Shown here piece by piece: positions 1 through 64,000 of a stretch of 64,000 nt of DNA. Location: contig CAMCUD010000003.1 of the NCBI GenBank assembly GCA_945878865.1, forward strand, positions 1-64,000, read 5' to 3'. A model generated the notes under the pieces. It worked only from the letters and a program-made list of their open reading frames with translations. It made no database searches and was not told the DNA's origin. Position 1 is the stretch's first letter. Each line of letters begins with the position of its first letter. The DNA comes from Bifidobacterium breve (GTDB lineage Bacteria; Actinomycetota; Thermoleophilia; Solirubrobacterales; Solirubrobacteraceae). The position numbers were made by a program, and so were the translations under genes.

Positions 1-11
1 CGGATGCCAGT

Positions 12-40
12 GCGAGAACTCGCCTGCGGCTCCTTCTCGC
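12..40 (+). promoter_or_regulatory. hairpin just upstream of terC; possible 3' part of a leader
   Basis: GCGAGAA (12-18) pairs with TTCTCGC (34-40), and an inner GCC/GGC pair closes a short loop. The hairpin lies directly before the terC ribosome binding site (GGGGGTGAG, about 44-52). TerC-family genes are often controlled by the manganese-sensing yybP-ykoY riboswitch, whose 3' end carries a GCGAGAC-like element. The window starts too late to show the rest, so this is only a possibility. Confidence 0.25.
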
Positions 41-58
41 GCCTGGGGGTGAGCGCAC

Positions 59-988
59 GTGCATGAGCTCGTCGGCTTCGGCGTGCTGTGCGCGGTCCTC
101 GTCGGACTGCTGCTCGTCGACCTGAAGTTCTTCGCCCGCGGCCGCGAGCCCACGTTCCGCGAGGGCCTGATCTGGTCGATCGGCTGGCTCGTGCTCAGCG
201 TCATCGCCGGCGGGGTGGTCTACCTCGTCGGGACGCCCGAGCAGGCGGTCAACTACCTCACCGTCTACTTCATCGAGCGATCCCTGTCGCTCGACAACCT
301 CTTCGTCTTCCTCCTGCTCTTCGCCTATTTCGGCGTCCCGCAGGCCTACCGCGCGCGCCTGCTGTTCTGGGGCATCATCGCGGCGCTCATCCTGCGCGGG
401 CTGGCGATCGTGGGCGGCGTCGCGCTCATCAAGCAGTTCGGCGACGTGCTGTACCTGCTCGGCGCGCTGCTCATCGTGCTCGCCTACCGGATCCTGCGGG
501 GCGTCGACGAGGCGGTCGACCCGGACAAGAACATGATGGTCCGCCTGGTGCGCAAGGTCTTCCCGGTGACCGACGGGTTCCGCGACCAGCACTGGTTCGT
601 CCGCGAGCAGGACCGGACCTGGGCGACGCCGCTGTTCGTCTGCCTCGCGGCGATCGTCGCCGCGGACATCGCGTTTGCGATCGATTCGATCCCCGCGGCG
701 TTCGCGATCACCCGGGACGAGCTCATGATCTGGATGGGCAACGTCTTCGCGCTCCTCGGCCTGCGGGCGCTGTTCGTCCTCGTCGAGGGGCTGATCCGGC
801 GGTTCCGCTACCTCGACCAGACGATCGCGATCGTGCTCGGCCTGGTCGGCGTCAAGCTCATCCTCGAGCACGCGCACGTCATCGAGCTGGGCCCGGTGCA
901 GAGCCTCGCCATCGTGCTCGCCGCGTTCGTGATCGGCATGACGGCGTCGGTCGTCGCCGACCGCCGGGATGCCGCCGCGTCAGGCTGA
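59..988 (+). CDS. TerC/Alx family integral membrane protein
   Basis: Multi-pass inner-membrane protein of 309 residues, the usual length for the TerC (Alx-like) family, whose members are linked to manganese export, metal loading of exported proteins and tellurite resistance. Two family signatures are visible: SLSLDNLFVF near residue 80 and DIAFAIDSIPAAFAI near residue 205, each placing acidic residues inside membrane helices. I count roughly nine hydrophobic segments. The GTG start at 59 is preceded by the purine-rich GGGGGTGAG at a good distance, and the codon downstream at 63 is out of frame. The gene converges on the EAL-domain gene and overlaps its 3' end by 9 bases. The substrate cannot be read from sequence. 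Confidence 0.9.
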   Translation: MHELVGFGVLCAVLVGLLLVDLKFFARGREPTFREGLIWSIGWLVLSVIAGGVVYLVGTPEQAVNYLTVYFIERSLSLDNLFVFLLLFAYFGVPQAYRARLLFWGIIAALILRGLAIVGGVALIKQFGDVLYLLGALLIVLAYRILRGVDEAVDPDKNMMVRLVRKVFPVTDGFRDQHWFVREQDRTWATPLFVCLAAIVAADIAFAIDSIPAAFAITRDELMIWMGNVFALLGLRALFVLVEGLIRRFRYLDQTIAIVLGLVGVKLILEHAHVIELGPVQSLAIVLAAFVIGMTASVVADRRDAAASG

Positions 989-3190
989 CATCCGGGTGTC
1001 GTAGCGCTCGAGCCACACCAGGAAGGCGTCGCCGGGCATCGGGCGGGCGACGAGAAAGCCCTGCATGCGGGCGCAGCCCAGCTGGCGCAGCACGTCGCGC
1101 TGGCGCTCGTCCTCGACGCCTTCAGCGACGGTCTCCAGGTGCAGCGCCCGGGCGAGGCCGAGCGTCGCCGCGACGATCGCCCGGTCGATCTCGCGGTCGG
1201 CGACGCCGGCGACGAAGGACCGGTCGATCTTCAGGGTCGTGACCGGCAGGCGCTGGACCCAGCTCAGGCTGCTGTAGCCGGTGCCGAAGTCGTCGAGCAT
1301 CGCCGTGACGCCGAGCGCACGCAGCGCGGCCAGGCGCGACAGGGCGGTCTCGAGATCGTCGAGCAGGATGCTCTCTGTGACCTCGATGCGCAGGCGCGAG
1401 GCCGGCAGCCCCGCCTCGCCCAGCGCGCGGCGGACGTCGTCGACGAAGCCCGCGTCCTGGAGCTGCATGGGGGAGACGTTCACCGAGACGCTCACGGGCC
1501 GCCCGGCGGACGTCGGCCACGCCGCCGCCTGCCGGCAGGCCTCGCGCAGCACCCAGCGCCCGAGCCGCAGGATGAGGCCGGTCTGCTCGGCGATCTCGAT
1601 GAACACCGTCGGCGGGATCGCCGCGCCGTCCGGCGACCAGCGCGCGAGCGCCTCGGCATCCAGCACCACGCTGCTGTCGAGGTCGACGATCGGCTGGAAG
1701 TGCAGCTCCAGCGCCTCATCGTCGATCGCCCGCCGCAGCTGGCGCTCGAGCTCGCGGCGCTGGCGCGCCTCCTCCTCGAGTGTGGCGTCGAAGAGGACCC
1801 GGCGCGAGCCGGTCTGCGACGCCGCGCGCGCGGTCGCCGCGTCCGCCCGGGCGAGCACGCCGTCGGGACCGTGCTCCCGGGCGCCGTAGGCCACGCCGAT
1901 GCTCGCGTCGAGGGTGAACTCCCGGCCGTCGAGCTCGGCCGGCGCGGACAGCTCGGTCAGCGCACGGTCGGCGATCGTCTCCGCGCGGCGCGCGCTCGGC
2001 CCGTCGAGCATGACGACGAATCGCGACGGGCTGAGCCGTGCCAGCGTCGCGTCGGGCCCGGTGACGGAGCGCAGGCGGTCGGCGATCACCGCAAGGAGCT
2101 CGTCGAGCGCCTCACGCCCGACGCCCGCGAGGATCTGGCGCAGGCCGCGAAGCTGGACGACGAGGATCGCGACGCTCCGCCGCTCCTCCCGTGCGAGCGC
2201 GTCGGTCAGCGCGAGCATGAGGCGGTGGCGGTTGGGCAGCCCGGTCACGTCGTCGTGGAGCGCGAGGTACGCCAGGCGGGCGCGGCCGCGCTCGCGCTCG
2301 GACACCACCGCGCCGCTGGCCAGCGCCAGTGCGCCCCCGGCCAGGACGAAGCTCTGCATCTCCACGAGCCGTAGGCCGATGTCCCATACGGCGACGGCGA
2401 CGACCGCCACCGTCGCCCAGGCGGCCACCGCGAACGTCGCTGCGGGCAGTCCCCGCCGCAGCGCCACCCAGGCGAGCGGGAGGAGGCTGATGAACAGGAG
2501 CCGGTCGTCGAACGCCGCGATCAGCGAGGGCGGAAGCAGGATGACCGACAGGCCCATGAGGGCGTCGTTGACCCCGAAGCCGGCGGCACTCGGGCTGGCC
2601 GCCCGCAGCGAGACGCCCTGGACCCACGCACCGGCCGTCAGCAGCGCGGGCGTGAAGGCCACGATGGCAACCGCGTCGCCGATGAAGAAGACCCGGATCT
2701 GTTCGGCGAATGCGTCGGCCGGCAGCTCGCCGAACGCGACGTCGAGCCCGATGACCGCCACTGCGGCGAGCAGCGGCGTCGCGACGACGCCGATCGCGCC
2801 GAAGATCCCGACGTCGTTGAGCCGGGCCAGGGGCGGCTCGGCCTGCAGCAGACGCCGCAGCAGGACACCCGCCCCCGCGAAGATCCCCGCCTGGACCAGC
2901 GCGAACGCCGTCGCCAGCGGGAGGTCCCCGCGGTGGCCGACGATCGCCCACTGCGCAAGGTCGCCGACGACGATGAGGGGCGCCCAGCGCGGCCCGAGCA
3001 GGATCACGAGCGCGAGGCTCAGGCCGGCGGGCGGGTACCAGGGGGAGATCCCGCTCGCGCCCGCGACATCGATCCCCCAGGCGGCGCCGCCGACGTACAG
3101 GCCGACGAACAGCACGGCGATCGCGATGCGCACCTCGAGGCGCTCGCGTGTGAAACCTCCCGGCCGTCCTCGCCCTGGATGGTCGGTCAC
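980..3190 (-). CDS. MASE1-GGDEF-EAL cyclic di-GMP phosphodiesterase
   Basis: Membrane-bound cyclic di-GMP turnover protein of 736 residues. An N-terminal MASE1-like sensor of about eight membrane helices (roughly 15-290, with the WYPPAG motif) is followed by a GGDEF domain and an EAL domain. The diguanylate cyclase active site is degenerate (SPSRF where GGDEF is expected, near residue 387). The EAL half looks intact: EALARW near 512, then VTES, DDFGTGYSS, KIDRSF and AEGVED. It is therefore probably a phosphodiesterase with an inactive, perhaps GTP-sensing, GGDEF module. I place the start at GTG 3190 because a TAGTCT -10 hexamer (3203-3198) lies 7 bases upstream. An ATG at 3223 would give 11 more residues but sits upstream of that promoter. 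Confidence 0.85.
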   Translation of the reverse strand: MTDHPGRGRPGGFTRERLEVRIAIAVLFVGLYVGGAAWGIDVAGASGISPWYPPAGLSLALVILLGPRWAPLIVVGDLAQWAIVGHRGDLPLATAFALVQAGIFAGAGVLLRRLLQAEPPLARLNDVGIFGAIGVVATPLLAAVAVIGLDVAFGELPADAFAEQIRVFFIGDAVAIVAFTPALLTAGAWVQGVSLRAASPSAAGFGVNDALMGLSVILLPPSLIAAFDDRLLFISLLPLAWVALRRGLPAATFAVAAWATVAVVAVAVWDIGLRLVEMQSFVLAGGALALASGAVVSERERGRARLAYLALHDDVTGLPNRHRLMLALTDALAREERRSVAILVVQLRGLRQILAGVGREALDELLAVIADRLRSVTGPDATLARLSPSRFVVMLDGPSARRAETIADRALTELSAPAELDGREFTLDASIGVAYGAREHGPDGVLARADAATARAASQTGSRRVLFDATLEEEARQRRELERQLRRAIDDEALELHFQPIVDLDSSVVLDAEALARWSPDGAAIPPTVFIEIAEQTGLILRLGRWVLREACRQAAAWPTSAGRPVSVSVNVSPMQLQDAGFVDDVRRALGEAGLPASRLRIEVTESILLDDLETALSRLAALRALGVTAMLDDFGTGYSSLSWVQRLPVTTLKIDRSFVAGVADREIDRAIVAATLGLARALHLETVAEGVEDERQRDVLRQLGCARMQGFLVARPMPGDAFLVWLERYDTRMSA

Positions 3191-3221
3191 CCGCCGAAGA
3201 CTACGCCTGGCGCGGGCGGCC

Positions 3222-3746
3222 ATGGATCAGTTGCCGATGCCGCTCAAGACGTCGGGCGGTCGTCCGATGCACATGGTGATGGTTCCCGATGCAGTCAGCG
3301 GAGTCGGCGGGGCGTCTGTCCCGGTCGAGAGCTCGCCGGCCACGACGAAGGGCGCGACCACGTCCTCGGATGCCGCGTTCGGCGACGCGCTGAAGGTCGC
3401 GCGCGGGGCGGCATCCAAGCCCGAGCCCGCTGCGACACCGTCGGCGGAGGCCATCGCCAGGGCCAAGCAGCTCGGCCTGCCGTCGGGCGTCGGCGCGACC
3501 GACGTGCTCGGCCACCGCTACGCCCGGATCGAGGGCGGCGACAAGAGCGGCCAGTACGTCAACACCTCGGGCAACGCCCGGAACGGGCAGACGTTCGAGA
3601 TCGTCAAACGCGGCGGGCACGTCTACCACGTGTACGCCGACAAGGCCTTCCGCGTGCCTTCGGAGGAGACGCCGAGCACGGACGCCGCCGCGCGCGCGAA
3701 GAGCACCGCGCCGGTCCAGGGCGGCTCAGCCGCCGAGGCTGCGTAG
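3222..3746 (+). CDS. conserved hypothetical protein
   Basis: Function not recognised. The reading frame has the G/C-rich third positions of real genes in this window and ends in TAG at 3744-3746. The N-terminal half is low-complexity and rich in Ala, Ser, Thr and Pro. A compact core near residues 95-145 (GHRYARIEGGDKSGQ...VYHVYADKAFRVP) may form a small beta-rich domain. No signal peptide or membrane helix is obvious. In-frame starts at 3222, 3237, 3267 and 3273 are all possible and none has a strong ribosome binding site, so the N-terminus is uncertain. It is divergent from the EAL-domain gene and overlaps the 3' end of the next, convergent gene by 21 bases. Confidence 0.55.
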   Translation: MDQLPMPLKTSGGRPMHMVMVPDAVSGVGGASVPVESSPATTKGATTSSDAAFGDALKVARGAASKPEPAATPSAEAIARAKQLGLPSGVGATDVLGHRYARIEGGDKSGQYVNTSGNARNGQTFEIVKRGGHVYHVYADKAFRVPSEETPSTDAAARAKSTAPVQGGSAAEAA

Positions 3747-4148
3747 CCGGCGCTCGGTCTCGGCCTCGACGTCCAGCGGCGCCTCTCCCCGCGCCACCAG
3801 GCGCGCGTTGCGCGCTTCGACGAGCTGACGCACCTCCTCGCGCAGGGCCGCGTCGGCGCCCGGCGCCGGCGCCAGCTCGGCCTGCAGACGCGCGACCTCG
3901 GCGTCGGCGTCGACCGGAGCCTGCCCTCGCGCGGCGCGCCGCGCGTTGCGGGCTTCGACCATCTGGCGGATCTCCTCGTCGCGCACGGCTGCACCCGAGG
4001 CGGCGGGCGCGTCGGCCGGGGGTGAGGCGAGGTCGAGCCCGCCGCTCCCGATCTCGTCGTGGCCGAGGCCGCCGGTCAGCGCGATGAGCACCGCGACGAC
4101 GACGGCGAGCAGTGCGACCGTGATGACGACGATGTCCACAGACTGCAT
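3726..4148 (-). CDS. single-span membrane protein with a duplicated EARNAR motif
   Basis: Small protein of 140 residues. One N-terminal membrane helix (about 5-27) and a short Pro/Ala linker lead to two copies of a roughly 37-residue helical motif (56-92 and 102-138), each reading (D/R)EE(I/V)RQ(M/L)VEARNAR..ARG.AP.D. The repeats are amphipathic and highly charged and look like short helical hairpins that would face the cytoplasm. I do not know the function. A TAGGGT hexamer at 4205-4200 could drive it with a 45-base leader, back to back with the promoter of the acyl-CoA dehydrogenase gene. Confidence 0.65.
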   Translation of the reverse strand: MQSVDIVVITVALLAVVVAVLIALTGGLGHDEIGSGGLDLASPPADAPAASGAAVRDEEIRQMVEARNARRAARGQAPVDADAEVARLQAELAPAPGADAALREEVRQLVEARNARLVARGEAPLDVEAETERRLRSLGG

Positions 4149-4198
4149 CGTCCCACGGCCCGGAACCGCGGGCTCTGGTCGGAAGGCCGCCGCTTCGC

Positions 4199-4237
4199 TA
4201 CCCTATGTCCCGCGGGGAGTTGACTCACGAGTCAACT
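4199..4237 (+). promoter_or_regulatory. -10 hexamer plus 20-bp palindromic operator for the acyl-CoA dehydrogenase
   Basis: TACCCT at 4199-4204 is a candidate -10 for the plus-strand gene, and its complement forms part of the TAGGGT used by the minus-strand gene. Immediately downstream, around the expected transcription start, AGTTGACTC (4218-4226) and GAGTCAACT (4229-4237) form perfect 9-bp arms with a 2-base centre. Size and symmetry fit a TetR-family operator, a common control for fatty-acid degradation genes. The cognate regulator is not identified. Confidence 0.5.
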
Positions 4238-4316
4238 TCAGCCAGACCCCCGCACACGCGGCCGCCGTACGCGGTCGCGAACCCCCTTTCTTCTTCCTTC
4301 AGGAGACAACGGCACG

Positions 4317-5483
4317 ATGGTCGACTTCACCCTGAGCGACGAGCAGCTCGCGCTGCGCGAGCTGGCCCACGACTTCTCCGCGAACGAGATCCGCAAGGTC
4401 GCCGCGGAGTACGACAAGGACGGCACCTGGCCGCAGGACATCATCGACAAGTCCCACGAGGTCGGGCTGATGAACCTGCACGCCCCCGAGCGCTTCGGTG
4501 GTGCGGGCCTGTCGTTCCTGGAGGAGTGCATCGTCGGCGAGGAGCTCGCCTGGGGCTGCTCCGGCATCGCCACGTCGATGGGCGCCAACGGCCTCGCGTC
4601 CGCGCCGGTCATCCTCGGCGGCTCCGAGGAGGTCCAGGAGGAGTTCTTCGGCGAGCTCGTCGCCGAGCCCAAGCTCGCCTCGTTCTGCCTGACCGAGCCG
4701 GGCGCCGGCTCGGACGTCTCCTCGATGCGCACCCGCGCCGAGAAGAAGGGCGACAAGTACGTCCTCAACGGCTCGAAGTGCTTCATCACCAACGGCACCT
4801 ACGCCGACTGGTACACGGTCTACGCGAAGACCGACCCGGACGCCGGTCACCGCGGCATGTCCGCCTTCCTCGTGCGTCGTGACGACACGATCGTCATCGA
4901 CAAGAAGGAGGACAAGATGGGTCAGCGGGCGTCGAACACGGCGACCGTGACGTTCAACGACACCGAGGTCGACGCGAAGTACCTCATCGGCGAGGAGAAC
5001 AAGGGCTTCAAGCTCGCCATGATGACCCTCGACCGCACGCGCCCGGGCGTCGCCGCCATGGCGACGGGCATCGCCCGCGCCGCGCTCGAGCACGCGACCG
5101 AGTACTCGAAGGAGCGCGTGCAGTTCGGCGTGCCGATCGCGATGCACCAGGCGATCCAGTTCATGATCGCCGACATGGCGACGAAGGTGCACCTCTCGCG
5201 CCTGGCCACGTGGCACTCGGCCGTCCTGCTCGACCAGGGCAACCGCAACACCATCGAGTCCTCGCACGCCAAGCGCTTCGCGTCGGACTCCGCGATGGAG
5301 GTCGCCACGGACGCCGTGCAGATCTACGGCGGCTACGGCTTCATCAAGGAGTACCCCGTCGAGAAGCTCATGCGCGACGCGAAGATCATGCAGCTGTACG
5401 AGGGCACGTCGCAGATCCAGCGCCTCGTCATCGCGCGCGAGACGCTGCTGCCGCGCCGCGCGGAGGCGCCCGCCACGGCGTAG
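4317..5483 (+). CDS. acyl-CoA dehydrogenase
   Basis: Cytoplasmic flavoenzyme of 388 residues, the normal length for a short- or medium-chain acyl-CoA dehydrogenase. It catalyses the first, FAD-dependent alpha,beta-dehydrogenation of fatty acyl-CoA, passing electrons to electron-transfer flavoprotein. The FAD/substrate signature CLTEPGAGSD (near 124), the middle beta domain and the C-terminal helical domain with QIYGGYGF and QLYEGTSQIQR are present; the Glu in YEGT is the expected catalytic base. The start is supported by AGGAGA at 4300-4305. A strong hairpin follows the stop and a palindromic operator precedes the gene, so it appears to be a single-gene transcription unit, probably induced by fatty acids. 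Confidence 0.92.
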   Translation: MVDFTLSDEQLALRELAHDFSANEIRKVAAEYDKDGTWPQDIIDKSHEVGLMNLHAPERFGGAGLSFLEECIVGEELAWGCSGIATSMGANGLASAPVILGGSEEVQEEFFGELVAEPKLASFCLTEPGAGSDVSSMRTRAEKKGDKYVLNGSKCFITNGTYADWYTVYAKTDPDAGHRGMSAFLVRRDDTIVIDKKEDKMGQRASNTATVTFNDTEVDAKYLIGEENKGFKLAMMTLDRTRPGVAAMATGIARAALEHATEYSKERVQFGVPIAMHQAIQFMIADMATKVHLSRLATWHSAVLLDQGNRNTIESSHAKRFASDSAMEVATDAVQIYGGYGFIKEYPVEKLMRDAKIMQLYEGTSQIQRLVIARETLLPRRAEAPATA

Positions 5484-5511
5484 TGCTCGTCCCCATCCTC
5501 GCTGGATGACG

Positions 5512-5539
5512 CGAAGGCCGCCCTCCGGGGCGGCCTTCG
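5512..5539 (+). terminator. terminator hairpin after the acyl-CoA dehydrogenase
   Basis: A 12-bp perfect stem (CGAAGGCCGCCC with GGGCGGCCTTCG) closes a TCCG tetraloop, starting 29 bases after the stop codon. It has no T-run, as is usual in high-GC actinobacteria. Almost the same hairpin recurs after clpC. Confidence 0.75.
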
Positions 5540-5566
5540 TGCGTTCTGCCCCGCCATACTGGCCGT

Positions 5567-6007
5567 ATGGCCAACCGCACGGAGCGCGCGATCGCCGACG
5601 TCGCCTCGCTGGACGAGGCCCGCGCAGCCGCGGGGGCGCCGGGCGGCGCCGGCAGTGCGGACGCGCTCGGCGGGGCGCTGCGGCGGACCGGCCTGCTGCC
5701 GCTCCTGGTCCTGCACCTGCTGCGCGACGGGCCGTCGTACGGCAACCAGCTCATGGAGCGCATCGGTGAGCTCTCGGGCGGCCTGCTCGCGGTCAACCCC
5801 AACACGATGTACCCGCTGCTGCGCACGCTGGAGGCCGACGGGTGGATCGTGGGGGAGTGGGAGCACCCCGAACGCCGGTCGCGGCGCTTCTACCGCCTCA
5901 GCGACGCCGGTGAGGCCGAGCGGGCCCGGCTCGCCGACGAGTTGGAGCCACGCCTCGCGGCCTTCGCCACCTCGCTGGAGGCTCTCCGCACCGAGCTGCG
6001 CCGCTGA
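5567..6007 (+). CDS. PadR family transcriptional regulator
   Basis: DNA-binding repressor-type protein of 146 residues. After an Ala/Gly-rich N-terminal stretch of about 40 residues, the PadR winged helix is clear: LLVLHLLRDGPSYGNQLME, then NPNTMYPLLRTLEADGWI (recognition helix) and RRFYRLSDAGE (wing), with a C-terminal dimerisation helix. PadR proteins respond to small ligands such as phenolics or drugs. The target is not evident from the context. CATACT at 5555-5560 lies 6 bases before the ATG and there is no ribosome binding site, so the transcript is probably leaderless. Confidence 0.85.
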   Translation: MANRTERAIADVASLDEARAAAGAPGGAGSADALGGALRRTGLLPLLVLHLLRDGPSYGNQLMERIGELSGGLLAVNPNTMYPLLRTLEADGWIVGEWEHPERRSRRFYRLSDAGEAERARLADELEPRLAAFATSLEALRTELRR

Positions 6008-6014
6008 GCGTCCG

Positions 6015-6040
6015 ATCGGTGTCGCTAGGGCGACACCGAT
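6015..6040. terminator. bidirectional terminator between convergent genes
   Basis: ATCGGTGTCG (6015-6024) and CGACACCGAT (6031-6040) form a perfect 10-bp stem with the loop CTAGGG. The stop codon of the minus-strand winged-helix gene lies in the loop, so the hairpin ends both convergent transcripts. Confidence 0.7.
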
Positions 6041-7110
6041 GTGACGTTCACGCTCTTGACGTCGGGCTCGAGGAACGCGGCGAGGCGCTGCGCCTCCTCT
6101 TCCAGCGCGGTCCGCGCCGCCTTCTTCACCTTCCCGAACGGCTCGAGCGTGACCGTCGCCTTCGTCTTCGTCGCCTTGATCGACCACGTGCCCGCGACGA
6201 CGCCGTCGAGCAGGAACGTCGCCTTGATCCGGAGGTTCTTCGTCGCCACGAGCGGGCGGTGGTCGTCGGCGATCACGCGGCGGCGGTCCTTGTGGGCGAG
6301 CAGGAGGTTGTCGAAGTCGGGAAGCACGACGACCTCGCGGCCAGGCGCGTCGGCCGGCGGCCGCGGCGCATCGGGGAGGTCGAAGAGCTCGCGGCCGTCC
6401 TCGTCGGTGAAGGTCACGAGCTCGTCACGGAGCTCCTCGACGACGGCGCGCAGGCCCTGCAGGCCGGACCAGGTCTGGGCGTCATCCACCGTGGCAGGCC
6501 CGAACGCGGCCAGATACCGGCGGACGACCTCGGCGTGATCCGACGTCGCAGGCCACGGCTCGGGCGCCAGGCCGAACAGCGGATCACGCCCGTAGCCCCA
6601 GCGGTCGCCGGTCGGCTCCATCACGAGCGGGAGGAGGATCCGCGAGACGTACCCGAGGACGCGGTGGTCCTCGTCAGGGAACCGCTCGGAGAGCAGCGGG
6701 CGCAGCGCGTTGAAGCTCATCGGCCCGTGCTCGCGCAGCAGCGACTCGGCGGCGACGAGGACCGGCTCGGGGTCGAGGTCGCGGGAGCGCGCGCCGAGCA
6801 CGTTGCGCGTGCGTGCGGGCGGGCCGAAGAAGAGCGGCCAGTCCTCGGCGGCGACCGTGTGCAGCGTGCCGCGCATGAGCGTCGCCCGGACGGCGCGGCG
6901 ATCGCGCAGCGCGGACAGCAGGTCCTCGGGCGTGAAGCCCTCCAACCGGGTCCACAGCCCGACGAACGGCGGCCGCGGCTCCTGCGCCTGGAGCCCGGCG
7001 ACCCGGCGCAGCGCCTCGACGGCGTCGGCGTCGTCCCACCGGGAGAGCAGGCCCTGCCGGGCGAGCGTCGCGCGGTTGAGCTCGCGCCGGGTGAGAACGC
7101 GCTGGGCCAT
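6025..7110 (-). CDS. winged helix DNA-binding protein, AlkZ/HTH_42 family
   Basis: Protein of 361 residues matching the HTH_42 superfamily, whose studied members (AlkZ of Streptomyces, AlkX/YcaQ of E. coli) are DNA glycosylases that excise bulky alkyl adducts or unhook interstrand crosslinks. Visible features are an N-terminal winged helix, GLQAQEP at 40-46 with the Q-x-Q arrangement (Q41, Q43) used for catalysis in AlkZ, VRATLMRGTLH near 75, and a C-terminal beta region. The Q-x-Q makes an active glycosylase plausible, but many family members are uncharacterised. TAGGCT (7122-7117) is 6 bases from the ATG, so it is probably leaderless and shares a promoter region with the divergent beta-oxidation operon. 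Confidence 0.75.
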   Translation of the reverse strand: MAQRVLTRRELNRATLARQGLLSRWDDADAVEALRRVAGLQAQEPRPPFVGLWTRLEGFTPEDLLSALRDRRAVRATLMRGTLHTVAAEDWPLFFGPPARTRNVLGARSRDLDPEPVLVAAESLLREHGPMSFNALRPLLSERFPDEDHRVLGYVSRILLPLVMEPTGDRWGYGRDPLFGLAPEPWPATSDHAEVVRRYLAAFGPATVDDAQTWSGLQGLRAVVEELRDELVTFTDEDGRELFDLPDAPRPPADAPGREVVVLPDFDNLLLAHKDRRRVIADDHRPLVATKNLRIKATFLLDGVVAGTWSIKATKTKATVTLEPFGKVKKAARTALEEEAQRLAAFLEPDVKSVNVTSVSP

Positions 7111-7116
7111 CGCCGA

Positions 7117-7126
7117 AGCCTAGACT
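7117..7126. promoter_or_regulatory. two overlapping divergent -10 elements
   Basis: AGCCTAGACT contains TAGACT for the plus-strand dehydrogenase gene (7 bases before its ATG) and, on the other strand, TAGGCT for the winged-helix gene (6 bases before its ATG). The two hexamers share the TA at 7121-7122, so RNA polymerase cannot open both promoters at once. Confidence 0.6.
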
Positions 7127-7133
7127 GACCGCC

Positions 7134-8009
7134 ATGTTCGTCTTCACCGCCGCCGTGGTCGGCGCGGGCACGATGGGCGGTGAGATCGCGCAGGTCATCG
7201 CGTCCGCCGACATCGACGTCGTGCTCAAGGATGTCGACCAGGCCGCCATCGACCTCGGGCTCGCCCGCGCCCGCGAGGTCACCGACCTCCAGCTCAAGAA
7301 GCTCGTCGAGAAGGGCAAGCTGTCCCAGGCCGACGCCGACGCGAAGGCCGCAGAGATCCTCGGCCGGATCGACGGCACGCTGAGCTACGAGCGCTTCGGC
7401 GCCGTGGACCTCGTCATCGAGGCCGTCCCCGAGAAGATGGAGATCAAGCAGGCGGTCTTCGCCGAGCTCGACGACCTCGTCCCGGGGCACACGATCCTCG
7501 CGTCGAACACCAGCGCGCTCTCGATCACCGAGATGGCCGACGTCACGGCGCGGCCCGACCAGGTCATCGGCCTGCACTTCTTCTACCCGGCGTCGCGCAT
7601 GCGGCTCGTCGAGATCGTCGAGGGGGAGGAGACCTCCCCGGAGACCGTCCAGGCGGCCGTCGCGTTCGTCAGCCAGATCCGCAAGTCGCCGATCGTCTGC
7701 GGCGAGGCGCCCGGATTCGTCGTCAACCGCATCCTCATGAGCGCGGTCAGCGAGCTGTGGCGCGCCCAGCACGAGTCGGGCGCGGCGTACGCCGAGTTCG
7801 ACCAGGCGCTGGAGGCCACGGGGGCCGTCCCGGCCGGGCCGTTCCGGCTCATCGACATGCTCGGGCTCGACACGGTGTCGCACGTCGCCGAGCACCTGCA
7901 CGACAGCTACGGCGACCGCGTGTTCGTCCATCCCGGGATGCAGGAGCTCGTCGCCGCCGGGCACCTCGGGCAGAAGACGGGGAAGGGCTTCTATGACCAC
8001 GGCAGCTGA
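7134..8009 (+). CDS. 3-hydroxyacyl-CoA dehydrogenase (N-terminal part of a split bifunctional enzyme)
   Basis: NAD-dependent oxidation of 3-hydroxyacyl-CoA to 3-ketoacyl-CoA in fatty-acid beta-oxidation. In 291 residues it holds the Rossmann domain (GAGTMG at 10-15), the catalytic His148 in GLHFFYP with Glu160, and a first C-terminal helical domain ending in GKTGKGFY. This is the size of a stand-alone Hbd-type enzyme. The next gene, in another frame and overlapping by 17 bases, begins with a second copy of the C-terminal domain and continues into an enoyl-CoA hydratase. Together they reproduce the dehydrogenase-hydratase fusion known from archaea. Probably leaderless (TAGACT at 7121-7126). 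Confidence 0.88.
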   Translation: MFVFTAAVVGAGTMGGEIAQVIASADIDVVLKDVDQAAIDLGLARAREVTDLQLKKLVEKGKLSQADADAKAAEILGRIDGTLSYERFGAVDLVIEAVPEKMEIKQAVFAELDDLVPGHTILASNTSALSITEMADVTARPDQVIGLHFFYPASRMRLVEIVEGEETSPETVQAAVAFVSQIRKSPIVCGEAPGFVVNRILMSAVSELWRAQHESGAAYAEFDQALEATGAVPAGPFRLIDMLGLDTVSHVAEHLHDSYGDRVFVHPGMQELVAAGHLGQKTGKGFYDHGS

Positions 8010-9099
8010 CGGCGCGGCGCTCGCGCAGCGCCTCATCCTCAAGGCGATCGTCGAGGCGTGCCTCGTCCTCGAGGAGGGCGTCTCGACCGCCCGCGAGATC
8101 GACCTCGGCATGATGGCCGGGGCGGGGTTCCCGTCGGGTCCGCTGGCGGGCGCCGACGCCTGGGGGCTCGACACGGTCGTCGCCGAGCTGGAGAAGCTCG
8201 CCGAGGACGTCGACCCGGAGTTCGAGCCGCCCGCGATCCTGCGCCGCCTGGTCGGCCAGGGGCGCCTCGGCGTCAAGAGCGGCCAGGGCTTCTACCCGTA
8301 CCCGCGGCCCGACGCGGGGTACGAGGGCAAGAAGGTGCAGCTCGAGACGCGCGGCGAGATCGCGATCGCCTGGCTGGCCTCGCCGCCGGCGAACTCGCTG
8401 AGCCCCGAGGTCATCGGCGAGCTCGAGGAGGTCTGGCGCGCCGTCGAGCACGAGCCGGCGATCCGCGTCCTCGTCATCGCTTCGGCCAACCAGCAGCTGT
8501 TCTGCGCGGGCGCCGACATCAAGGCGTTCACGAAGCTCGAGGACGCCGCCGCGGTCCGCGGCCTCATCACGCGCGCCCACCGGCTCATGCAGTCCATGGA
8601 GGCGGGGGACACCGTGACCATCGCCGCGGTCAACGCGCCCGCCTACGGCGGCGGCAACGAGCTGCTCATGGCGTGCGACCTGCGCGTCGCCGCCCAGTCG
8701 GCGCTGTTCGGCCAGCCTGAGATCGACCTCGGGATCATCCCCGGCTTCGGCGGCACGCAGCGCCTGCCGCGCCTCGTCGGCTACGCCAAGGCCCTGGAGA
8801 TGAACCTCACCGGCCAGCCCATCGGGGCCGAGAGCGCGTACGAGTTCGGTCTGGTCAACCAGGTCGTCCCCGATCACGAGCTGTTCGACGCGACGCTGCT
8901 GTGGGCGCGCAAGCTCGCCGGGCAAGCGCCGCTGGCCGTCGCCGCGACGAAGCGGGCGATGGTGGCCGCGGGCGGCGGGCTGGACAGCGGGATCGCCGCC
9001 GAGGAGCGCGAGTTCACCTCGGTGTTCCTCACGGAGGACGCGAAGGAGGGCATCTCCGCCTTCCTGGGCAAGAGGAGCGCCACGTGGCAGGCACGGTGA
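7993..9099 (+). CDS. second 3-hydroxyacyl-CoA dehydrogenase C-domain fused to enoyl-CoA hydratase
   Basis: 368 residues. Residues 8-101 resemble the second helical C-terminal domain of FadB-type dehydrogenases, ending in the GVKSGQGFYPYP motif. Residues 115-340 are a crotonase-fold enoyl-CoA hydratase with the oxyanion-hole segment LFCAGADIKAF and both catalytic glutamates, E223 (GGGNELLMACD) and E243 (QPEIDLG). It hydrates 2-enoyl-CoA to 3-hydroxyacyl-CoA. The ATG at 7993 lies inside the end of the previous gene, 6 bases after GGGAAGGG, so translation is coupled. Whether the break is a natural gene split or a frameshift cannot be decided here. The stop overlaps the sirtuin start. Confidence 0.85.
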   Translation: MTTAADGAALAQRLILKAIVEACLVLEEGVSTAREIDLGMMAGAGFPSGPLAGADAWGLDTVVAELEKLAEDVDPEFEPPAILRRLVGQGRLGVKSGQGFYPYPRPDAGYEGKKVQLETRGEIAIAWLASPPANSLSPEVIGELEEVWRAVEHEPAIRVLVIASANQQLFCAGADIKAFTKLEDAAAVRGLITRAHRLMQSMEAGDTVTIAAVNAPAYGGGNELLMACDLRVAAQSALFGQPEIDLGIIPGFGGTQRLPRLVGYAKALEMNLTGQPIGAESAYEFGLVNQVVPDHELFDATLLWARKLAGQAPLAVAATKRAMVAAGGGLDSGIAAEEREFTSVFLTEDAKEGISAFLGKRSATWQAR

Positions 9100-9845
9100 C
9101 CGACGCCGTCGGTCGCCTCGCCGACCTCATGCGAAGCGCCGGTTCGGTCGTGGCGCTGACCGGCGCCGGGATCAGCGTCCCGTCGGGCATCCCGGACTTC
9201 CGCTCGCCGGGCACCGGGCTGTGGGAGAACGTCGACCCGATGGAAGTCGCGCACATCGACGCGTGGCGTGCCGACCCCCAGCGGTTCTGGCACTTCTACG
9301 GCGACCGCTTCCAGACGCTGCGCGACAAGGAGCCCAACGCCGCGCACGCGGCGCTGGCCGAGCTCGAGCGCCGGGGCGTGCTCACCGCCGTCGTGACGCA
9401 GAACATCGACATGCTGCACCGCCGGGCCGGCACCGAGGAGCTCATCGAGGTGCACGGCACGATCGAGCACTCGTCGTGCCTGGCCTGCGGCAGTCAGTAC
9501 CCGCTCGACGTCGTCCGCCTGCGGCTCGAGCAGTCCCCGCGCCGCGTCCCGGAGTGCGACTGCGGCGAGCCGCTGAAGCCCGACGTGGTGCTGTTCGGCG
9601 AGTGGCTGCCCGAGGGCGCGCTCGAGCGCGCCTACGCACTGGCCGCCGGCGCCGACGTGCTGCTGTGCATCGGCACGTCGCTCGAGGTCCAGCCGATCGC
9701 CCAGCTGCCGGGGATCACCCGGCAGGCCGGGGGCGAGGTCGCCATCGTTACGCAGGGGCCGACCCCGTGGGACGACCGCTGCGCGATCAAGCTCGACGGC
9801 GACGTCGAGGCCGAGCTCACGGCGCTCGTGGAGGCGCTCGGCTAG
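9084..9845 (+). CDS. cobB: NAD-dependent protein deacylase, sirtuin (CobB-like)
   Basis: Sirtuin of 253 residues that removes acyl groups from lysine using NAD. Motifs in order: GAGISVPSGIPDFRS (27-41), TQNIDMLH (105-112), catalytic H124 in EVHGT, a zinc site from C132, C135, C158 and C160, and IGTSLEVQP. Y72 and R75 form the Y-x-x-R pair of CobB and SIRT5 that accepts succinyl or malonyl groups, so desuccinylase activity is likely alongside deacetylation. The GTG start at 9084 has GAGGAG six bases upstream and overlaps the end of the hydratase gene, putting the sirtuin in the beta-oxidation operon. Acyl-CoA enzymes are known sirtuin targets, so feedback on this pathway is a reasonable inference. 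Confidence 0.88.
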   Translation: MAGTVTDAVGRLADLMRSAGSVVALTGAGISVPSGIPDFRSPGTGLWENVDPMEVAHIDAWRADPQRFWHFYGDRFQTLRDKEPNAAHAALAELERRGVLTAVVTQNIDMLHRRAGTEELIEVHGTIEHSSCLACGSQYPLDVVRLRLEQSPRRVPECDCGEPLKPDVVLFGEWLPEGALERAYALAAGADVLLCIGTSLEVQPIAQLPGITRQAGGEVAIVTQGPTPWDDRCAIKLDGDVEAELTALVEALG

Positions 9846-10312
9846 GACGCCAGTGCGGCTGGGAGCTTGGCGGTCGCCAGCTCCCAGCCCGTGCCGACCC
9901 GCTCGGCCACCTCGGGCATCGCCGCGTGCAGGCCCTCGAGACGCTCGTGGACGAGCGTCATGCGGGTGCCGTCGTCGACGGGCTCGAACGTCACCGTCAG
10001 CATCGAGTCGTGGGCGGGGTCGGCGACGCGGTCGGGGCCGACGAAGCCCCAGCGGATCGCGATCCGCGCCGGTGGCTCCAGCGCGACGATCTCGCAGGAG
10101 AACCCGCCCCGGTGCACCCCGTCGGGGCCGGCCTGGAAGATCTCGAAGCGGCCGCCGACGCGCTCGTCGACTTCCGCGCGGGTGACGTGGAACTCCCCGG
10201 CGGCCATCCACCGTCGCAGCAGGTCCGGGTCGAGCCAGGCGCGGTACACGCGCTCGGGCGGGGCGGCGAGCGTGCGCTCGATGCGGACGGTGGGGGTGGT
10301 GGTGGGGCTCAT
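9842..10312 (-). CDS. SRPBCC/AHSA1 domain protein
   Basis: 156-residue START-like protein of the AHSA1 group: RIERTLAAPPERVYRAWLDPDLLRRWM at the N-terminus, then a curved beta sheet and a C-terminal helix. Such proteins bind hydrophobic ligands or act as accessory stress proteins. This one is co-transcribed with an ArsR-type regulator (ATGA overlap at 10309-10312), the classical pairing for this subgroup. Its TAG stop and that of the convergent sirtuin gene are the two strands of one CTAG at 9842-9845. The ligand is unknown. Confidence 0.8.
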   Translation of the reverse strand: MSPTTTPTVRIERTLAAPPERVYRAWLDPDLLRRWMAAGEFHVTRAEVDERVGGRFEIFQAGPDGVHRGGFSCEIVALEPPARIAIRWGFVGPDRVADPAHDSMLTVTFEPVDDGTRMTLVHERLEGLHAAMPEVAERVGTGWELATAKLPAALAS

Positions 10313-10650
10313 CGCTCCTCCTCAGGGGCGTCGTGGCGGATGAGGGCGTCGAGGGCGTCCAGGCGTTCGAGCCAGTGGCGCTCGTAGAAGGCGAGCCAGC
10401 CGGCCGCGGAGGCCAGCGGCGCGGGCTCGAGGCGGCAGACGTGGCGGCGGCCGTCGACCGTCCGCCGGACGAGCCCGGCCTGCTCGAGGACCTTGACGTG
10501 CTTCGAGGCGGCCGCCAGGGACATCGTCAGCGGGGCCGCGAGCTCGCCGACGGTGTGTTCGCCGTCGGCGAGCTGGGCGACGATCGCGCGCCGCGCCCCG
10601 TGCGCCAGGGCGTGGAAGACCGCGTCCATCGTGGCGGGATCCTCAACCAT
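10309..10650 (-). CDS. ArsR family transcriptional repressor
   Basis: Winged-helix repressor of 113 residues: DAVFHALAHGARRAIVAQLADGEHTVGELA, then the recognition helix (SLAAASKHVKVLEQAGLV) and the wing (RRTVDGRRHVCRL). It lacks the cysteines of the metal-sensing ArsR proteins and belongs to the SRPBCC-linked group. I choose ATG 10650 because a complete promoter (TTGACA, 17-base spacer, TATGTT) ends 7 bases before it. Longer versions from 10662 or 10686 would start at or upstream of the promoter's -10. Two matching palindromes around this promoter indicate autoregulation. Confidence 0.82.
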   Translation of the reverse strand: MVEDPATMDAVFHALAHGARRAIVAQLADGEHTVGELAAPLTMSLAAASKHVKVLEQAGLVRRTVDGRRHVCRLEPAPLASAAGWLAFYERHWLERLDALDALIRHDAPEEER

Positions 10651-10698
10651 GTGGTTGAACATACGCGCGCTGCGCCGGAGTGTCAACCAGAAGGTTGA
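10643..10698 (-). promoter_or_regulatory. arsR promoter with two identical operators
   Basis: On the minus strand TTGACA (10686-10681) and TATGTT (10663-10658) are separated by 17 bases. The palindrome TCAACC-N4-GGTTGA occurs at 10683-10698, overlapping the -35, and at 10643-10658, overlapping the end of the -10 and the start codon. The centres are 40 bp apart. This is a typical layout for an ArsR autorepressor that controls itself and the SRPBCC gene. Confidence 0.75.
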
Positions 10699-10701
10699 AC
10701 G

Positions 10702-11361
10702 TCAGGCGCGCGAGGCACGGACCCGCTCGACCGTGAGGTCGTCGAGCGAGGTGATGAGGTCGGCCGCCCGCGCAATCGCGCCCCGGGCGGGCGGGAACTG
10801 GGAGTTCGGCAACGCGATGACGGCGAGGCCCGCGGTCGCCGCGCTGAGGATCCCGTTCGTGGAGTCCTCGATCGCGACGCACTCCGCCGCCTCGACATCG
10901 AGGCGTGCCACGCACTCGAGGTACACGTCGGGCGACGGCTTGCCCGCCGCGACCTCCTCGGACGACACCGTCGCCGCGAAGTGCTGCGCCAGGCCGGATG
11001 TCTCGAGGACGAGGTCGATGAGCTCGCGGTTCGACGACGACGCCAGGCCCAGCGGGAAGGCGCCGGCCATGCGTGCGACCGCCTCCCGTGCGCCGGGCAG
11101 CAGCGGCAGCGCGGCGTCGTAGTGCGCGCGCATTCGCCGCACGACCTCCGCGTTGATCTCGTCGGCGGAGAGGGGGACCCGCAGCGCGTCGCGGACGTAG
11201 ACGGGCCACTCCTTCGAGCTCATGCCGAGCATCGCGTGGGTCGCCTCGTCGGTCCACGTGCCGCCGGTCTCGGCGACGAGCTCGCGGCGGGCGGCGTCCC
11301 AGACGTGCTCGGAGTCGACGAGCACGCCGTCCATGTCGAAGACGACCGCGGCGACGCTCAT
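10702..11361 (-). CDS. HAD superfamily phosphatase (beta-phosphoglucomutase-like)
   Basis: 219-residue haloacid dehalogenase-fold hydrolase of the beta-phosphoglucomutase/phosphatase subgroup. Motif I is FDMDGVLVDSEHVW with the nucleophilic and general-acid Asp pair, motif II is the Ser in LASSSNRE, motif III is the Lys in AGKPSPDVY, and motif IV is the acidic pair in IEDSTNG. A helical cap lies between motifs I and II. It likely dephosphorylates a sugar phosphate or similar small metabolite; the exact substrate is not predictable. The ATG at 11361 overlaps the stop of the upstream gene (ATGA), so the two are translated together. Confidence 0.85.
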   Translation of the reverse strand: MSVAAVVFDMDGVLVDSEHVWDAARRELVAETGGTWTDEATHAMLGMSSKEWPVYVRDALRVPLSADEINAEVVRRMRAHYDAALPLLPGAREAVARMAGAFPLGLASSSNRELIDLVLETSGLAQHFAATVSSEEVAAGKPSPDVYLECVARLDVEAAECVAIEDSTNGILSAATAGLAVIALPNSQFPPARGAIARAADLITSLDDLTVERVRASRA

Positions 11362-12212
11362 CGCAGCGCCTCGACGGTGCGCGCCCGCAGCGCCGACTCG
11401 AGCCGGACCAGGGCCTTCGCCACCGTCTCGGCCTGCTCCCGCTGCAATCCTCCCTCGAGGGCGCGCTGTGCGGCCGCGTCGACGGCCTCCTGGAGGCCGT
11501 CGAGCTCGACGATCCGCGCGCCGATGTCGCCCGTCTCGCGCCACGGCTGCAGCTCGGCCCGCGCCGCCCGCATCGCGATCTGCAGCTGCATGGCGGACTC
11601 CCGCTCGCGGCCGGCGTCAAGGTCGGCGCGCGCCCGCAGGGCGAGCTCCTCGCAGGCCAGCGGCGCGTCGCGTCCGCCGAGCAGGGCGGCAAAGCGCTCC
11701 TGCGGGCGAAGGCTGGCCGCCTTGGGCCGCTTCTCGTCCTTGGCCGGCGGGAGGGCCACCGCGGCCTCCCAGACGCCGTCGGCGACCTGCTCGCCGCTGC
11801 CGTAGCCCACACGCACGACGAGCGCCTGGTCGGGGGAGACGTCGCCGGCCGCAGGGTCCGCCGCAGCGATCCGGTACTGCTGCAGGACGCGGGACATGCG
11901 CGTGACCGCCTCGGCGACGAGCGCGTCGAGGTCGGCGCGCCGCAGCCAGTCGGCGGCGGCGTCGGCCGCCAGCGCGCGCGCATCGATCACGGTGATCCGC
12001 CACGTGGCGACCTCACGCGGGGTGGGAGCGGGCTCCTCGCCGCGGGGGCGTTTGCGGGGCCAGCGCCGCTCGGTCGCCGAGAGCTGCCGGACGACGATGA
12101 CGTGGCCGGGCGGCTCGCCGAGGTGCTCGCGCATGACGTACCGACCGGCCGGTGGGCCGGGAGCCCACGGCAGCTCGAACTGCACGAAGCGAAAGGCGGT
12201 CTCTGCGCTCAC
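11358..12212 (-). CDS. conserved hypothetical protein, 284 residues
   Basis: I do not recognise a family. The protein is soluble, without signal peptide or membrane helices. The N-terminal half is mixed alpha/beta (FRFVQFELPWAPGPPAGRYVMREH, later WRITVIDARALAADAAADWLRRAD); the C-terminal 110 residues are strongly helical and rich in Ala, Arg, Glu and Gln and may form a coiled coil. The GTG start follows AAGGGAGA at 12222-12215, which lies in a small hairpin. It is translationally coupled to the downstream HAD phosphatase and follows the cell-wall hydrolase gene. The N-terminal segment looks like a binding module, but that is a guess. Confidence 0.6.
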   Translation of the reverse strand: MSAETAFRFVQFELPWAPGPPAGRYVMREHLGEPPGHVIVVRQLSATERRWPRKRPRGEEPAPTPREVATWRITVIDARALAADAAADWLRRADLDALVAEAVTRMSRVLQQYRIAAADPAAGDVSPDQALVVRVGYGSGEQVADGVWEAAVALPPAKDEKRPKAASLRPQERFAALLGGRDAPLACEELALRARADLDAGRERESAMQLQIAMRAARAELQPWRETGDIGARIVELDGLQEAVDAAAQRALEGGLQREQAETVAKALVRLESALRARTVEALR

Positions 12213-12231
12213 GGTCTCCCTTGAGGAGACC
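12213..12231 (-). terminator. short hairpin between the wall hydrolase gene and the next gene
   Basis: GGTCTCC (12213-12219) and GGAGACC (12225-12231) form a 7-bp stem directly after the hydrolase stop codon. On the transcript the 3' arm contains the ribosome binding site of the following GTG gene. It may act as a weak terminator or mask that site. Confidence 0.4.
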
Positions 12232-12236
12232 GGAGG

Positions 12237-14714
12237 CTACTCGTCACCAGCGTCGTCGCCCTTGGAGGCGGGCGGGGTGACGCTGAGGGCGTACTTCGAA
12301 GGCTCGGTCGGGATCTCGGGGTTCTCGATCTGGTTGAGCCGGTTGATGAGCTTGCCCCACTGCCCGGGCTTGAGCAGGGACTCGAGCTGGCGCCCGGTCT
12401 TGCTCCGCGGGTTGTAGGTCGGGCGGAAGCCGATGTGGATGTGATCGTGGTGATCGCTCATCGCGAGGGTGTTGTCGGTGCCCTCGTACTTCATGAGCGT
12501 GATGATCTGGTGCGGCTTCATCGTGCCCTGCAGCGTGAGCAGGCGGCGGACGGTGATGTCCGTGATCGAGCCCTCACCCTGGTGGCCGAGGATCGGGATG
12601 CCGTTGATCGCGGCGATGTCCACGGCCGTGCCGGTGGAGTGCTCGCTGATGTTGCCGCTCGACGTGTAGAGGCCGTGGCCGGACTTCAGGCTCGTGACCG
12701 TCGGCTTGAGCCCGTTGGCCGCGAGGAACTCGAGCGTGGCCAGGACGCGGCGGTCGATCACGCCGGCGGCGATGTCGCGGCGGCCGTCGGAGTAGACCTC
12801 GATCCGCGGGTTGGCCAGGACGCGCTGCTGCAGCGTCTGCTTGTCCATGAGCAGGATCTGGCCGACGGTGGCCTGCTTGGCGTCCGGGCCGAACAGCGGG
12901 TTCTTACCCTTCGCGCGGTAGATCGCGGTGGACTCCAGGAGCTTCCAGCCATCGAGGATCGGCTTCGGGTCGATGCGCGGCGCCCCGCGGCCCGCCGGGC
13001 GGATCTCGAAGAGGAGGTGGGCCTTCGTGTCGGCGGCGCCGGGCTCCGGCGTGCCGATGCGGCCGAGGATCGTGCCGGCGATGACGCGGCGACCCACGAT
13101 GAGCGGCTTGAGGGCGACGTCCTCGCGCTTGAGGCCGTAGTCGACGGTGAAGTAGCGGCGGAAGGTCGCGTCCTCGGGCAGCGAGGACGTGTCACCGAGG
13201 ATCTGCTCGCGGCCGCCGGCCTTGTACGCGGCGGGGCGCGACGGGTTCGCGAAGAGGCGCTCCTTCGTGTCGACCGGCTGCGCGGGCTCGGGCGAGGTGA
13301 GCGGCGCGTCCTGCGCGTCGGCCGTCTTCGCGGTGGCGCCGCGGGCCGACAGGCGCTTCTTCGAGGTGGTGCTCGCCGCGGAGGTCGGCTTCGGGTCCTT
13401 CTTGGGGAGCTCGAGCTCCTTGGCGATCTCCGCCTGCGTCTGCTGCTTGCTCGGCTTGGAGACGGCGACCTCGGTGCTGACCTTCTTCAGGTGCCCGTAC
13501 GTGTAGGTGTTGCCGTAGGCGTCGCGCAGGCGGACGAACTTGCCGAGGCGGGCGTTCTCGCCGATGGCGACGACGGTGCCGTCCTGGACGGCGGTCACCG
13601 GGGCGCCGGCCTTCGCGTAGATCTTGATCTGGCGGCGGTTCTCGTTCCCGCTGACGGGCACGGCGGCGTTCTCGCCGGCCTCCTTCTTCTGGGCCGCCTT
13701 CGCCGGGTTCACGGCGTCGGTGTACTGCGCCGTCGCGTGGACGGGGAAGAGGCCCTGCGTCAGCCCGGACAGCGAGCCGATGAGGTCGGTCGGCAGGCCC
13801 GCGATGAGCTTGGAGCGCATCAGGACGCTGTCGACGTACCAGTCGGCGTGGTTGTAGGCGAAGATCGCCTTGCGCAGGTCCTCGTCGGCGCCGGCGGCGC
13901 GGAGGTACCGCGCGGCCGCGAAGATCGCGTCCACCGGGTTGTACGGATCGCGCTTGCCGTCGCGGTTGGCGTCGACGCCGTACATCTTCCAGGTCGAGGG
14001 CATGAACTGCATCCAGCCGAGGGCGCCCGCGGTGGAGACGCTGAGGTTGCGCCCGTAGTCGGTCTCGATCTCGTTGATGCCCGCCAGGACCTCCCAGCGG
14101 ATGCCGTACTCGATGCCGGCGGCCTGGTAGATCGGAAGCAGGAAGGGCGGGATGCGGAACTTCTCGATGAAGAAGTTCGGGACGCCGACCGGGGCGGGGC
14201 CCGGGATGGCGATCGACGTGCCGGCGTTCGGGTCGGCGGCGATCGCGGCGTCCTCGTCCGGCGTGTCGTCCTTCGACGAACCCTCACGGTCACCCTGAGC
14301 CTTGTCGGCCTGCTTGAGCTTCTTCGAGCCGGTGGTGCCCTGGTCGCGCTGCGTGCCCGCCTCGGGCTCCGCGTCGCCGAGCGAGGTGTCGCTGCGCTCG
14401 GGCGTGGTGGAGGTCTGCGGGTCCGTGGTCGTCGCCGGCTGCGTGGGCGTGGTGCTCGGCGCGGGCGGAAGCTGCGCGTCGGCCGGCGGCGGCGTGACGT
14501 CCTGGACGGAGATGACCTGCGCGCCCACGTCGGGCAGCGGGATCTGGTCGGCCGGGGTGCCGGCGTCCGCCTGGACGCTCACGGTCACCGTGCGCCCGTC
14601 CGCCAGCGTGAGCAGCAGCGTGCGCGCCTCGCCGGTGGCGAAGCTGGCTTGGAAGCCGGCAGCGGTCGCGAGGAGCACCGCGGCGGTCAGGACGATCAGG
14701 AGCTTGCGCGTCAT
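12237..14714 (-). CDS. multidomain cell-wall hydrolase: lytic transglycosylase, degenerate M23, M15-like peptidase
   Basis: Exported protein of 825 residues with a signal peptide (1-26) and a long Thr/Pro/Asp-rich linker to about 175. A lytic transglycosylase domain follows (NEIETDYGR near 216 with the catalytic Glu, then TAGALGWMQFMPSTW and AYNHADWYV). An M23/LytM-like domain is split by a roughly 140-residue insert and lacks zinc ligands (HLLFE where HLHFE is expected, and no HxxxD). The C-terminal domain near 665-770 resembles M15 peptidases: SEHSTGTAVDIAAI and DHIHIGF supply a His/Asp/His zinc set. It probably cuts peptidoglycan glycan and peptide strands outside the membrane. TAGGGT at 14777-14772 is a candidate -10. 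Confidence 0.8.
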   Translation of the reverse strand: MTRKLLIVLTAAVLLATAAGFQASFATGEARTLLLTLADGRTVTVSVQADAGTPADQIPLPDVGAQVISVQDVTPPPADAQLPPAPSTTPTQPATTTDPQTSTTPERSDTSLGDAEPEAGTQRDQGTTGSKKLKQADKAQGDREGSSKDDTPDEDAAIAADPNAGTSIAIPGPAPVGVPNFFIEKFRIPPFLLPIYQAAGIEYGIRWEVLAGINEIETDYGRNLSVSTAGALGWMQFMPSTWKMYGVDANRDGKRDPYNPVDAIFAAARYLRAAGADEDLRKAIFAYNHADWYVDSVLMRSKLIAGLPTDLIGSLSGLTQGLFPVHATAQYTDAVNPAKAAQKKEAGENAAVPVSGNENRRQIKIYAKAGAPVTAVQDGTVVAIGENARLGKFVRLRDAYGNTYTYGHLKKVSTEVAVSKPSKQQTQAEIAKELELPKKDPKPTSAASTTSKKRLSARGATAKTADAQDAPLTSPEPAQPVDTKERLFANPSRPAAYKAGGREQILGDTSSLPEDATFRRYFTVDYGLKREDVALKPLIVGRRVIAGTILGRIGTPEPGAADTKAHLLFEIRPAGRGAPRIDPKPILDGWKLLESTAIYRAKGKNPLFGPDAKQATVGQILLMDKQTLQQRVLANPRIEVYSDGRRDIAAGVIDRRVLATLEFLAANGLKPTVTSLKSGHGLYTSSGNISEHSTGTAVDIAAINGIPILGHQGEGSITDITVRRLLTLQGTMKPHQIITLMKYEGTDNTLAMSDHHDHIHIGFRPTYNPRSKTGRQLESLLKPGQWGKLINRLNQIENPEIPTEPSKYALSVTPPASKGDDAGDE

Positions 14715-15090
14715 GTTGACTGAGCCCTCGCACCGACCCCCTGCAGGACCGCCGGGTGGAGAGTGAGCGCCACCCTAACAGCCGGGGAGGAGGGTGGGCG
14801 GCACTTCATACCGCCTTAACGGTGCACGTCGCACCGGACCCATTCCTTCTCCCCTCACCGCAGGCTCCGAGGCGAGGTCTCGCCAAGGAGATCGGCCCTG
14901 CGATGCCGAACTTGACATCAGGTTGAGGAAACCCGGCACGAGTCTTGCCGGTTCGCGCGTGTATCGAAGGGTGGATTCCCCACCTCGCCGTCCGTCCGCC
15001 GTGTGGCCGACCGACAGCCTCAGGCTCAACCTGAGCTTGAGACTTGCCCCCAGACGTGGTCTTTCGGCCCGTCCGCGATACGGTTGGGCC
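14715..15090. other. 376-base divergent intergenic region with several inverted repeats
   Basis: No open reading frame looks real here. The region holds the candidate hydrolase -10 (TAGGGT, 14777-14772) and the -10 for the next gene (TACGGT, 15079-15084). Between them are CCGGCA/TGCCGG (14933-14938 with 14946-14951), CTCAGG/CCTGAG (15019-15024 with 15030-15035), and a distant 10-bp pair TCAGGTTGAG (14918-14927) with CTCAACCTGA (15025-15034). These could be regulator sites or a small RNA. I could not match it to the c-di-AMP (ydaO) riboswitch often found before wall hydrolases. Confidence 0.4.
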
Positions 15091-15531
15091 ATGAGCGACG
15101 AGACGGAAGGCCTGCGCGACAAGCTCGCCCGCCAGGGCGAGGACGCCCTCGGCAAGCTGGCCCAGGAACTGCTGGAGAACCCCCTGGTGACGAGCGCGAT
15201 CGCCCAGGCGTTCAGCGCGCGGGAGAAGGCCGCCCAGGCCCAGGAGGTCGCGATGGGCGCCCTCAACCTCCCGTCGGCCGCCGACGTCGAGCGGCTGACC
15301 CGCCGCGTCCGGTCGGTGTCGCAGCGCCTCGAGGGCATCGAGGACGGCGTCGACCGCCTCGACGGCAAGCTCGGCAAGGCGGCGAAGGACGACGCGACCG
15401 CCGGTCGCCTCGAGGCCATGGAAGAGCAGCTCAGCGCGCTCACGCGCGAGCTCTCCGCGCTGCGCGAGGCGCTCCCGGGCGCCGCCGCCCAGGTGCCCTC
15501 GAGCCAGGAGCGGCTCGAGGTCTCCGAGTAG
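15091..15531 (+). CDS. phasin-like coiled-coil protein
   Basis: 146-residue, almost entirely helical protein. The segment FSAREKAAQAQEVAMGALNLPSAADVERL followed by heptad-like repeats to about residue 130 resembles polyhydroxyalkanoate granule-associated proteins (phasins, PhaF/PhaI type), where NLPSxADVExL precedes a coiled coil. I take ATG 15091 as the start: TACGGT (15079-15084) is 6 bases upstream and there is no ribosome binding site, so it is likely leaderless. A related gene lies at 16292-16699. No PHA synthase is in this window, so granule binding is an inference; a general coiled-coil scaffold is the alternative. Confidence 0.65.
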   Translation: MSDETEGLRDKLARQGEDALGKLAQELLENPLVTSAIAQAFSAREKAAQAQEVAMGALNLPSAADVERLTRRVRSVSQRLEGIEDGVDRLDGKLGKAAKDDATAGRLEAMEEQLSALTRELSALREALPGAAAQVPSSQERLEVSE

Positions 15532-15537
15532 GACGGC

Positions 15538-16236
15538 TCAGGCCGCGGGAAGCGCCGCGGCCGCGACGTCGCCCAGCCGCTCGCCGGCGCGCAGCAGCCC
15601 GTCCTCGTCGATGCGCGAGCGGGCCCCGTCGGCGGGTGAGAAGGTGTCGGTGACGGCCAGCAGGACTCCCGCGGCGATGCCGCGCCGCGACGCGACCTGC
15701 AGCACCGCGGCGGCCTCCATCTCCACGGCGAGCATCCCTGCGCGCGCCCATCCGTCCGCGCGCGCCGGCTCCGGGTCGTAGAAGAGGTCCGTCGTCGCGA
15801 CCACGCCGACGGGCGTCCCCGCGCCGGCCGCGTCGAGGAGCGCCGCGACGATCCCCGGGTCGGCGAGGACCTCGCCCTCCGCGCCCAGCGCCTGGCTCGC
15901 GCCGTCGGCCGCCAGCGCGCCCTTGGCCACGATGAGGTCGCCGTGGCCGAGGCCGGCCTGCAGCGCGCCGCAGGTCCCGACGCGGATCGCGCGCGTGACA
16001 CCGAGGTCGATGAGCTCTTCCAGCACGATGGCCGCGCTCGGCCCGCCCATCCCCGTGCTCTGGATCGTCAGCGGCGCGCCGTCGGCTGCCTTCCCGGTGT
16101 AGCCCCAGAGGCCCCGGTTGTGGTTGAACATCAGCGGCTTGTCCAGGAGGTGCTGCGCGAGGGCGAGCGCGCGCCCGGGATCGCCCGGCAGCAGGACGCG
16201 CGGCGCGAGCTCCGTGGTCGGGTGGATGTGGATCAT
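15538..16236 (-). CDS. purine or uridine nucleoside phosphorylase
   Basis: 232-residue enzyme of the PNP/UDP phosphorylase family, which splits nucleosides with phosphate to free base and ribose 1-phosphate for salvage. Visible motifs: LLPGDPGRA (phosphate loop), STGMGGPSAAIVLEEL, RVGTCGAL, VEMEAAAV (the Glu contacts the ribose) and AVTDTF near the end. The length is right for the hexameric DeoD/Udp group, and purine versus pyrimidine preference is not certain. The ATG at 16236 is 9 bases after TACCCT (16251-16246). The gene converges on the phasin-like gene with a 6-base gap. Confidence 0.82.
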   Translation of the reverse strand: MIHIHPTTELAPRVLLPGDPGRALALAQHLLDKPLMFNHNRGLWGYTGKAADGAPLTIQSTGMGGPSAAIVLEELIDLGVTRAIRVGTCGALQAGLGHGDLIVAKGALAADGASQALGAEGEVLADPGIVAALLDAAGAGTPVGVVATTDLFYDPEPARADGWARAGMLAVEMEAAAVLQVASRRGIAAGVLLAVTDTFSPADGARSRIDEDGLLRAGERLGDVAAAALPAA

Positions 16237-16291
16237 CGCGGCGGGAGGGTAGTTGCACCCCGGCCTGGTGGAGATCCGTAGAGTGCGCGCC

Positions 16292-16699
16292 ATGGCCAAG
16301 AAGAAGACGAAGAAGCAGCCCGCGCAGGCGGCCGACGCCGTCCGCAGCGCCGTGGACCAGGCCTTCCAGGCCGGCCAGGCGCAGTTCACGCGCGAGCGTG
16401 CGTCCGAGCTCGTCGACGACCTCGCCCAGGCCGCCGGCCGGCTCCGTGAGGCGCTCGACGACCTGCGGCCGATCGGCGCCGAGGACATCAAGGCGCTCAG
16501 CGACAAGCTCGACAAGCTCGAGGCCCGCGTCGCGAAGCTCGAGAAGCCCGCCGCGGCGCCGCGCCGCTCGACGGCCAAGCGCACGACGACGCGCTCGACG
16601 GCGAGCAAGTCGCCGGCGAAGAGCACCACGCGGACCGCCGCCAAGCGCACGACCCGCAGCACGGCGAAGAAGACGACGACCGCGCGCAAGGCGTCCTAG
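16292..16699 (+). CDS. PhaF-like protein with histone-like Lys/Thr/Ala tail
   Basis: 135 residues in two parts. Residues 1-85 are helical, with ELVDDLAQAAGRLREALDDLRPIGAED and a short coiled coil (LDKLEARVAKLE). Residues 86-135 are a basic tail of repeated K/R-T-T/S-A units such as AKRTTTRSTASKSPAKS. A phasin-like helix plus a histone-H1-like tail is the design of PhaF, which links PHA granules to the nucleoid. A plain nucleoid-associated protein is the other reading. The start at 16292 follows TAGAGT (16279-16284) by 7 bases, so the transcript is probably leaderless. Confidence 0.65.
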   Translation: MAKKKTKKQPAQAADAVRSAVDQAFQAGQAQFTRERASELVDDLAQAAGRLREALDDLRPIGAEDIKALSDKLDKLEARVAKLEKPAAAPRRSTAKRTTTRSTASKSPAKSTTRTAAKRTTRSTAKKTTTARKAS

Positions 16700-16719
16700 C
16701 CGAGAGGGGCGATCACGCC

Positions 16720-17145
16720 ATGGCCCCGAAGTTCGACAGTGCGGACGAGTTCCGCGAGGTGATGGACCGCGTCTTCTCCCTCATGGACGAGGACCCGGAC
16801 ATGGGGCCGAAGCTCAAGGACGCCGACGTGCCGCAGCGCTTCGAGTTCGAGGACTTCGATCTCGTGGTGAACATCCGCGGCACGCGCGACGGCGAGGACG
16901 GCTACCTGTACTGGGAGTGGTCGGACGACGTGGACTGGGACCCGAAGGTCAAGATGTCCATGTCATCCGAGACCGCGAACAAGTACTTCCAGGGCAAGGA
17001 GAACGTCGCCCTCGCGCTCGCCCGCCGCAGGATCAAGTCGGGCGGCGACGTCAAGGCGGCGCTCGCCCTCATCCCGATCACGAAGCCCGTGTACGCGCAG
17101 TACCGCGCGATCGTGGAGGCGGAGTACCCGCATCTGAAGGCCTGA
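16720..17145 (+). CDS. small SCP2-like domain protein
   Basis: 141-residue soluble protein: FDSADEFREVMDRVFSLMDEDPDMGPKLKDADVPQRFEFEDFDLVVNIR, then a beta-rich middle and GGDVKAALALIPITKPVYAQYR. The helix/beta-sheet order and the partly hydrophobic groove pattern resemble sterol carrier protein 2 (SCP2) domains that bind lipids or acyl-CoA, but the match is weak. GAGAGGGG about 10 bases before the ATG is a good ribosome binding site. It is probably co-transcribed with the PhaF-like gene (20-base gap), which fits a lipid- or polyester-related role. I would not assign a function beyond that. Confidence 0.6.
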   Translation: MAPKFDSADEFREVMDRVFSLMDEDPDMGPKLKDADVPQRFEFEDFDLVVNIRGTRDGEDGYLYWEWSDDVDWDPKVKMSMSSETANKYFQGKENVALALARRRIKSGGDVKAALALIPITKPVYAQYRAIVEAEYPHLKA

Positions 17146-17165
17146 GCGCCCGCGCGGGTGCCGCG

Positions 17166-17333
17166 TTGACAGCAGGCGCCCGCGCGGCCAACATGAAAGA
17201 CCTCAGCCAGGCAACAGGCCGAGATGTGGACGGGCAACCGTCCGCTAGGCGCCGCCGGACACGCGACGAGCGCCGTCGGCCGAGGCAGCGGGCCGCATTG
17301 CCCGCGAGCGGCGGGGCCACCGGTCCCGCCGCT
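17166..17333 (+). promoter_or_regulatory. promoter and structured leader of the MerR-cyclase gene
   Basis: TTGACA (17166-17171) and CAACAT (17189-17194) are 17 bases apart, predicting a start near 17201 and a leader of about 150 bases. The leader contains at least four hairpins: CTCAGCC/GGCCGAG (17202-17223, one mismatch); GGACGG-GCAA-CCGTCC with a GNRA tetraloop (17228-17243); GCGGGC/GCCCGC (17288-17305); and AGCGGCGGG/CCCGCCGCT (17307-17333), just before the AGGGGG of the gene. I could not match it to a known riboswitch class. Confidence 0.5.
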
Positions 17334-17350
17334 GTCATGAAGGGGGCCCG

Positions 17351-18526
17351 GTGGAGCTGACCCTCGCGCAGGTCGCCGAGATGGCCGGCACGACGCCGGC
17401 GACCGTTCGCCGCTGGGTGAAGGCCGGCCTCGTCCCGCAGTATCCGGGACCGCCCGCGCCATGGGACGGCCGCGCCGCCGCGCACGTGCGGATCATCGCG
17501 CGGCTGCGCGAGCGCGGGCACACGCTCGACGCGATCAAGGAGGCCAGCGACAGCGGGAGGCTCGCCTTCGGCTTCGTCGAGGAGCTCTTCCCGCACCAGG
17601 ACGGCCGGTACACGCTCGAGGAGGCCTCGGCGATCACCGGCCTGGAGCCGGCCCTCATCGAGCGCTTCTACGGCGCGGTCGGCTTCGGCGACCTCGGCGA
17701 CCGGCCGCTCGACGACGACGACCTCGCCCTGCTGCGCGACGCGGCGGCGGTGCTCGAGGCCGGGTTCCCCTTCGTCGCCTTCATGCAGATCGCGCGCGTG
17801 TACGGACAGGCGCTCGCGCAGATGGCCGACGCCTCGGTCCGGCTCGTGCACCTCTACGTGCACGAGCCGCTCATGCGTGACGGCGTCGACGCCGTGGAGA
17901 CCGCAGAGCAGATGTCCGCGCTGACCCGTCAGGTCTTCCCACTGGCGGCGCCCGTGATGCTGCGGCTGCACGCCCGCTTCCTCCAGCACTTCGTCGAGCA
18001 GGACGTCATCGGCCACATGGAGCTCGACGTCGACAGCTCCGGGGAGCTGGGGAGGCTGCAGGTCGCGATCGCCTTCGCCGACCTCGCCGGCTACACCCGG
18101 ATGACCGAGGAGCTGGGCGACGCGGAGGCCGCGGACGTCGTCGAGCGGTTCGTCGAGAAGGTGGAGACGTCGCTGCCCACGGGCGCGCGGATCATCAAGA
18201 CGATCGGCGACGAGGTCATGGTCGTCGGCGCCGACGTCGCGGAGCTCGCGGCCTGGGCCGTGACGTTCCAGTCCCAGCGGCGCACCCGGCCGCTGCCGCG
18301 CATCGGCGTGCACTACGGGGGCGTGATCTACCGCGACGGCGACTACTACGGCCGCGAGGTCAACCAGGCGGCACGGGTCGTCGCGCGCGCCGCCGCCGGA
18401 GAGGTGCTTGTCACGGGCGCGGTGGCCGAAGCGGTCGGCTCGGCGCTGCGGTTCGAGCCGATCGGCGCGGTGAAGCTCAAGGGCTTCAGCGACGCGACGG
18501 AGCTGTTCATCGCGGAGGCGCCGTGA
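17351..18526 (+). CDS. MerR-type helix-turn-helix / class III nucleotidyl cyclase fusion
   Basis: 391 residues. Residues 1-60 are a MerR-like helix-turn-helix (TLAQVAEMAGTTPATVRRWVKAGLVPQ), and 87-140 look like a second, degenerate copy (YTLEEASAITGLEPALIERFY). Residues 235-390 are a class III adenylate/guanylate cyclase catalytic domain with metal-binding D244 (AFADLAGYT) and D287 (IGDEVM), K283, and the N338/R342 transition-state pair (GREVNQAARV). All key residues are kept, so it should make a cyclic nucleotide; ATP versus GTP is uncertain. This would join DNA binding to second-messenger synthesis. The GTG start follows AGGGGG. Its stop overlaps the tilS start (GTGA). Confidence 0.82.
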   Translation: MELTLAQVAEMAGTTPATVRRWVKAGLVPQYPGPPAPWDGRAAAHVRIIARLRERGHTLDAIKEASDSGRLAFGFVEELFPHQDGRYTLEEASAITGLEPALIERFYGAVGFGDLGDRPLDDDDLALLRDAAAVLEAGFPFVAFMQIARVYGQALAQMADASVRLVHLYVHEPLMRDGVDAVETAEQMSALTRQVFPLAAPVMLRLHARFLQHFVEQDVIGHMELDVDSSGELGRLQVAIAFADLAGYTRMTEELGDAEAADVVERFVEKVETSLPTGARIIKTIGDEVMVVGADVAELAAWAVTFQSQRRTRPLPRIGVHYGGVIYRDGDYYGREVNQAARVVARAAAGEVLVTGAVAEAVGSALRFEPIGAVKLKGFSDATELFIAEAP

Positions 18527-19464
18527 CCGCGGCGCTCGCGGCCGCGGAGGCGTCGGGCCTCCTGCCGCCGGGGCGGCCGGTGGTCGTGATGCTCTCGGGC
18601 GGCCGCGATTCGGTCTGCCTCCTCGACGTCGCCGTGACACTCGCCGGGGCCGCCGCGGTGCGGACGCTGCACGTCAACTACGCGCTGCGTGAGGAGGCCG
18701 GGGAGGACGAGCGCCACTGCGCCGAGCTGGCCTCGCGGCTCGGCGTGGGACTCGAGGTCCATCGCCCCGGTCCGCCGACCGGCGGGAATCTCCACACCTG
18801 GGCCCGCGACGTCCGCTACGCGGCCGCGACCGCGCTCGCGGGGGATGACCGGATCGCGGTCGGCCATACCCGCACCGACCAGGCCGAGACCGTCGTCTAC
18901 CGGCTTGCCGCCTCACCGGGGAGGCGCGCCCTGCTCGGCATGGCACCCGACGATGGCCGGATCGTTCGTCCGCTGCTCGCCGTCGGGCGGGACGACACGG
19001 CGGCGCACTGCGTCGCGCGGGGGCTGGCCTGGCGTGAGGATGCCCTGAACGACGATCCCCGTTTCGCGCGCGCACGCGTACGCGAAGGCGTGATGCCGGT
19101 GCTGCGCGGACTCCACCCCGCCGCCGAGGAGAACATCGTCCGGACGGCGGAGCTGCTGCGGGAGGAGGGGGCGGTGCTCGACGCGGCGGTCGACGGTGTC
19201 CTCGGCGGCGCTGGCGACATCGGGCTCGCCGATCTGGCCGCGCTGTCACCCGCGCTGGCCCGGCTCGTCGTGCGCCGCCTCGCCGAGGACGCGACGGGTG
19301 GGCTGTGTGCGCGTGCGGCCGCGCGGCTGTCCGATCTGCTGGCGCTGAAGGAGGGCGCGATGGACGTCGGCGACGGCGCACGCGCCGTCGTCCAGGAGGG
19401 CCGGCTGCGGTTCGTCGCCTCGGAAGGACCGGCGTCCCGACGCTCCGGCCAACCCGGTCCATAG
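18523..19464 (+). CDS. tilS: tRNA(Ile)-lysidine synthase
   Basis: ATP-dependent enzyme that modifies C34 of the tRNA-Ile CAU anticodon to lysidine so that it reads AUA; essential in bacteria that use this tRNA. The PP-loop SGGRDS is at 25-30, followed by the N-type ATPase core (HVNYALR, AVGHTRTDQAETVVYRL). At 313 residues it is the short form, with a reduced C-terminal region. GTG 18523 overlaps the cyclase stop by four bases, so translation is coupled. The order tilS-hpt-ftsH that follows is conserved in many bacteria. Confidence 0.9.
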   Translation: MTAALAAAEASGLLPPGRPVVVMLSGGRDSVCLLDVAVTLAGAAAVRTLHVNYALREEAGEDERHCAELASRLGVGLEVHRPGPPTGGNLHTWARDVRYAAATALAGDDRIAVGHTRTDQAETVVYRLAASPGRRALLGMAPDDGRIVRPLLAVGRDDTAAHCVARGLAWREDALNDDPRFARARVREGVMPVLRGLHPAAEENIVRTAELLREEGAVLDAAVDGVLGGAGDIGLADLAALSPALARLVVRRLAEDATGGLCARAAARLSDLLALKEGAMDVGDGARAVVQEGRLRFVASEGPASRRSGQPGP

Positions 19465-19473
19465 ACTCGCGCC

Positions 19474-20028
19474 ATGCGCGACGACGCCATCGGCGAGATC
19501 CTCGTCCAACCCGACGAGCTCGCCCGCCGGGTCCGTGAGCTCGGTGCCCAGATCACCGAGGACTACGCGGGCCGCGACCTCTTGCTCATCTGCGTGTTGA
19601 AGGGGGCGATGTTCTTCATCGCCGACCTCATGCGCCAGCTCGACGTCCCCTGCGAGGTGGACTTCATGGCCGTCGCGTCGTACGGCTCGGCGACCGACTC
19701 CTCGGGCGTGGTCCGGATCCTCAAGGACCTGGATGCCGCCATCGAGGATCGCGACGTGCTGATCGTGGAGGACATCGTCGACTCCGGGCTGACGCTGCAC
19801 TACCTGCTGCGCAACCTGGGGGCGCGCAACCCGGCCTCGATCGAGGTGTGCGCGCTGCTGACGAAGCCGGAACGCCGGAAAGTGGAGCTTGAGCCCCGAT
19901 ACGTCGGGTTCGAGATCCCAAATCGCTTCGTCGTCGGATACGGGTTGGACCACGCGGAGCGTTACCGCAACCTCCCGTTCGTCGCGGTGCTGAAACCCGA
20001 GGCCCTTGCGGCCGATACACCCGACTGA
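19474..20028 (+). CDS. hpt: hypoxanthine phosphoribosyltransferase
   Basis: Purine salvage enzyme of 184 residues that converts hypoxanthine or guanine plus PRPP to IMP or GMP in the cytoplasm. The PRPP-binding loop VLIVEDIVDSGLTL is clear, preceded by LLICVLKGAMFFIADLMR and the flexible-loop segment with MAVASYGS. ATG 19474 is only 9 bases after the tilS stop, but TAGACT (19462-19467) lies 6 bases upstream of it, suggesting an additional leaderless promoter inside the operon. Confidence 0.93.
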   Translation: MRDDAIGEILVQPDELARRVRELGAQITEDYAGRDLLLICVLKGAMFFIADLMRQLDVPCEVDFMAVASYGSATDSSGVVRILKDLDAAIEDRDVLIVEDIVDSGLTLHYLLRNLGARNPASIEVCALLTKPERRKVELEPRYVGFEIPNRFVVGYGLDHAERYRNLPFVAVLKPEALAADTPD

Positions 20029-20085
20029 GCGGCTGAGGCAGGCTGGTACGCTCACCAGAGCCGTCGACTGCAGGGAAAGCACCCC

Positions 20086-22068
20086 ATGAGCCGTTTCTTC
20101 AAAAGCGCCGCATTCCCCATTCTCATCGTCGTGGTGCTGGCGTTTTTCGCCTCGCGTCTGATGAGCAATCCGTCGTCGACGGAGAAGCCGACCTACGCGG
20201 ACTTCACGCAGCAGCTGGCCGACAAGAAGGTCAAGTCGGTCGAGGTGCGCGGCAAGGACAACACGATCGTCGTCACGCCGGTCAAGGGCGACAAGTACGA
20301 GGTCGGCTACACCCAGGCGTACGGCGCAGCGCTGCAGAACCAGCTCGCAGCGGCGGATGACAAGGGCCTGATCCAGAACTACAACGTCAAGGGCACGAAG
20401 ACCAGCGGCTGGCTCTCGCTGCTGACGTACGTCCTGCCGTTCCTCATCTTCATCGGGTTCTGGATCTTCCTCATGAACCAGGTCCAGGGCGGCGGCTCGA
20501 AGGTCATGTCGTTCGGCAAGTCGCGCGCCAAGCGCATGTCGGTCGACTCGCCGAAGATCACGTTCCGTGACGTCGCGGGCGCCGACGAGGCCGTCGAGGA
20601 GCTCCACGAGATCAAGGAGTTCCTGGAGAACCCCAAGAAGTTCCAGGCGCTCGGCGCGCGGATCCCGAAGGGCGTGCTGCTCTTCGGCCCTCCGGGCACC
20701 GGCAAGACGCTGCTCGCACGCGCCGTGGCGGGCGAGGCGGGCGTGCCGTTCTTCTCGATCTCCGGCTCGGACTTCGTCGAGATGTTCGTCGGCGTCGGGG
20801 CGTCGCGCGTGCGCGATCTCTTCGAGCAGGCCAAGCAGAACAGCCCCTGCATCATCTTCATGGACGAGATCGACGCCGTCGGCCGCCACCGCGGCGCCGG
20901 CATGGGCGGCGGCCACGACGAGCGTGAGCAGACGCTGAACCAGCTCCTCGTGGAGATGGACGGCTTCGAGATGAAGGACAACATCATCCTCATCGCCGCC
21001 ACGAACCGCCCGGACATCCTCGATCCCGCCCTGCTGCGTCCCGGCCGCTTCGACCGGCAGATCGTCGTCGACCGGCCCGACCGCAAGGGCCGCGCCAAGA
21101 TCCTCGAGGTCCACACCCGCGGCAAGCCGCTGGCCAAGGAGATCGACATCGACGCGCTCGCCGGGCAGACCCCGGGCTTCACGGGCGCCGACCTGGCGAA
21201 CCTCATCAACGAGTCGGCCCTCCTCGCCGCCCGCACGGGCAAGCGCGAGATCTCCCAGCACGAGCTGGAAGAGGGGATCATGCGCGTGATCGCCGGCCCG
21301 GAGAAGAAGACCCGGGTCATGGGCGAGAAGGAGCGCCTGATCACCGCGTACCACGAGATGGGCCACGCGCTGGTCGGCCACTACCTCGAGCACGCCGACC
21401 CGGTCCACAAGATCTCGATCATCGGCCGCGGCCAGGCGCTCGGCTACACGATCTCGATGCCCGCCGAGGACAAGTTCCTCACGACGCGCGCGGAGCTCTC
21501 CGACCAGATGGCGATGACGCTCGGCGGCCGCGCCGCCGAGGAGATCATCTTCGGCGAGGTCACCACGGGTGCGTCGAACGACCTGGAGAAGGTCACGGCG
21601 ACGGCGAAGCAGATGGTCATGCGCTACGGCATGAGCGAGAAGCTCGGGCCGCGCGTGTTCGGCCACGACCACTCGCAGCCGTTCCTCGGCCGCGAGTTCA
21701 GCTCCGAGCCGGACTACTCCGACGAGATCGCCCGCGAGATCGACGACGAGATCCGCCGCGTGGTCGAGTCCGCGCATCAGCGCGCGATCGACATCCTGAC
21801 CGAGTACAAGGAGAGCCTCATCCGGATCTCCGAGCTGCTCGTCAAGCGCGAGACGATCGAGAAGCACGAGTTCGAGGCGCTGCTCGAGGGCCGGTCCGAG
21901 GAGGACGTCTTCGGCCCCGACGAGGAGGAGCCCGGCCCCGAGCTGCCCGCCCCGCCCGCACCCGCGGACCGGGCCGGTCGTGAGGGCCCGCGGCCGCTGC
22001 CGCGCCCGGGGCTCGCCGGCGCGGAGGCCCGCGGCCTCGACTTCCCGGAACGCCCGGACCTCGTCTAG
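20086..22068 (+). CDS. ftsH: ATP-dependent zinc metalloprotease FtsH
   Basis: Membrane-anchored AAA+ protease (660 residues) that degrades misassembled membrane proteins and short-lived regulators. Two N-terminal membrane segments (about 9-25 and 108-128) flank a small external domain. Walker A GPPGTGKT is at 201-208, followed by the pore-loop segment [13 protein letters not shown], Walker B IIFMDEID, the second region of homology ([19 protein letters not shown]) and the zinc motif HEMGH at 423-427. The C-terminal tail is acidic and Pro-rich. TACGCT (20047-20052) is a candidate -10 and AGGGAAAG a ribosome binding site, so it has its own promoter downstream of hpt. Confidence 0.96.
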
Positions 22069-22098
22069 CCACCGCGCGGAGTCGGCGCGTCGCCACCC

Positions 22099-22123
22099 GG
22101 GCCCGTCGGTTCACGACGGGCCC
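22099..22123 (+). terminator. terminator after ftsH
   Basis: GGGCCCGTCG (22099-22108) and CGACGGGCCC (22114-22123) make a perfect 10-bp stem with a 5-base loop, 30 bases after the ftsH stop. There is no T-run. Confidence 0.7.
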
Positions 22124-22175
22124 CGGATGGGTACGACGTCGTCACTTGGGTTCGCGAACGGAGGTGGTATCCCAG

Positions 22176-22376
22176 GTGCAGTCCCCGCACGTGCAGTCCC
22201 CCACACGCCGGCGGTCGGTCGCCCCGGCAGGCATCCGCTTCGCCGTCGCGTTCACGGTCGCCGCCGCGCTCGGCGGCTACGCCCTGGCGCTCGGCTTCAC
22301 CGGCGTGCCCGTCATCCTCGCGGCGGTCGCGGGGGTGATCGCGGGTCTCGTGCTCGCGTCGGCGCTCGCTGACTGA
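22176..22376 (+). CDS. small membrane protein, 66 residues
   Basis: Short protein with a basic N-terminus (SPTRRRSVAPAG) and two hydrophobic helices, FAVAFTVAAALGGYALALGF and VPVILAAVAGVIAGLVLASAL, joined by a short turn. Function unknown. I choose the GTG at 22176 because GGAGGTGG (22160-22167) is ideally placed; a TTG at 22146 would add ten residues but lacks a site. It lies between the ftsH terminator and folP. Coding potential rests on codon bias and the clean two-helix pattern. Confidence 0.5.
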   Translation: MQSPHVQSPTRRRSVAPAGIRFAVAFTVAAALGGYALALGFTGVPVILAAVAGVIAGLVLASALAD

Positions 22377-22399
22377 GCGGCTCGCCCTACGATGGCCGG

Positions 22400-23326
22400 A
22401 TGCCGTCGGTCATGGGCATCGTCAACGTCACGCCCGACTCGTTCTCGGACGGCGGACGCTGGCTGGACCCGGAGGCGGCGATCGCCCACGGCCGCGCGCT
22501 CGCAGCCGAAGGGGCGGACATCCTCGACGTGGGTGGCGAATCGACGCGACCCGGCGCCGCGGCGGTCGACGCCGAGGAGGAGCGCCGGCGGGTGATCCCC
22601 GTCGTGGAGGCGCTGGCCGCCGACGGCCTGCGCGTGTCCATCGACACCATGAAGGCGGAGGTGGCGGTGGCGGCGTTGGACGCGGGGGCATCGTTCGTCA
22701 ACGACGTGGCGGCGCTGCGCGATCCGGGCATGCTTCCGCTGGTCGCTGAGCGCGGCTGCGACGTCTGCCTCGTGCACATGCGCGGGGAGCCGCGCACGAT
22801 GCAGGCCGACCCGCGCTACGACGATGTCGTCGACGACGTCCGCGCGTTCCTCGAGACGCGGGCGCAGATGGCGGTCGCCGCGGGCGTCGCGCCGGAGCGG
22901 ATCATCGTCGATCCCGGCATCGGGTTCGGCAAGACCGTGGAGCACAACCTCGTGCTGCTCGATCGCCTCGACGAGCTCGTCGCCCTCGGGTTCCCGGTGC
23001 TCATCGGCACGTCGCGCAAGTCGTTCCTCGGCACGATCGCCGGCCGGGACACGGCCGACCGCCTGCCCGGGACCATCGCGACGAACGTCCTGGCGCTCGA
23101 GCGCGGCGCCTCGATCTTCCGCGTCCACGACGTCGCGGCGGTGCGCGATGCGCTCGAGGTCGCGGCTGCTACGTTGGCGCGCACATGGCCGAAGACGCAG
23201 GACGAGACGACGACGACCTCGAGGACGACGACCTCGACAGCGACGACGACTTCGAAGACGCCGGACCCGAGACCATCGTCACCGTCGAGATCGTCGGGCT
23301 CTCCATCTACACCCACCACGGGGTGA
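22400..23326 (+). CDS. folP: dihydropteroate synthase
   Basis: TIM-barrel enzyme that joins 6-hydroxymethyl-7,8-dihydropterin diphosphate to 4-aminobenzoate in folate synthesis; it is the sulfonamide target. Signatures: MGIVNVTPDSFSDGG (2-16 region), DVGGESTRPGA, SIDTMKAEV, FVNDVAAL, VHMRGEPRTMQ, DPGIGFGKT and IGTSRKSFL. The enzyme proper ends near residue 265 (ATLARTWPK). The last 45 residues are a Thr/Ser-rich tail encoded by the same DNA as the acidic start of folB. TACGAT (22388-22393) lies 6 bases before the ATG, so it is probably leaderless. Confidence 0.93.
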   Translation: MPSVMGIVNVTPDSFSDGGRWLDPEAAIAHGRALAAEGADILDVGGESTRPGAAAVDAEEERRRVIPVVEALAADGLRVSIDTMKAEVAVAALDAGASFVNDVAALRDPGMLPLVAERGCDVCLVHMRGEPRTMQADPRYDDVVDDVRAFLETRAQMAVAAGVAPERIIVDPGIGFGKTVEHNLVLLDRLDELVALGFPVLIGTSRKSFLGTIAGRDTADRLPGTIATNVLALERGASIFRVHDVAAVRDALEVAAATLARTWPKTQDETTTTSRTTTSTATTTSKTPDPRPSSPSRSSGSPSTPTTG

Positions 23327-23640
23327 CGGAGGCCGAGCGCGAGGTCGGCCAGCGGCTCGTGCTCGACATCCGCATGGAGCTCGGAGGCACCGACGCGACC
23401 GTCACGGACCGCATCGAGGACACCGTCGACTACGGCGAGGTCTGCCAGCTGGCGGCGCTGGTCGCCCAGCAGCGGTCCTACAAGACGCTGGAGCGCCTGA
23501 GCACGGCGATCGCGGACCGGATCATCAGCGACTTCGAGGTCCAGGCCGTCTCGGTGAAGTGCGCGAAGCCCGAGCCGCCGATCCCGCTGCCCGTCGAGGA
23601 GGTCTCGGTGGAGGTCTGGCGCGAGGTCGACGAGGACTGA
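23185..23640 (+). CDS. folB: dihydroneopterin aldolase
   Basis: Folate-pathway aldolase (7,8-dihydroneopterin to 6-hydroxymethyl-dihydropterin and glycolaldehyde). The enzyme core starts at VTVEIVGLSIYTHHGVTEAEREVGQ and includes DRIEDTVDYGEV and the conserved Lys in SVKCAKPEPP. The first 30 residues are an unusual, very acidic extension (runs of Asp/Glu) overlapping folP by 142 bases in another frame. No in-frame ATG/GTG/TTG start lies close to the core, and TACGTT (23170-23175) sits 9 bases before ATG 23185, so I accept the long form. Confidence 0.88.
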   Translation: MAEDAGRDDDDLEDDDLDSDDDFEDAGPETIVTVEIVGLSIYTHHGVTEAEREVGQRLVLDIRMELGGTDATVTDRIEDTVDYGEVCQLAALVAQQRSYKTLERLSTAIADRIISDFEVQAVSVKCAKPEPPIPLPVEEVSVEVWREVDED

Positions 23641-23649
23641 CGTCCCGAC

Positions 23650-24459
23650 ATGGCCTGGGACACGCTCTTCGACCGCGCGATCGCGGCGACGCCGGTCCAC
23701 GGCGCGCCCGGCCAGTACGCGGTGACGTTCAGCGAGGACTGGAACGCCCCGGCCGGCCCGAACGGCGGGTACCTCGCCGCGATGGTCCTCAACGCGATGA
23801 TGCTCGCGCTCGACGAGCCGGCACGCGTCCCGCGGACGCTGACGCTGCACTACATGCGCCCGCCCCAGCCCGGCGCCGGCACGGTCGCGGTGGCGACCGA
23901 GCGCGCGGGGCGGACGATGACGACGCTGAGCGCCCGGATCGAGCAGGGCGGCAAGCCGATGGTCATCGCGCTCGCGGCGTTCGGTGAGGCCCGTGAGCCG
24001 CTCATCGACTTCGCGGTCGAGATGCCCGAAGCGCCGCCGCTGGAGGAGCTGCGCCAGGCGCCGAAGCTCGACGTCATGCCGCCGATCGCCCACCGGTTCG
24101 ACATGTGGCCGCTGCGCGGGCCGTACCCGTTCTCCGGGGCGGACACCGCCGAGCTGGGCGGCTGGGCCCGCCTGCCCGAGCCGCGCGGCATCGACGCGCT
24201 GCTGCTCGCGATCGCGACGGACATGTGGCTGCCGCCGTCGTTCCTGCGCGCCACGTCGCTCGCTGCCGCGCCGACGGTCGAGCTGACCATCCACTTCCGT
24301 CATATCCCCGAGCCCGGAGACGACTCCCTGCATTTCGCCCGCTTTCGCTCGGAGACGTCGAGCGAGGGGTTCGTCGAGGAGGACGGCTGGATCTGGTCCC
24401 CGGACGGCACGCTGCTCGCCCAGTCGCGCCAGCTCGCCCTGCTGTTCGGGATCGGATGA
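23650..24459 (+). CDS. acyl-CoA thioesterase, double hot-dog fold
   Basis: 269-residue protein resembling the TesB-like/4HBT_3 thioesterase family, with two fused hot-dog domains. An N-terminal domain with WNAPAGPNGGYLAAMVLNAM and RTLTLHYMRPPQPG is followed by a C-terminal domain with TVELTIHFRHIP and EDGWIWSPDGTLLAQSRQLALL. The WSPDG.L.A.SRQ segment is typical of this family. It would hydrolyse acyl-CoA to fatty acid and CoA. The gene sits between folB and folK with an ATGA overlap into folK, an odd place for it; no folate role is known for this family. Confidence 0.78.
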   Translation: MAWDTLFDRAIAATPVHGAPGQYAVTFSEDWNAPAGPNGGYLAAMVLNAMMLALDEPARVPRTLTLHYMRPPQPGAGTVAVATERAGRTMTTLSARIEQGGKPMVIALAAFGEAREPLIDFAVEMPEAPPLEELRQAPKLDVMPPIAHRFDMWPLRGPYPFSGADTAELGGWARLPEPRGIDALLLAIATDMWLPPSFLRATSLAAAPTVELTIHFRHIPEPGDDSLHFARFRSETSSEGFVEEDGWIWSPDGTLLAQSRQLALLFGIG

Positions 24460-24980
24460 CGCGGGTCGGCTACCTCGGGCTGGGGTCGAACGTCGGCGAT
24501 CGCCGCGCGCAGCTGCAGGCCGCCGTCGACGCGCTCGGCGCCCACGGCGTGCGGGTCGTCGCGAGCTCGTCGACGTACGACACCGATCCCGTCGGCGAGG
24601 TGCTCGAGCAGCCGTCGTTCCTCAACGCGTGCGTGCGCATCGAGACCGCGCTCGACCCGATCGGCCTGCTCGACGCGTGCAAGGCCGTCGAGCGTGAGCA
24701 GGGCCGCGTGCTCGCCGGGGAGGAGGGCTACGTCCACCATGGGCCGCGGCCGATCGACGTCGACGTCCTGCTCCTGGGCGATCTCGAGTTCGAGCACGAG
24801 CGCCTGCGCCTGCCGCACGAGCAGGTCCTCGCGCGGCGCTTCGTGCTCATCCCGCTGCTCGAACTCGACTTCGACCTCGCGGTGCCCGACGGGCGCCGCC
24901 TCAGCGACGCCCTGGCGGAGCTCCCGCTCGACGAGGGCGTGCGGCGGGAAGGCCCGCCGCTCGCGATCCGCGCGAGCTAA
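24456..24980 (+). CDS. folK: 2-amino-4-hydroxy-6-hydroxymethyldihydropteridine diphosphokinase
   Basis: Transfers pyrophosphate from ATP to 6-hydroxymethyl-dihydropterin, the step before FolP. 174 residues with LGLGSNVGDR at the N-terminus, SSSTYDTDPVG and PSFLNACVRIET, and the family signature GPRPIDVDVLLLGD with its metal-binding aspartates, then PHEQVLARRFVLIPLLE. The ATG overlaps the thioesterase stop (ATGA). Its TAA and the convergent GST-like TAG share bases at 24977-24980. Confidence 0.93.
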   Translation: MTRVGYLGLGSNVGDRRAQLQAAVDALGAHGVRVVASSSTYDTDPVGEVLEQPSFLNACVRIETALDPIGLLDACKAVEREQGRVLAGEEGYVHHGPRPIDVDVLLLGDLEFEHERLRLPHEQVLARRFVLIPLLELDFDLAVPDGRRLSDALAELPLDEGVRREGPPLAIRAS

Positions 24981-25702
24981 GCCGTCGCGTAGACGCCCGG
25001 CGGCACGGCCCCGGGAGGCTCGGGCGCGACCGCGCGCGCCCAGTCGGCCAGGGGGCGGCCCTCGATCATCGGCCGCAGGTCGCCGACGGTCATGAGGAGC
25101 CGGACGGTCGGCGCGATCTGGAAGTCCGCGGCGTTGGGCTCCGCGCCGCCGATGACGCCGTCGGCGATGAGCTGGTCGATGTGGTCCAGCATCGCGGGAA
25201 GCTCGCGGACCGCCTGCTCGGCGGTGGGGAAGTCCGTCGCGTTGAGCTTCTGCTCTGCGGCGGTGATGCCGGGCGCCATGAGCTTGATCACCGGCGCGGG
25301 CAGGCCGGGCAGCTTCGAGCCGCGCTGGTAGCTGGGGATCGCGTCGGGCCGCTTGGCCAGCGCGGGCCAGAGGACCGTGCGCGCGACGGGCTGGAAGACC
25401 TCGTCGCCCCACGCCTCGGCGGCCAGGACGCGCTCGCGCGCGGCGGCGTCGGCGGGCAGGAGCGGCGGGTCGGGGTGCAGCTCGTCGAGCCGCCGCAGGA
25501 TCGCGCGCGAGCCGGAGACCTTCTCGCCCCCGTCGAACGTGATCGCGGGGACGGTGCGCTGCCCGAACAGGACGCGCGTGACCGCCGCATGCATCGGCGG
25601 GAGCAGTTCGACGGTGCGGTACTCGATCCCCTTGCGCTGCAGGGCGAGTTCGACGGTGACGCACGGGTGTGACCCGTGCACGAGGAAGAGACGAGGCGCC
25701 AT
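24977..25702 (-). CDS. glutathione S-transferase-like protein
   Basis: 241 residues with an N-terminal thioredoxin-like domain (LFLVHGSHPCVTVELALQRKGIEYRTVEL; TVPAITFDGGEKVSGSRAILRRLDEL is the substrate-binding half) and an all-helical C-terminal domain. This is the GST fold. Actinobacteria generally lack glutathione, so the co-substrate may be another thiol or the enzyme may serve a different reaction. ATG 25702 is chosen over the upstream ATGs at 25711 and 25714 because TATGAT (25715-25710) is 7 bases before it, giving a leaderless transcript divergent from coaX. Confidence 0.75.
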   Translation of the reverse strand: MAPRLFLVHGSHPCVTVELALQRKGIEYRTVELLPPMHAAVTRVLFGQRTVPAITFDGGEKVSGSRAILRRLDELHPDPPLLPADAAARERVLAAEAWGDEVFQPVARTVLWPALAKRPDAIPSYQRGSKLPGLPAPVIKLMAPGITAAEQKLNATDFPTAEQAVRELPAMLDHIDQLIADGVIGGAEPNAADFQIAPTVRLLMTVGDLRPMIEGRPLADWARAVAPEPPGAVPPGVYATA

Positions 25703-25709
25703 GACGGCC

Positions 25710-25734
25710 ATCATATTCACGGGGCGGGCATACT
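25710..25734. promoter_or_regulatory. divergent leaderless promoters for the GST-like gene and coaX
   Basis: TATGAT on the minus strand (25715-25710) precedes the GST-like ATG by 7 bases. CATACT on the plus strand (25729-25734) precedes the coaX GTG by 7 bases. The start codons are 39 bases apart and neither gene shows a ribosome binding site. Confidence 0.55.
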
Positions 25735-25741
25735 TCCCGCC

Positions 25742-26506
25742 GTGCTCCTCGTCGTCGACGTCGGCAACACCCAGACCCATTTCGGCACGTTCGACGGCGA
25801 ACGCCTGGTCGAGCACTGGCGCTTCGCGTCGGTGCGGACGAGCACGGCCGACGAGCTGGGCGCCGCGCTGCGGTCCCTGCTGGAGCTCCGCGGCGTCGGC
25901 CTCGCCGACCTCGACGCGTCGATCGTCTCGTCCACGGTGCCCGAGCTGGCGCCCGAGTGGGCGCAGGTCGGCGAGCGCTATCTCGGCCACGAGACGGTCG
26001 TCGTCGGGCCGGGGGTGAAGACCGGCATGCCGATCCGCCTGGACAATCCGCGTGAGCTCGGCGCCGACCGGCTCGTCAACGCGGTCGCCGCGCATGCGCA
26101 GGTCGGCGGCCCGTGCGTCGTCGTCGACTTCGGCACGGCGATCACCTACGACGCGGTGTCGGCCGCCGGGGAATACCTGGGCGGCATCATCGCCCCGGGG
26201 GTCGAGATCTCGCTGGAGGCGCTGACCTCGCGGGGCGCGAAGCTGCCGAAGATCGACATCGCCGAGCCGCGCCAGCTCATCGGCAAGTCCACGGTGGACG
26301 CGATCCGCAGCGGGATCATCTACGGGTTCGCGTCGGCTGTGGACGGGATCGTCAGCCGGCTGCGGGGCGAGCTGGGCGCCGAGACGCCGACGATCGCCAC
26401 CGGTGGCCTGGCGCGCGCCATCGTGCCGCACACGACGCAGATCGACGAGACCGACGATCTGCTGACGCTCACGGGCCTGCGGCTCATCCACGAGCGGAAC
26501 GTCTAG
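25742..26506 (+). CDS. coaX: type III pantothenate kinase
   Basis: First step of coenzyme A synthesis, phosphorylating pantothenate. 254 residues from GTG 25742, the usual length. The phosphate-binding loop LLVVDVGNTQTHFG starts at residue 2. GADRLVNAVAAH, the VVDFGTAITYD segment with the catalytic Asp and YLGGIIAPGV follow. An upstream ATG at 25676 would add 22 unrelated residues overlapping the GST-like gene, so I reject it. A CATACT -10 seven bases before the GTG supports the shorter form. The end overlaps the convergent hxlR-type gene by 23 bases. Confidence 0.92.
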   Translation: MLLVVDVGNTQTHFGTFDGERLVEHWRFASVRTSTADELGAALRSLLELRGVGLADLDASIVSSTVPELAPEWAQVGERYLGHETVVVGPGVKTGMPIRLDNPRELGADRLVNAVAAHAQVGGPCVVVDFGTAITYDAVSAAGEYLGGIIAPGVEISLEALTSRGAKLPKIDIAEPRQLIGKSTVDAIRSGIIYGFASAVDGIVSRLRGELGAETPTIATGGLARAIVPHTTQIDETDDLLTLTGLRLIHERNV

Positions 26507-26798
26507 CCCAGCGCTCGGCCCACGCGCCGAGCGGGCCGTAGGCGTCGAGGAGCCGGGTCCCCTCCTCGGTGAGGCGGTAGCCCCGCGCCGCGTCTTCGAG
26601 GACACCGGCCTCGCGCAGCTCGCCGACGCGCTGGGTGAGCACCGAGCTCGAGACGCCGCCGCAGCGTTCCTGGAGCGCTCGGAAGGTGACGGCCTCACCG
26701 TCGCGCAGCTCCCAGATGACGCGGAGCGCCCACTTGCGGCCGAGCAGGTCGAGCAGGGCCATGATCGGGCGCGTGGTGGTGGGGTCGGGGTGGCTCAA
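26484..26798 (-). CDS. HxlR family transcriptional regulator
   Basis: Winged-helix regulator: PIMALLDLLGRKWALRVIWELRDGEAVTFRALQERCGGVSSSVLTQRVGELREAGVLE, then RGYRLTEEGTRLLDAYGPLGAWAERWA. The conserved N-terminal cysteine used by redox-sensing HxlR proteins is replaced (Arg before PIM), so it probably does not sense thiol stress that way. I use the TTG at 26798, which keeps the whole first helix; ATG 26762 would remove it and TTG 26849 is too close to the likely promoter. It is divergent from an AhpD-like gene, with two shared operators between them. Confidence 0.75.
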   Translation of the reverse strand: MSHPDPTTTRPIMALLDLLGRKWALRVIWELRDGEAVTFRALQERCGGVSSSVLTQRVGELREAGVLEDAARGYRLTEEGTRLLDAYGPLGAWAERWARRSARG

Positions 26799-26804
26799 GG
26801 TTTG

Positions 26805-26857
26805 TGCTTCGCTTTTCGAAGCGCTACGGTGCTTTGAATTCCGAAGCAAGGAGTGTA
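26805..26857. promoter_or_regulatory. divergent promoters with two related 19-bp operators
   Basis: TGCTTCGCTTTTCGAAGCG (26805-26823) and TGCTTTGAATTCCGAAGCA (26830-26848) are two near-palindromes of the form TGCTTYG-N5-CGAAGCR, 25 bp apart. Between them TACGGT (26825-26830) is a -10 for the plus-strand gene; TACACT (26857-26852) is a -10 for the minus strand. Binding of the HxlR protein here would control both directions. Confidence 0.6.
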
Positions 26858-26862
26858 CGCCG

Positions 26863-27417
26863 ATGCCACCCCGGATCGCCCCGCTGGACCCGCCCTACGA
26901 CCCCGAGACGGCCGAGATGCTCGCGAAGTGGATGCCGCCCGGGGCCGACGTCGAGCCGCTGGCGCTCTTCCGCACGATGGCCGTCCACCCCGAGCTCACC
27001 GCGCGGATGCGGCCGCTGGGCGCGGGCATCCTCGGCTCCGATCGCCTCCCGGCGAGGCTGCGCGAGCTCGTCATCCACCGGACGTGTGCACGGTGCGGCG
27101 CGGAGTACGAATGGGGCGTTCACGCTGTGGCGTTCGGGCGGCCGCTCGGCCTCTCCGACGAGCAGCTGCGCGCGACGGCGCACGAGGGCGCCGCGGCCGG
27201 CTGCTGGACCGCGGAGGAGGCGCTCGTCCTGCGGCTCGCCGACGAGCTGCACGACACCGGCGCGCTCACGGACGCCACGTTCGACGGCCTGCGCGCCCAC
27301 TTCGACGACGCGCAGATCCTCGAGCTGGCGATCTGCGCCGGCTGGTACCACGTGATCTCCTTCGTGATCGGGACGGCGCGCGTCGATCTCGAGCCCTGGG
27401 GCGAGCGCTTACCCTGA
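26863..27417 (+). CDS. carboxymuconolactone decarboxylase / AhpD-like protein
   Basis: 184-residue helical protein of the CMD superfamily. The segment ELVIHRTCARCGAEYEWGVHAV carries the E...CxxC...H pattern of AhpD, which gives peroxidase-linked disulfide reductase activity. The second half, EEALVLRLADELHDTGALTDATFDGLRAHF, matches the family. It may reduce peroxides or process an aromatic lactone-like substrate. AAGGAG nine bases before ATG 26863 is a clear ribosome binding site. Divergent from the HxlR regulator, which is its likely controller. Confidence 0.82.
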   Translation: MPPRIAPLDPPYDPETAEMLAKWMPPGADVEPLALFRTMAVHPELTARMRPLGAGILGSDRLPARLRELVIHRTCARCGAEYEWGVHAVAFGRPLGLSDEQLRATAHEGAAAGCWTAEEALVLRLADELHDTGALTDATFDGLRAHFDDAQILELAICAGWYHVISFVIGTARVDLEPWGERLP

Positions 27418-27422
27418 TGGGG

Positions 27423-28424
27423 ATGCGCCGACTCACGGACAGCTGGCAGCTCGCCGATCTGGCGATCCCCAACCGGGTGGTCCTCGCACCGCTAGCCGGA
27501 ATCGGCAACTGGTTCGTGCGCCTGCAGGCCCGCCGCTACGGCGCCGGCCTGACGGTCAGCGAGATGGTCTCCAGCCACGCCGTGCACTACGGCAACGAGA
27601 AGACCTGCACGGAGCTGCTGCGCATCCACCCCGACGAGCGGACGGCCGGCCCAGGCGGGCCGGTCTCGATCCAGCTGTTCGGGCAGGACCCCGACGTCAT
27701 GCGCAGCGCCGCGCGCACCGTCGCCGACGCCGGCGCGGACATCATCGATCTGAACATGGGATGCCCGGTCCCGAAGGTCATGAAGACCGGCGCGGGCGCG
27801 GCGCTCATCAAGGACCCGGACCTCGCCGTCGAGGTGGCCCGGGCGGCCGCCGAAGGCAGTGGGCTGCCGGTGACGGTGAAGCTGCGCAGCGCCGTCAAGC
27901 GCGGCGAGGCCGACGGGTTCGAGCTCGCGCGGCGCCTCGTGCACGACGCCGGCGTCAAGGCGATCTGCTTTCACCCGCGCAGCGCCCAGGTCCACCACAA
28001 GGGCGAGCCGGACCTCGAGCTGGCCAAGGCGCTCGTGGAGGACCTGCCCGTCCCGGTGATCCTCTCCGGCGGGATGAACGAGCCGGCCTGGATCGTCGGC
28101 GCGTTCGAGTACACCGGCGCCGAGGCGATCATGCTCGCGCGCGGGGGGCTCGGCAATCCGTGGCTGTTCGCGCGCCTGCTCGACGGCGACGAGACCGAGC
28201 CCTCGCGCGAGGAGATCCTCGACGAGCTCGACTGGGTCATGGACCGCGCCGTCGAGCATCTCGGACCCGATCGCGCGGGGCGGTACCTCCGCAAGTTCTA
28301 CCCGTGGTACGTCGAGCGGCTGGGGGAGGGCAAGGCGCTGCAGGAGGCGCTCCAGCGCACCGCCACGATCGAGGACGCGCGCCTCGCGCTGGCGCCCCTG
28401 CGCGCGGCCGCAGCGCCCGCCTGA
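27423..28424 (+). CDS. dus: tRNA-dihydrouridine synthase
   Basis: FMN- and NADPH-dependent reduction of uridines in tRNA to dihydrouridine. 333 residues: TIM barrel with LAPLAGIGNWFVR, QLFGQDPDVM, the catalytic cysteine C114 in NMGCPVPKV, the phosphate-binding AICFHPRSAQVHHKGEPD and ILSGGMN, then the helical tRNA-binding domain from about 250. Two in-frame ATGs exist (27417 and 27423). The second is 7 bases after TACCCT (27410-27415) and is favoured. That hexamer overlaps the end of the AhpD-like gene. Confidence 0.9.
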   Translation: MRRLTDSWQLADLAIPNRVVLAPLAGIGNWFVRLQARRYGAGLTVSEMVSSHAVHYGNEKTCTELLRIHPDERTAGPGGPVSIQLFGQDPDVMRSAARTVADAGADIIDLNMGCPVPKVMKTGAGAALIKDPDLAVEVARAAAEGSGLPVTVKLRSAVKRGEADGFELARRLVHDAGVKAICFHPRSAQVHHKGEPDLELAKALVEDLPVPVILSGGMNEPAWIVGAFEYTGAEAIMLARGGLGNPWLFARLLDGDETEPSREEILDELDWVMDRAVEHLGPDRAGRYLRKFYPWYVERLGEGKALQEALQRTATIEDARLALAPLRAAAAPA

Positions 28425-28442
28425 GCGCGCTCGGCCCGCTGC

Positions 28443-28498
28443 TACACTCACGCGCTCGCCGGACCCGTACTCCGACTGTCCCCCCGGCATTTCGGGGG
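28443..28498 (+). promoter_or_regulatory. greA promoter and leader hairpin
   Basis: TACACT (28443-28448) is a candidate -10 giving a leader of about 55 bases. The leader contains a CCCCCG/CGGGGG hairpin (28481-28486 with 28493-28498) followed by ATTCT. It could act as an attenuator like the one in the E. coli greA leader, but it is short. Confidence 0.4.
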
Positions 28499-28509
28499 AT
28501 TCTGCGCTT

Positions 28510-28992
28510 ATGCCGAAGGACGTCATCCTCACTCGCGAAGGCCTTGAGAAGCTCAAGGAGGAGCTGGAGTACCTCCAGACCGAGAAGCGCCGGGAGGTCG
28601 CCGAGCGCATCAAGGAAGCGCGGGAGTTCGGGGACATCTCGGAGAACTCGGAGTACGACGACGCGAAGAACGAGCAGGCCATGCTCGAGTCGCGCATCGC
28701 CCAGGTCGAGGAGAAGCTGCGCTCAGCCACGGTCATCGAGGCGGGCGACGTCTCGACCGACGAGGTCCAGGTCGGCTCGGTCGTCCACGTCAAGGACGAG
28801 CAGAGCGGCAAGTCGCAGAAGTTCACGATCGTCGGCTCGGCCGAGGCCAGCGTCGCCGAGGGCAAGCTCTCCAACGAGTCGCCCGTCGGCCGTGCCCTGC
28901 TGGGGCACAAGCGCAACGAGGTCGTCGAGGTCTCGCTGCCCAACGGCAAGGCCCGGCAGCTGAAGATCACGAAGATCGACGTCGGGCTCTAG
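28510..28992 (+). CDS. greA: transcription elongation factor GreA
   Basis: 160 residues, the standard length. The N-terminal coiled coil inserts into the RNA polymerase secondary channel and stimulates cleavage of backtracked RNA; the acidic tip is in REFGDISENSEYDDAKNEQ, where the Asp/Glu pair chelates the catalytic metal. The C-terminal FKBP-like domain (VQVGSVVHVKDEQ..., SPVGRALLGHKRNEVVEV) binds polymerase. It is separated from lysS by only 9 bases, so the two are probably co-transcribed. Confidence 0.95.
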   Translation: MPKDVILTREGLEKLKEELEYLQTEKRREVAERIKEAREFGDISENSEYDDAKNEQAMLESRIAQVEEKLRSATVIEAGDVSTDEVQVGSVVHVKDEQSGKSQKFTIVGSAEASVAEGKLSNESPVGRALLGHKRNEVVEVSLPNGKARQLKITKIDVGL

Positions 28993-29001
28993 GGACGCCC
29001 C

Positions 29002-30450
29002 GTGGAGGACGAGCTCCTCGCGCAGCGGCGGGAGAAGCTCGACCGTCTGCGTTCCGACGGGATCGATCCGTTCCCGCACGCGTTTCCCGGCGTGGAGGCG
29101 ATCGCGGCCGTCCGCGCTGCCCACCAGGGCCTGGCCGATGGCGAGGAGACCGAGGTCTCGCACCGCGTCGCCGGCCGCATCGCCGCGCGCCGCGGACAGG
29201 GCAAGATGGCGTTCATCGACCTCGTCGACCGGTCGGGGCGGATCCAGCTGCAGGCCCGCCTCGACGTCCTGGGAGCGGAGACGCACGAGCGGCTGCTGAA
29301 CCTCGACCTGGGCGACCTCATCGGCATCGACGGCACCGCGTTCATGAGCCGCCGCGGGGAGCTCACCCTGCGCGTCGACGGGTTCACCGTCCTGGCGAAG
29401 TCGCTGCGCCCGCCGCCGGACAAGCACCACGGCCTGCACGACGTCGAGACGCGCTACCGCCAGCGCGAGCTCGACCTCATCGCCAACGAGGAGTCGCGCG
29501 AGGTCTTCGTCAACCGGGCGCGGATCATCAGCGCGATCCGGCGTGCGCTGGACGACGACGGGTTCGTGGAGGTCGAGACGCCGACGCTCGTGTCGCTCTA
29601 CGGCGGCGCGCTCGCCAAGCCGTTCACCACGCACTTCAACGCGCTGCACCAGGACATGTACCTGCGGATCGCCACCGAGCTCTACCTCAAGCGGCTCATC
29701 GTGGGGGGCCTCGAGCGTGTGTACGAGCTGGGCAAGAACTTCCGCAACGAGGGGCTCTCGCCAAGGCACAACCCCGAGTTCACGATGATCGAGTGGTACG
29801 AGGCCTACGCCGACTACCTCGACGAGACACGCCGGGTCGAGGAGGTCGTCTGCGCGGCGGCCCGCGCCGTCGACTACCAGGGCGAGCTGCAGCTCTTCGA
29901 GCCGTGGAAGCGGATCACGCTGCGCGACGCGATCCTCGAGCAGACCGGGATCGACGTGCTCGAGCACCGCGAGCGTGACGCGCTGGCAGCCGTCATCGAC
30001 GCCCACCCGACCCACCGCATCCCCACAAAGGACCGGACCTGGCCCCAGCTCGTCGACGACCTCCTCGGGGAGTTCGTCGAGCCGACGCTCCAGCAGCCGA
30101 CGTTCCTCATGGACTACCCGGTGGAGCTCTCCCCGTTCGCCAAGCGCCACCGGGAGATCGACGGGCTGACCGAGCGCTTCGAGGCGTACATCTGCGGGAT
30201 CGAGATCGCCAACGCGTTCACGGAGCTCAACGACCCGGACGACCAGCGCGCCCGGTTCGAGGCGCAGGTCCGGTATGCGGGGGAAGGCGACGAGGAGGCC
30301 CAGCCGTACGACGAGAGCTACGTGCGGGCACTCGAGCACGGCATGCCGCCGACCGGCGGCGTGGGCGTCGGCATCGATCGCCTGACGATGATCCTCACGG
30401 GTCGCGACACCATCCGGGAGGTCATCCTCTTCCCGGCGCTCCGCGACTGA
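29002..30450 (+). CDS. lysS: lysyl-tRNA synthetase, class II
   Basis: 482 residues. The N-terminal OB-fold anticodon-binding domain (RIAARRGQGKMAFIDLVDRSGRIQLQ) is followed by the class II catalytic core: motif 1 around FVEVETPTLV, motif 2 FRNEGLSPRHNPEFTMIEWYEAY and motif 3 GGVGVGIDRLTMILTGRDTIREVILFP. It charges tRNA-Lys with lysine using ATP. The GTG start follows AGGGACG. Downstream of greA in one unit. Confidence 0.95.
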   Translation: MEDELLAQRREKLDRLRSDGIDPFPHAFPGVEAIAAVRAAHQGLADGEETEVSHRVAGRIAARRGQGKMAFIDLVDRSGRIQLQARLDVLGAETHERLLNLDLGDLIGIDGTAFMSRRGELTLRVDGFTVLAKSLRPPPDKHHGLHDVETRYRQRELDLIANEESREVFVNRARIISAIRRALDDDGFVEVETPTLVSLYGGALAKPFTTHFNALHQDMYLRIATELYLKRLIVGGLERVYELGKNFRNEGLSPRHNPEFTMIEWYEAYADYLDETRRVEEVVCAAARAVDYQGELQLFEPWKRITLRDAILEQTGIDVLEHRERDALAAVIDAHPTHRIPTKDRTWPQLVDDLLGEFVEPTLQQPTFLMDYPVELSPFAKRHREIDGLTERFEAYICGIEIANAFTELNDPDDQRARFEAQVRYAGEGDEEAQPYDESYVRALEHGMPPTGGVGVGIDRLTMILTGRDTIREVILFPALRD

Positions 30451-30497
30451 AATCCGGAAGTTTCAGTTCTCGGCGTCCGCTGCCGATTGCTGCGCGT

Positions 30498-31427
30498 ATG
30501 ACCCTCACCTTGCGTCGTGTCGCGGGCCTGCTCGCGGCGACCACCCTTCTCGCCGGCACGGTGCCCGGCGCTGCGCACGCCCAGGACGGGCGCTTCACCG
30601 TCAACGTCCACGTCGAGTACGACTCCGGGCGGACCACCGACTTCCGCGTCGGCGAGATCGTCATGGTCTCCGTCAAGGACGCGCAGGCGAAGGCCTCGCC
30701 CACGAAGATCTGCTGGTCGCCCGCCCCGATCGACCGCCCCGCCTGCTCGCCGAGCAACCAGGGCGCGCCGGCCGAGGTCGGCACCCAGAAGCTCACGATC
30801 ACCATGAGCGACGGCTCGACCGCGACGCACGAGTTCGCCGTCGGCCCCGCGGCGTCCCAGTTGCAGCCGATCACGAAGGCGACGGCGCCCGTCCCGTTCG
30901 AGGTGACGTGCACGAGCCAGCTCTACGGCCAGCGCCTGGAGGACGGCACCTACGCGATGCCGCTCGGCCCCGTCGCCGCCGGCCGCCAGGTCGCGGCCTA
31001 CTACGACGCGGGCGGCGGCTACTACCAGGTGGCCTCGTACAGCACGTTCACGCCGGGCTTCATGTCGTCGAAGTGCCTGAAGGCGGTGTCGGCGGGCGCG
31101 ACGAGGACGCAGTCGAGCTACACCCTGAAGTCCAACGCCGAGAAGACGTATTACCTGAAGGTGCCGAAGGGCTTCGAGGTCAAGGGCTACAGCGGCGACG
31201 CGTCGGGTGTCGGCTACGCCATCGATGTGAAGGGCGGCGGCTTCGGCAACGGCGTCGCGAACCCGATCTCGGTCAAGGGCGGCGGCGTGCATCTGCCGTT
31301 CCTCGGGGCCACGGTGACGAAGGACGGCTACGACAAGGACAAGGGCTGGTTCGTCCGTGTGAAGACCGGCAAGCTGAAGAAGCCGCTGGTCCTGCAGATC
31401 TACGCGTACGGCACGCGCGACCAGTAG
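30498..31427 (+). CDS. secreted protein of unknown function
   Basis: 309 residues beginning with a standard Sec signal peptide (LRRVAGLLAATTLLAGTVPGAAHA, cleavage after AHA near 28). The mature part is mostly beta and has four cysteines that could form disulfides (CWSPAPIDRPAC and a later pair). The C-terminal 120 residues are Gly/Lys-rich (KGGGFGNGVANP, VKGGGVHLPF). I do not recognise the family. A structural or ligand-binding extracellular role is possible. No clear ribosome binding site precedes the ATG. A 26-bp palindrome 41 bases after the stop likely ends its transcript. Confidence 0.7.
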   Translation: MTLTLRRVAGLLAATTLLAGTVPGAAHAQDGRFTVNVHVEYDSGRTTDFRVGEIVMVSVKDAQAKASPTKICWSPAPIDRPACSPSNQGAPAEVGTQKLTITMSDGSTATHEFAVGPAASQLQPITKATAPVPFEVTCTSQLYGQRLEDGTYAMPLGPVAAGRQVAAYYDAGGGYYQVASYSTFTPGFMSSKCLKAVSAGATRTQSSYTLKSNAEKTYYLKVPKGFEVKGYSGDASGVGYAIDVKGGGFGNGVANPISVKGGGVHLPFLGATVTKDGYDKDKGWFVRVKTGKLKKPLVLQIYAYGTRDQ

Positions 31428-31467
31428 GCCTCGACATCACCGGCCACCCTTCCTCCAGTCGGTCCGA

Positions 31468-31493
31468 GCATGGAGCGCCGCGGCGCTCCATGC
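31468..31493. terminator. 26-bp perfect palindrome, probable terminator
   Basis: GCATGGAGCGC and GCGCTCCATGC flank a CGCG centre without mismatch. As RNA it folds into an 11-bp stem and would end the upstream secreted-protein transcript. As DNA it could be an operator for clpC, whose candidate -10 (TAGGAT, 31519-31524) is 26 bases further on. Confidence 0.55.
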
Positions 31494-31686
31494 GGTCGGT
31501 GGACGGGAGGGTGGTTGGTAGGATGAGCTATGCCCGGTGATCGTCTCCGAACTGCTCATCCTGCGGCCCCAGCGGCCGATAGAGGGGGTAGAACGGAGAT
31601 GTTCGCGTCCCCGAAACCCGTCCGCCCGTACTACTTCCGCACTTTGAGCTCGAGGCTCCGCCCCAGCAGGAAGGACACGTAGCACC

Positions 31687-34314
31687 ATGTTCGAGCGATT
31701 CACTGAACGAGCCCGGCAGGTCGTCGTTCTCGCCCAGGAAGAGGCGCGGACGCTCAAGCACAACTACATCGGCACCGAGCACATCCTTCTCGGACTCCTG
31801 CGTGAGGAAGAAGGGCTCGCCGCCCGAGTGCTTGAGAGCCTGGACATCACGGTCGAGCGTGTCCGTGCCCAGGTCGTGCGCATCGTCGGCTCCGGCGAGG
31901 AGGTGACGTCCGGTCAGATTCCCTTCACGCCTCGCGCGAAGAAGGTGCTCGAGCTGGCCCTCCGCGAGGCGCTGAGCCTCGGCCACAACTACATCGGCAC
32001 CGAGCACATCCTGCTGGGGCTCGTGCGCGAGAACGAGGGCGTGGCCGCGCGCATCCTGCTCGACTTCGACGCCGACAGCGAGAAGATCCGCAACGAGGTC
32101 ATCCGCATGCTGTCGGGCCCCGGCGGCCGCCGTCAGGGCCAGGGCTCCGGCTCGGGCGCCGGCGCCGCCGCGGGGTCGGGCTCGGGCGGCCAGGGCGAGG
32201 GCAAGAAGTCCTCGAAGCTCCTGGACCAGTTCGGCCGCAACCTCACGAAGCTGGCGAGCGAGGGCAAGCTCGACCCGGTCGTCGGTCGCGAGACCGAGAT
32301 CGAGCGGATCATGCAGATCCTCTCGCGCCGCACGAAGAACAACCCGATCCTCATCGGCGAGCCGGGCGTCGGCAAGACGGCTGTCGTCGAGGGCCTGGCC
32401 CAGCGGATCACCAACGCGGACGTGCCGGAGCTGCTGAAGGGCAAGCAGATCTACACGCTCGACCTCGCGGCGCTCGTCGCGGGCTCGAAGTACCGCGGTG
32501 AGTTCGAGGAGCGCCTGAAGAAGGTGATGAAGGAGATCACCCAGCGCGGCGACATCATCCTGTTCATCGACGAGATCCACAACCTCGTCGGCGCGGGCGC
32601 CGCGGAGGGCGCGATCGACGCCGCCTCGATCCTCAAGCCCGCGCTCGCGCGCGGTGAGCTGCAGACGATCGGCGCGACGACGCTCGACGAGTTCCGCAAG
32701 TACCTCGAGCGCGACTCCGCGCTGGAGCGGCGCTTCCAGCAGATCCGCGTCGACCAGCCGTCGCCCGAGGAGACCGTGCAGATCCTCAAGGGCCTGCGCG
32801 ACCGCTACGAGGCGCACCACAAGATCGAGATCACCGACGAGGCCCTCGAGGCCGCGGCGGAGCTCGCCGATCGCTACATCTCCGACCGCTTCCTGCCCGA
32901 CAAGGCCATCGACCTCATCGACGAGGCCGCGTCGCGCATGCGCATCAAGTCGATGACCTCCCCGCCGGTCTACCGCGAGCTCGAGGACGAGATCGAGGAG
33001 ACCCGGCGCGCCAAGGAGGCCGCGATCGAGGCGCAGGAGTTCGAGAAGGCCGCGAACCTGCGCGATCAGGAGCGCCGGCTGACGAACAAGAAGCGCGAGC
33101 TCGAGGAGCAGTGGGAGGCCGGCGAGGGTGAGGGCGAGCGCCCCGCCATCGGCGAGGAGGAGATCGCTGACATCGTCTCGATGTGGACCGGCATCCCCGT
33201 CTTCAAGCTCACCGAGGCCGAGACGCAGAAGCTCATGCGCATGGAGGAAGAGCTCCACAAGCGCGTCATCGGGCAGACCGCCGCGGTCGACGTCGTCTCC
33301 AAGGCGATCCGGCGCTCCCGTGCCGGCCTGAAGGACCCGAAGCGGCCCACCGGCTCCTTCGTGTTCCTCGGCCCGTCGGGCGTCGGCAAGACGGAGCTCG
33401 CGCGCACGCTCGCCGAGTTCCTCTTCGGCGACGAGGACTCGATGATCCGCATCGACATGTCGGAGTACATGGAGAAGCACGCCGTGTCCCGGCTCGTCGG
33501 CTCGCCTCCCGGCTACATCGGGTACGACGAGGGCGGCCAGCTCACCGAGGCCGTGCGGCGCAAGCCGTACTGCGTGCTCCTGCTCGACGAGATCGAGAAG
33601 GCACACCCGGACGTCTTCAACATCCTGCTCCAGATCCTGGAGGACGGTCGCCTGACCGACTCGCAGGGCCGCACGGTGGACTTCCGCCACGCGATCGTGA
33701 TCATGACCTCGAACATCGGGGCCTCGGAGATCGCGCGGAACACCCCGCTCGGCTTCGCGGTCACCGAGGACGAGACCGGCGTGTCGTACGACGACATGAA
33801 GGGCCGGATCATGGGCGAGCTGAAGAAGGTGTTCCGCCCGGAGTTCCTCAACCGCATCGACGACGTCATCGTCTTCCACAAGCTGCAGAAGGACGAGATC
33901 AAGCAGATCGTCGACCTCCTGCTGCACCGCATCCGGGAGTCGATGGCCGAGCGCGAGCTGCAGCTCGAGCTCACGGAGGACGCGAAGGACTTCCTCGTGG
34001 AGAAGGGCTGGGACCCGGCGATGGGCGCCCGTCCGCTCCGCCGCGCGATCCAGCGCTACATCGAGGATCCGCTCGCCGACTTCGTGCTCCGCAGCGAGCT
34101 CGAGCCCGGCGCGACCGTCATGGTCGAGCGCAACGAGGAGCCGGGCGAGCCCGAGGGCGACGAGCAGCCCGAGGAGATCAAGCTCTCGATCGTCAAGCCT
34201 GACCCGGCCCGCAAGCCGGTCGGCGTGGGCGCCGAGGGTGACGGCTCCGAGCCGGCCGAGGACGCGCCGAAGGCCGAGGCCGACGCGCCGGCGGCCGACG
34301 GCGACGCGTCCTAG
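31687..34314 (+). CDS. clpC: ATP-dependent Clp protease ATP-binding subunit ClpC
   Basis: AAA+ unfoldase of 875 residues that feeds proteins to ClpP. Two Clp N repeats ([20 protein letters not shown] and [18 protein letters not shown], the latter repeated around 100) are followed by a Gly/Ser-rich linker, AAA module 1 ([16 protein letters not shown]), a UVR-type middle domain (about 445-480), and AAA module 2 ([17 protein letters not shown], with [14 protein letters not shown]). The acidic tail is longer than usual. AGGAAGG precedes the ATG. The untranslated leader from a TAGGAT -10 is about 155 bases. A strong terminator follows. Confidence 0.96.
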
Positions 34315-34340
34315 CGCACAGCGACAGCGCAGAGATTGAG

Positions 34341-34368
34341 CGAAGGGCCGCCTCCGGGCGGCCCTTCG
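34341..34368. terminator. bidirectional terminator between clpC and a convergent gene
   Basis: CGAAGGGCCGCC (34341-34352) and GGCGGCCCTTCG (34357-34368) form a 12-bp perfect stem with a TCCG tetraloop. Nearly the same hairpin occurs at 5512-5539. It lies 26 bases after clpC and 4 bases after the stop of the minus-strand gene. Confidence 0.8.
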
Positions 34369-34372
34369 TCGT

Positions 34373-34942
34373 TCAGTCGTGCAGGTGCACGCGCTCGCCC
34401 TGCGGCCCGAAGATCCCGATCGCCTCGACGGGACCGTCGACGACGCCGAACCAGTGGGGGACGAGCGTGCTGAACTCCACGGCCTCGCCGGGCTCGACGA
34501 TGAGGTCCTTCTGGCCGAGGACCAGGCGCATGCGCCCGGAGAGGACGTACATCCAGTCGTGGCCCTCGTGCACCGGGAGCGGGTCGGGCGGCGTGTCGCG
34601 CTCGGGGTGGATGCGCAGCTTGTACGCGTGCAGCCCGGCGGCCGGGCCGCGGCGGGTCAGCGGCCACATCGTCAGCCCGTCGCCGGTGATCGGGCGCGAC
34701 CGGATGCGTGGATCGGCGGCGGGCGCGGCGCCGAGGAGGTCGTCGGCGGTGACGCCGAGCGCGGCGGCGAGGCGGGGGAGGTGGTCGAGCGCGAGCCGGC
34801 GCTTGCCCGACTCCAGGCGGCTGAGGGTGGAGACGTCGATGTTCGCGCGCTCGGCGACCTGCTGGAGCGTCATGCCGCGGTCGGTGCGCAGCTCGCGCAG
34901 GCGACGGCGGACCCGGTCGTCGACGGACTCGTTTGCCTGCAT
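34373..34942 (-). CDS. XRE family regulator with C-terminal cupin domain
   Basis: 189 residues. The helix-turn-helix at 12-70 (LRELRTDRGMTLQQVAERANIDVSTLSRLESGKRRLALDHLPRLAAALGV) is of the Cro/CI type. Residues 105-189 are a cupin barrel (HEGHDWMYVLSGRMRLVLGQKDLIVEPGEAVEFSTLVPHWFG) that probably binds a small ligand or metal. This two-domain layout is common in one-component regulators of stress or catabolic genes. The ATG at 34942 lies inside a TTTGCC/GGCAAA palindrome, consistent with autoregulation and control of the divergent reductase-like gene. Confidence 0.82.
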   Translation of the reverse strand: MQANESVDDRVRRRLRELRTDRGMTLQQVAERANIDVSTLSRLESGKRRLALDHLPRLAAALGVTADDLLGAAPAADPRIRSRPITGDGLTMWPLTRRGPAAGLHAYKLRIHPERDTPPDPLPVHEGHDWMYVLSGRMRLVLGQKDLIVEPGEAVEFSTLVPHWFGVVDGPVEAIGIFGPQGERVHLHD

Positions 34943-34983
34943 GGCAAAGCAGCTTGCCACGTCGGGTGCTCGTCCGCCACGCT
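34932..34983. promoter_or_regulatory. operator-like repeats and promoter between the XRE and reductase genes
   Basis: TTTGCC-N5-GGCAAA (34932-34948) is a perfect inverted repeat over the XRE start codon. A further TTGCCA (34954-34959) can serve as a -35 for CACGCT (34978-34983), which lies 6 bases before the plus-strand ATG. The shared TTGCC element suggests that the XRE protein controls both genes. Confidence 0.45.
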
Positions 34984-34989
34984 GGGGCG

Positions 34990-35895
34990 ATGGACACGAC
35001 CTGGGACTGCATCGTCGTCGGCGGCGGGGGCGCGGGGCTGAGCGCCGCGCTCGTGCTCGGGCGCGCGCGGCGGCGCACGCTCCTGCTCGACACGGGCGGC
35101 CAGAGCAATCGCGCGGCGCACGCGATCGGCGGGCTGCTGGGGCAGGACGGCCGGCGCGCCGCCGACTTCTACGCCCATGGCCGTGGCGAGCTCGCCGCGT
35201 ACCCCGCGGTCCAGGTGCGCGACATCGAGGCGGTGGCGGCGGCCCGCGACGACGCCGCCTTCGTCGTCGACCTCGCCGGCGGGGCCCGCGAGCGGGCAAC
35301 GACCGTCCTGCTCGCGACCGGGATGGACTACCGCGCCGCCGACATCCCCGGGATCGCCGAGCACTGGGGCCGGTCGGTGTTTCACTGCCCGTTCTGCCAC
35401 GGCTGGGAGCACCGTGAGCGGCCGCTGGCCGTCCTCGGCGACGGCCCGGCCGGTATCCACCGCGGGCTGCTGCTCAGCGCCTGGAGCGACGACGTGACCG
35501 TGCTCGACGGCTCGCTCGACGCCGAGGCGCGGGAGCGGCTTCAGGCCGCCGGGGTGCGGGTTGACGCTCGTGAGGTCGCACAGGTGCGCGGCGACGGCGA
35601 CACGCTCGAGGCGGTCGTCTTCGCCGACGGGGCGGAGATCCCGTGCGAGGGCCTGCTCGTTGCCGTGACGCTGGAGCAACGCTCGCCGCTGGCGGCGCAA
35701 CTCGGGATCGAGACGGCACCGCCGAGCCCGCTCAGCGCCGAGGCCCTCGCCGTCCGCCAGATGGGGATGACGAACGTGCCCGGCGTCTTTGCCGCGGGTG
35801 ACGTGACCGGGCAGATGCCGTCGGTGGCCAACGTCATCGCGTCGGGGTCGAACGCCGCCGCGGCGATCGTGGGGTACCTGACGGGCGCGATGTGA
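34990..35895 (+). CDS. thioredoxin reductase-like FAD/NAD(P) oxidoreductase
   Basis: 301 residues with the two-dinucleotide-domain layout of low-molecular-weight thioredoxin reductases: the FAD motif VVGGGGAGLSAALVLGR near residue 10, ATGMDYRAADIPG, the redox-disulfide region HCPFCHGWEHRERPLAV with C-x-x-C, an NAD(P)-binding half that is weaker than usual (LGDGPAGIHRGLLL), and the C-terminal FAD motif GVFAAGDVTG. It may reduce a thioredoxin-like partner or a small disulfide. It is divergent from the XRE-cupin regulator, its likely controller. Confidence 0.85.
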   Translation: MDTTWDCIVVGGGGAGLSAALVLGRARRRTLLLDTGGQSNRAAHAIGGLLGQDGRRAADFYAHGRGELAAYPAVQVRDIEAVAAARDDAAFVVDLAGGARERATTVLLATGMDYRAADIPGIAEHWGRSVFHCPFCHGWEHRERPLAVLGDGPAGIHRGLLLSAWSDDVTVLDGSLDAEARERLQAAGVRVDAREVAQVRGDGDTLEAVVFADGAEIPCEGLLVAVTLEQRSPLAAQLGIETAPPSPLSAEALAVRQMGMTNVPGVFAAGDVTGQMPSVANVIASGSNAAAAIVGYLTGAM

Positions 35896-35992
35896 CGTGC
35901 GTACGCACCGGGACGTACACGGATTCGGCCGTTGCGTGTGATCTGGCGTAGGGTGGTGCGGCCTTGCACAGGATTTAGGGGGATCAACCGTC

Positions 35993-36250
35993 GTGACCGC
36001 TCCGCCCGCAGTGCGCCTCGTCCTCCTCGTGCTCGCGGCCCTGCTCGTGCTCGCGTCGCCGGCGCCTGCCGCCGCCGCCAAGCGCAACGGCCCGCTGCTC
36101 TTCCAGAGCAACCCTGGTGACAACGCCGACATCTACGTCATGGCACCCGACGGATCGGGCCTGACGAACATCACGAATTCCCGGGCGCCGACTTCGCGGG
36201 CTCCTGGTCTCCGGACGGCACCAAGATCGTCTTCACGAGCTTCCGCGTGA
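35993..36250 (+). CDS. N-terminal fragment of a frameshifted TolB-like surface protein
   Basis: Signal peptide (LVLLVLAALLVLASPAPAAAA) and the first WD40-like beta-propeller strand set (GPLLFQSNPGDNADIYVMAPDGSGLTNITN). After AAT at 36176-36178 the frame goes wrong; shifting by one base at about 36179-36180 restores PGADFAGSWSPDGTKIVF, in frame with the next ORF. The fragment ends at 36250 in a GTGA overlap with a GTG of the downstream frame. A one-base deletion, real or from sequencing, is the simplest explanation. AGGGGG precedes the GTG start and TAGGGT (35949-35954) is a candidate -10. Confidence 0.6.
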   Translation: MTAPPAVRLVLLVLAALLVLASPAPAAAAKRNGPLLFQSNPGDNADIYVMAPDGSGLTNITNSRAPTSRAPGLRTAPRSSSRASA

Positions 36251-38238
36251 GCCCGGCGAACGCCGAGATCTATGTCATGGACGCCGACGGCGGCAACCCC
36301 ACGCGCCTGACGACCCAGACGGGAGTGGACCAGGACCCGTCGTGGTCGCCCGACGGCTCGAGGGTCGTGTTCATGAGCACGCGCGACGGCAACAACGAGA
36401 TCTACACGATGAACGCCGACGGCTCGAACCAGACGCGTGTCACGAACAACACCGACAGCGACATCGAGCCGGAGTGGTCGCCCGACGGGTCGAAGATCGC
36501 ATTTGCGAGCAACCGGGACGGCAACAACGAGATCTACACGATGGCGCCCGACGGGTCGGGCCAGACGCGCCGGACCACGAACGCGGGCAACGATCAGTCG
36601 CCGAAGTGGTCCCCCGACGGGTCGCAGATCGTGTTCTCGCGCAACGCCGACGTGTTCACGATGAACGCGGACGGATCGTCGCTGGTGAACCGCTCAAACG
36701 CCGTGGGCAGCGACAGCGAGCCCGCGTGGTCGCCGGACGGTACGAAGCTCGTCTGGGTCAGCGATCGCGACGAGGCGAGCTTCGAGGTGTACACGGCGAG
36801 CGTCGACGGCACGGGCGTCACCCGTCGGACGTTCAACACCGCCGTGGACGCTGACCCTGACTGGGGCTCCGGCGATATCCCGGAGGAGGGCACGACGAAG
36901 CGCCCGAGTGCCACCCAGGTCATCTGCAACCGCGGCCCCAACCCGATGGACACGTCGGAGTGCACGGCCACGGTGGGCGACGCCGGCGCCCCGCCGCGCC
37001 CGACGCCCAAGGGGAAGGTCTCGTTCACCACCACCACGGGCGCGTTCCCCCTCGGCGCCGCCTGCACGCTGCAGCCGACGCCGCTCTCGCCGGGCGTCGC
37101 GAGCTGCTCGGTGACGTATTACCCGTCGGCCGGCGGCGGCTTCCCGCAGGTCACCGCCACGTACGAGGGCGACGATACGCACGCGAGCAGCGCGGGGTCG
37201 ACGAGCTTCCTGCTCGCGGTGCCGGTCACGACCGCGGCCGCGGACACCCCGGGGGCGCCGCCGGGCCCGTACACCGACAGCGAGTGCGCGCAGGTGGATC
37301 CCAACCGCGGTAGCCCCCGGATCGAGGAGGAGCAGGCTCGCGTCCCCGAGAGCGAGCGCGGTGTGTTCAACTGCCTGGGGTACTGGGCGCAGAAGGGCTT
37401 CCGGTACGCCGTCAACAGCACGGGGCAGGTCGTCATCGTCGCCGGCGGGACGGTCGTCGGCGTTGCGTTGCCCGCCGGCGGGGCCGCCCTCGGGCTCGAG
37501 GCCGGACCGGTCGGCGCCGCGATGGGCGGCACCACCGGCGGGGCGATGACGCTGCAGTACGTCGTCCCGCTGACGATGGACGCGTCGAAGGCGCTGAGCG
37601 AGGCGACCGAGCGCGCGCTGGCGGATCCACCAGACCCGAGGTTCCGTGTGATCGTGCGGCCGAAGGGCCCGACGCTCACGCGGCTGCGCCGCTACGCCGG
37701 CGTCAGCCCGGCGACGTCACGCGCGTTGCTGGCCTATCTGCGGGAGGAGCAGCGCATCGCCGGGATCTCCAAGGCGCTGGGCGCCACGCTCGACAAGGCC
37801 GGCGGAGCCCGGGTCGCCGGCGACCGCGCGTGGGAGGGCCGGCAGATGCGCGCCGCGGTCGCGTACGCGACGAGCCTGGCGGTGAGCCTCGATCGCGCGG
37901 TCGTCCTGCGGCGCCGCGCCGCGCGGCTGGCGCGCCGCAGCGCACCGCTCAAGGCGTCGATGGCGTCGACCTCGGCGATCCGCGCGCGGCTGGCGCGCGT
38001 GCGCCGCAGCGGGCTGACGCGCATCGAGCGGCGCTACCTCACGAGGACGCTGAAGCTCAACGCGAAGGAGGTCCAGGCGCTTCGGCGCGATATGGGCAGG
38101 TTGCAGCCCGGCCAGCTTCATCGCAGCGTCGCGGCGATGCTCAGCCACCCCGGCGTGGCGAACGCCTACGCCGTGGCCGCGGCGGCGTACCGGGACTACG
38201 TGCAGGTCCCACAGATCGTCGCGCTGACGCGCCAGTAG
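36247..38238 (+). CDS. main part of the TolB-like beta-propeller / Ig-like surface protein
   Basis: 663 residues in this frame; with the upstream fragment and one restored base the full protein would be about 748. Five or more TolB/PD40 repeats carry the typical EPEWSPDGSKIAFASNRDGNNEIYTM pattern (1-215). A bacterial Ig-like domain (about 225-330) follows, with paired cysteines. A glycine/alanine-rich hydrophobic stretch near 395-440 may span the membrane. The basic helical C-terminal region (480-663) has many Arg/Ala. The protein is probably exported and cell-surface associated; partners are unknown. The GTG at 36247 overlaps the stop of the first fragment. Confidence 0.65.
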   Translation: MSPANAEIYVMDADGGNPTRLTTQTGVDQDPSWSPDGSRVVFMSTRDGNNEIYTMNADGSNQTRVTNNTDSDIEPEWSPDGSKIAFASNRDGNNEIYTMAPDGSGQTRRTTNAGNDQSPKWSPDGSQIVFSRNADVFTMNADGSSLVNRSNAVGSDSEPAWSPDGTKLVWVSDRDEASFEVYTASVDGTGVTRRTFNTAVDADPDWGSGDIPEEGTTKRPSATQVICNRGPNPMDTSECTATVGDAGAPPRPTPKGKVSFTTTTGAFPLGAACTLQPTPLSPGVASCSVTYYPSAGGGFPQVTATYEGDDTHASSAGSTSFLLAVPVTTAAADTPGAPPGPYTDSECAQVDPNRGSPRIEEEQARVPESERGVFNCLGYWAQKGFRYAVNSTGQVVIVAGGTVVGVALPAGGAALGLEAGPVGAAMGGTTGGAMTLQYVVPLTMDASKALSEATERALADPPDPRFRVIVRPKGPTLTRLRRYAGVSPATSRALLAYLREEQRIAGISKALGATLDKAGGARVAGDRAWEGRQMRAAVAYATSLAVSLDRAVVLRRRAARLARRSAPLKASMASTSAIRARLARVRRSGLTRIERRYLTRTLKLNAKEVQALRRDMGRLQPGQLHRSVAAMLSHPGVANAYAVAAAAYRDYVQVPQIVALTRQ

Positions 38239-38240
38239 CG

Positions 38241-39197
38241 TCAGGCGGCGCGCAGCGCGCCGTGCTGCTCCCACGTCGGCTGCAGCGACGCGCAGACCTC
38301 GCGGGCGGTGTCGACCATCGCCTGCGCCGCGGCGGACAGCGGCCTGTCGGCGCGCCACGACAGGCCGACGCGCCGAGCGGGGATGAGGTCGTCGATCGGG
38401 ATGATCGTCAGGCGCGGGTCGGGCGTGTACGCCAGGCGCGGCAGGAGCGCGGCGCCCACGCCCGCGGCGGCGAGCCCCTGGATGAGCGCGTTGTCGTGTG
38501 CCTGCTGCGCGACGTACGGCCGGACGCCGAGCCCCTGGAGGTGCGAGATCGCGTGCTGGAAGCCCCGGCAGTTGAACGCGCCGACGATGGGCAGGTCCGT
38601 GAGCTCCGCCGGGTCCAGATCGGCGCGCGTCGTGGCCAGGATCGGCGGCTCCTCGCGGCTGAGCAGCAGCGCCCACGGGTCGGCGACGAGATCGATGCCG
38701 GCGAGGTCCTCGTGGCCGACCGGGACGACCGTGAATCCGAGGTCGAGCTTGCCGTCGAGGACGTGCGCTTCGACGTCGGAATCGGACATCTCCTCGACGA
38801 TGTCGAACTGCAGGTCGGGGAAGTTCCGCCGGACCTGGCCGAGCACGGCGGGCAGGAAGGTCGAGGTGACGCTCTGGTACGCGCCGATCCGCAGCGTGGT
38901 CACCGCACCGCCGCGCAGCGCCGCGAGGTCCTCGCGGGCGGCGTCGAGCGTGCCCATGAGCGTGCCGGTGTGGCGCAGCAGGATCTCGCCGGCCGGCGTG
39001 GGCGTCACGCGACCGCGGCCGTTGCCGCGGTCGATGACCTTCTCCCCGACGGCCTTCTCCAGCGCCGCGATCTGCTGGCTGACGGCCGACTGCGTGTAGC
39101 CGAGCTGGTCGGCGGCGCCGCCGAACGACCCGGCGCTGGCCACGGCGCGCAGCGCGATGAGATGTCGCAGTTCGACGCCGGCGAGCGGATCAGCCAT
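38241..39197 (-). CDS. LysR family transcriptional regulator
   Basis: 318 residues. The N-terminal helix-turn-helix is ELRHLIALRAVASAGSFGGAADQLGYTQSAVSQQIAALEKAVGEKV (9-55), followed by a linker helix and a periplasmic-binding-protein-like effector domain (LRIGAYQSVTSTFLPAVLGQVRRNFPDLQFDIVE onwards). The effector and target genes are not obvious from the neighbours. I choose ATG 39197 because TACGGT (39209-39204) is 6 bases upstream; ATG 39251 lies within a terminator hairpin. The gene ends 2 bases from the convergent surface-protein gene. Confidence 0.87.
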   Translation of the reverse strand: MADPLAGVELRHLIALRAVASAGSFGGAADQLGYTQSAVSQQIAALEKAVGEKVIDRGNGRGRVTPTPAGEILLRHTGTLMGTLDAAREDLAALRGGAVTTLRIGAYQSVTSTFLPAVLGQVRRNFPDLQFDIVEEMSDSDVEAHVLDGKLDLGFTVVPVGHEDLAGIDLVADPWALLLSREEPPILATTRADLDPAELTDLPIVGAFNCRGFQHAISHLQGLGVRPYVAQQAHDNALIQGLAAAGVGAALLPRLAYTPDPRLTIIPIDDLIPARRVGLSWRADRPLSAAAQAMVDTAREVCASLQPTWEQHGALRAA

Positions 39198-39216
39198 GCC
39201 CACACCGTACCGCCGC

Positions 39217-39268
39217 CGCCGAACGTCGAACAGGTGTCGCCCCAGCGACATCTCCTCGACGTTCGGCG
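39217..39268 (-). terminator. long nested hairpin, probable terminator of the exported-protein gene
   Basis: CGCCGAACGTCGA (39217-39229) pairs with TCGACGTTCGGCG (39256-39268), 13 bp without mismatch. An inner TGTCGC/GCGACA stem lies between them. It starts 10 bases after the stop of the minus-strand gene at 39278 and upstream of the LysR promoter. Confidence 0.65.
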
Positions 39269-39277
39269 GGGTGGGGG

Positions 39278-39928
39278 TCAGCGAGTGTTGCTGATCCGCA
39301 GCGCGTAGCCGTAGACGAGGCAGCGCGCGTCCGGCGTGTTGCGCCCGTCCTGGCGCACGACGCCCTCGAAGACGTAGTTGATGCCGCTCTTCTCGAGGTG
39401 GAGACGGAACGTGTTCGAGCCGCCGATCGTGAAGGCGTTCGTCGTGTTCGGGGCGATCGCGGTGATGACCGACGCCTGGCCGGGCACCTCACGGGAGAGG
39501 TTGACCGCGATCGGCGCCGTGTTGCCGAACGTCAGCGTCGTCGCCGGATCCTCGACGCCGACGTTCTTGTTCTGGTCGAAGCAGCTGGCGCTCAGCGTGC
39601 CGAGGCCGGGGATGTCGCCGATCGTGGTCGCCACGTCGTTGGCGTTGTCGTTGACCACGGCCGGGCGGGCGAACGAGTCGGCGCCGCCGCGCATCACGTC
39701 GCTGACGAACTTGCCGGGCAGCGTGCCCTTGGCGTCGCCCTTCGACGCGGTCGCGACGACGTTGCCGGCCGCCTGCCGGAGCGTGGCGCTCGACGCCACG
39801 GCGTCCTTGCCGTCGACCTTGCCCGCGTTCTGGGCGTAGTTGACCGCGGCGACGGCGGTGCCGGTGGTCGCCAGCACGAGGGCCAGCAGTGCGACGGCCA
39901 TCGACGGCGAGGGGATGAGACGGTGCAC
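39278..39928 (-). CDS. exported protein of unknown function
   Basis: 216 residues beginning with an uncleaved-looking or signal helix, SPSMAVALLALVLATTGTAVAAVNYAQNAGKVDGKDA. This N-terminal pattern recurs widely in exported proteins of Thermoleophilia-type actinobacteria. The mature part is predicted mostly beta (VATTIGDIPGLGTLSASC, SREVPGQASVITAIA, TFRLHLEKSGINYVFEGVV), with two cysteines. The function is unknown; surface location is likely. The GTG start has GGAGGA about 10 bases upstream. Confidence 0.65.
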   Translation of the reverse strand: MHRLIPSPSMAVALLALVLATTGTAVAAVNYAQNAGKVDGKDAVASSATLRQAAGNVVATASKGDAKGTLPGKFVSDVMRGGADSFARPAVVNDNANDVATTIGDIPGLGTLSASCFDQNKNVGVEDPATTLTFGNTAPIAVNLSREVPGQASVITAIAPNTTNAFTIGGSNTFRLHLEKSGINYVFEGVVRQDGRNTPDARCLVYGYALRISNTR

Positions 39929-40009
39929 GAGTTGCGTCCTCCGGAGGGTGTGAACGGGTGGGTCCTGCCCGTCACGACACCAGATGACGCGTGGCGATGC
40001 GGTCCGCGT

Positions 40010-40034
40010 GGCGCGCCGCGGCCGGCGGCGCGCC
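40010..40034 (-). terminator. terminator after the 61-residue gene
   Basis: GGCGCGCCGC (40010-40019) and GCGGCGCGCC (40025-40034) form a 10-bp stem with a 5-base loop, 18 bases beyond the stop of the minus-strand small gene. Confidence 0.6.
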
Positions 40035-40052
40035 CCACAGGACAGATGCGGG

Positions 40053-40238
40053 TCAGCCGTACGTGGTGTGCAGGCGGCGATCGAGCTCGTCGGCCTGCTT
40101 GCGGACCTCGCGGCCCCGCCGGACGTCCTCGTCGTCGCGCGCGGACGCCTCGAGCGTCGCGGCGTGGTCCTTCAGCTCGCTTGCTGCGTCCTGACGGACG
40201 AACTCGCCGAGCTCCGGGTAGATGATCCCGGTCTCCAT
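40053..40238 (-). CDS. small charged protein, 61 residues
   Basis: METGIIYPELGEFVR followed by a helical, highly charged stretch (ASELKDHAATLEASARDDEDVRRGREVRKQADELDRRL). It has no signal peptide or membrane helix and I recognise no family. The start at 40238 is well supported by GGGGAGGGAG six bases upstream; a longer frame from 40304 overlaps a palindromic element and is less likely. Confidence 0.6.
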   Translation of the reverse strand: METGIIYPELGEFVRQDAASELKDHAATLEASARDDEDVRRGREVRKQADELDRRLHTTYG

Positions 40239-40301
40239 ATGGCTCCCTCCCCTGGGTGGCCTCTGGTTCGTGTCCGAGCGTACCCGGAGGCTCGGGGCAG
40301 T

Positions 40302-40347
40302 CAACCCGACAAACGTCGGGTTGGACGCTTGGCGGGTAGGGCATCCT
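40302..40347. promoter_or_regulatory. 18-bp-arm palindrome and -10 before the MBL-like gene
   Basis: CAACCCGAC (40302-40310) and GTCGGGTTG (40315-40323) are perfect arms around AAAC, resembling a dimeric repressor operator. CATCCT (40342-40347) lies 7 bases before the ATG at 40355, giving a leaderless transcript that the operator could repress. Confidence 0.45.
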
Positions 40348-40354
40348 GTGACGC

Positions 40355-40969
40355 ATGCAGGAGATCGTCTCCGGGGCCTACGACTGGACCACGTTTCACG
40401 AGGGCATCGGCCAGAGCGTCCATTCGCACTACCTGGAGGCCGAGGGCGTCCTGCTCGACCCGCGCGTGCCCGAGTGCGGGACGGGATGGTTCGCCGAGCA
40501 CGGCCCGCCGACGCGGATCGTGCTGACGAACCGCCATCACCTGCGCCACGCGGCGACGTTCGCCAACCGGTTCGGCTGTCCGGTGCTCGCCCACGAAGCC
40601 GGACTGCACGACCTGCCCGACGACGGCTCCATCACGCCCTTTGCGTTCGGTGACGAGATCGCGCCGGGCGTCGTCGCGCACGAGGTCGGGGTGCTCTGCC
40701 CCGAGGAGACCGCCATCTACGCGGCTCCGCGCGACGAGCGTCCCGGGGTGCTCGTGCTCGCCGACTGCGTCGTGCGCTGGGACTGCGCGCTCGGGTTCGT
40801 GCCCGATGAGCTGCTCGGGGACGATCCGGAGGCGATCAAGGCGGGGCTGGCCGCCCGGCTGACCGCCCTCTGCGACGAGCTGGACTTCGACGTCCTGCTC
40901 CTCGCGCACGGCGACGCGAAGGCGTCAGGCGCGCGCGAGGAGCTGCGGGCGTTCGCGGCGTCGGTCTGA
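40355..40969 (+). CDS. metallo-beta-lactamase-fold-like hydrolase
   Basis: 204 residues. The order of strands and the segments LLDPRVP, IVLTNRHHLRHAATFANRFGCPVLAHEAG, VVAHEVGV, GVLVLADCVVRW and LLLAHGD follow the metallo-beta-lactamase fold: TNRHHLRH stands where the THxHxDH motif is expected, with fewer metal ligands, and LAHGD resembles the later His motif. It may be a one-metal or degenerate family member. The substrate is unknown. The start follows a CATCCT -10 by 7 bases with no ribosome binding site. Confidence 0.65.
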   Translation: MQEIVSGAYDWTTFHEGIGQSVHSHYLEAEGVLLDPRVPECGTGWFAEHGPPTRIVLTNRHHLRHAATFANRFGCPVLAHEAGLHDLPDDGSITPFAFGDEIAPGVVAHEVGVLCPEETAIYAAPRDERPGVLVLADCVVRWDCALGFVPDELLGDDPEAIKAGLAARLTALCDELDFDVLLLAHGDAKASGAREELRAFAASV

Positions 40970-40973
40970 GCCG

Positions 40974-42014
40974 TCAGGACGCAGACTGCGCCGTCGCGGT
41001 GGACGGGTCGCCGTCGACCGCCGCGGCCAGCCGCGGGACGTACTCCTTCAGCAGCGTCGGCATGCTCAACACCGACGGGAAGGACGTCGCCTCGTAGACG
41101 CGATCCTTCTCCAGGACGTAGACGTCCCGGCCCTCGCGGTGGACGGGCAGCTTCGCGTACACGGGGTTCTCGGCCATCTTGCTCTCCGTCTTGCCGCCGC
41201 TGTCGAACCAGACGAGCGTGTCGACGTCGAGCAGGTCGAGCTTCTCCTCAGAGACCTGGCCGCCGAACTCCTTGGGGAACGCGTCCTTGAGCGCCTTTGG
41301 ATAGTCGAAGCCGAGCTCTTCGAGGAACCGCGAGCGGACGTCCTGCGGCCCGTAGACGAACACGCCCTGGTAGTCGGCGACGATCGCGGCCGTCCTGCCT
41401 TGGAACTCCGGGTGCGCCTTCGCGGCCGCGGTGATCTGCTCCTGCGTCTCGTCGACGAGTTCCTGGGCGCGCGCCGGTCGGCCGATGGCGCGTCCGGTCA
41501 TCAGCGTCTCCTCCTGCCACGACGAGCCGTAGTCGACCTGGCCCTTGGGCTGGGCGACGACGGGCGCGAGCTTCGACAGCTGGCGGTACTCCTTCTTCGT
41601 CATCCCGGAGTACACGGCGATGATGACGTCCGGGCGCTGGGCGGCGATCTTCTCGACCTGGAGGCCGTCCTCGTAGCTCAGGACGGTGGGCGGCTCGGCG
41701 TCGCCGAGGGCCTGCTTGGCCCAGGGGAACACCGCGCCGGGGTGCTTGCCGTACCACTCGGTGGTGGCGACGGGGACGACGCCGAGCGCGAGGGCCGCGT
41801 CCTGCTCGCGCAGGCCGGCGATGACGACGCGCTCGGGCTCGGCGGGAATGGTGGTCGTGCCGTAGCGGTGGGGGATCTTCGCCGGGAAGGCTCCCGGTTC
41901 CGCGGTGGGGGTGGAGGCCTTGGCGGCGCCCGACGAGGCGCGGTCGTCGTCGGAGCCGCAGGCGGCGAGCGCGAGGGCGCAGGCCGCGAGGGTGAGCAGG
42001 CTTCTCAGGTGCAT
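40974..42014 (-). CDS. iron-siderophore ABC transporter substrate-binding lipoprotein
   Basis: 346 residues. A signal peptide with lipobox (LALAACGSD; Cys about residue 17) anchors the mature protein outside the membrane. The two-lobed type III binding-protein fold is seen in RVVIAGLREQDAALALGVVPVATT, AAQRPDVIIAVYSGMTKKEY, and LPVHREGRDVYVLEKDRVY near the end. It captures ferric siderophore for the FecCD-type permease. ATG 42014 follows a TAGGGT -10 by 8 bases, itself inside an iron box, so expression should be repressed by iron. A longer frame from 42032 would start upstream of this promoter. Confidence 0.88.
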   Translation of the reverse strand: MHLRSLLTLAACALALAACGSDDDRASSGAAKASTPTAEPGAFPAKIPHRYGTTTIPAEPERVVIAGLREQDAALALGVVPVATTEWYGKHPGAVFPWAKQALGDAEPPTVLSYEDGLQVEKIAAQRPDVIIAVYSGMTKKEYRQLSKLAPVVAQPKGQVDYGSSWQEETLMTGRAIGRPARAQELVDETQEQITAAAKAHPEFQGRTAAIVADYQGVFVYGPQDVRSRFLEELGFDYPKALKDAFPKEFGGQVSEEKLDLLDVDTLVWFDSGGKTESKMAENPVYAKLPVHREGRDVYVLEKDRVYEATSFPSVLSMPTLLKEYVPRLAAAVDGDPSTATAQSAS

Positions 42015-42015
42015 A

Positions 42016-42062
42016 TTAGGTGACCCTAACAAGAAATGGACATCGTGTTAGGGTGGCCTAAC
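42016..42062. promoter_or_regulatory. divergent iron-regulated promoters: two DtxR/IdeR-type boxes
   Basis: TTAGG-TGAC-CCTAA (42016-42029) and GTTAGG-GTGG-CCTAAC (42047-42062) match the TTAGGTTAGGCTAACCTAA consensus bound by DtxR/IdeR with ferrous iron. Each contains a TAGGGT -10: minus strand 42028-42023 (8 bases before ATG 42014) and plus strand 42049-42054 (10 bases before ATG 42065). Repressor binding would cover both -10 elements. Confidence 0.8.
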
Positions 42063-42064
42063 TC

Positions 42065-43057
42065 ATGCGCGGCCAGGTCCTCACCGCCACCGCCGTGGGG
42101 CTCACCGTGCTCGCCACGGCGGGGCTGCTCAGCCTCGCCGTGGGGGCGCGGGCGATCGCGCCCGCGGACGTCCTCGACGCTCTCCTGCACGGAGGCGGGA
42201 CGCAGGAGGCCGCGATCGTGACCGACGTGCGCGTCCCGCGGACGCTGCTCGGCATCGCCGTCGGCGCGGCGCTGGGCATCGGCGGCGCCCTCATGCAGGG
42301 ACTCACGCGCAACCCACTGGCCGACCCGGGGCTGCTGGGCGTCAACGCGGGGGCCGCGGCCGCGGTCGTGCTCGCGTTCGCGCTCGGGGTCGCCGGCGGC
42401 GCAGGCGCGGTGTGGTGCGCGATGCTCGGTGCCGGCATCGCATCAGCCGCGGTCTACGCGATCGGCAGCGCCGGCCGGGGAGGCGCCACGCCGGTTCGCC
42501 TCGCGCTCGCCGGGACCGCCATCACCGCCGCGCTCACGGCCGTCGTCTCCGGCGTGGTGCTCGCCGACGAACAGCTCGTCCAGCAGTACCGGGCATGGCT
42601 CGTCGGCGCGCTGGGCGGCCGAGGCCGCGACGAGCTCTCGACGATCCTGCCGTTCCTGCTCGCCGGCGGGGTGCTCGCCGCGCTCCTCGCGCGCCCCCTG
42701 AACGCCATCGCGCTGGGTGACGACCAGGCGCGCGCGCTCGGCGCACGGGTCGGCATCACGCGGATCGGCGCGGCCGCGGCGGTTGCGCTGCTCTGCGGCG
42801 CCTCGACGGCCGCGGTGGGGCCGATCCTCTTCCTCGGCCTCACGGTCCCACACGCCGCCCGGGCGATCGCCGGCCCAGACCAGCGCTGGGTGCTCGCCCT
42901 GTCGGCGCTGCTGGGGGCGGCGCTGCTGCTGCTCGCCGACGTCGCCGGGCGCGTGCTGGCATCGCCGGGAGAGGTGCAGGCCGGCGTGATGGTCACCGTC
43001 GTCGGGGCACCGGTCTTCATCCTCCTCGTCCGGCGCGCGAGGATCGCGGCGCTGTGA
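42065..43057 (+). CDS. iron-siderophore ABC transporter permease, FecCD family
   Basis: 330-residue inner-membrane permease with about ten hydrophobic helices. Family features include DVRVPRTLLGIAVGAALGIGGALMQGLTRNPLADPGLLGVNAGAA, ARALGARVGITR (the coupling helix facing the ATPase) and AVGPILFLGLTVPHAARAIAGPDQRW. It pairs with the next permease to form the membrane channel. It starts at an iron-box promoter and its stop overlaps the next GTG (GTGA). Confidence 0.92.
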   Translation: MRGQVLTATAVGLTVLATAGLLSLAVGARAIAPADVLDALLHGGGTQEAAIVTDVRVPRTLLGIAVGAALGIGGALMQGLTRNPLADPGLLGVNAGAAAAVVLAFALGVAGGAGAVWCAMLGAGIASAAVYAIGSAGRGGATPVRLALAGTAITAALTAVVSGVVLADEQLVQQYRAWLVGALGGRGRDELSTILPFLLAGGVLAALLARPLNAIALGDDQARALGARVGITRIGAAAAVALLCGASTAAVGPILFLGLTVPHAARAIAGPDQRWVLALSALLGAALLLLADVAGRVLASPGEVQAGVMVTVVGAPVFILLVRRARIAAL

Positions 43058-44094
43058 GCGCGGTGCACGCGGTGCGATTGGGCGGCGGCGTGGCACTCGT
43101 GGTGCGCCCACGGGCGATCGCGGTCGGCGCGGTGCTGGTCGTCGCCGGCGCAGCGCTCGCCGTCGCGGCGGTCGGCACGGGGGAGATCACGCTGTCACCG
43201 GCGGAGGTCGTGCGCGCGCTCGTGGGCGCGGGGGATCCGGGAACGACCTTCGTCGTGCGCGATCTGCGTCTTCCCCGCGTGGTCTGTGCGGTGCTGGCAG
43301 GTGTCGCGCTGGGGGTCTCCGGCGCGGTCTTTCAGGCGCTGACGCGCAACCCGCTCGGCTCGCCGGACATCGTCGGGTTCCAGCAGGGTGCCGCCGTCGG
43401 GGCGCTGGTCGTCATCACGATGCTGGAAGGGACCGGCCGGGCGGTTTCCGCAGGGGCGCTGGCGGGCGGCGGGCTCGTCGCCGCGGCCGTCTACCTGCTC
43501 GCCCGCGAAGGCGGGCGCACCAGCGGTTACCGGCTGATCCTCATCGGGATCGCGTTCGCGTTCCTCATGACCGCGCTCACCGAGTACCTGCTGGCCCGGG
43601 CGCGCGTGGAGGACGCCCAGGAGGGGCTGCGCTGGCTGTTCGGCTCGCTCAACGGGCGGACGTGGGAGGACGTCGCGCCGCTTGCGCTCGGTCTTGCGGT
43701 CCTGCTGCCGTGCGCCGTCCCCGCGGGACGCGCGCTGCGCGCGCTCGAGCTCGGCGACGACGCGGCCCACGGCCTGGGCGTCCGGGTGGAACGGGCGCGG
43801 GTCGGGCTCGTGGCGCTCGCCGTCGGGCTCGTCTCGGTCTCCACGGTCGCCGTCGGGCCGATCGCGTTCGTCGCCCTGACCGCGCCGCAGATCGCGCGCC
43901 GGCTCACGCGCGCGCCCGCGCCGCCACTCGTCTGCTCGGCGCTCACCGGCGCGGTCCTGGTCCTCGCCGCCGATGTCGCCGCCCAGCGCGTCGTGCCGGA
44001 GACCCCCGTGCCCGTGGGCGTGATGACCGGCGCCCTCGGCGGCCTGTATCTCGCCTGGCTGCTCACCATCTCCTGGAGGTCCGGACACGCATGA
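43054..44094 (+). CDS. iron-siderophore ABC transporter permease, FecCD family
   Basis: 346-residue second permease of the same family: DLRLPRVVCAVLAGVALGVSGAVFQALTRNPLGSPDIVGFQQGAA, LGDDAAHGLGVRVERARVG (coupling helix) and VAVGPIAFVALTAPQIARRLTR. The GTG start overlaps the previous stop and its own stop overlaps the ATPase start (ATGA), so the three transport subunits are translationally coupled and made in step. Confidence 0.92.
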   Translation: MSAVHAVRLGGGVALVVRPRAIAVGAVLVVAGAALAVAAVGTGEITLSPAEVVRALVGAGDPGTTFVVRDLRLPRVVCAVLAGVALGVSGAVFQALTRNPLGSPDIVGFQQGAAVGALVVITMLEGTGRAVSAGALAGGGLVAAAVYLLAREGGRTSGYRLILIGIAFAFLMTALTEYLLARARVEDAQEGLRWLFGSLNGRTWEDVAPLALGLAVLLPCAVPAGRALRALELGDDAAHGLGVRVERARVGLVALAVGLVSVSTVAVGPIAFVALTAPQIARRLTRAPAPPLVCSALTGAVLVLAADVAAQRVVPETPVPVGVMTGALGGLYLAWLLTISWRSGHA

Positions 44095-44909
44095 CCGACG
44101 CATCCCTGTGCGCCGAGCGGCTCACGCTCGGCTACGACGGTCGCACCGTCGCGACCGAGCTGAGCGTCGCGATCCCCGACGGCGGCTTCACCGCGATCGT
44201 CGGGCCCAACGCCTGCGGCAAGTCGACGCTGCTGCGCGCGCTCGCGCGGATGCTGGCACCCCGCGCCGGCCGGGTGCTGCTCGACGGCGTCGAGATCAGG
44301 CAACGGCCGACGAAGGAGGTGGCCCGCCGCCTCGGTCTCCTGCCCCAGACCGCGACCGCGCCCGACGGCATCGTCGTGGCGGATCTCGTCGCCCGCGGCC
44401 GTCACCCGTATCAGCGGCTGCTGCGGCAGTGGTCGCAGGAGGACGAGCGTGCGGTGCGCGAGGCGATGCGGCGCACCGGGGTGGACGACCTCGCCGGGCG
44501 TCCGGTGGACGAGCTCTCCGGCGGCCAGCGCCAGCGCGTGTGGCTGGCGATGGCGCTCGCGCAGGAGACCTCGCTCCTGCTGCTCGACGAGCCGACGACG
44601 TTCCTCGACATCGCGCACCAGCTCGAGGTGCTCGAGCTCTGCGCGGACCTGCACGCTGCCGGTCGCACGCTCGTCGCGGTGCTGCACGACCTCAACCACG
44701 CCTGTCGCTACGCGACGCACCTCGTGGCGATGCGCGACGGGGCGATCGTCGCGCAGGGCGCGCCGGCCGACATCGTCGACGCCGAGCTCGTCGCCGCGGT
44801 GTTCGGCCTGAACTGTCTCGTCGTGCCGTGCCCGGCGACCGGTGCCCCGATGGTCGTCCCGTGCGACCGGCGCGGCGCGTCAGTCCTCGTCGAGGATCCA
44901 GTCGCCTGA
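44091..44909 (+). CDS. iron-siderophore ABC transporter ATP-binding protein
   Basis: 272-residue ATPase powering ferric-siderophore uptake. Walker A GPNACGKST, Q-loop LLPQTATAPDG, ABC signature LSGGQRQRVWLAMAL, Walker B LLLLDEPTTFLD and switch His in VLHDLN are all present. TGGAGGTCC gives a good ribosome binding site. The 3' end overlaps the convergent siderophore-interacting protein gene by 30 bases. Confidence 0.93.
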   Translation: MTDASLCAERLTLGYDGRTVATELSVAIPDGGFTAIVGPNACGKSTLLRALARMLAPRAGRVLLDGVEIRQRPTKEVARRLGLLPQTATAPDGIVVADLVARGRHPYQRLLRQWSQEDERAVREAMRRTGVDDLAGRPVDELSGGQRQRVWLAMALAQETSLLLLDEPTTFLDIAHQLEVLELCADLHAAGRTLVAVLHDLNHACRYATHLVAMRDGAIVAQGAPADIVDAELVAAVFGLNCLVVPCPATGAPMVVPCDRRGASVLVEDPVA

Positions 44910-45659
44910 CCGCAGCCAGTAGCCCTTCGCGCTGACATGCCGCCGCGGCAGGCCGCGCTCACCGCGCAGCACCTCGCGGACGTCGCGGGCCACCCGCGAC
45001 TCGGCCGCGCCCCACACCTGGCCGCGTCCCGCCGGCAGGTCGAGCGCGCGCAGGGCGTCGGCGAGGTGGGTGGTCGTCGCGGCGGGCGCGCCGTCGCGGT
45101 GCAGCCAGCGGACATCGGCGCGGGGGAGGTCGAGCGCGCGCTCCTCGGCGGGGCCGTCGATCTCGATAAGCGCGAGCGCGGGCGTACGCTCGTCGTGCTG
45201 TTCGAGGATCGCCGCGATGGCGGGGAGGGCGGTCTCGTCGCCGCAGAGCAGCAGCCAGTCGGCGTCGTCGTGCGGGGCGAAGTCGACGCGCGGGCCGGCA
45301 TAGCCGACGCGACTCCCGACGGGCGTGCGGGCCGCCTCGGTGCAGGCCGGGCCGCGCGGCTCGTGCAGCAGCACGTCAACGTCGATGCGGCGGGTGCGCG
45401 GATCGTGGCGGCGGACGGTGTAGTTGCGCCACGGCTGGTCGACGCCGGCGGGGAATCGCCAGCCCTGTTCGGGCAGGACGACGTCCTCGCCCTCGGGCGG
45501 GAAGAGCAGCGTGAGGATCTCGCCGGGCTGCTCGGCGGGCCAGTCGTCACCGAAGGCCTCCGCCTCCAGGGTGACGCGGAGCATGCGGGGGGTGAGCGCG
45601 CGGCGGGCGACGAGCGTCGCGACCCCCGCGCGGCGCGGGAAGCGCTCGCGTTCGGTCAT
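44880..45659 (-). CDS. siderophore-interacting FAD-dependent reductase
   Basis: 259 residues of the ViuB/YqjH-like family, which reduces ferric siderophores in the cytoplasm to release ferrous iron. The FAD-binding PWRNYTVRRHDP motif and GYAGPRVDF form the flavin domain; WLLLCGDETALPAIAAIL and WGAAESRVARDVREVLR form the NAD(P)H domain. The ATG at 45659 lies 10 bases after the TAGGGT -10 inside an iron box. It completes the uptake system although it is transcribed in the opposite direction. Confidence 0.9.
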   Translation of the reverse strand: MTERERFPRRAGVATLVARRALTPRMLRVTLEAEAFGDDWPAEQPGEILTLLFPPEGEDVVLPEQGWRFPAGVDQPWRNYTVRRHDPRTRRIDVDVLLHEPRGPACTEAARTPVGSRVGYAGPRVDFAPHDDADWLLLCGDETALPAIAAILEQHDERTPALALIEIDGPAEERALDLPRADVRWLHRDGAPAATTTHLADALRALDLPAGRGQVWGAAESRVARDVREVLRGERGLPRRHVSAKGYWLRSGDWILDED

Positions 45660-45661
45660 GT

Positions 45662-45677
45662 GTTAGGGCACCCTAAC
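45662..45677 (-). promoter_or_regulatory. iron box and -10 of the siderophore reductase gene
   Basis: GTTAGGG-CA-CCCTAAC is a perfect 16-bp palindrome of the DtxR/IdeR type. On the minus strand it contains TAGGGT (45675-45670), 10 bases before the ATG, the same design as at 42047-42062. Confidence 0.8.
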
Positions 45678-45779
45678 ACCGCGTCGTCACGGTGTCGGTT
45701 TGCGGGGATTTCGCGGAGGTACGGCGACGTCCGTGCGGATCGGCCCGCCAACCGCCGGGCCGGCGCGTACGCTCGACCG

Positions 45780-47153
45780 ATGGCCCGTTCGGCGTCCATC
45801 TACGTCTGCTCTGACTGCGGGCACACCGAGCCCCGGTGGCACGGGCAATGCCCCGGCTGCACCGCTTGGAACACCCTGGTCGAGGAGGCTGCACCGCCCA
45901 AGGCGGGCGGTGGCCGCGCGGGCCGTGGGGGCGGAGCGGGCGGCGCTCGCGCGCGCACCCCCACGGTGCTGCGCGACGTCCACGCCGAGCAGACGAAACG
46001 CCTGCATACGAGCATCGGCGAGCTTGACCGCGTTCTCGGCGGCGGCCTGGTGCCCGGCTCGCTCGTGCTGCTCGGCGGCTCGCCGGGGATCGGCAAGTCG
46101 ACGCTCACGAACATGGCGCTCGGCCACCTCGCCGGCGCGGGCCACCGCACGCTCTACGTCACCGGCGAGGAGTCGGCCGCGCAGGTGCGGCTGCGCGCCG
46201 AGCGGCTCGGCGACCACGCGCTCGAGGTGCCGATCGTCGCCGAGACCGACCTCGACGCCGTCGTGGCCACGCTCGACGCCGAGCGCCCCGCGGCCTGCGT
46301 CATCGACTCGGTCCAGACGCTGCACGCACCCGACCTCACCGGGGCGCCGGGATCGGTCGGCCAGGTGCGCGAGGTGGCGTCGCGGATCATGTCCGTGGCG
46401 AAGTCCAACGGGACCGCCGTGATCCTCGTCGGCCACGTCACGAAGGAGGGCGCGCTCGCAGGTCCGCGCGTGCTCGAGCATCTCGTCGACTGCGTCCTGC
46501 AGTTCGAGGGCGAGCGCGAACGCACGTATCGCACCCTGCGCGCGCTGAAGAACCGGTTCGGCTCGACGAACGAGACGGGCGTCTTCGAGATGCGCTCCGG
46601 GGGGCTCGTCGAGGTGCTCGACGCCAGCGCGCGTTTCGTGGGGGAGGCGACCGGCAAGCCCGGGAGCGTCGTCCTCGCGGCGATGGAAGGCAGTCGCCCG
46701 CTGCTCGTGGAGGTCCAGGCGCTCGTCAGCCCGTCCGAGCTCGTGCCGCCACGCCGGGTGGTCACGGGCATCGATCGCAACCGGCTCGCCCTCGTCCTCG
46801 CCGTGCTCGGCCGGCACGCGGGTGTGGGCACCGGCACCGCCGACGTCTTCGTCAACGTCGTGGGCGGCGTGCGCGTGGACGAGCCCGGCGCGGACCTGGC
46901 GGTCGCGCTGGCGGTCGCCAGCGCGCAGAAGGGCGTCGCGCTCGGCACCCCGGAACGCCCGATCGCCGCGTTCGGCGAGGTGGGCCTGACGGGGGAGCTG
47001 CGGTCGGTCGGCCACCCCGATCGGCGGCAGGAGGAGGCTGCGAAATTCGGTCTCACGGACGTCGTCGCGCCGCCTCGGGTGACGAGCCTCCGCGCGGCCC
47101 TCCGCGCAGCGTTCGGCGCGGCGCGCGAGGAGGGGCCAGTCAGGGCTGCCTGA
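45780..47153 (+). CDS. radA: DNA repair protein RadA
   Basis: 457 residues. Zinc finger from C10, C13, C24 and C27; Walker A GGSPGIGKST near 100; the RadA-specific KNRFGSTNETG motif near 258; and a C-terminal Lon-like domain (ADVFVNVVGGVRVDEPGADLAVALAVA). RadA drives branch migration of recombination intermediates with RecA. I place the start at ATG 45780: TACGCT (45768-45773) is 6 bases upstream and there is no ribosome binding site. Followed by disA, as in many Gram-positive bacteria. Confidence 0.94.
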   Translation: MARSASIYVCSDCGHTEPRWHGQCPGCTAWNTLVEEAAPPKAGGGRAGRGGGAGGARARTPTVLRDVHAEQTKRLHTSIGELDRVLGGGLVPGSLVLLGGSPGIGKSTLTNMALGHLAGAGHRTLYVTGEESAAQVRLRAERLGDHALEVPIVAETDLDAVVATLDAERPAACVIDSVQTLHAPDLTGAPGSVGQVREVASRIMSVAKSNGTAVILVGHVTKEGALAGPRVLEHLVDCVLQFEGERERTYRTLRALKNRFGSTNETGVFEMRSGGLVEVLDASARFVGEATGKPGSVVLAAMEGSRPLLVEVQALVSPSELVPPRRVVTGIDRNRLALVLAVLGRHAGVGTGTADVFVNVVGGVRVDEPGADLAVALAVASAQKGVALGTPERPIAAFGEVGLTGELRSVGHPDRRQEEAAKFGLTDVVAPPRVTSLRAALRAAFGAAREEGPVRAA

Positions 47154-47233
47154 TCATCCGCGGGCGGAATGGCCCGTCATTCCTGCAAATCCGGGGTGTC
47201 GTAAACCGTGACAGTCCGGTAGAATGTCCCCTG

Positions 47234-48343
47234 ATGGTGGCCAGAACCGGGGATGAGCTCAAGGAGCTCGAACGGCAGGAGCCCCGGCTCGTCAAGGCGC
47301 TGGAGATGGTTGCTCCTGGCACGGCGCTGCGCGAGGGGATCGACAACATCCTCCACGCGCACACCGGCGGTCTGCTGGTCATCGGCGACCCCGATGAGCT
47401 CAGCTTCCTGTTCTCGGGCGGATTTCAGCTCGACGTCGACTACACGCCTGCGCTGCTCTACCAGGTGGCGAAGATGGACGGCGCGATCATCGTCAACGCC
47501 AACGCGACGAAGATCGCGATGGCCAACGTCCAGCTCATGCCCGATCCGACGATCCTGTCGTTGGAGACCGGCACCCGGCACCGCACCGCCGAGCGCGTCT
47601 CCAAGCAGACCGATGCGCTCGTCATCGCCATCTCCGAGCGGCGCGAGGTCGTCTCGCTCTACGTCGGCGGCGCGAAGTACATCCTCGTCGAGATCCCGAT
47701 CGTCCTGGCGAAGGCCAACCAGGCGCTCGCCACGCTCGACAAGTACCGCACGCGCCTGGACCAGGTCTCCACGCGCCTCACCGCCCTGGAGTTCGAGGGC
47801 GGCGCCACCCTGCACGACGTCCTGACGGTCCTCCAGCGCTCCGAGCTCGTGACGCGCATGGCCGTCGAGATCGAGCGCTACATCGTCGAGCTGGGCACCG
47901 AAGGGCGCCTCATCGAGATGCAGCTCGAGGAGACGATGGTCGGCGTGGCCGGCGACAAGGCCGCGCTCGTGCACGACTACATCACCGAGGACTCCGACGA
48001 GGCCTTCGCCAGCGCCCTGGATCAGCTCGGCCGCCTGCCGCACCAGGATCTGCTCGACTTCGGCCGCCTCGCCGAGATGCTCGGCTACGACCGCAAGCTC
48101 AACACCCTCGACTACGCGGTCTCACCCCGCGGCTTCCGCATCCTCGGCCGGATCCCGAGGCTGCCGAAGATGGTCGTCAACCAGATCGTCCGCGAGTTCG
48201 GCGGTCTGGACGAGATGCTCGCCGCGACGGACTCCGAGTTGGAGACCGTCGAGGGCGTGGGCGAGATCCGAGCCAAGGACATCCGCGAGGGCCTGCGACG
48301 GCTGCAGGAGATCAACCTCGTGGACCGCTACCTACAGACCTGA
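47234..48343 (+). CDS. disA: DNA integrity scanning protein, diadenylate cyclase
   Basis: 369 residues. The N-terminal DAC domain has DGA at 82-84 and TGTRHRTAE around 112-120, the two motifs that bind and condense two ATP to cyclic di-AMP. A linker helix leads to a C-terminal helix-hairpin-helix domain (FGGLDEMLAATDSELETVEGVGEIRAKDIREGL) that binds branched DNA. DisA stalls c-di-AMP synthesis at recombination intermediates, in keeping with its place after radA. TAGAAT (47220-47225) is 8 bases before the ATG. Confidence 0.95.
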   Translation: MVARTGDELKELERQEPRLVKALEMVAPGTALREGIDNILHAHTGGLLVIGDPDELSFLFSGGFQLDVDYTPALLYQVAKMDGAIIVNANATKIAMANVQLMPDPTILSLETGTRHRTAERVSKQTDALVIAISERREVVSLYVGGAKYILVEIPIVLAKANQALATLDKYRTRLDQVSTRLTALEFEGGATLHDVLTVLQRSELVTRMAVEIERYIVELGTEGRLIEMQLEETMVGVAGDKAALVHDYITEDSDEAFASALDQLGRLPHQDLLDFGRLAEMLGYDRKLNTLDYAVSPRGFRILGRIPRLPKMVVNQIVREFGGLDEMLAATDSELETVEGVGEIRAKDIREGLRRLQEINLVDRYLQT

Positions 48344-48397
48344 CGCAAAGCGGGCGTCCGCTGCCATATCGGGCGCCCGGACACTGAGGAGGACACC

Positions 48398-48970
48398 ATT
48401 TCGGACCAGACTGAAGAGCAGCTGCTTGAGGACCTCGAGGTCGAGCGTGAGGTGGAGAACATCGAGTTCGAGCTCGGGGACAACGTCGTGTACCCGCATC
48501 ACGGCGCCGGGCAGGTGCTCAAGAAGGAAAAGCGGACCATGTTCGGCGAGGAGCGCGAGTACCTCACGATCAAGATCCTCCACAACGACATGACGGTGAT
48601 GGTGCCGACCGAGAACGCCGGCAAGGCGGGGCTCCGGCGCGTCATCGACGAGGAGACGGTCCAGAAGGTCCTCGCCGTGCTCTCCGACAAGGTCTCGGAG
48701 ATGCCGAAGAACTGGAACCGCCGGTTCAAGCACAACCGCGACAAGATCAAGACCGGCGACATCTACGAGCTCGCCGAGGTCGTGCGCAACCTGGCGATCC
48801 GTGAGCACGAGAAGGGCCTCTCGACGGGTGAGAAGCAGATGTTCACCCGCGCGAAGAAGATCCTCGCCTCCGAGCTGATGTACGCGCTGGAGAAGGACGA
48901 GGAGGGCGCCGAGGAGTACCTCGACAACCTGCTCGCCGAGTCCGCCGCGGAGCAGGGCGCGCTCGCCTAG
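48398..48970 (+). CDS. carD: CarD family transcriptional regulator, probable ATT start
   Basis: RNA polymerase-binding protein that stabilises open promoters, mainly of rRNA genes. The RNA polymerase-interacting domain begins at FELGDNVVYPHHGAGQVL; the C-terminal helical domain includes MPKNWNRRFKHNRDKIKTGDIYELAEVVRNLA and GEKQMFTRAKKIL. No ATG, GTG or TTG in frame precedes the domain except GTG 48452, which lacks a good ribosome binding site. ATT at 48398 has a perfect GAGGAGGA (48386-48393) at the right spacing, and the residues after it (SDQTEEQLLEDLEVERE) look coding. I favour the ATT, giving 190 residues; from GTG it would be 172. Confidence 0.85.
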   Translation: MSDQTEEQLLEDLEVEREVENIEFELGDNVVYPHHGAGQVLKKEKRTMFGEEREYLTIKILHNDMTVMVPTENAGKAGLRRVIDEETVQKVLAVLSDKVSEMPKNWNRRFKHNRDKIKTGDIYELAEVVRNLAIREHEKGLSTGEKQMFTRAKKILASELMYALEKDEEGAEEYLDNLLAESAAEQGALA

Positions 48971-48990
48971 CGCGACAGCCGTCATAGGCG

Positions 48991-49638
48991 ATGTCGGCCT
49001 CCGCGCTGATCGTCGCCGCCGGACGTGGCGAACGCCTTGGGTCAGACCGGCCCAAGGCGTTCGCCGTTCTGGCGGGACGTCCGATGCTCGAATGGGCGCT
49101 CGACGCGCTCCGTGCCTCCCCCGGCGTGGGGGAGATCGTCGTCGCGCTCCCGGAGGGCTACGACGCGCCTGAGGGCTGCGTCGGCGTCCGTGGCGGGGCC
49201 GAGCGCTCGCACTCCGTCCGGGCGGCGCTCGCCGCGTCGTCGGGTGACCCGATCCTCGTGCAGGACGCCGCCCGGCCGATGCTCACGCCGGAGATCGTCG
49301 CCGCATGCCTGGCCGGCCTGGGCGACGCCGACGCGGCCATCGCCGCCGCGCCGGTGACCGACACGATCAAGGAAGCGCACGACGGCGCCGTGCGCCGCAC
49401 ACTCGACCGCTCGGTGCTCTGGGCGGTGCAGACGCCGCAGGTCTTCCGCCGCGCGGCGCTCGAAGCGGCGCTGGCCCAACCCGACGACGTCCTGGCCCGT
49501 GCGACCGACGACGCCTCCCTCGTCGAGGCTGCCGGCGGCACGGTACGTATCGTGCCCACCTCCGCGTCGAACCTGAAGGTCACGACGCCCCACGACCTCG
49601 AAATCGCCGAACTGCTCCTGCGCCATGCTCAAGCGTGA
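48991..49638 (+). CDS. ispD: 2-C-methyl-D-erythritol 4-phosphate cytidylyltransferase
   Basis: Third step of the MEP isoprenoid pathway, transferring CMP from CTP to methylerythritol phosphate. 215 residues: AAGRGERLGSDRPKAF (9-24, with the CTP-binding Arg15 and Lys22), GGAERSHSVRAAL, VQDAARPMLTPE and TDDASLVEAAGGTV, then SNLKVTTPHDLEIAE. It follows carD by 20 bases and precedes a small membrane-protein gene, overlapping it by 14. ispF is further on in the same cluster. Confidence 0.93.
   Translation: MSASALIVAAGRGERLGSDRPKAFAVLAGRPMLEWALDALRASPGVGEIVVALPEGYDAPEGCVGVRGGAERSHSVRAALAASSGDPILVQDAARPMLTPEIVAACLAGLGDADAAIAAAPVTDTIKEAHDGAVRRTLDRSVLWAVQTPQVFRRAALEAALAQPDDVLARATDDASLVEAAGGTVRIVPTSASNLKVTTPHDLEIAELLLRHAQA
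49027..49065 (+). repeat. 15-bp perfect inverted repeat inside the start of ispD
   Basis: GGCGAACGCCTTGGG (49027-49041) and CCCAAGGCGTTCGCC (49051-49065) flank a 9-base loop about 36 bases into ispD. As RNA it is a very stable hairpin, 57 bases after the carD stop. It encodes the conserved GERLGSDRPKAFA active-site segment, so it must satisfy both protein and RNA constraints if functional. Confidence 0.6.
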
Positions 49639-49921
49639 GATCGCCCCAGAGGACTTCGACCCGCCCCAGGCCGGCGCGCTGTTCCTGTTCGGCGTCATCG
49701 GCGTCTTCGGCGGGTTGCTCGCCGGCTTCGTCATCGCGCTGACCCCGCTGAAGGAGGCCGGGTTCGTGCTCGGCTGCGCGGGCGGCGTGCTGCTCGCGGC
49801 GTGGACCGCCTGGCGGCAGGGGACGAACGCGGCCGGCGTGGCGCTCGTGCTCGTCGGCGCGGCGCTCACCGGGGCACTGCTGTTCTTCGGCTTCGTGGAC
49901 AGCATCCTCGAGGGCAACTGA
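49625..49921 (+). CDS. small three-helix membrane protein
   Basis: 98 residues with a charged N-terminus (LKREIAPEDFDPPQ) and three hydrophobic helices: ALFLFGVIGVFGGLLAGFVIAL, GFVLGCAGGVLLAAWTAW and GVALVLVGAALTGALLFFGFV. Function unknown. The ATG lies 14 bases before the ispD stop, so it is probably translated by coupling. Confidence 0.65.
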   Translation: MLKREIAPEDFDPPQAGALFLFGVIGVFGGLLAGFVIALTPLKEAGFVLGCAGGVLLAAWTAWRQGTNAAGVALVLVGAALTGALLFFGFVDSILEGN

Positions 49922-49955
49922 CGCCGATCGCGCCGTTGCGCGAGGATGGAGCGCC

Positions 49956-50789
49956 GTGCTCACCGACTACCACGTCCATCTGCGCCCTGACGGCCCCGGC
50001 AGCGAGGCCGAGAAGTACTTCGTCCCGGCGAACGTCGAGCGCTACCGCGAGGCGGCGTCCGAGCGCGGGATCGCCGAGCTGGGAGCCGCCGAGCACATCT
50101 ACCGTTTCACCGCGGCGCTCGACGTCTGGCAGCACCCGCTGTGGAGGACGTACGCCAAGGACGACATGGACGCCTACGTCGGCTTCCTGCGCGAGGAGAC
50201 CGACCTGAAGGTCGGGATCGAGGCGGACTTCATCCCGGGCCGCGAGGACCGCATGGCGACGCTGCTGGAGGCGCGCCCGTGGGACTACGTCGTCGGGTCG
50301 ATCCACTTCCTCGGCGACGACGCGCTCGACATGGAGCAGTACTCGATCTGGGACGTCCGCGGCCACCAGCCCGACGAGATCTGGCGGCGCTACTTCGAGA
50401 CGCTCGGCGAGGCTGCGCGCAGCGGCCTGTTCGACATCCTCGCCCACCCGGACCTCGTGAAGATCTGGGGCCCGCGGCGTCAACCGGTGCCCGAGGGCGA
50501 CCTGCGCCGCTTCTACGAGCTGGCGATGGACGGCATCGCCGAGTCGAAGATCGCGATCGAGCTCTCCACGGCGGGACTGCGCAAGCCCGTCGGCGAGCTC
50601 TACCCGTCGACGGCGTTCCTGGAGATGTGCCTGGAGGCGGGGTGCCCGGTCGCGCTCAGCAGCGACGCGCACGGCCCCGAGCACCTGGGCTTCGGCTACG
50701 ACCAGGCGCTGGAGGAGCTCGAGCGTCTCGGCGTCACCGAGCTCGCCGTGTTCGAGGGGCGCGAGCGCCGGCTGGAGCCGATCGGATGA
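49956..50789 (+). CDS. PHP domain phosphatase (histidinol-phosphatase-like)
   Basis: 277 residues with the PHP metal-binding pattern: DYHVHLRPDG (residues 4-13), AEHIYRF, GIEADFIPG, VVGSIHFLG, ILAHPDLVKIWG and SSDAHGPEHLG, spread along a distorted TIM barrel. This matches HisK-type histidinol phosphatases, which dephosphorylate L-histidinol phosphate; other phosphoesters are possible. The GTG start at 49956 has no good ribosome binding site, and GAGGAT eight bases upstream could be a weak -10. The stop overlaps the next ATG. Confidence 0.82.
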   Translation: MLTDYHVHLRPDGPGSEAEKYFVPANVERYREAASERGIAELGAAEHIYRFTAALDVWQHPLWRTYAKDDMDAYVGFLREETDLKVGIEADFIPGREDRMATLLEARPWDYVVGSIHFLGDDALDMEQYSIWDVRGHQPDEIWRRYFETLGEAARSGLFDILAHPDLVKIWGPRRQPVPEGDLRRFYELAMDGIAESKIAIELSTAGLRKPVGELYPSTAFLEMCLEAGCPVALSSDAHGPEHLGFGYDQALEELERLGVTELAVFEGRERRLEPIG

Positions 50790-51202
50790 GCGGCTCGCGC
50801 ACCGGCGGGTGCCTCTGCGGCGCGATTCGCTTCGAGCTCACCGACGCGCCGATCGGGGCGGGTTACTGCCACTGCACCCGCTGCCAGCGCCGGACCGGCA
50901 CGGCGGCGTCCGCGCAGGCGGTCGTGGCGCCCGGCTCGGTGCGCTGGCTCTCCGGTGAGGACGAGATCCGCTACTGGTGGCCGGAGAACGGCGGCAACGG
51001 GAAGGGCTTCTGCCCGTCGTGCGGCTCGCACCTGTGCAGCAAGCGCCCGGGGGCCGACGAGGTCGCGGCGATCCGCCTCGGCGCGTTCGACGCCGACCCG
51101 GGCGTACGCCCGTCGCTGCGCCAGTGGGTCTCGAGCGCGGCGGCGTGGGAGCCGATCCCCGACGACGGCCTGGAGCGCTACCCGGGAAGCTCGTTCGGGT
51201 GA
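50786..51202 (+). CDS. GFA (glutathione-dependent formaldehyde-activating) family protein
   Basis: 138-residue zinc protein: GGCLCGAIRFEL, GYCHCTRCQRRTG and GFCPSCGSHLCSKRP supply the cysteine ligands of the GFA fold. The family was named for formaldehyde-glutathione adduct formation but most members are of unknown activity, and glutathione is unlikely in this organism. ATGA overlap with the PHP gene and GTGA overlap with ispF show tight coupling. Confidence 0.82.
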   Translation: MSGSRTGGCLCGAIRFELTDAPIGAGYCHCTRCQRRTGTAASAQAVVAPGSVRWLSGEDEIRYWWPENGGNGKGFCPSCGSHLCSKRPGADEVAAIRLGAFDADPGVRPSLRQWVSSAAAWEPIPDDGLERYPGSSFG

Positions 51203-51684
51203 CCGTCGGCTTCGGCTTCGACACCCACCGGCTCGTCGCCGGCCGGCCGCTGATCCTCGGCGGCGTGCGGTTCGAGGAGGCCGAGCTGGGGCTCGACGGC
51301 CACAGCGACGCCGACGTGCTCACCCACGCGGTGATCGACGCGATCCTCGGGGCCGCCGGTCTGGGCGACATCGGCGACCACTTCCCCGACACCGACAGCG
51401 CCTACAAGGACGCGGACTCCATCGGGCTGCTCGAGCGGGTCCTGCAGGACATCGGCGCGGAGGGGCTGCGGGTCGTGCACGTCGACACGACCGTCGCGAT
51501 GGAGCGCCCGAAGATCGGCCCGCGCAAGCGCGAGATCCGCGAGCGGCTCGCCGCCGTGATGGGGCTGGACCCCCGGCACGTCAACGTCAAGGCGACGACC
51601 GGCGAGCGGATGGGCTTCGTCGGCCGGGGCGAGGGCGTGGCCGCGTACGCCGTCGCCACGCTGGCTGGACCGCCGTCCGCGTAG
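51199..51684 (+). CDS. ispF: 2-C-methyl-D-erythritol 2,4-cyclodiphosphate synthase
   Basis: MEP-pathway enzyme of 161 residues forming the cyclic diphosphate with loss of CMP. Zinc ligands D8, H10 and H43 (GFDTHRLV and SDADVLTHA); the loop LGDIGDHFPDTDSAYKDADS is the family signature; KATTGERMGFVGRGEGVAAYAV is at the C-terminus. GTG 51199 overlaps the previous stop. A longer frame upstream is the GFA gene in another phase and is not part of it. Confidence 0.94.
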   Translation: MTVGFGFDTHRLVAGRPLILGGVRFEEAELGLDGHSDADVLTHAVIDAILGAAGLGDIGDHFPDTDSAYKDADSIGLLERVLQDIGAEGLRVVHVDTTVAMERPKIGPRKREIRERLAAVMGLDPRHVNVKATTGERMGFVGRGEGVAAYAVATLAGPPSA

Positions 51685-51698
51685 GCTTTCCCGCCGCG

Positions 51699-53108
51699 AT
51701 GCTGCTGGACGCCCGACCCGCCCTGGTGACGCCCGTGCTCGCGCGGACCGGCTTCTGGATCCCGTTCGCCGCGTGTGTCGGCATCGCGTTCCTGAGCCTG
51801 CTGCTGCCCAGCACCCCGACGTACGACCCGTGGGCGTGGATCATCTGGGGCCGCGAGGTCATCCACTTCGACCTCCTGACGACGAGCGGGCCGTCTTGGA
51901 AGCCGCTCCCGATGCTCTTCACCGTCCCGTTCGCGCTGTTCGGCGACGCGGCGCCCGACCTCTGGCTCGTCGTCGCGCGGGCGGGCACGCTCGGCGGGCT
52001 CGTCGTGGCCTACCGGCTCGGCACCCGGCTCGGCGGGCCGGCGGCCGGCGCGATCGGGGCGCTCGCGCTCGCGCTCGCCCCGTGGACGGTCCGCAACGCG
52101 GCGCTGGGCAACAGCGAGGGCCTGCTCGTCCTCTGCGTCCTGTGGGCGTGCGACCGCCACCTCGACGGCCACCGCGGCCAGGCGTTCTTCCTGGCGATCG
52201 CCGCGGGCATGCTGCGCCCCGAGGCGTGGCCGTTCCTCCTCCTCTACGCGCTCTGGCTCTTCTGGCAGGACCGCGGGCGGTGGTGGTGGATCGGCCTCGG
52301 GCTGCTCTCGCTGCCCGCCGCGTGGCTGCTGCCGGAGAAGTGGGGATCGGGCAGCTACTGGCGGGCGGCCGAGCGCGCGCAGCAGCCCAACGCCAACAGC
52401 CCGGCGTTCGCCGACAGCCCGACCCTCGCGATCCTCGGCGACGCCCTGGAGATGCTGCCGCTCTACGTCATCATCGGCCTCGGAGCCGCGGTCCTCGTCG
52501 GCCTCCTGCGCCGCGTGCCCGTCGGCCGCGGCGCGCCCGCTCTCGGCCTCGCAGGATTCGCCGTGGGCTGGATCCTGCTCGTCGCGGTCATGACCGAGGC
52601 CGGCTATGCGGGCAACCAGCGCTACCTCGTGGCGCCGGCGGCGATCCTCTGCGTGCTCGGCGGCGTCGGGCTGAGCTGGGCCGCCGGCGACCTCGCGGTG
52701 CGGGCCGGGCGCCACGGGCGGACGGTCGTCGCGGCGATCGGCGGGGCGATCACGGCACTCGTCATCGTCGGGGCCGTCTCCGCGCTGCCCGACACCGTGC
52801 GCGGCATCGGCTACCAGGTCGAGATCGCCGACCAGCTCGACGGCGCGATCGAGGCCGCGGGCGGGGCCGAGCGCCTGAAGGACTGCGGCCACATCTACAC
52901 CAACGCCTACACGGTTCCGCTCGTCGCGTGGAACCTGCGCCTGCACACCAACGAGGTGGGCTTCCGCCCGGCGTATCCGGCGGCGATCCTGCGTGTCGCC
53001 CACGTGCGCAACCAGCGTCCGCGCCCGCTGCCGATCCGGCTGCCGGGCGGCCGTGTGGTCGCTCGGCACGGGGACTGGACCGTGGCGCTGGCCTGCGGCC
53101 CCAGGTGA
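51699..53108 (+). CDS. multi-pass membrane protein, GT39/ArnT-like glycosyltransferase
   Basis: 469 residues with about ten hydrophobic helices. The first periplasmic loop (LPSTPTYDPWAWIIWGREVIHFDLLTTSGPSWKPLP) carries Asp and Trp where GT-C enzymes place their catalytic acidic residue. Helices with LGTRLGGPAAGAIGALALALAPW and GNSEGLLVLCVLWACDRHL match mannosyltransferase-like membrane enzymes. The C-terminal 130 residues are outside the membrane and include HIYTNAYTVPLVAWNLRLHTNEVGF. It likely transfers a sugar from a polyprenyl carrier, but family assignment is moderate. TAGGCT (51682-51687) is 11 bases before the ATG. Confidence 0.7.
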   Translation: MLLDARPALVTPVLARTGFWIPFAACVGIAFLSLLLPSTPTYDPWAWIIWGREVIHFDLLTTSGPSWKPLPMLFTVPFALFGDAAPDLWLVVARAGTLGGLVVAYRLGTRLGGPAAGAIGALALALAPWTVRNAALGNSEGLLVLCVLWACDRHLDGHRGQAFFLAIAAGMLRPEAWPFLLLYALWLFWQDRGRWWWIGLGLLSLPAAWLLPEKWGSGSYWRAAERAQQPNANSPAFADSPTLAILGDALEMLPLYVIIGLGAAVLVGLLRRVPVGRGAPALGLAGFAVGWILLVAVMTEAGYAGNQRYLVAPAAILCVLGGVGLSWAAGDLAVRAGRHGRTVVAAIGGAITALVIVGAVSALPDTVRGIGYQVEIADQLDGAIEAAGGAERLKDCGHIYTNAYTVPLVAWNLRLHTNEVGFRPAYPAAILRVAHVRNQRPRPLPIRLPGGRVVARHGDWTVALACGPR

Positions 53109-53130
53109 GACGCTCACTACCCTTTGCCGG

Positions 53131-54735
53131 ATGAGCTCCGTGGCCGCGCGCCCAGAGCCGGTGGGGCGGCTTCGTGCCGGATCGCTGACCACCGTGCTCA
53201 CCGTCGTGGGGCTGATCGCGTTGATCGCGGTCAGCCTGCTGCTGCGCACGCGGGCGCTGCGGGCGGGCTTCTGGATCGACGAGGGCCTGTCCGTCGGCAT
53301 CTCGCAGCGCGACCTGCTCGACATCCCCGGCGTCCTGCGGATGGACGGCTCGCCGCCGCTGTACTACCTGCTCCTGCACGTCTGGATGTCGGTGATGGGC
53401 GACGGGGAGGGGGAGACCCACGGCCTCTCGGTGATCTTCGCGGTCGCGACCGTGCCGGTGGCCTGGTGGGGCGCGCGCGGCCTGGCCGGCGTGCGCGCCG
53501 CGTGGATGGCCGCCGTGCTGGCCGCGTTCCACCCGTTCCTGACCTTCTACGCCCAGGAGACGCGGATGTACGCGCTGGCGGCGCTGTTGGCGCTCGTCTT
53601 CGCCTCGTGCTGGGCGCGGGCGTACGCGCTCGGCGACCGCCGGTATCTCGCGCCCGTCGCGGTGTCCGGCGCGCTGCTGCTCTACACGCACAACTGGGCG
53701 ATCTTCCTGCTGGCGGGCAGCGTCGCCGGGCTCCTCGCGCTCTGGTGGGGCGCGCCGGCCTGCCGTGCGTTCATCCGGGACGTCGCCCTCGGATACGGCG
53801 GGCTCGTCCTGCTCTACCTGCCGTGGGTCCCGACCCTGCTGTTCCAGGCCGCGCACACCGGCGCGCCGTGGGCGACGAAGCCCGGCACCGAGCAGCTGCT
53901 CGACGCCGCGTTCACGTCGATGGGCGGCGGGGGCGGCGGCCCGCTGCTGCTGATCGTCGCCGGCGCCGGCATCGCGACGCTCCTGGGCCGGCCGCTCGCG
54001 GGGGTCGCGCCGGCGATGCCCGAGGAGGAGGCGCGGCGACGCCAGCGCGTGGTCCTCGGACTCGTGATCCTGCTGGTGGGCGGCCTGCTCGCCGCGTGGA
54101 TCGCGTCGCAGCTGTCGCCGGCGTGGACGAACCGCTACCTGGCCGTCTTCGTCGGCCCCGTCGTCCTGCTGGGCGGGATCGGCCTCGCGCAGACGCGGGC
54201 GCTCGGCATCGCCGCACTCGCGGTGCTCGTGTTCCTCTGGGCCGATCCGCGCACGGTCGCGCTGAACACGAAGAGCAACGTCCGCGACGTCGCGGCGAGC
54301 GTCGAATACCGCCCGGTCACCACCGGGGATCTCGTCATCTCGACGCATCCCGAGCAGGTCGCGGTGCTGCACTACTACCTCGGCGACCGGTTCAAGTACG
54401 CGACGTCGCTGGGTGCGCAGGACGACCCGAGGTTCCTGGACTGGACCGACGTGCGCCAGCGCCTGCTCATGACGCCGCCGACGCCCACGGCGCGCAAGCT
54501 CGTGGACCGGATGCAGGCCGGGCAGGCGGTCATCCTCATCCAGCCGATCCTCCGAAGCTACCGGTGGAATGCGCCGTGGACCCGGCTCGTCAAGCGTCGC
54601 TCCATCGAATGGGAACGTGCGCTTAACGCGGATCCAAGACTTCGCCGCGTAGAGTCCTTTCCTCGCTTCGGTTTGCGGCCGCCCCCACGAGGGGTACGGG
54701 CCGTCCTCTACCGCGTCCGTCCGGACGTCAGCTAG
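53131..54735 (+). CDS. GT39-type glycosyltransferase, PMT-like
   Basis: 534 residues with an N-terminal membrane helix, then RTRALRAGFWIDEGLSVGIS (the Asp-Glu pair typical of PMT_2 glycosyltransferases), GSPPLYYLLLHVWMSVMG, FHPFLTFYAQETRMYALAALLAL and six or more further helices. It would mannosylate or otherwise glycosylate a substrate outside the membrane using a lipid-linked sugar. ATG 53131 lies 7 bases after TACCCT (53118-53123), a leaderless start. It is close to the other GT gene and the UDP-galactopyranose-mutase-like gene, so this looks like a small cell-envelope glycan cluster. Confidence 0.82.
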   Translation: MSSVAARPEPVGRLRAGSLTTVLTVVGLIALIAVSLLLRTRALRAGFWIDEGLSVGISQRDLLDIPGVLRMDGSPPLYYLLLHVWMSVMGDGEGETHGLSVIFAVATVPVAWWGARGLAGVRAAWMAAVLAAFHPFLTFYAQETRMYALAALLALVFASCWARAYALGDRRYLAPVAVSGALLLYTHNWAIFLLAGSVAGLLALWWGAPACRAFIRDVALGYGGLVLLYLPWVPTLLFQAAHTGAPWATKPGTEQLLDAAFTSMGGGGGGPLLLIVAGAGIATLLGRPLAGVAPAMPEEEARRRQRVVLGLVILLVGGLLAAWIASQLSPAWTNRYLAVFVGPVVLLGGIGLAQTRALGIAALAVLVFLWADPRTVALNTKSNVRDVAASVEYRPVTTGDLVISTHPEQVAVLHYYLGDRFKYATSLGAQDDPRFLDWTDVRQRLLMTPPTPTARKLVDRMQAGQAVILIQPILRSYRWNAPWTRLVKRRSIEWERALNADPRLRRVESFPRFGLRPPPRGVRAVLYRVRPDVS

Positions 54736-54776
54736 TCTTTAGGCTCGCTTTAGGTAGTCTTCCGCCCTCCCCCCGT

Positions 54777-56285
54777 ATGGCGACACCTGCGCACACCCCC
54801 ACTGTCCAGCCGCGCCGCTTCGAGCGCAAGGCCCTCGTTCTCGGCGGCGGCCCCGCCGGTCTGACCGCCGGCTACCAGCTCGTCAAGGCCGGCCGTCCTG
54901 TCACGGTCTTCGAGGCCGAGGACCAGGTCGGCGGCATCGCGATGACCGTCGAGCGTGACGGCTACCGCTTCGATCTCGGCGGCCACCGCTTCTTCACGAA
55001 GAACAAGGAAGTCGACGACCTCTGGCACGAGGTGATGGGCGAGGAGTTCCTGCGCCGCCCGCGCCAGTCGCGCATCTACTGGAACGGCAAGTTCCTCGAG
55101 TACCCGCTCGAGGGCATGGACGTCATCAAGAAGCTCGGCCCGATCGAGCTCATGCGCGCCGGCCTCTCGTACCTCAAGGCGGCGGTCTTCAGCCGCAAGG
55201 GCAACGAGCAGAGCCTCGAGGAGTGGGTCTCCAACCGCTTCGGCAAGCGCCTGTACCAGCTGTTCTTCAAGTCCTACACCGAGAAGGTGTGGGGCGTGTC
55301 CTGCACGGAGCTGCGCGCCGAGTGGGCTGCGCAGCGCATCAAGGACCTCTCCTTCGTGTCCGCCGCCAAGGCCGCGTTCTTCGGCGACAAGGACCAGAAG
55401 ATCAAGTCGCTCATCAAGGAGTTCAACTACCCCCGCTTCGGCCCCGGCCAGATGTGGGAGGAGATGACCGACCGGATCCACGAGCGCGGCGGCGAGGTCC
55501 TCATGGAGACCCCCGTCGAGCGCCTGGTCATCGAGGGCAACCGCGTCACCGCGGTCGTCGCCGGCGGCGAGGAGTACCCGGCGGGCCACATCATCAGCTC
55601 GCTGCCGCTGCGCAACGTCGTCGGCATGGCGGGCGACGCCGCCCCGAAGGAGGTCGTCGAGGCGGCCCAGGGCCTGCGCTACCGCGACTTCCTGACCGTC
55701 GCCCTCGTCGTCGACGGCGAGGACCTCTTCCCGGACAACTGGATCTACATCCACGAGCCCGGGGTCACGGTCGGCCGCATCCAGAACTTCCGCTCGTGGA
55801 GCCCGTGGATGGTCCCCGACGAGACGAAGGCCTCCATCGGCATGGAGTACTTCTGCTTCGAGGGCGACGAGCTGTGGGACGCCCCCGACGAGGAGCTCGT
55901 CGCGCTGGCCACCCGCGAGATCGAGCAGCTCGGCCTCACCACGGCCGACAAGGTCGAGAAGGGCTACGTCGTCCGGGTGCCCAAGGCGTACCCGATGTAC
56001 GACGCCGACTACGCCGAGCGCGTCGCCACCATCCGGTCGTGGCTCGACGGCATCGAGAATCTCCAGCAGGTCGGTCGCAACGGCCTGCACCGCTACAACA
56101 ACAGCGACCACTCCATGCTGTCGGCGATGCGGGCGGTGGACAACATCGTCCTCGGCACGGATCACGACATCTGGGCGGTCAACGTGGAGTCGGTCTACCT
56201 CGAAGAGGACGAGACCGATGAGCATCCGTATCGGAATGCTCCCGAGACCAAGGCCATGGGCCAGCCTCTCGGGTCTGAGGCCTGA
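54777..56285 (+). CDS. FAD-dependent oxidoreductase, UDP-galactopyranose mutase/amine oxidase superfamily
   Basis: 502 residues. VLGGGPAGLTAGYQLVKAGRPVTVFEAEDQVGGIA is the FAD Rossmann motif at about 20-55, followed by RFDLGGHRFFTKNKEVDDLWHEVM, LEYPLEGMDVIKKLG and GVSCTELRAEW; the C-terminal GLHRYNNSDHSMLSAM binds the flavin. Family members include UDP-galactopyranose mutase-like enzymes and desaturases. With two glycosyltransferases upstream a role in envelope sugars is likely. Three TAnnnT hexamers (54733-54738, 54740-54745, 54755-54760) precede the ATG, and no ribosome binding site is seen. Confidence 0.82.
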   Translation: MATPAHTPTVQPRRFERKALVLGGGPAGLTAGYQLVKAGRPVTVFEAEDQVGGIAMTVERDGYRFDLGGHRFFTKNKEVDDLWHEVMGEEFLRRPRQSRIYWNGKFLEYPLEGMDVIKKLGPIELMRAGLSYLKAAVFSRKGNEQSLEEWVSNRFGKRLYQLFFKSYTEKVWGVSCTELRAEWAAQRIKDLSFVSAAKAAFFGDKDQKIKSLIKEFNYPRFGPGQMWEEMTDRIHERGGEVLMETPVERLVIEGNRVTAVVAGGEEYPAGHIISSLPLRNVVGMAGDAAPKEVVEAAQGLRYRDFLTVALVVDGEDLFPDNWIYIHEPGVTVGRIQNFRSWSPWMVPDETKASIGMEYFCFEGDELWDAPDEELVALATREIEQLGLTTADKVEKGYVVRVPKAYPMYDADYAERVATIRSWLDGIENLQQVGRNGLHRYNNSDHSMLSAMRAVDNIVLGTDHDIWAVNVESVYLEEDETDEHPYRNAPETKAMGQPLGSEA

Positions 56286-56299
56286 CTCGGTCGTCCGCG

Positions 56300-56428
56300 G
56301 GGCGGGCGAGGGCGTGGGTCCTCATCCTCCGCTGGCTCTCGCGGGTGACATGTCGGTTGTCGGTCCCTCATCGTCTTTGGCCCGCTCGGCGGAACCGCTC
56401 GGATAAGGACCCACGCCCTCGCCCGCCC
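56300..56428. repeat. 129-base element with 23-bp perfect terminal inverted repeats
   Basis: The left arm 56300-56322 (starting GGGCGGGCGAGGGCG) and the right arm 56406-56428 (ending CCTCGCCCGCCC) are perfectly complementary over 23 bp and enclose 83 bases without a reading frame. It sits exactly between convergent genes. It may be a two-way terminator or small RNA, or a miniature inverted-repeat transposable element. I see no clear target-site duplication. Confidence 0.6.
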
Positions 56429-56445
56429 GTGGCGTCGGCGGTGGC

Positions 56446-57081
56446 TCAGTCCGAGCTTCTGGCGTTGATGGAGGAGGCGGCGGCTTCGTAGAGGTGGGCG
56501 CACTCGTCGATGAGCTCGTCGCGGGGGATGTCGAGGGTGCCCTGGAGCCAGGATTCGGCGACGCGGGCGATGCCGCTGACGAGGATCGTGGCGGCCAGCT
56601 CGAGACGCGTGGTGTCCTGAGCGGATCTCGGGCGGGCGCCGCCGAGCTCGTGGGCGACGGCGCGGGCGTAGGCGCCGAGGGCGGCGGTCATCGGGGCGCG
56701 CAGGGAGGGGTCCGCTGAGGCCTCGAGGAAGGCACGCGCCTGGCGGGGGTCGTCGGTGAGCAGCTCCATGCCGGCGGCCAGGGCGGCGCGCAAGCGCGCC
56801 TGCGGGTCGGCGCCGGCGGTCGTGGCGGCCGCGGCGATCCGCGCGTTCACGGTCTCCACTGAGCGGGCGAGCATCGCGAGCAGCAGCTCGTCGCGGTTGC
56901 GGAAGCTCTCGTAGAAGTAGCGGTCGGTCAGCCGTGCGCGGCGGCAGGTCCCGCTCATCGTCACGCCGGCGATGCCCTGCTCGCCGAGGAGGTCGAGGCC
57001 GGCCTCGAGCAGGCGCTCGCGGCGCGCGGCGACGCGCGCGTCGGCGCTGATGCCGCGATAGGGGCGGACGACGGGAGGCAC
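56446..57081 (-). CDS. TetR family transcriptional regulator
   Basis: 211 residues. The N-terminal DNA-binding domain is RRERLLEAGLDLLGEQGIAGVTMSGTCRRARLTDRYFYESFRNRDELLLAMLAR (20-73), and the ligand-binding C-terminal helical domain follows. The start is GTG 57081. It is divergent from the GH15 gene, and an AGTTGATG-N8-CATCAACT operator lies between them, so it probably represses that gene and itself. The ligand is unknown. Confidence 0.85.
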   Translation of the reverse strand: MPPVVRPYRGISADARVAARRERLLEAGLDLLGEQGIAGVTMSGTCRRARLTDRYFYESFRNRDELLLAMLARSVETVNARIAAAATTAGADPQARLRAALAAGMELLTDDPRQARAFLEASADPSLRAPMTAALGAYARAVAHELGGARPRSAQDTTRLELAATILVSGIARVAESWLQGTLDIPRDELIDECAHLYEAAASSINARSSD

Positions 57082-57090
57082 GCCTCAATC

Positions 57091-57142
57091 TTGACAGAGA
57101 GCTACCTCAGAACTGTAGAGTTGATGTAGGGCTCCATCAACT
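57091..57142. promoter_or_regulatory. promoter and TetR operator between tetR and the GH15 gene
   Basis: TTGACA (57091-57096) on the plus strand and TAGAGT (57116-57121) are separated by 19 bases. TACAGT (57117-57112) is a candidate -10 for the minus strand. AGTTGATG (57119-57126) and CATCAACT (57135-57142) form an 8-bp inverted repeat that overlaps the plus-strand -10 and start site. Confidence 0.5.
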
Positions 57143-57161
57143 TTGCCCCCTGGAGGTCTCT

Positions 57162-59351
57162 GTGCTGTCCCTACGTTCCGCCGGCGCGGCGGTCGCCGCG
57201 GTCTCGGCGCTGGCCGGGCCCGCGTCCGCCCTCGCCGGGCCGCTGGCCGACGCCCCCGTGGCTCGGTGCCTGACCGGCAACCCGGCCGACCTGACCGACG
57301 ACCCGCTCGTCGTCCTCGAACGCAACGAGCAGTTCGCGCCGACGATCGGCAGTTCGAACATCAACGCCCAGACGTCGAACGGCCGGATGGCGGCCGGCAT
57401 CGCCGCCGACGGCACGCTCACGACCCTGCGGTGGCCGTCGACGATGTCCTACCAGCAGCTCAAGCACTACTCACCCGATTCGCGGGCACCCCGCGCGGGG
57501 GCTGCGGCGAACGAGGGCGTCGTCCTCGGGCTCGTCGTCAACGGCGGGACCCGCTGGCTGCGCGACTTCCCGCAGCAGACCCAGAGGTACGTCGATGACG
57601 CCAGCGACGAGGTCGAGACGACGTTCACCGACAGCGCGCTCGGGCTGACTGTGACGGTGCGCCAAGTGGTCGGCGGCGACGTCGACGCCTACGTCCAGCG
57701 GGTGACCGTGCAGCGCACGTCGGGCAACGTCACCCCGACGGCGCTCATGGCGTTCGAGAATCTCAGCCTGAACAACTCCAACGTCCCGGCGATTCCCGGC
57801 ACGGACGGCTGCTCCCAGGAGCTCAGCCTCGACAAGGCCCGCTACGACTGGGGCACAGGCGCCATCGTGCACTGGCTGACGGGCAACGACCTCTCGACCG
57901 GCGACCCCGCGAACATCGCGATCGCGATGGGGGTCGGCGGGGGCGTGGACGACTGGCAGGTCGCCGCCGACGCCAAGGACGATCCGCTGGGCCTGCTGCC
58001 CGGCTGGACGTACGACGCGTACCGCGACGCCGCTGACGGCAACCTCAGCCGCGGCGGCTCGTACAACGGCCAGACGACGGGCGCGCTGCGCGCGCCGCTG
58101 TCCTTCAGCGGCAACGTCGCGACGCGGGACGTCGCGCTCGCGGGCGGCAGCACGCAGACCGCTGCGCTGACCACGCTGACGTCCGCGCTCGGCCGCGGGC
58201 AGGCCGCGGTCGCCGCGCAGAAGAAGCAGTCGCTCGCCCCGATCATGGCCGCCGCGCCGTTGCCGCCCACCACGGACGCGAGGGAGCTGCGGCTCGCCAA
58301 GCGCGCCGTCGTCCTGCTGAACACGTCGCAGGCGCCGTCCGGCGCGATCCCGGCGGCGATCAGCGTGCAGCCGCCGTACGCCGAGGACTGGCCGCGCGAC
58401 GGCATGTACTTCGACGAGGCGCTCGACCTCATGGGCGCCCACGACAAGGTCACCGCCCACAAGCGGTTCTACATCCGCACGCAGCGGCGCCCCGGGTTCG
58501 CGCCGGTCGGCGACGTGGGGATCCCGATGGGCAGCTGGGCGATGAACATGTACGACACCGGCGTCGTCTCAGGGCCGATTCCGTACGAGATCGACGAAAC
58601 CGGATTCGGCGGATGGGGGCTGTGGAGCCACTACCAGCACACCGGTGACCGCGCGTACCTCGACGAGGCCTGGCCGGCGATCAAGCGCGCCGCCGAGCAC
58701 TTCGTGACGTGCAAGGACACGCAGACGAATCTGCAGTGCCGGTCCACCGAGGACGACAACCTCGACATCGGCAACCAGCAGACCGTCGCGGGAGCGATCC
58801 CCGGGTGGCTCGCGCTGAAGGCCGGCGCGCAGGCCGCCGCAGTCGTCGGGGACGCTACGGCGCAGGCGCGCTTCGCGGCGCGCCGGGACGAGCTGGCGGC
58901 CGCGATCGACGCGCACCTGTGGGACGAGTCGAAGGGCTGGTACGCGGGCATGGACGTCCCGGCGATCCGCAAGGTCGTCACGTACGTCGGCTGGCCCGAG
59001 CCCTTCAAGCCGGCCACGGACACGCGGATGCAGCGCCACGCCGACGCGACCTGGGCAGCGTTCGCCCCGAGCTTCGACGTCCCCGCGCCGGGCGGCCGCA
59101 CCGCCGGGTTCTACGACGGGCTCGCGCTCATCGCGCTGGCGGACCAGTGGCGCGGAGACCCCGTGAAGATGGATCGCCTCAAGCGGGGCCTGCGGTGGAT
59201 CGCCACGACGCAGGCCACCGCCGACACGGGGCTGCTGGGGGAGAACTGGATCGTCCGTGACGGCGCCGTCAAGACCATCACGGCGATCCCGCAGCTCTGG
59301 CAGCACGCGCTGTTCTACCTCGCATCGCTGGAGGTCTACGGCGCGGCGTGA
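57162..59351 (+). CDS. secreted glycoside hydrolase family 15-like (glucoamylase-type) protein
   Basis: 729 residues with a signal peptide (about 1-28). An N-terminal beta-sandwich (50-300) precedes an alpha/alpha-barrel catalytic domain. The GH15 landmarks are EDWPRDGMYFDEALDLMG (substrate-binding W-x-R-D), PYEIDETGFGGWGLWSHYQHTGD (first catalytic acid near DETG) and IPQLWQHALFYLASLEVYG at the C-terminus. It probably hydrolyses starch-like or other alpha-glucans outside the cell. GGAGG five bases before the GTG supports the start. It is under the divergent TetR operator. Confidence 0.85.
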   Translation: MLSLRSAGAAVAAVSALAGPASALAGPLADAPVARCLTGNPADLTDDPLVVLERNEQFAPTIGSSNINAQTSNGRMAAGIAADGTLTTLRWPSTMSYQQLKHYSPDSRAPRAGAAANEGVVLGLVVNGGTRWLRDFPQQTQRYVDDASDEVETTFTDSALGLTVTVRQVVGGDVDAYVQRVTVQRTSGNVTPTALMAFENLSLNNSNVPAIPGTDGCSQELSLDKARYDWGTGAIVHWLTGNDLSTGDPANIAIAMGVGGGVDDWQVAADAKDDPLGLLPGWTYDAYRDAADGNLSRGGSYNGQTTGALRAPLSFSGNVATRDVALAGGSTQTAALTTLTSALGRGQAAVAAQKKQSLAPIMAAAPLPPTTDARELRLAKRAVVLLNTSQAPSGAIPAAISVQPPYAEDWPRDGMYFDEALDLMGAHDKVTAHKRFYIRTQRRPGFAPVGDVGIPMGSWAMNMYDTGVVSGPIPYEIDETGFGGWGLWSHYQHTGDRAYLDEAWPAIKRAAEHFVTCKDTQTNLQCRSTEDDNLDIGNQQTVAGAIPGWLALKAGAQAAAVVGDATAQARFAARRDELAAAIDAHLWDESKGWYAGMDVPAIRKVVTYVGWPEPFKPATDTRMQRHADATWAAFAPSFDVPAPGGRTAGFYDGLALIALADQWRGDPVKMDRLKRGLRWIATTQATADTGLLGENWIVRDGAVKTITAIPQLWQHALFYLASLEVYGAA

Positions 59352-59358
59352 CGCGCCG
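59339..59358. terminator. hairpin at the end of the GH15 gene
   Basis: CGGCGCG (59339-59345) and CGCGCCG (59352-59358) form a 7-bp stem. The loop contains the GH15 stop codon and the hairpin abuts the convergent ferritin-like stop at 59359, so it can end both transcripts. Confidence 0.5.
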
Positions 59359-59973
59359 TCACCCCTGGATGAGGGGCGCGACGGCCTTGTTGACCTGCGC
59401 GGTCGTCATCGGCGTGTCGAACGCCTTCGGCGCCGGTGACTGATCGCGCAGGAGCCGGATCACCGCGGCGTGCCGCGCCTCCACCTGCACGATGGAGCCG
59501 GCCGCCGCGAGGACCTCCTTGCTGGAGATCGACGGGCCGGCGCCGTTGTACGCGCTCACGCCGGTGTCCTCCAGCGTCTGGGCGAGCTTGAGGAAGCTCG
59601 CCTCGTCGGTGACGCCGAAGTCGAATGACGGCTTCTTCGCGGGCGTGCCGCCGAGGTCCTTGATCGTGCCCATCAGGGCCTCGACGTGCTCGGCCTCCTC
59701 GGCGCCGAAGCGCTTGGCCTGCGAGCGAACGTCACGCGAGAGCTTCAGCTCGGCGCCGCGCTCGTAGAACGCCGTCTCGAGGAACTCGAGCGTCAGCGCG
59801 AAGTTCAGGACGTCGACGTCACCCATCTTGCCCTGGGCGAACGCGCGGCGCACGAACGGCGAGACCGCGGTCGCGCCGTAGACCGCGCCGGCCGCCATCG
59901 CGCCGCGCAGCAGCAGGGCGTGGCGGGACATGCTCTGGACCTCGACGGTCTCGAGGGGGTGGGGCTGGGACAT
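59359..59973 (-). CDS. ferritin-like domain protein, exported
   Basis: 204 residues. An N-terminal export signal (MSRHALLLRGAMAAGAVYGATAVSPFVRRAFAQ; a single Arg rather than a clear twin-Arg) is followed by a four-helix ferritin-like domain: DVDVLNFALTLEFLETAFYERG, EEAEHVEALMGTIKDLGG, SFLKLAQTLEDTGVSAYNG and VQVEARHAAVIRLLRD. The Glu/His pattern could bind a di-iron centre. This belongs to the Ferritin_2-like family with unknown physiological role. AAAGGAG seven bases before the ATG is strong. It is the downstream member of a tandem pair. Confidence 0.8.
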   Translation of the reverse strand: MSQPHPLETVEVQSMSRHALLLRGAMAAGAVYGATAVSPFVRRAFAQGKMGDVDVLNFALTLEFLETAFYERGAELKLSRDVRSQAKRFGAEEAEHVEALMGTIKDLGGTPAKKPSFDFGVTDEASFLKLAQTLEDTGVSAYNGAGPSISSKEVLAAAGSIVQVEARHAAVIRLLRDQSPAPKAFDTPMTTAQVNKAVAPLIQG

Positions 59974-59986
59974 GGTCAGGGCTCCT

Positions 59987-60622
59987 TTACGGGGTGACGA
60001 TGAAGGGCTTGACGGCCTCGAGCACCTGGCTCTCGGGCGCGGGCTTGGCGAACGCGCCGTCCGGCGTCGCCGTCTTGCCGAGGAGGTGGTTGAGGGCCGC
60101 GGCGTGGCGGGCCTCCACGGAATGGATCGAGAGCGCCGCGGCGAGCACCTCATCGCTCTGGATCTCCGGGGCCTTGCCGAGGTACGCGGCGGCGCCGAGG
60201 TTCTCGACCGTGGCGGCGAGGTCGAGGACCTTGGCGCGGCTCTCAAGCGGGAACTGGGTCTTCGGCGCGTCGACCGGTGTGCCGCCGAGCTTCTCGATGG
60301 TGCCCTTCAGCGCCTCGACGTGCTGGGCTTCGGTGTCGCCGAACTTCTTGGCGAGCTCGAGCTCCCGGCCCTTGAGGAGGTCGGCGGCGACGACCTTGTC
60401 GTAGAAGTCCGCCTCGAGGTACTCCAGCGTCAGCGCGTAGTTGAGGATGGCGAGGTCGCCGTCCATCGACGCCGTCGTCGTCGTCCGAGGGGCGGCGGTG
60501 GACGCGCCTTCGTCGTCATCTCCGCAGGCGGCGAGCAGCGCCGCGCTCCCGGCGACACCTCCGGCGCCGGCGACCTTGAGGAAGTGCCTGCGCGAGCCGC
60601 GCAGGCGGGTGGGGGTGGCCAC
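59987..60622 (-). CDS. ferritin-like domain lipoprotein, Tat signal
   Basis: 211 residues from GTG 60622, which has AAAGGA upstream; ATG 60646 is an alternative, 8 residues longer. The N-terminus has a twin-arginine motif (GSRRHFLKVAG) and a lipobox (LLAACGDDD), so it is exported folded and lipid-anchored. The ferritin-like helices are LAILNYALTLEYLEADFYDK, DTEAQHVEALKGTIEKLGG, VLDLAATVENLGAAAYLGK and IHSVEARHAAALNHLLGK. Sequence and length show it is a paralogue of the adjacent gene. A folded metal-cofactor protein exported by Tat fits a metal-binding role outside the cell. Confidence 0.82.
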   Translation of the reverse strand: MATPTRLRGSRRHFLKVAGAGGVAGSAALLAACGDDDEGASTAAPRTTTTASMDGDLAILNYALTLEYLEADFYDKVVAADLLKGRELELAKKFGDTEAQHVEALKGTIEKLGGTPVDAPKTQFPLESRAKVLDLAATVENLGAAAYLGKAPEIQSDEVLAAALSIHSVEARHAAALNHLLGKTATPDGAFAKPAPESQVLEAVKPFIVTP

Positions 60623-60750
60623 GATGGGTCCTTTCGTCGAGGTCATCCCTCAGGACTTCCATCGCGGCGCGCCGCACGGTTCACCTCGATGAGGGGCGAC
60701 GCGCCAGGCCGGCGCCGCGCGGTCACGCGGCCCCGGCCTGCGGGCGACGC

Positions 60751-61290
60751 TCAGGCCGTGGTGTCCACACCGAGCCCCGAGCGCAGCGACCACGTGCGGT
60801 CCTGACCGTAGGCGCTTGCGGCGCTGCTGCCGAGCAGGTCGTCGAGGCCGCCGAGGCCCGACTTCAGCTGCTCGAGCAGCGACGCCTCGTCGGTGCCGAG
60901 CAGCTCGGCCAGTGTCGACAGCCGGTCCTGGCTGCTGGTTGCGCTGTCCGTACCGTTCGGTGGCGGGCCGGGCGGCGGGCCCTGTGGCCTCGTGCCGTCG
61001 GCGATGTGCTCGGCCATCGCGGCGAGGCCCTCCGGGGGCTCCGGCGCGTCGGCGGGCTTGGCCTCCTGCAGGCCCCGGCTGACGGCGTCCAGCAGGTCCT
61101 GCCGGTCGACGCCCTTGTCGGCGGCAAGCTCGCTGAGGGTCGAGCCGCCCTTGAGCTGCTGCTGCAGCGAGGCGACGTCGGTGCCGAGCAGGTCGGCGAC
61201 GGGCTGCATCGCCGCGGTCATGTCGGGCCGGTGGCGGCCCGACGGGGTGACCTGAGTCGTGGCGCTCGACGCGCCGATGGCTCCGATCAT
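60751..61290 (-). CDS. secreted or cytoplasmic repeat protein of unknown function
   Basis: 179 residues, Pro- and Gly-rich in the middle (RPQGPPPGPPPNG). Two copies of a helical motif, ADLLGTDVASLQQQLKGGSTLSELAADKGVDRQDLL and AELLGTDEASLLEQLKSGLGGLDDLLG, resemble short modules seen in many exported actinobacterial proteins. No signal peptide is clear. AAAGGAGG five bases before the ATG makes the start secure. The function is unknown. Confidence 0.6.
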   Translation of the reverse strand: MIGAIGASSATTQVTPSGRHRPDMTAAMQPVADLLGTDVASLQQQLKGGSTLSELAADKGVDRQDLLDAVSRGLQEAKPADAPEPPEGLAAMAEHIADGTRPQGPPPGPPPNGTDSATSSQDRLSTLAELLGTDEASLLEQLKSGLGGLDDLLGSSAASAYGQDRTWSLRSGLGVDTTA

Positions 61291-61335
61291 CCGGTCCTCC
61301 TTTCTAAGGGGTCGGACCGGTGATCGACGACGGAG

Positions 61336-61362
61336 CCGGGCCGATCCAGTGGACCGGCCCGG
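61336..61362 (-). terminator. hairpin beyond the exported repeat-protein gene
   Basis: CCGGGCCG (61336-61343) and CGGCCCGG (61355-61362) form an 8-bp stem, about 48 bases after the stop of the minus-strand gene at 61410. Confidence 0.4.
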
Positions 61363-61409
61363 TTCTTCGAGAGCTCTTCGCCAGGTCTTCGACTGCCTGG
61401 ACGGACGGG

Positions 61410-62084
61410 CTACGGGATCTGGTTCGGCACGCAGATCGCGTAGGCGCGGAGGATCCGGTCGGTCCCCGTCACGTTGCGGCCGGCGACCGTCCAGCCGCTC
61501 GCCGCGGCGGTGCCGGGCTGGGCGGGCGACGGCATCGAGGCCGACAGGAACGCGCGGTCGAGCGCCGTCGGGTCGTTGCCGCCGTTGAGGACCGGGATGA
61601 GCCACGCACCGCCGCCGCCGATCGCCCGCTCACCGGTCGGGCAGTTCGCGGTGATCTGCGCCGGGGTGCCGCCGGCCGCGCCGGAGACGGGCGCGGTCTG
61701 CTCGGTGACGAACCGCGTCTGGGCCGGCATGACGCCCTGGAGCGTGGACTCGTTGACGTCGTTGCCGGTCAGCGAGTTGTCCTTGACGTCCTCGCCGGTG
61801 AGCGAGTCGTTCTGCACGTCGGCGCTGGTGACCGAGCCGTCGAGCAACTTCAGGGAGTTCACCTGACCGTCGCCGATCTTGTCCGCCGTGACGCTGCCGA
61901 ACGCGAGGTCGAGGCTGCCCACCACGCCGTTCTTGATGTCGGAGCTGTTGACCGCCGCGGTGCGGATGTCGTTCTTGTCGATGCTGTTCTTGCCGGGGAG
62001 CGCCGAGGCGGGGCCGGCGAGGCCGAGCACGAGCGCGCCGGTGGCCAGAAGCAGGCCGGGGGAACGGCGGGAGATGGAGCGCAT
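61410..62084 (-). CDS. exported protein with degenerate decapeptide repeats
   Basis: 224 residues. The signal peptide (SPGLLLATGALVLGLAGPASA) precedes about ten short repeats of the type NSIDKNDIRTAAVNSSDIKNG and NDSLTGEDVKDNSLTGND, which probably form a beta-helix-like rod. The remainder is a beta-rich globular region with a cysteine pair (NCPTGERAIGGGGAW and YAICVP). The repeat style recurs in Thermoleophilia surface proteins. Function unknown. AGGAGGA precedes the ATG. Confidence 0.7.
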   Translation of the reverse strand: MRSISRRSPGLLLATGALVLGLAGPASALPGKNSIDKNDIRTAAVNSSDIKNGVVGSLDLAFGSVTADKIGDGQVNSLKLLDGSVTSADVQNDSLTGEDVKDNSLTGNDVNESTLQGVMPAQTRFVTEQTAPVSGAAGGTPAQITANCPTGERAIGGGGAWLIPVLNGGNDPTALDRAFLSASMPSPAQPGTAAASGWTVAGRNVTGTDRILRAYAICVPNQIP

Positions 62085-62287
62085 GGTGGTCCTCCTGGGG
62101 AGATGGTGATGAGGTGCCGCTTCCCAGGTTCCGCCCCGCCGGCTCCGCGGTCCGTCCGCGCCGCGCCGCTCCGTACGTCGCCTTGGCGACAGTTCTTCGA
62201 CGCCTCTTCGTTTGGGCTGGCGATCGTCTTACGGGGCCGTGGTGGCATGGTCGCGCTCGTGTCATCCGGAGTGAGGAGTCCACCCCC

Positions 62288-63769
62288 GTGTTCTTTGTTC
62301 AGTACGTCTTCGCCGAGTTGCGGCGCCGGTCCGGCAGGACCGTGCTGACCGCGCTCGGCCTCGGCGTCGGCGTCGCGCTGGTGGTCTGCGTGGGCGCGCT
62401 CTCCCAAGGCCTCGACGACGCCCAGGACAAGGTGCTGCGCCCGCTGACCGGCGTCGGCACCGACATGAGCGTCGCCCGGCCGGTCGAGATCAGCCAGACA
62501 TCCGGCGGCGGCCAGGGGTTCGGTCCCGGCGCCGGCCTCTCGGCCGAAGAGCGGGCGCAGCTGCGGGCCGAGAACGGCGGCGCCCGGCTGGCGCTGCGCA
62601 ACCTCGGCGACCCGGGCGAGTCGTTCAGCACCGACAACTTCGTCAGCACCGCGCAGCTGAGCTTCCCGGCGACGGAGGTCGGGAAGATCGCCGGTATGGA
62701 CGGCGCGAAGGCCGCCGCCGGCGGGCTGACGCTCTCGGCGGTGCACGCCGAGGGCACCGTGCCGGAGAGCACCGGCAACCGGTTCGGCATGCCGGGCGGC
62801 GGCGGGCCGCCCGAAGACCTCCAGATCGACAACCGCACGGTCACCGGCGTCGAACCGGCGCAGCCCGACCTCGGCGGGGTCACCCGCGGGCAGCTTGCGG
62901 CGGGCCGGTGGTTCGACCCGCGCAGCAGGCCCTACGAGGCGATCCTCACCGAGTCCTACGCCAAGCGCGAGGACCTCGGGGTCGGCGACACGTTCGACAT
63001 GGATGGCCACACGTTCACGGTCGTCGGCCTCTCCGAGCCGCCGATCGGCGGACAGGCCTCCGACATGTACGTCGAGCTGAAGACCCTCCAGCGGCTCTCC
63101 GATCGCGAGGGCCGGGTCAACACGGTCTACGTCCGCGCGGACGACGCCGACGCGGTCGCGCCATTGCAGCGGGAGATCGCCGCGTCGTTTGACGGCGCGA
63201 AGGTCACGACCGCCGGCGATCTGGCCGACCGGGTCGGCGGCTCGCTCGTCGACGCGAAGAACCTCTCGGGCAAGCTGGGCACCGCGCTCATCGTCATCGG
63301 GCTGCTCGCCTCGGTCGCGATCGCGTCGCTGCTGACCCTGTCGTCGGTGACGAAGCGCGTCCGCGAGCTCGGCACGCTCAAGGCGCTCGGCTGGCGGCAG
63401 CGGCTCGTCGTGCGCCAGGTGGCCGGCGAGTCGCTCGCGCAGGGCGCGCTCGGCGCCGTCGCCGGGATCGTGCTGGGGATCGGGGGCGCGGCGCTGATCT
63501 CGGCGTTCGGGCCCACGCTCGAGGCCAGCGTCGCCGCGCCGGAGCAGGCGGCCGGCGCGTTGCCAGGGCCGCCCGGCATCGCCGGCGGGTTCGGGGTGGG
63601 CGCGATCACCTCCGGCACCGAGAAGGTCGCGCTCGACGCGCCGGTCGATCCCCGGCTCATCGCACTCGCCGTCGGGCTCGCCCTGCTCGGCGGCCTGCTC
63701 GCCGGGGCCGTCGGCGGCCTGCGTGCGAGCCGCCTGCGCCCCGCCGATGCCCTGCGCCACATCGACTGA
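62288..63769 (+). CDS. ABC transporter permease, MacB/FtsX family
   Basis: 493-residue permease with an N-terminal helix ([29 protein letters not shown]), a large external MacB-like domain (about 50-330), then three more membrane helices ([41 protein letters not shown] and [36 protein letters not shown]). The RPADALR C-terminus is typical. It couples ATP use on the inside to movement or export of a substrate outside the membrane. GTG 62288 has GAGGAG nine bases upstream. The next gene encodes its ATPase. Confidence 0.85.
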
Positions 63770-63780
63770 GGACCGGATCC

Positions 63781-64000
63781 ATGACCACAGAGACCATCAC
63801 ACCCGTCTACGAGCTCGTCGGCGTCAGCCGCGCATACGGCGCCGGCGACGCGGAGGTGCACGCCCTGCGCGTCGTGCCCCTCCGCGTCGACCCCGGCGAG
63901 TTCGTCGCCGTCGTCGGGCCGAGCGGCTCGGGCAAGACGACGCTGCTGCAGCTCCTCGGCGCGCTCGACCGGCCGACGTCCGGGCAGGTGCGCTTCGAGG
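63781..64000 (+). CDS. ABC transporter ATP-binding protein (partial, MacB/LolD type)
   Basis: Only the first 73 residues are in the window; the gene continues past 64000. [64 protein letters not shown] shows the Walker A motif GPSGSGKTT and the [10 protein letters not shown] segment of the MacB/LolD subfamily. The start is 11 bases after the permease stop, so the pair forms one transporter. Confidence 0.85.

What the first reader, a model, noticed from the sequence alone, without database searches (positions are those of the whole stretch)
56300..56428. 129-base element with 23-bp perfect inverted ends
Long perfect arms around 83 non-coding bases, located exactly between convergent genes. It could be a MITE or a specialised bidirectional terminator or antisense RNA. 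The inner part has no obvious gene.
Basis: seen in the sequence. Interest (0 to 1): 0.5.

Follow-up and report, generated by a model that had tools for sequence, protein, structure and literature searches.

The report
Oriented hairpin repeat behind stop codons
The 129-base palindrome is one copy of a dispersed family of hairpins in certain actinobacteria; the copies sit just behind genes in one fixed orientation and may stop transcription that arrives from the opposite direction.

Summary
The hairpin is real: exact coordinates, 23 perfect pairs extending to 28 with one mismatch, 0 of 200 shuffles fold as well. It belongs to a dispersed family. Covariance models found it in 3 of 3 Svornostia genomes and in 3 genomes of one other genus of the order: 6 of 399 genomes of the class (strict filters, few candidates scored per genome). 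G208, one of these, has 24 copies in the 0.88 Mb I read. Arms drift in sequence but stay paired (18 of 22 pairs with double changes). In the model arms of 34 copies all 24 transition mismatches are G.U on one and the same strand. That strand is antisense to the nearest gene in 28 of 28 copies lying within 60 bp of a stop codon. Copies favour convergent junctions, and close pairs are always back to back (8 of 8). Occupancy of sites differs between species. Best reading: a spreading, structure-selected RNA hairpin acting as a one-way terminator or insulator against opposing transcription. No U-tract, no Rfam family above threshold, no Y1 transposase in Svornostia. RNA function is inferred; there are no expression data.

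The parts
56300..56428 (-). whole element; the strand read as functional (motif strand) is -
   Evidence: inverted repeat; covariance-model matches R1 138 bits (the element is one of the sequences the model was built from), R2 101 bits (likewise)
56401..56428 (-). 5' arm of outer stem P1 on the motif strand (28 nt)
56300..56327 (-). 3' arm of outer stem P1 on the motif strand (28 nt)
56381..56400 (-). conserved 5' core GAGCGGTTCCGCCGAGCGGG with the 5' strands of helices P2 and P3
   Evidence: nearly all columns invariant in three type-A copies; P3 co-varies in the 11-sequence alignment
56328..56345 (-). conserved 3' core CCCGCGAGAGCCAGCGGA (3' strands of P3 and P2)
54777..56285 (+). neighbour: flavin amine-oxidase-family gene, 502 aa; motif strand is antisense to it
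   Evidence: PF01593 E 1.3e-28
56446..57081 (-). neighbour: TetR-family regulator gene, 211 aa; motif strand is its downstream sense strand
   Evidence: PF00440 E 4.5e-8

Best explanation
What it is (shown by sequence): one copy of a dispersed family of about 105-130-nt hairpins, made of a long outer stem whose sequence drifts but stays paired and a conserved inner core with short helices. What it does (inferred): the active form is the RNA of the motif strand, here the - strand, i.e. the downstream end of the TetR transcript. The hairpin forms just before RNA polymerase would run into the amine-oxidase gene from behind, and there it stops the polymerase or marks the RNA end for trimming (so long a stem is a likely RNase III substrate, from general knowledge). 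It is thus a one-way terminator or insulator that keeps opposing transcription out of a gene's 3' end. At convergent junctions with two copies, each copy guards the gene it lies next to. The family spreads by an unknown route and its copies are then kept by selection on the RNA structure.
For: Covariation: A7, 11 sequences, 18 of 22 pairs with double changes, 57 cells, 0 of 500 shuffles as high, slid controls 3-6 pairs. Strand: in the model arms of 34 copies 24 transition mismatches are G.U on the motif strand and 0 on the other (12:0 Svornostia, 11:0 G208, 1:0 others); counted with flanks 16:5 and 21:7. Orientation: motif strand antisense to the nearest gene for every copy within 60 bp of a stop codon, 28 of 28: Svornostia 7 (from the coordinates), G208 12 when first seen, 5 in contigs fetched after the rule had been written down and 2 whose gene my ORF picker had missed, G093 1, G209 1. 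Place: occupied junctions convergent 10 of 12 against 103 of 572 junctions; 15 of 206 convergent gene ends occupied against 1 of 368 tandem ends, Fisher p 1.6e-6; the last contigs added one convergent and one tandem, and one of the two tandem cases (L179) is really convergent. Pairs less than 400 bp apart are always - then +: 5 of 5 in G208, 3 of 3 in Svornostia, two of these at the same site in two species, plus a weak partial one at a contig end.
Against: No U-tract behind the stem on either strand, so it is not a textbook intrinsic terminator. No expression data. The opposite-strand hairpin is about as stable in the fold. In the window the two stop codons are almost equally near (14 and 17 bases), so this copy itself hardly tests the orientation rule; three G208 copies (L168, L173_5435, L236) also have the other gene's stop within 60 bp. 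Five of 24 G208 copies have no gene end found within 60 bp; for three of them (L167, L173_4038, L174) the nearest predicted gene end, 95-258 bp off, is in the sense of the motif, for one (L171) it is antisense, for one none is seen. In G002 a 218-aa gene lies between the TetR gene and the element, so the source of the motif RNA there is unclear. Copies share wobbles by descent; I reckon about 15 separate events by eye. The new contigs hardly tested the wobble rule: the one transition found there in a count with flanks is of the opposite kind.
Confidence: 0.45

Rival explanations
1. A non-autonomous mobile element that inserts behind gene 3' ends (for instance into terminator hairpins) always in the same orientation. 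Orientation, pairing at convergent junctions and extended palindromes come from target choice, and any effect on transcription is a by-product.
For: Similar dispersed copies in G208 (19 in 258 kb, 82-94% identical to the query copy). Occupancy differs: site 2 pair only in G001, site 3 pair in G000 and G001 but a 65-bp gap with a short plain hairpin in G002, site 4 only in G000. Flanks of several G208 copies extend the palindrome with copy-specific letters. Stop codons next to G208 copies often read TAGGGAC.
Against: Arms are the variable part; no target-site duplication was seen by eye; no Y1 transposase (PF01797) in 3 of 3 Svornostia genomes (not searched in G208). Target choice alone does not make arms co-vary nor put all wobbles on one strand.
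Confidence: 0.28
2. An ordinary bidirectional terminator hairpin of a GC-rich actinobacterium, serving both convergent genes alike; the shared core is incidental.
For: Position between convergent genes; short plain hairpins occupy the same junctions where the element is missing (G002 sites 2 and 3, read by eye).
Against: Core shared across unlinked loci and two genera; strand-specific wobbles; fixed orientation and pair geometry; only 1 to 5 copies per Svornostia genome.
Confidence: 0.15
3. A palindrome kept perfect by template switching during replication (quasipalindrome correction), without selection on RNA.
For: This process, known to me from general knowledge, also makes both arms change together and could extend palindromes into the flanks.
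Against: It has no reason to leave only motif-strand G.U mismatches (24:0).
Confidence: 0.07

Closest known systems
REP / BIME / REPIN (repetitive extragenic palindromes and their inverted doublets)
   Same: Intergenic palindromes, often inverted doublets, palindromy kept by complementary changes, reported to facilitate Rho-dependent termination (passages of PMC2817692).
   Different: REPs are 20-40 bp (PMC3733652, abstract start) and are tied to RAYT transposases of the IS200/IS605 kind (PMC2817692). Here the unit is 105-130 nt with a structured core, and no Y1 domain is found in 3 of 3 Svornostia genomes.
ERIC / RU-1 (127-bp enterobacterial intergenic repeat)
   Same: Nearly the same length, dispersed between genes, long stable hairpin (passages of PMC2759123).
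   Different: The enterobacterial repeats are described with TA ends and TA target duplications. Here the ends are G-rich/C-rich and vary between copies, and orientation to the neighbouring gene is fixed. Sequence similarity to ERIC was not tested.
Rho-independent terminators, including uptake-sequence pairs that double as terminators (the latter recalled; PMC1852404 seen as abstract start only)
   Same: Hairpin behind stop codons, often between convergent genes.
   Different: No T-run, stem of about 17-33 bp with an apex of some 70 nt that holds a conserved core.

Membership tests
MITE | conserved terminal inverted repeats (as a transposase would need) | tested here: not met
   Between types and lineages the arms vary while the core is conserved; within G208 the arms are fairly alike
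MITE | multiple dispersed copies | tested here: met
   5 model matches in the window's own genome, one of them a contig-end chimera; 19 copies in 258 kb of G208
MITE | target-site duplication | tested here: inconclusive
   Flanks of 19 G208 copies inspected by eye; none evident, but boundaries are blurred by extended palindromes
REP/REPIN with RAYT | Y1-type transposase gene in the genome | tested here: not met
   PF01797: 0 of 3 Svornostia genomes, control rings in 5 of 14; G208 not searched
REP/REPIN with RAYT | inverted doublets | tested here: met
   8 complete pairs, all - then +; single copies also occur
ERIC | TA ends with TA target duplication | tested here: not met
   Element ends read GGG...CCC and differ between copies
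Intrinsic terminator | U-tract after the hairpin | tested here: not met
   0 terminator-like sites in 56150-57250; bases 11-25 behind the model end in 22 G208 copies hold 59 T on the motif side and 63 on the other, of 330 each, at most 5 in any one
Intrinsic terminator | stops transcription | not testable with these tools
   no expression data
Known Rfam RNA family | match above the gathering score | tested here: not met
   window 56000-56800 and loci L170, L103, L156: only matches below gathering score; the best, a microRNA-type hairpin, 40.9 bits against 90

The most novel reading that the evidence does not exclude
A self-spreading one-way terminator: a mobile RNA-hairpin family that settles immediately behind stop codons in one orientation, is kept by selection on the strand antisense to the gene it guards, and, as back-to-back pairs, lets two convergent transcripts overlap while each is stopped just before the other gene.
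Probability: 0.3. Interest if true: 0.75.

Novelty: new variant of a known kind. Interest (0 to 1): 0.55.

Why it matters
How GC-rich bacteria whose terminators lack U-tracts keep convergent genes from transcribing into each other is, as far as I know, poorly understood. A family with strand-specific covariation and a fixed orientation gives a direct, cheap test: flip the element in a reporter. If it holds, it would be a repeat family whose spread is tied to a transcription-insulating function.

Tried and rejected
Single-copy element: a DNA search of the own genome found only itself, but model R2 found four more matches, one of them a contig-end chimera. Short matches in other genera from the DNA search, checked in 20 fetched stretches and in the loci of that call: no hairpin of this kind, so chance; the list was cut and not all of it was checked. 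The G174 match (E 0.06) has no paired outer stem. The Arthrobacter sp. E3 pattern match has no such hairpin. The viral contigs pattern scan found nothing. Rfam: nothing above threshold. RAYT/REPIN: no Y1 domain in Svornostia.

Dropped from counts: the C22:71 copy of G000 (contig-end chimera with a poly-C start), the partial C42 copy, the 70-bp hairpin at G001:C1:2293589 (it is among the 12), and G208 matches under 35 bits that are not the opposite strand of a counted copy. The wobble count on energy-folded stems (23:3) was dropped as biased towards G.U. With flanks the count is 16:5 and 21:7, so 24:0 holds for the model-defined arms only; G208 copies L232 and L236 came later and are not in it. 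In that count 22 transversions were also seen, most where the arm alignment ran into the core.

On re-check I recounted the orientation exceptions: three copies that looked untestable or contrary (L170, L179_12620, L156) have a gene my ORF picker had missed, confirmed by Pfam, and they follow the rule.

Full report
Observation. The arms are 28 nt with one C.A mismatch (U.G on the - strand), 73 nt apart, between the convergent genes ending at 56285 (+, amine-oxidase family) and 56446 (-, TetR family). Both strands fold far better than 200 shuffles.

Related copies. A DNA search found the element once in the own genome and at 73-75% identity in both other genomes of the genus. Pattern and hairpin scans showed further, diverged copies in G001. 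A model from three type-A copies (R1) and one from seven copies (R2) found in G000: C3 (the window), C22:7404 (-), C22:7565 (+), C42:111 (+) and a chimera at a contig end; in G001 five: two near 92.8 kb, two near 4.4204 Mb, one at 4.4237 Mb; in G002 one (weaker matches above E 0.2 are taken as chance). G001 is very probably Svornostia abyssi J379, CP088295.1: the only genome of the named collection with the paired pattern, contig lengths 5,061,484 and 5,061,584. NCBI places the genus in Baekduiaceae, Solirubrobacterales. R2 over 146 family genomes added only a stemless match in G174; over 232 order genomes it added only G208, of another family, E 2.2e-5 for one genome. R3, which includes that copy, over 399 genomes of the class gave 6 genomes: the three Svornostia and three of the G208 genus, G093 weakly (E 0.005). 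These wide searches used strict filters and scored only 9 to 26 candidates per genome, so absence elsewhere is not proven; G208's nine hits are at that cap. The link between the two lineages rests on one independent model match plus shared size, place, orientation, pairing and wobble pattern.

Structure. In 11 copies the outer stem and inner helix P3 pair in 97.9% of cells; 18 of 22 pairs carry double changes, against 9.5 in shuffles and at most 6 in slid controls. That alignment was fitted to the structure, which favours it, but the unfitted alignments A3 and A5 agree: 8 of 40 pairs in three copies, 14 of 22 in seven. For A5 the ends of the sequences were chosen, after trying several in a script, so that the arms lined up.

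Strand. If the hairpin acts as RNA of one strand, leftover mismatches should be G.U on that strand. A symmetric count over the model arms gives 24 such and none of the opposite kind (10 Svornostia, 22 G208 and 2 other copies). Counted with outer flanks it is 16:5 (12 copies) and 21:7 (19 copies). Several copies share a wobble by descent, so I reckon about 15 separate events. DNA hairpins also tolerate G.T, so single-stranded DNA of that strand is not excluded.

Place and orientation. The first 258 kb of G208 (nine contigs taken because they hold copies, eleven not) has 19 copies, four of them in the eleven. I noted the orientation rule, the pair rule, the convergent bias and the wobble rule before fetching more. 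The next 441 kb gave three copies and the last 185 kb two: 5 of 5 obey the orientation rule and the one new pair obeys the pair rule. The new copies add almost nothing to the wobble test (0:1 in the count with flanks). In Svornostia 7 copies lie within 60 bp of a stop and obey; two more at 64 and 70 bp agree; one (G001 92.8 kb, -) has no gene end beside it. Occupied junctions are convergent in 10 of 12 of the 700 kb, background 103 of 572; gene calls come from my own simple ORF picker, which missed at least three genes beside copies, one of which turns a 'tandem' case into a convergent one.

Site history. Site 1 (this one) is filled in all three species, by type A in G000 and G002 and by a different type, B, in G001. 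Site 2 (behind the 729-aa gene next door) has a pair in G001, a 7-bp gap in G000 and a short plain hairpin in G002. Site 3 (thiolase / 214-aa gene) has a pair in G000 and G001; G002 has 65 bp with a short hairpin. Site 4 (behind an acyl-CoA dehydrogenase gene) is filled only in G000. Thus copies come and go.

Mechanism. Shown: family, covariation, one-strand wobbles, position and orientation. Inferred: that the motif strand is transcribed, that the hairpin ends or trims that transcript, and that this shields the adjacent gene. There is no U-tract, so an ordinary intrinsic mechanism is unlikely; a factor binding the core, or RNase III, would be needed.

Print. Searches of the held library listed no paper whose title or abstract start describes such a family in this group; subscription papers are not covered and the long lists were seen only in part. 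PMC2759123 and PMC2817692 were read in passages; PMC1852404, PMC3733652 and the others only as listings or abstract starts.

Noticed in passing
L099 (G000:C22) about 1776-1840 and L103 (G000:C42) about 230-290: A second dispersed repeat of about 50 bp with a small hairpin (GATC.CCGCAAGCGGCGATC) lies beside the big hairpins; about a dozen more matches at E 0.01 or better in the three Svornostia genomes.
   Followed up: partly
L105 (G000:C22:1-178): The contig starts with poly-C and a hairpin made of halves of the right-hand and left-hand copies: either an assembly break or an inversion between inverted copies.
   Followed up: partly
L152 3453-4631 (G001): An IS110-family transposase gene (PF01548) sits beside the hairpin pair at site 3; between the same two genes G000 and G002 have none.
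   Followed up: no
G001:C1:4258844-4259013 (L037): A 23-bp perfect inverted repeat with a 124-bp loop and AT-richer ends; looks like a separate MITE-type element.
   Followed up: no
G208 copies, e.g. L168, L169, L170, L171, L206: The gene-side flank often reads TAGGGAC, with TAG in several cases the likely stop codon of the neighbouring gene.
   Followed up: no
L093 1503-1572 (G001:C1:2293589-2293666): A 70-bp hairpin with a GAGCGGTTC apex, possibly a shortened relative.
   Followed up: no
L065 3076-3732 (G002:C10): A 218-aa gene (no Pfam match at E 1e-5) lies between the TetR gene and the hairpin in G002, but not in G000 or G001.
   Followed up: no
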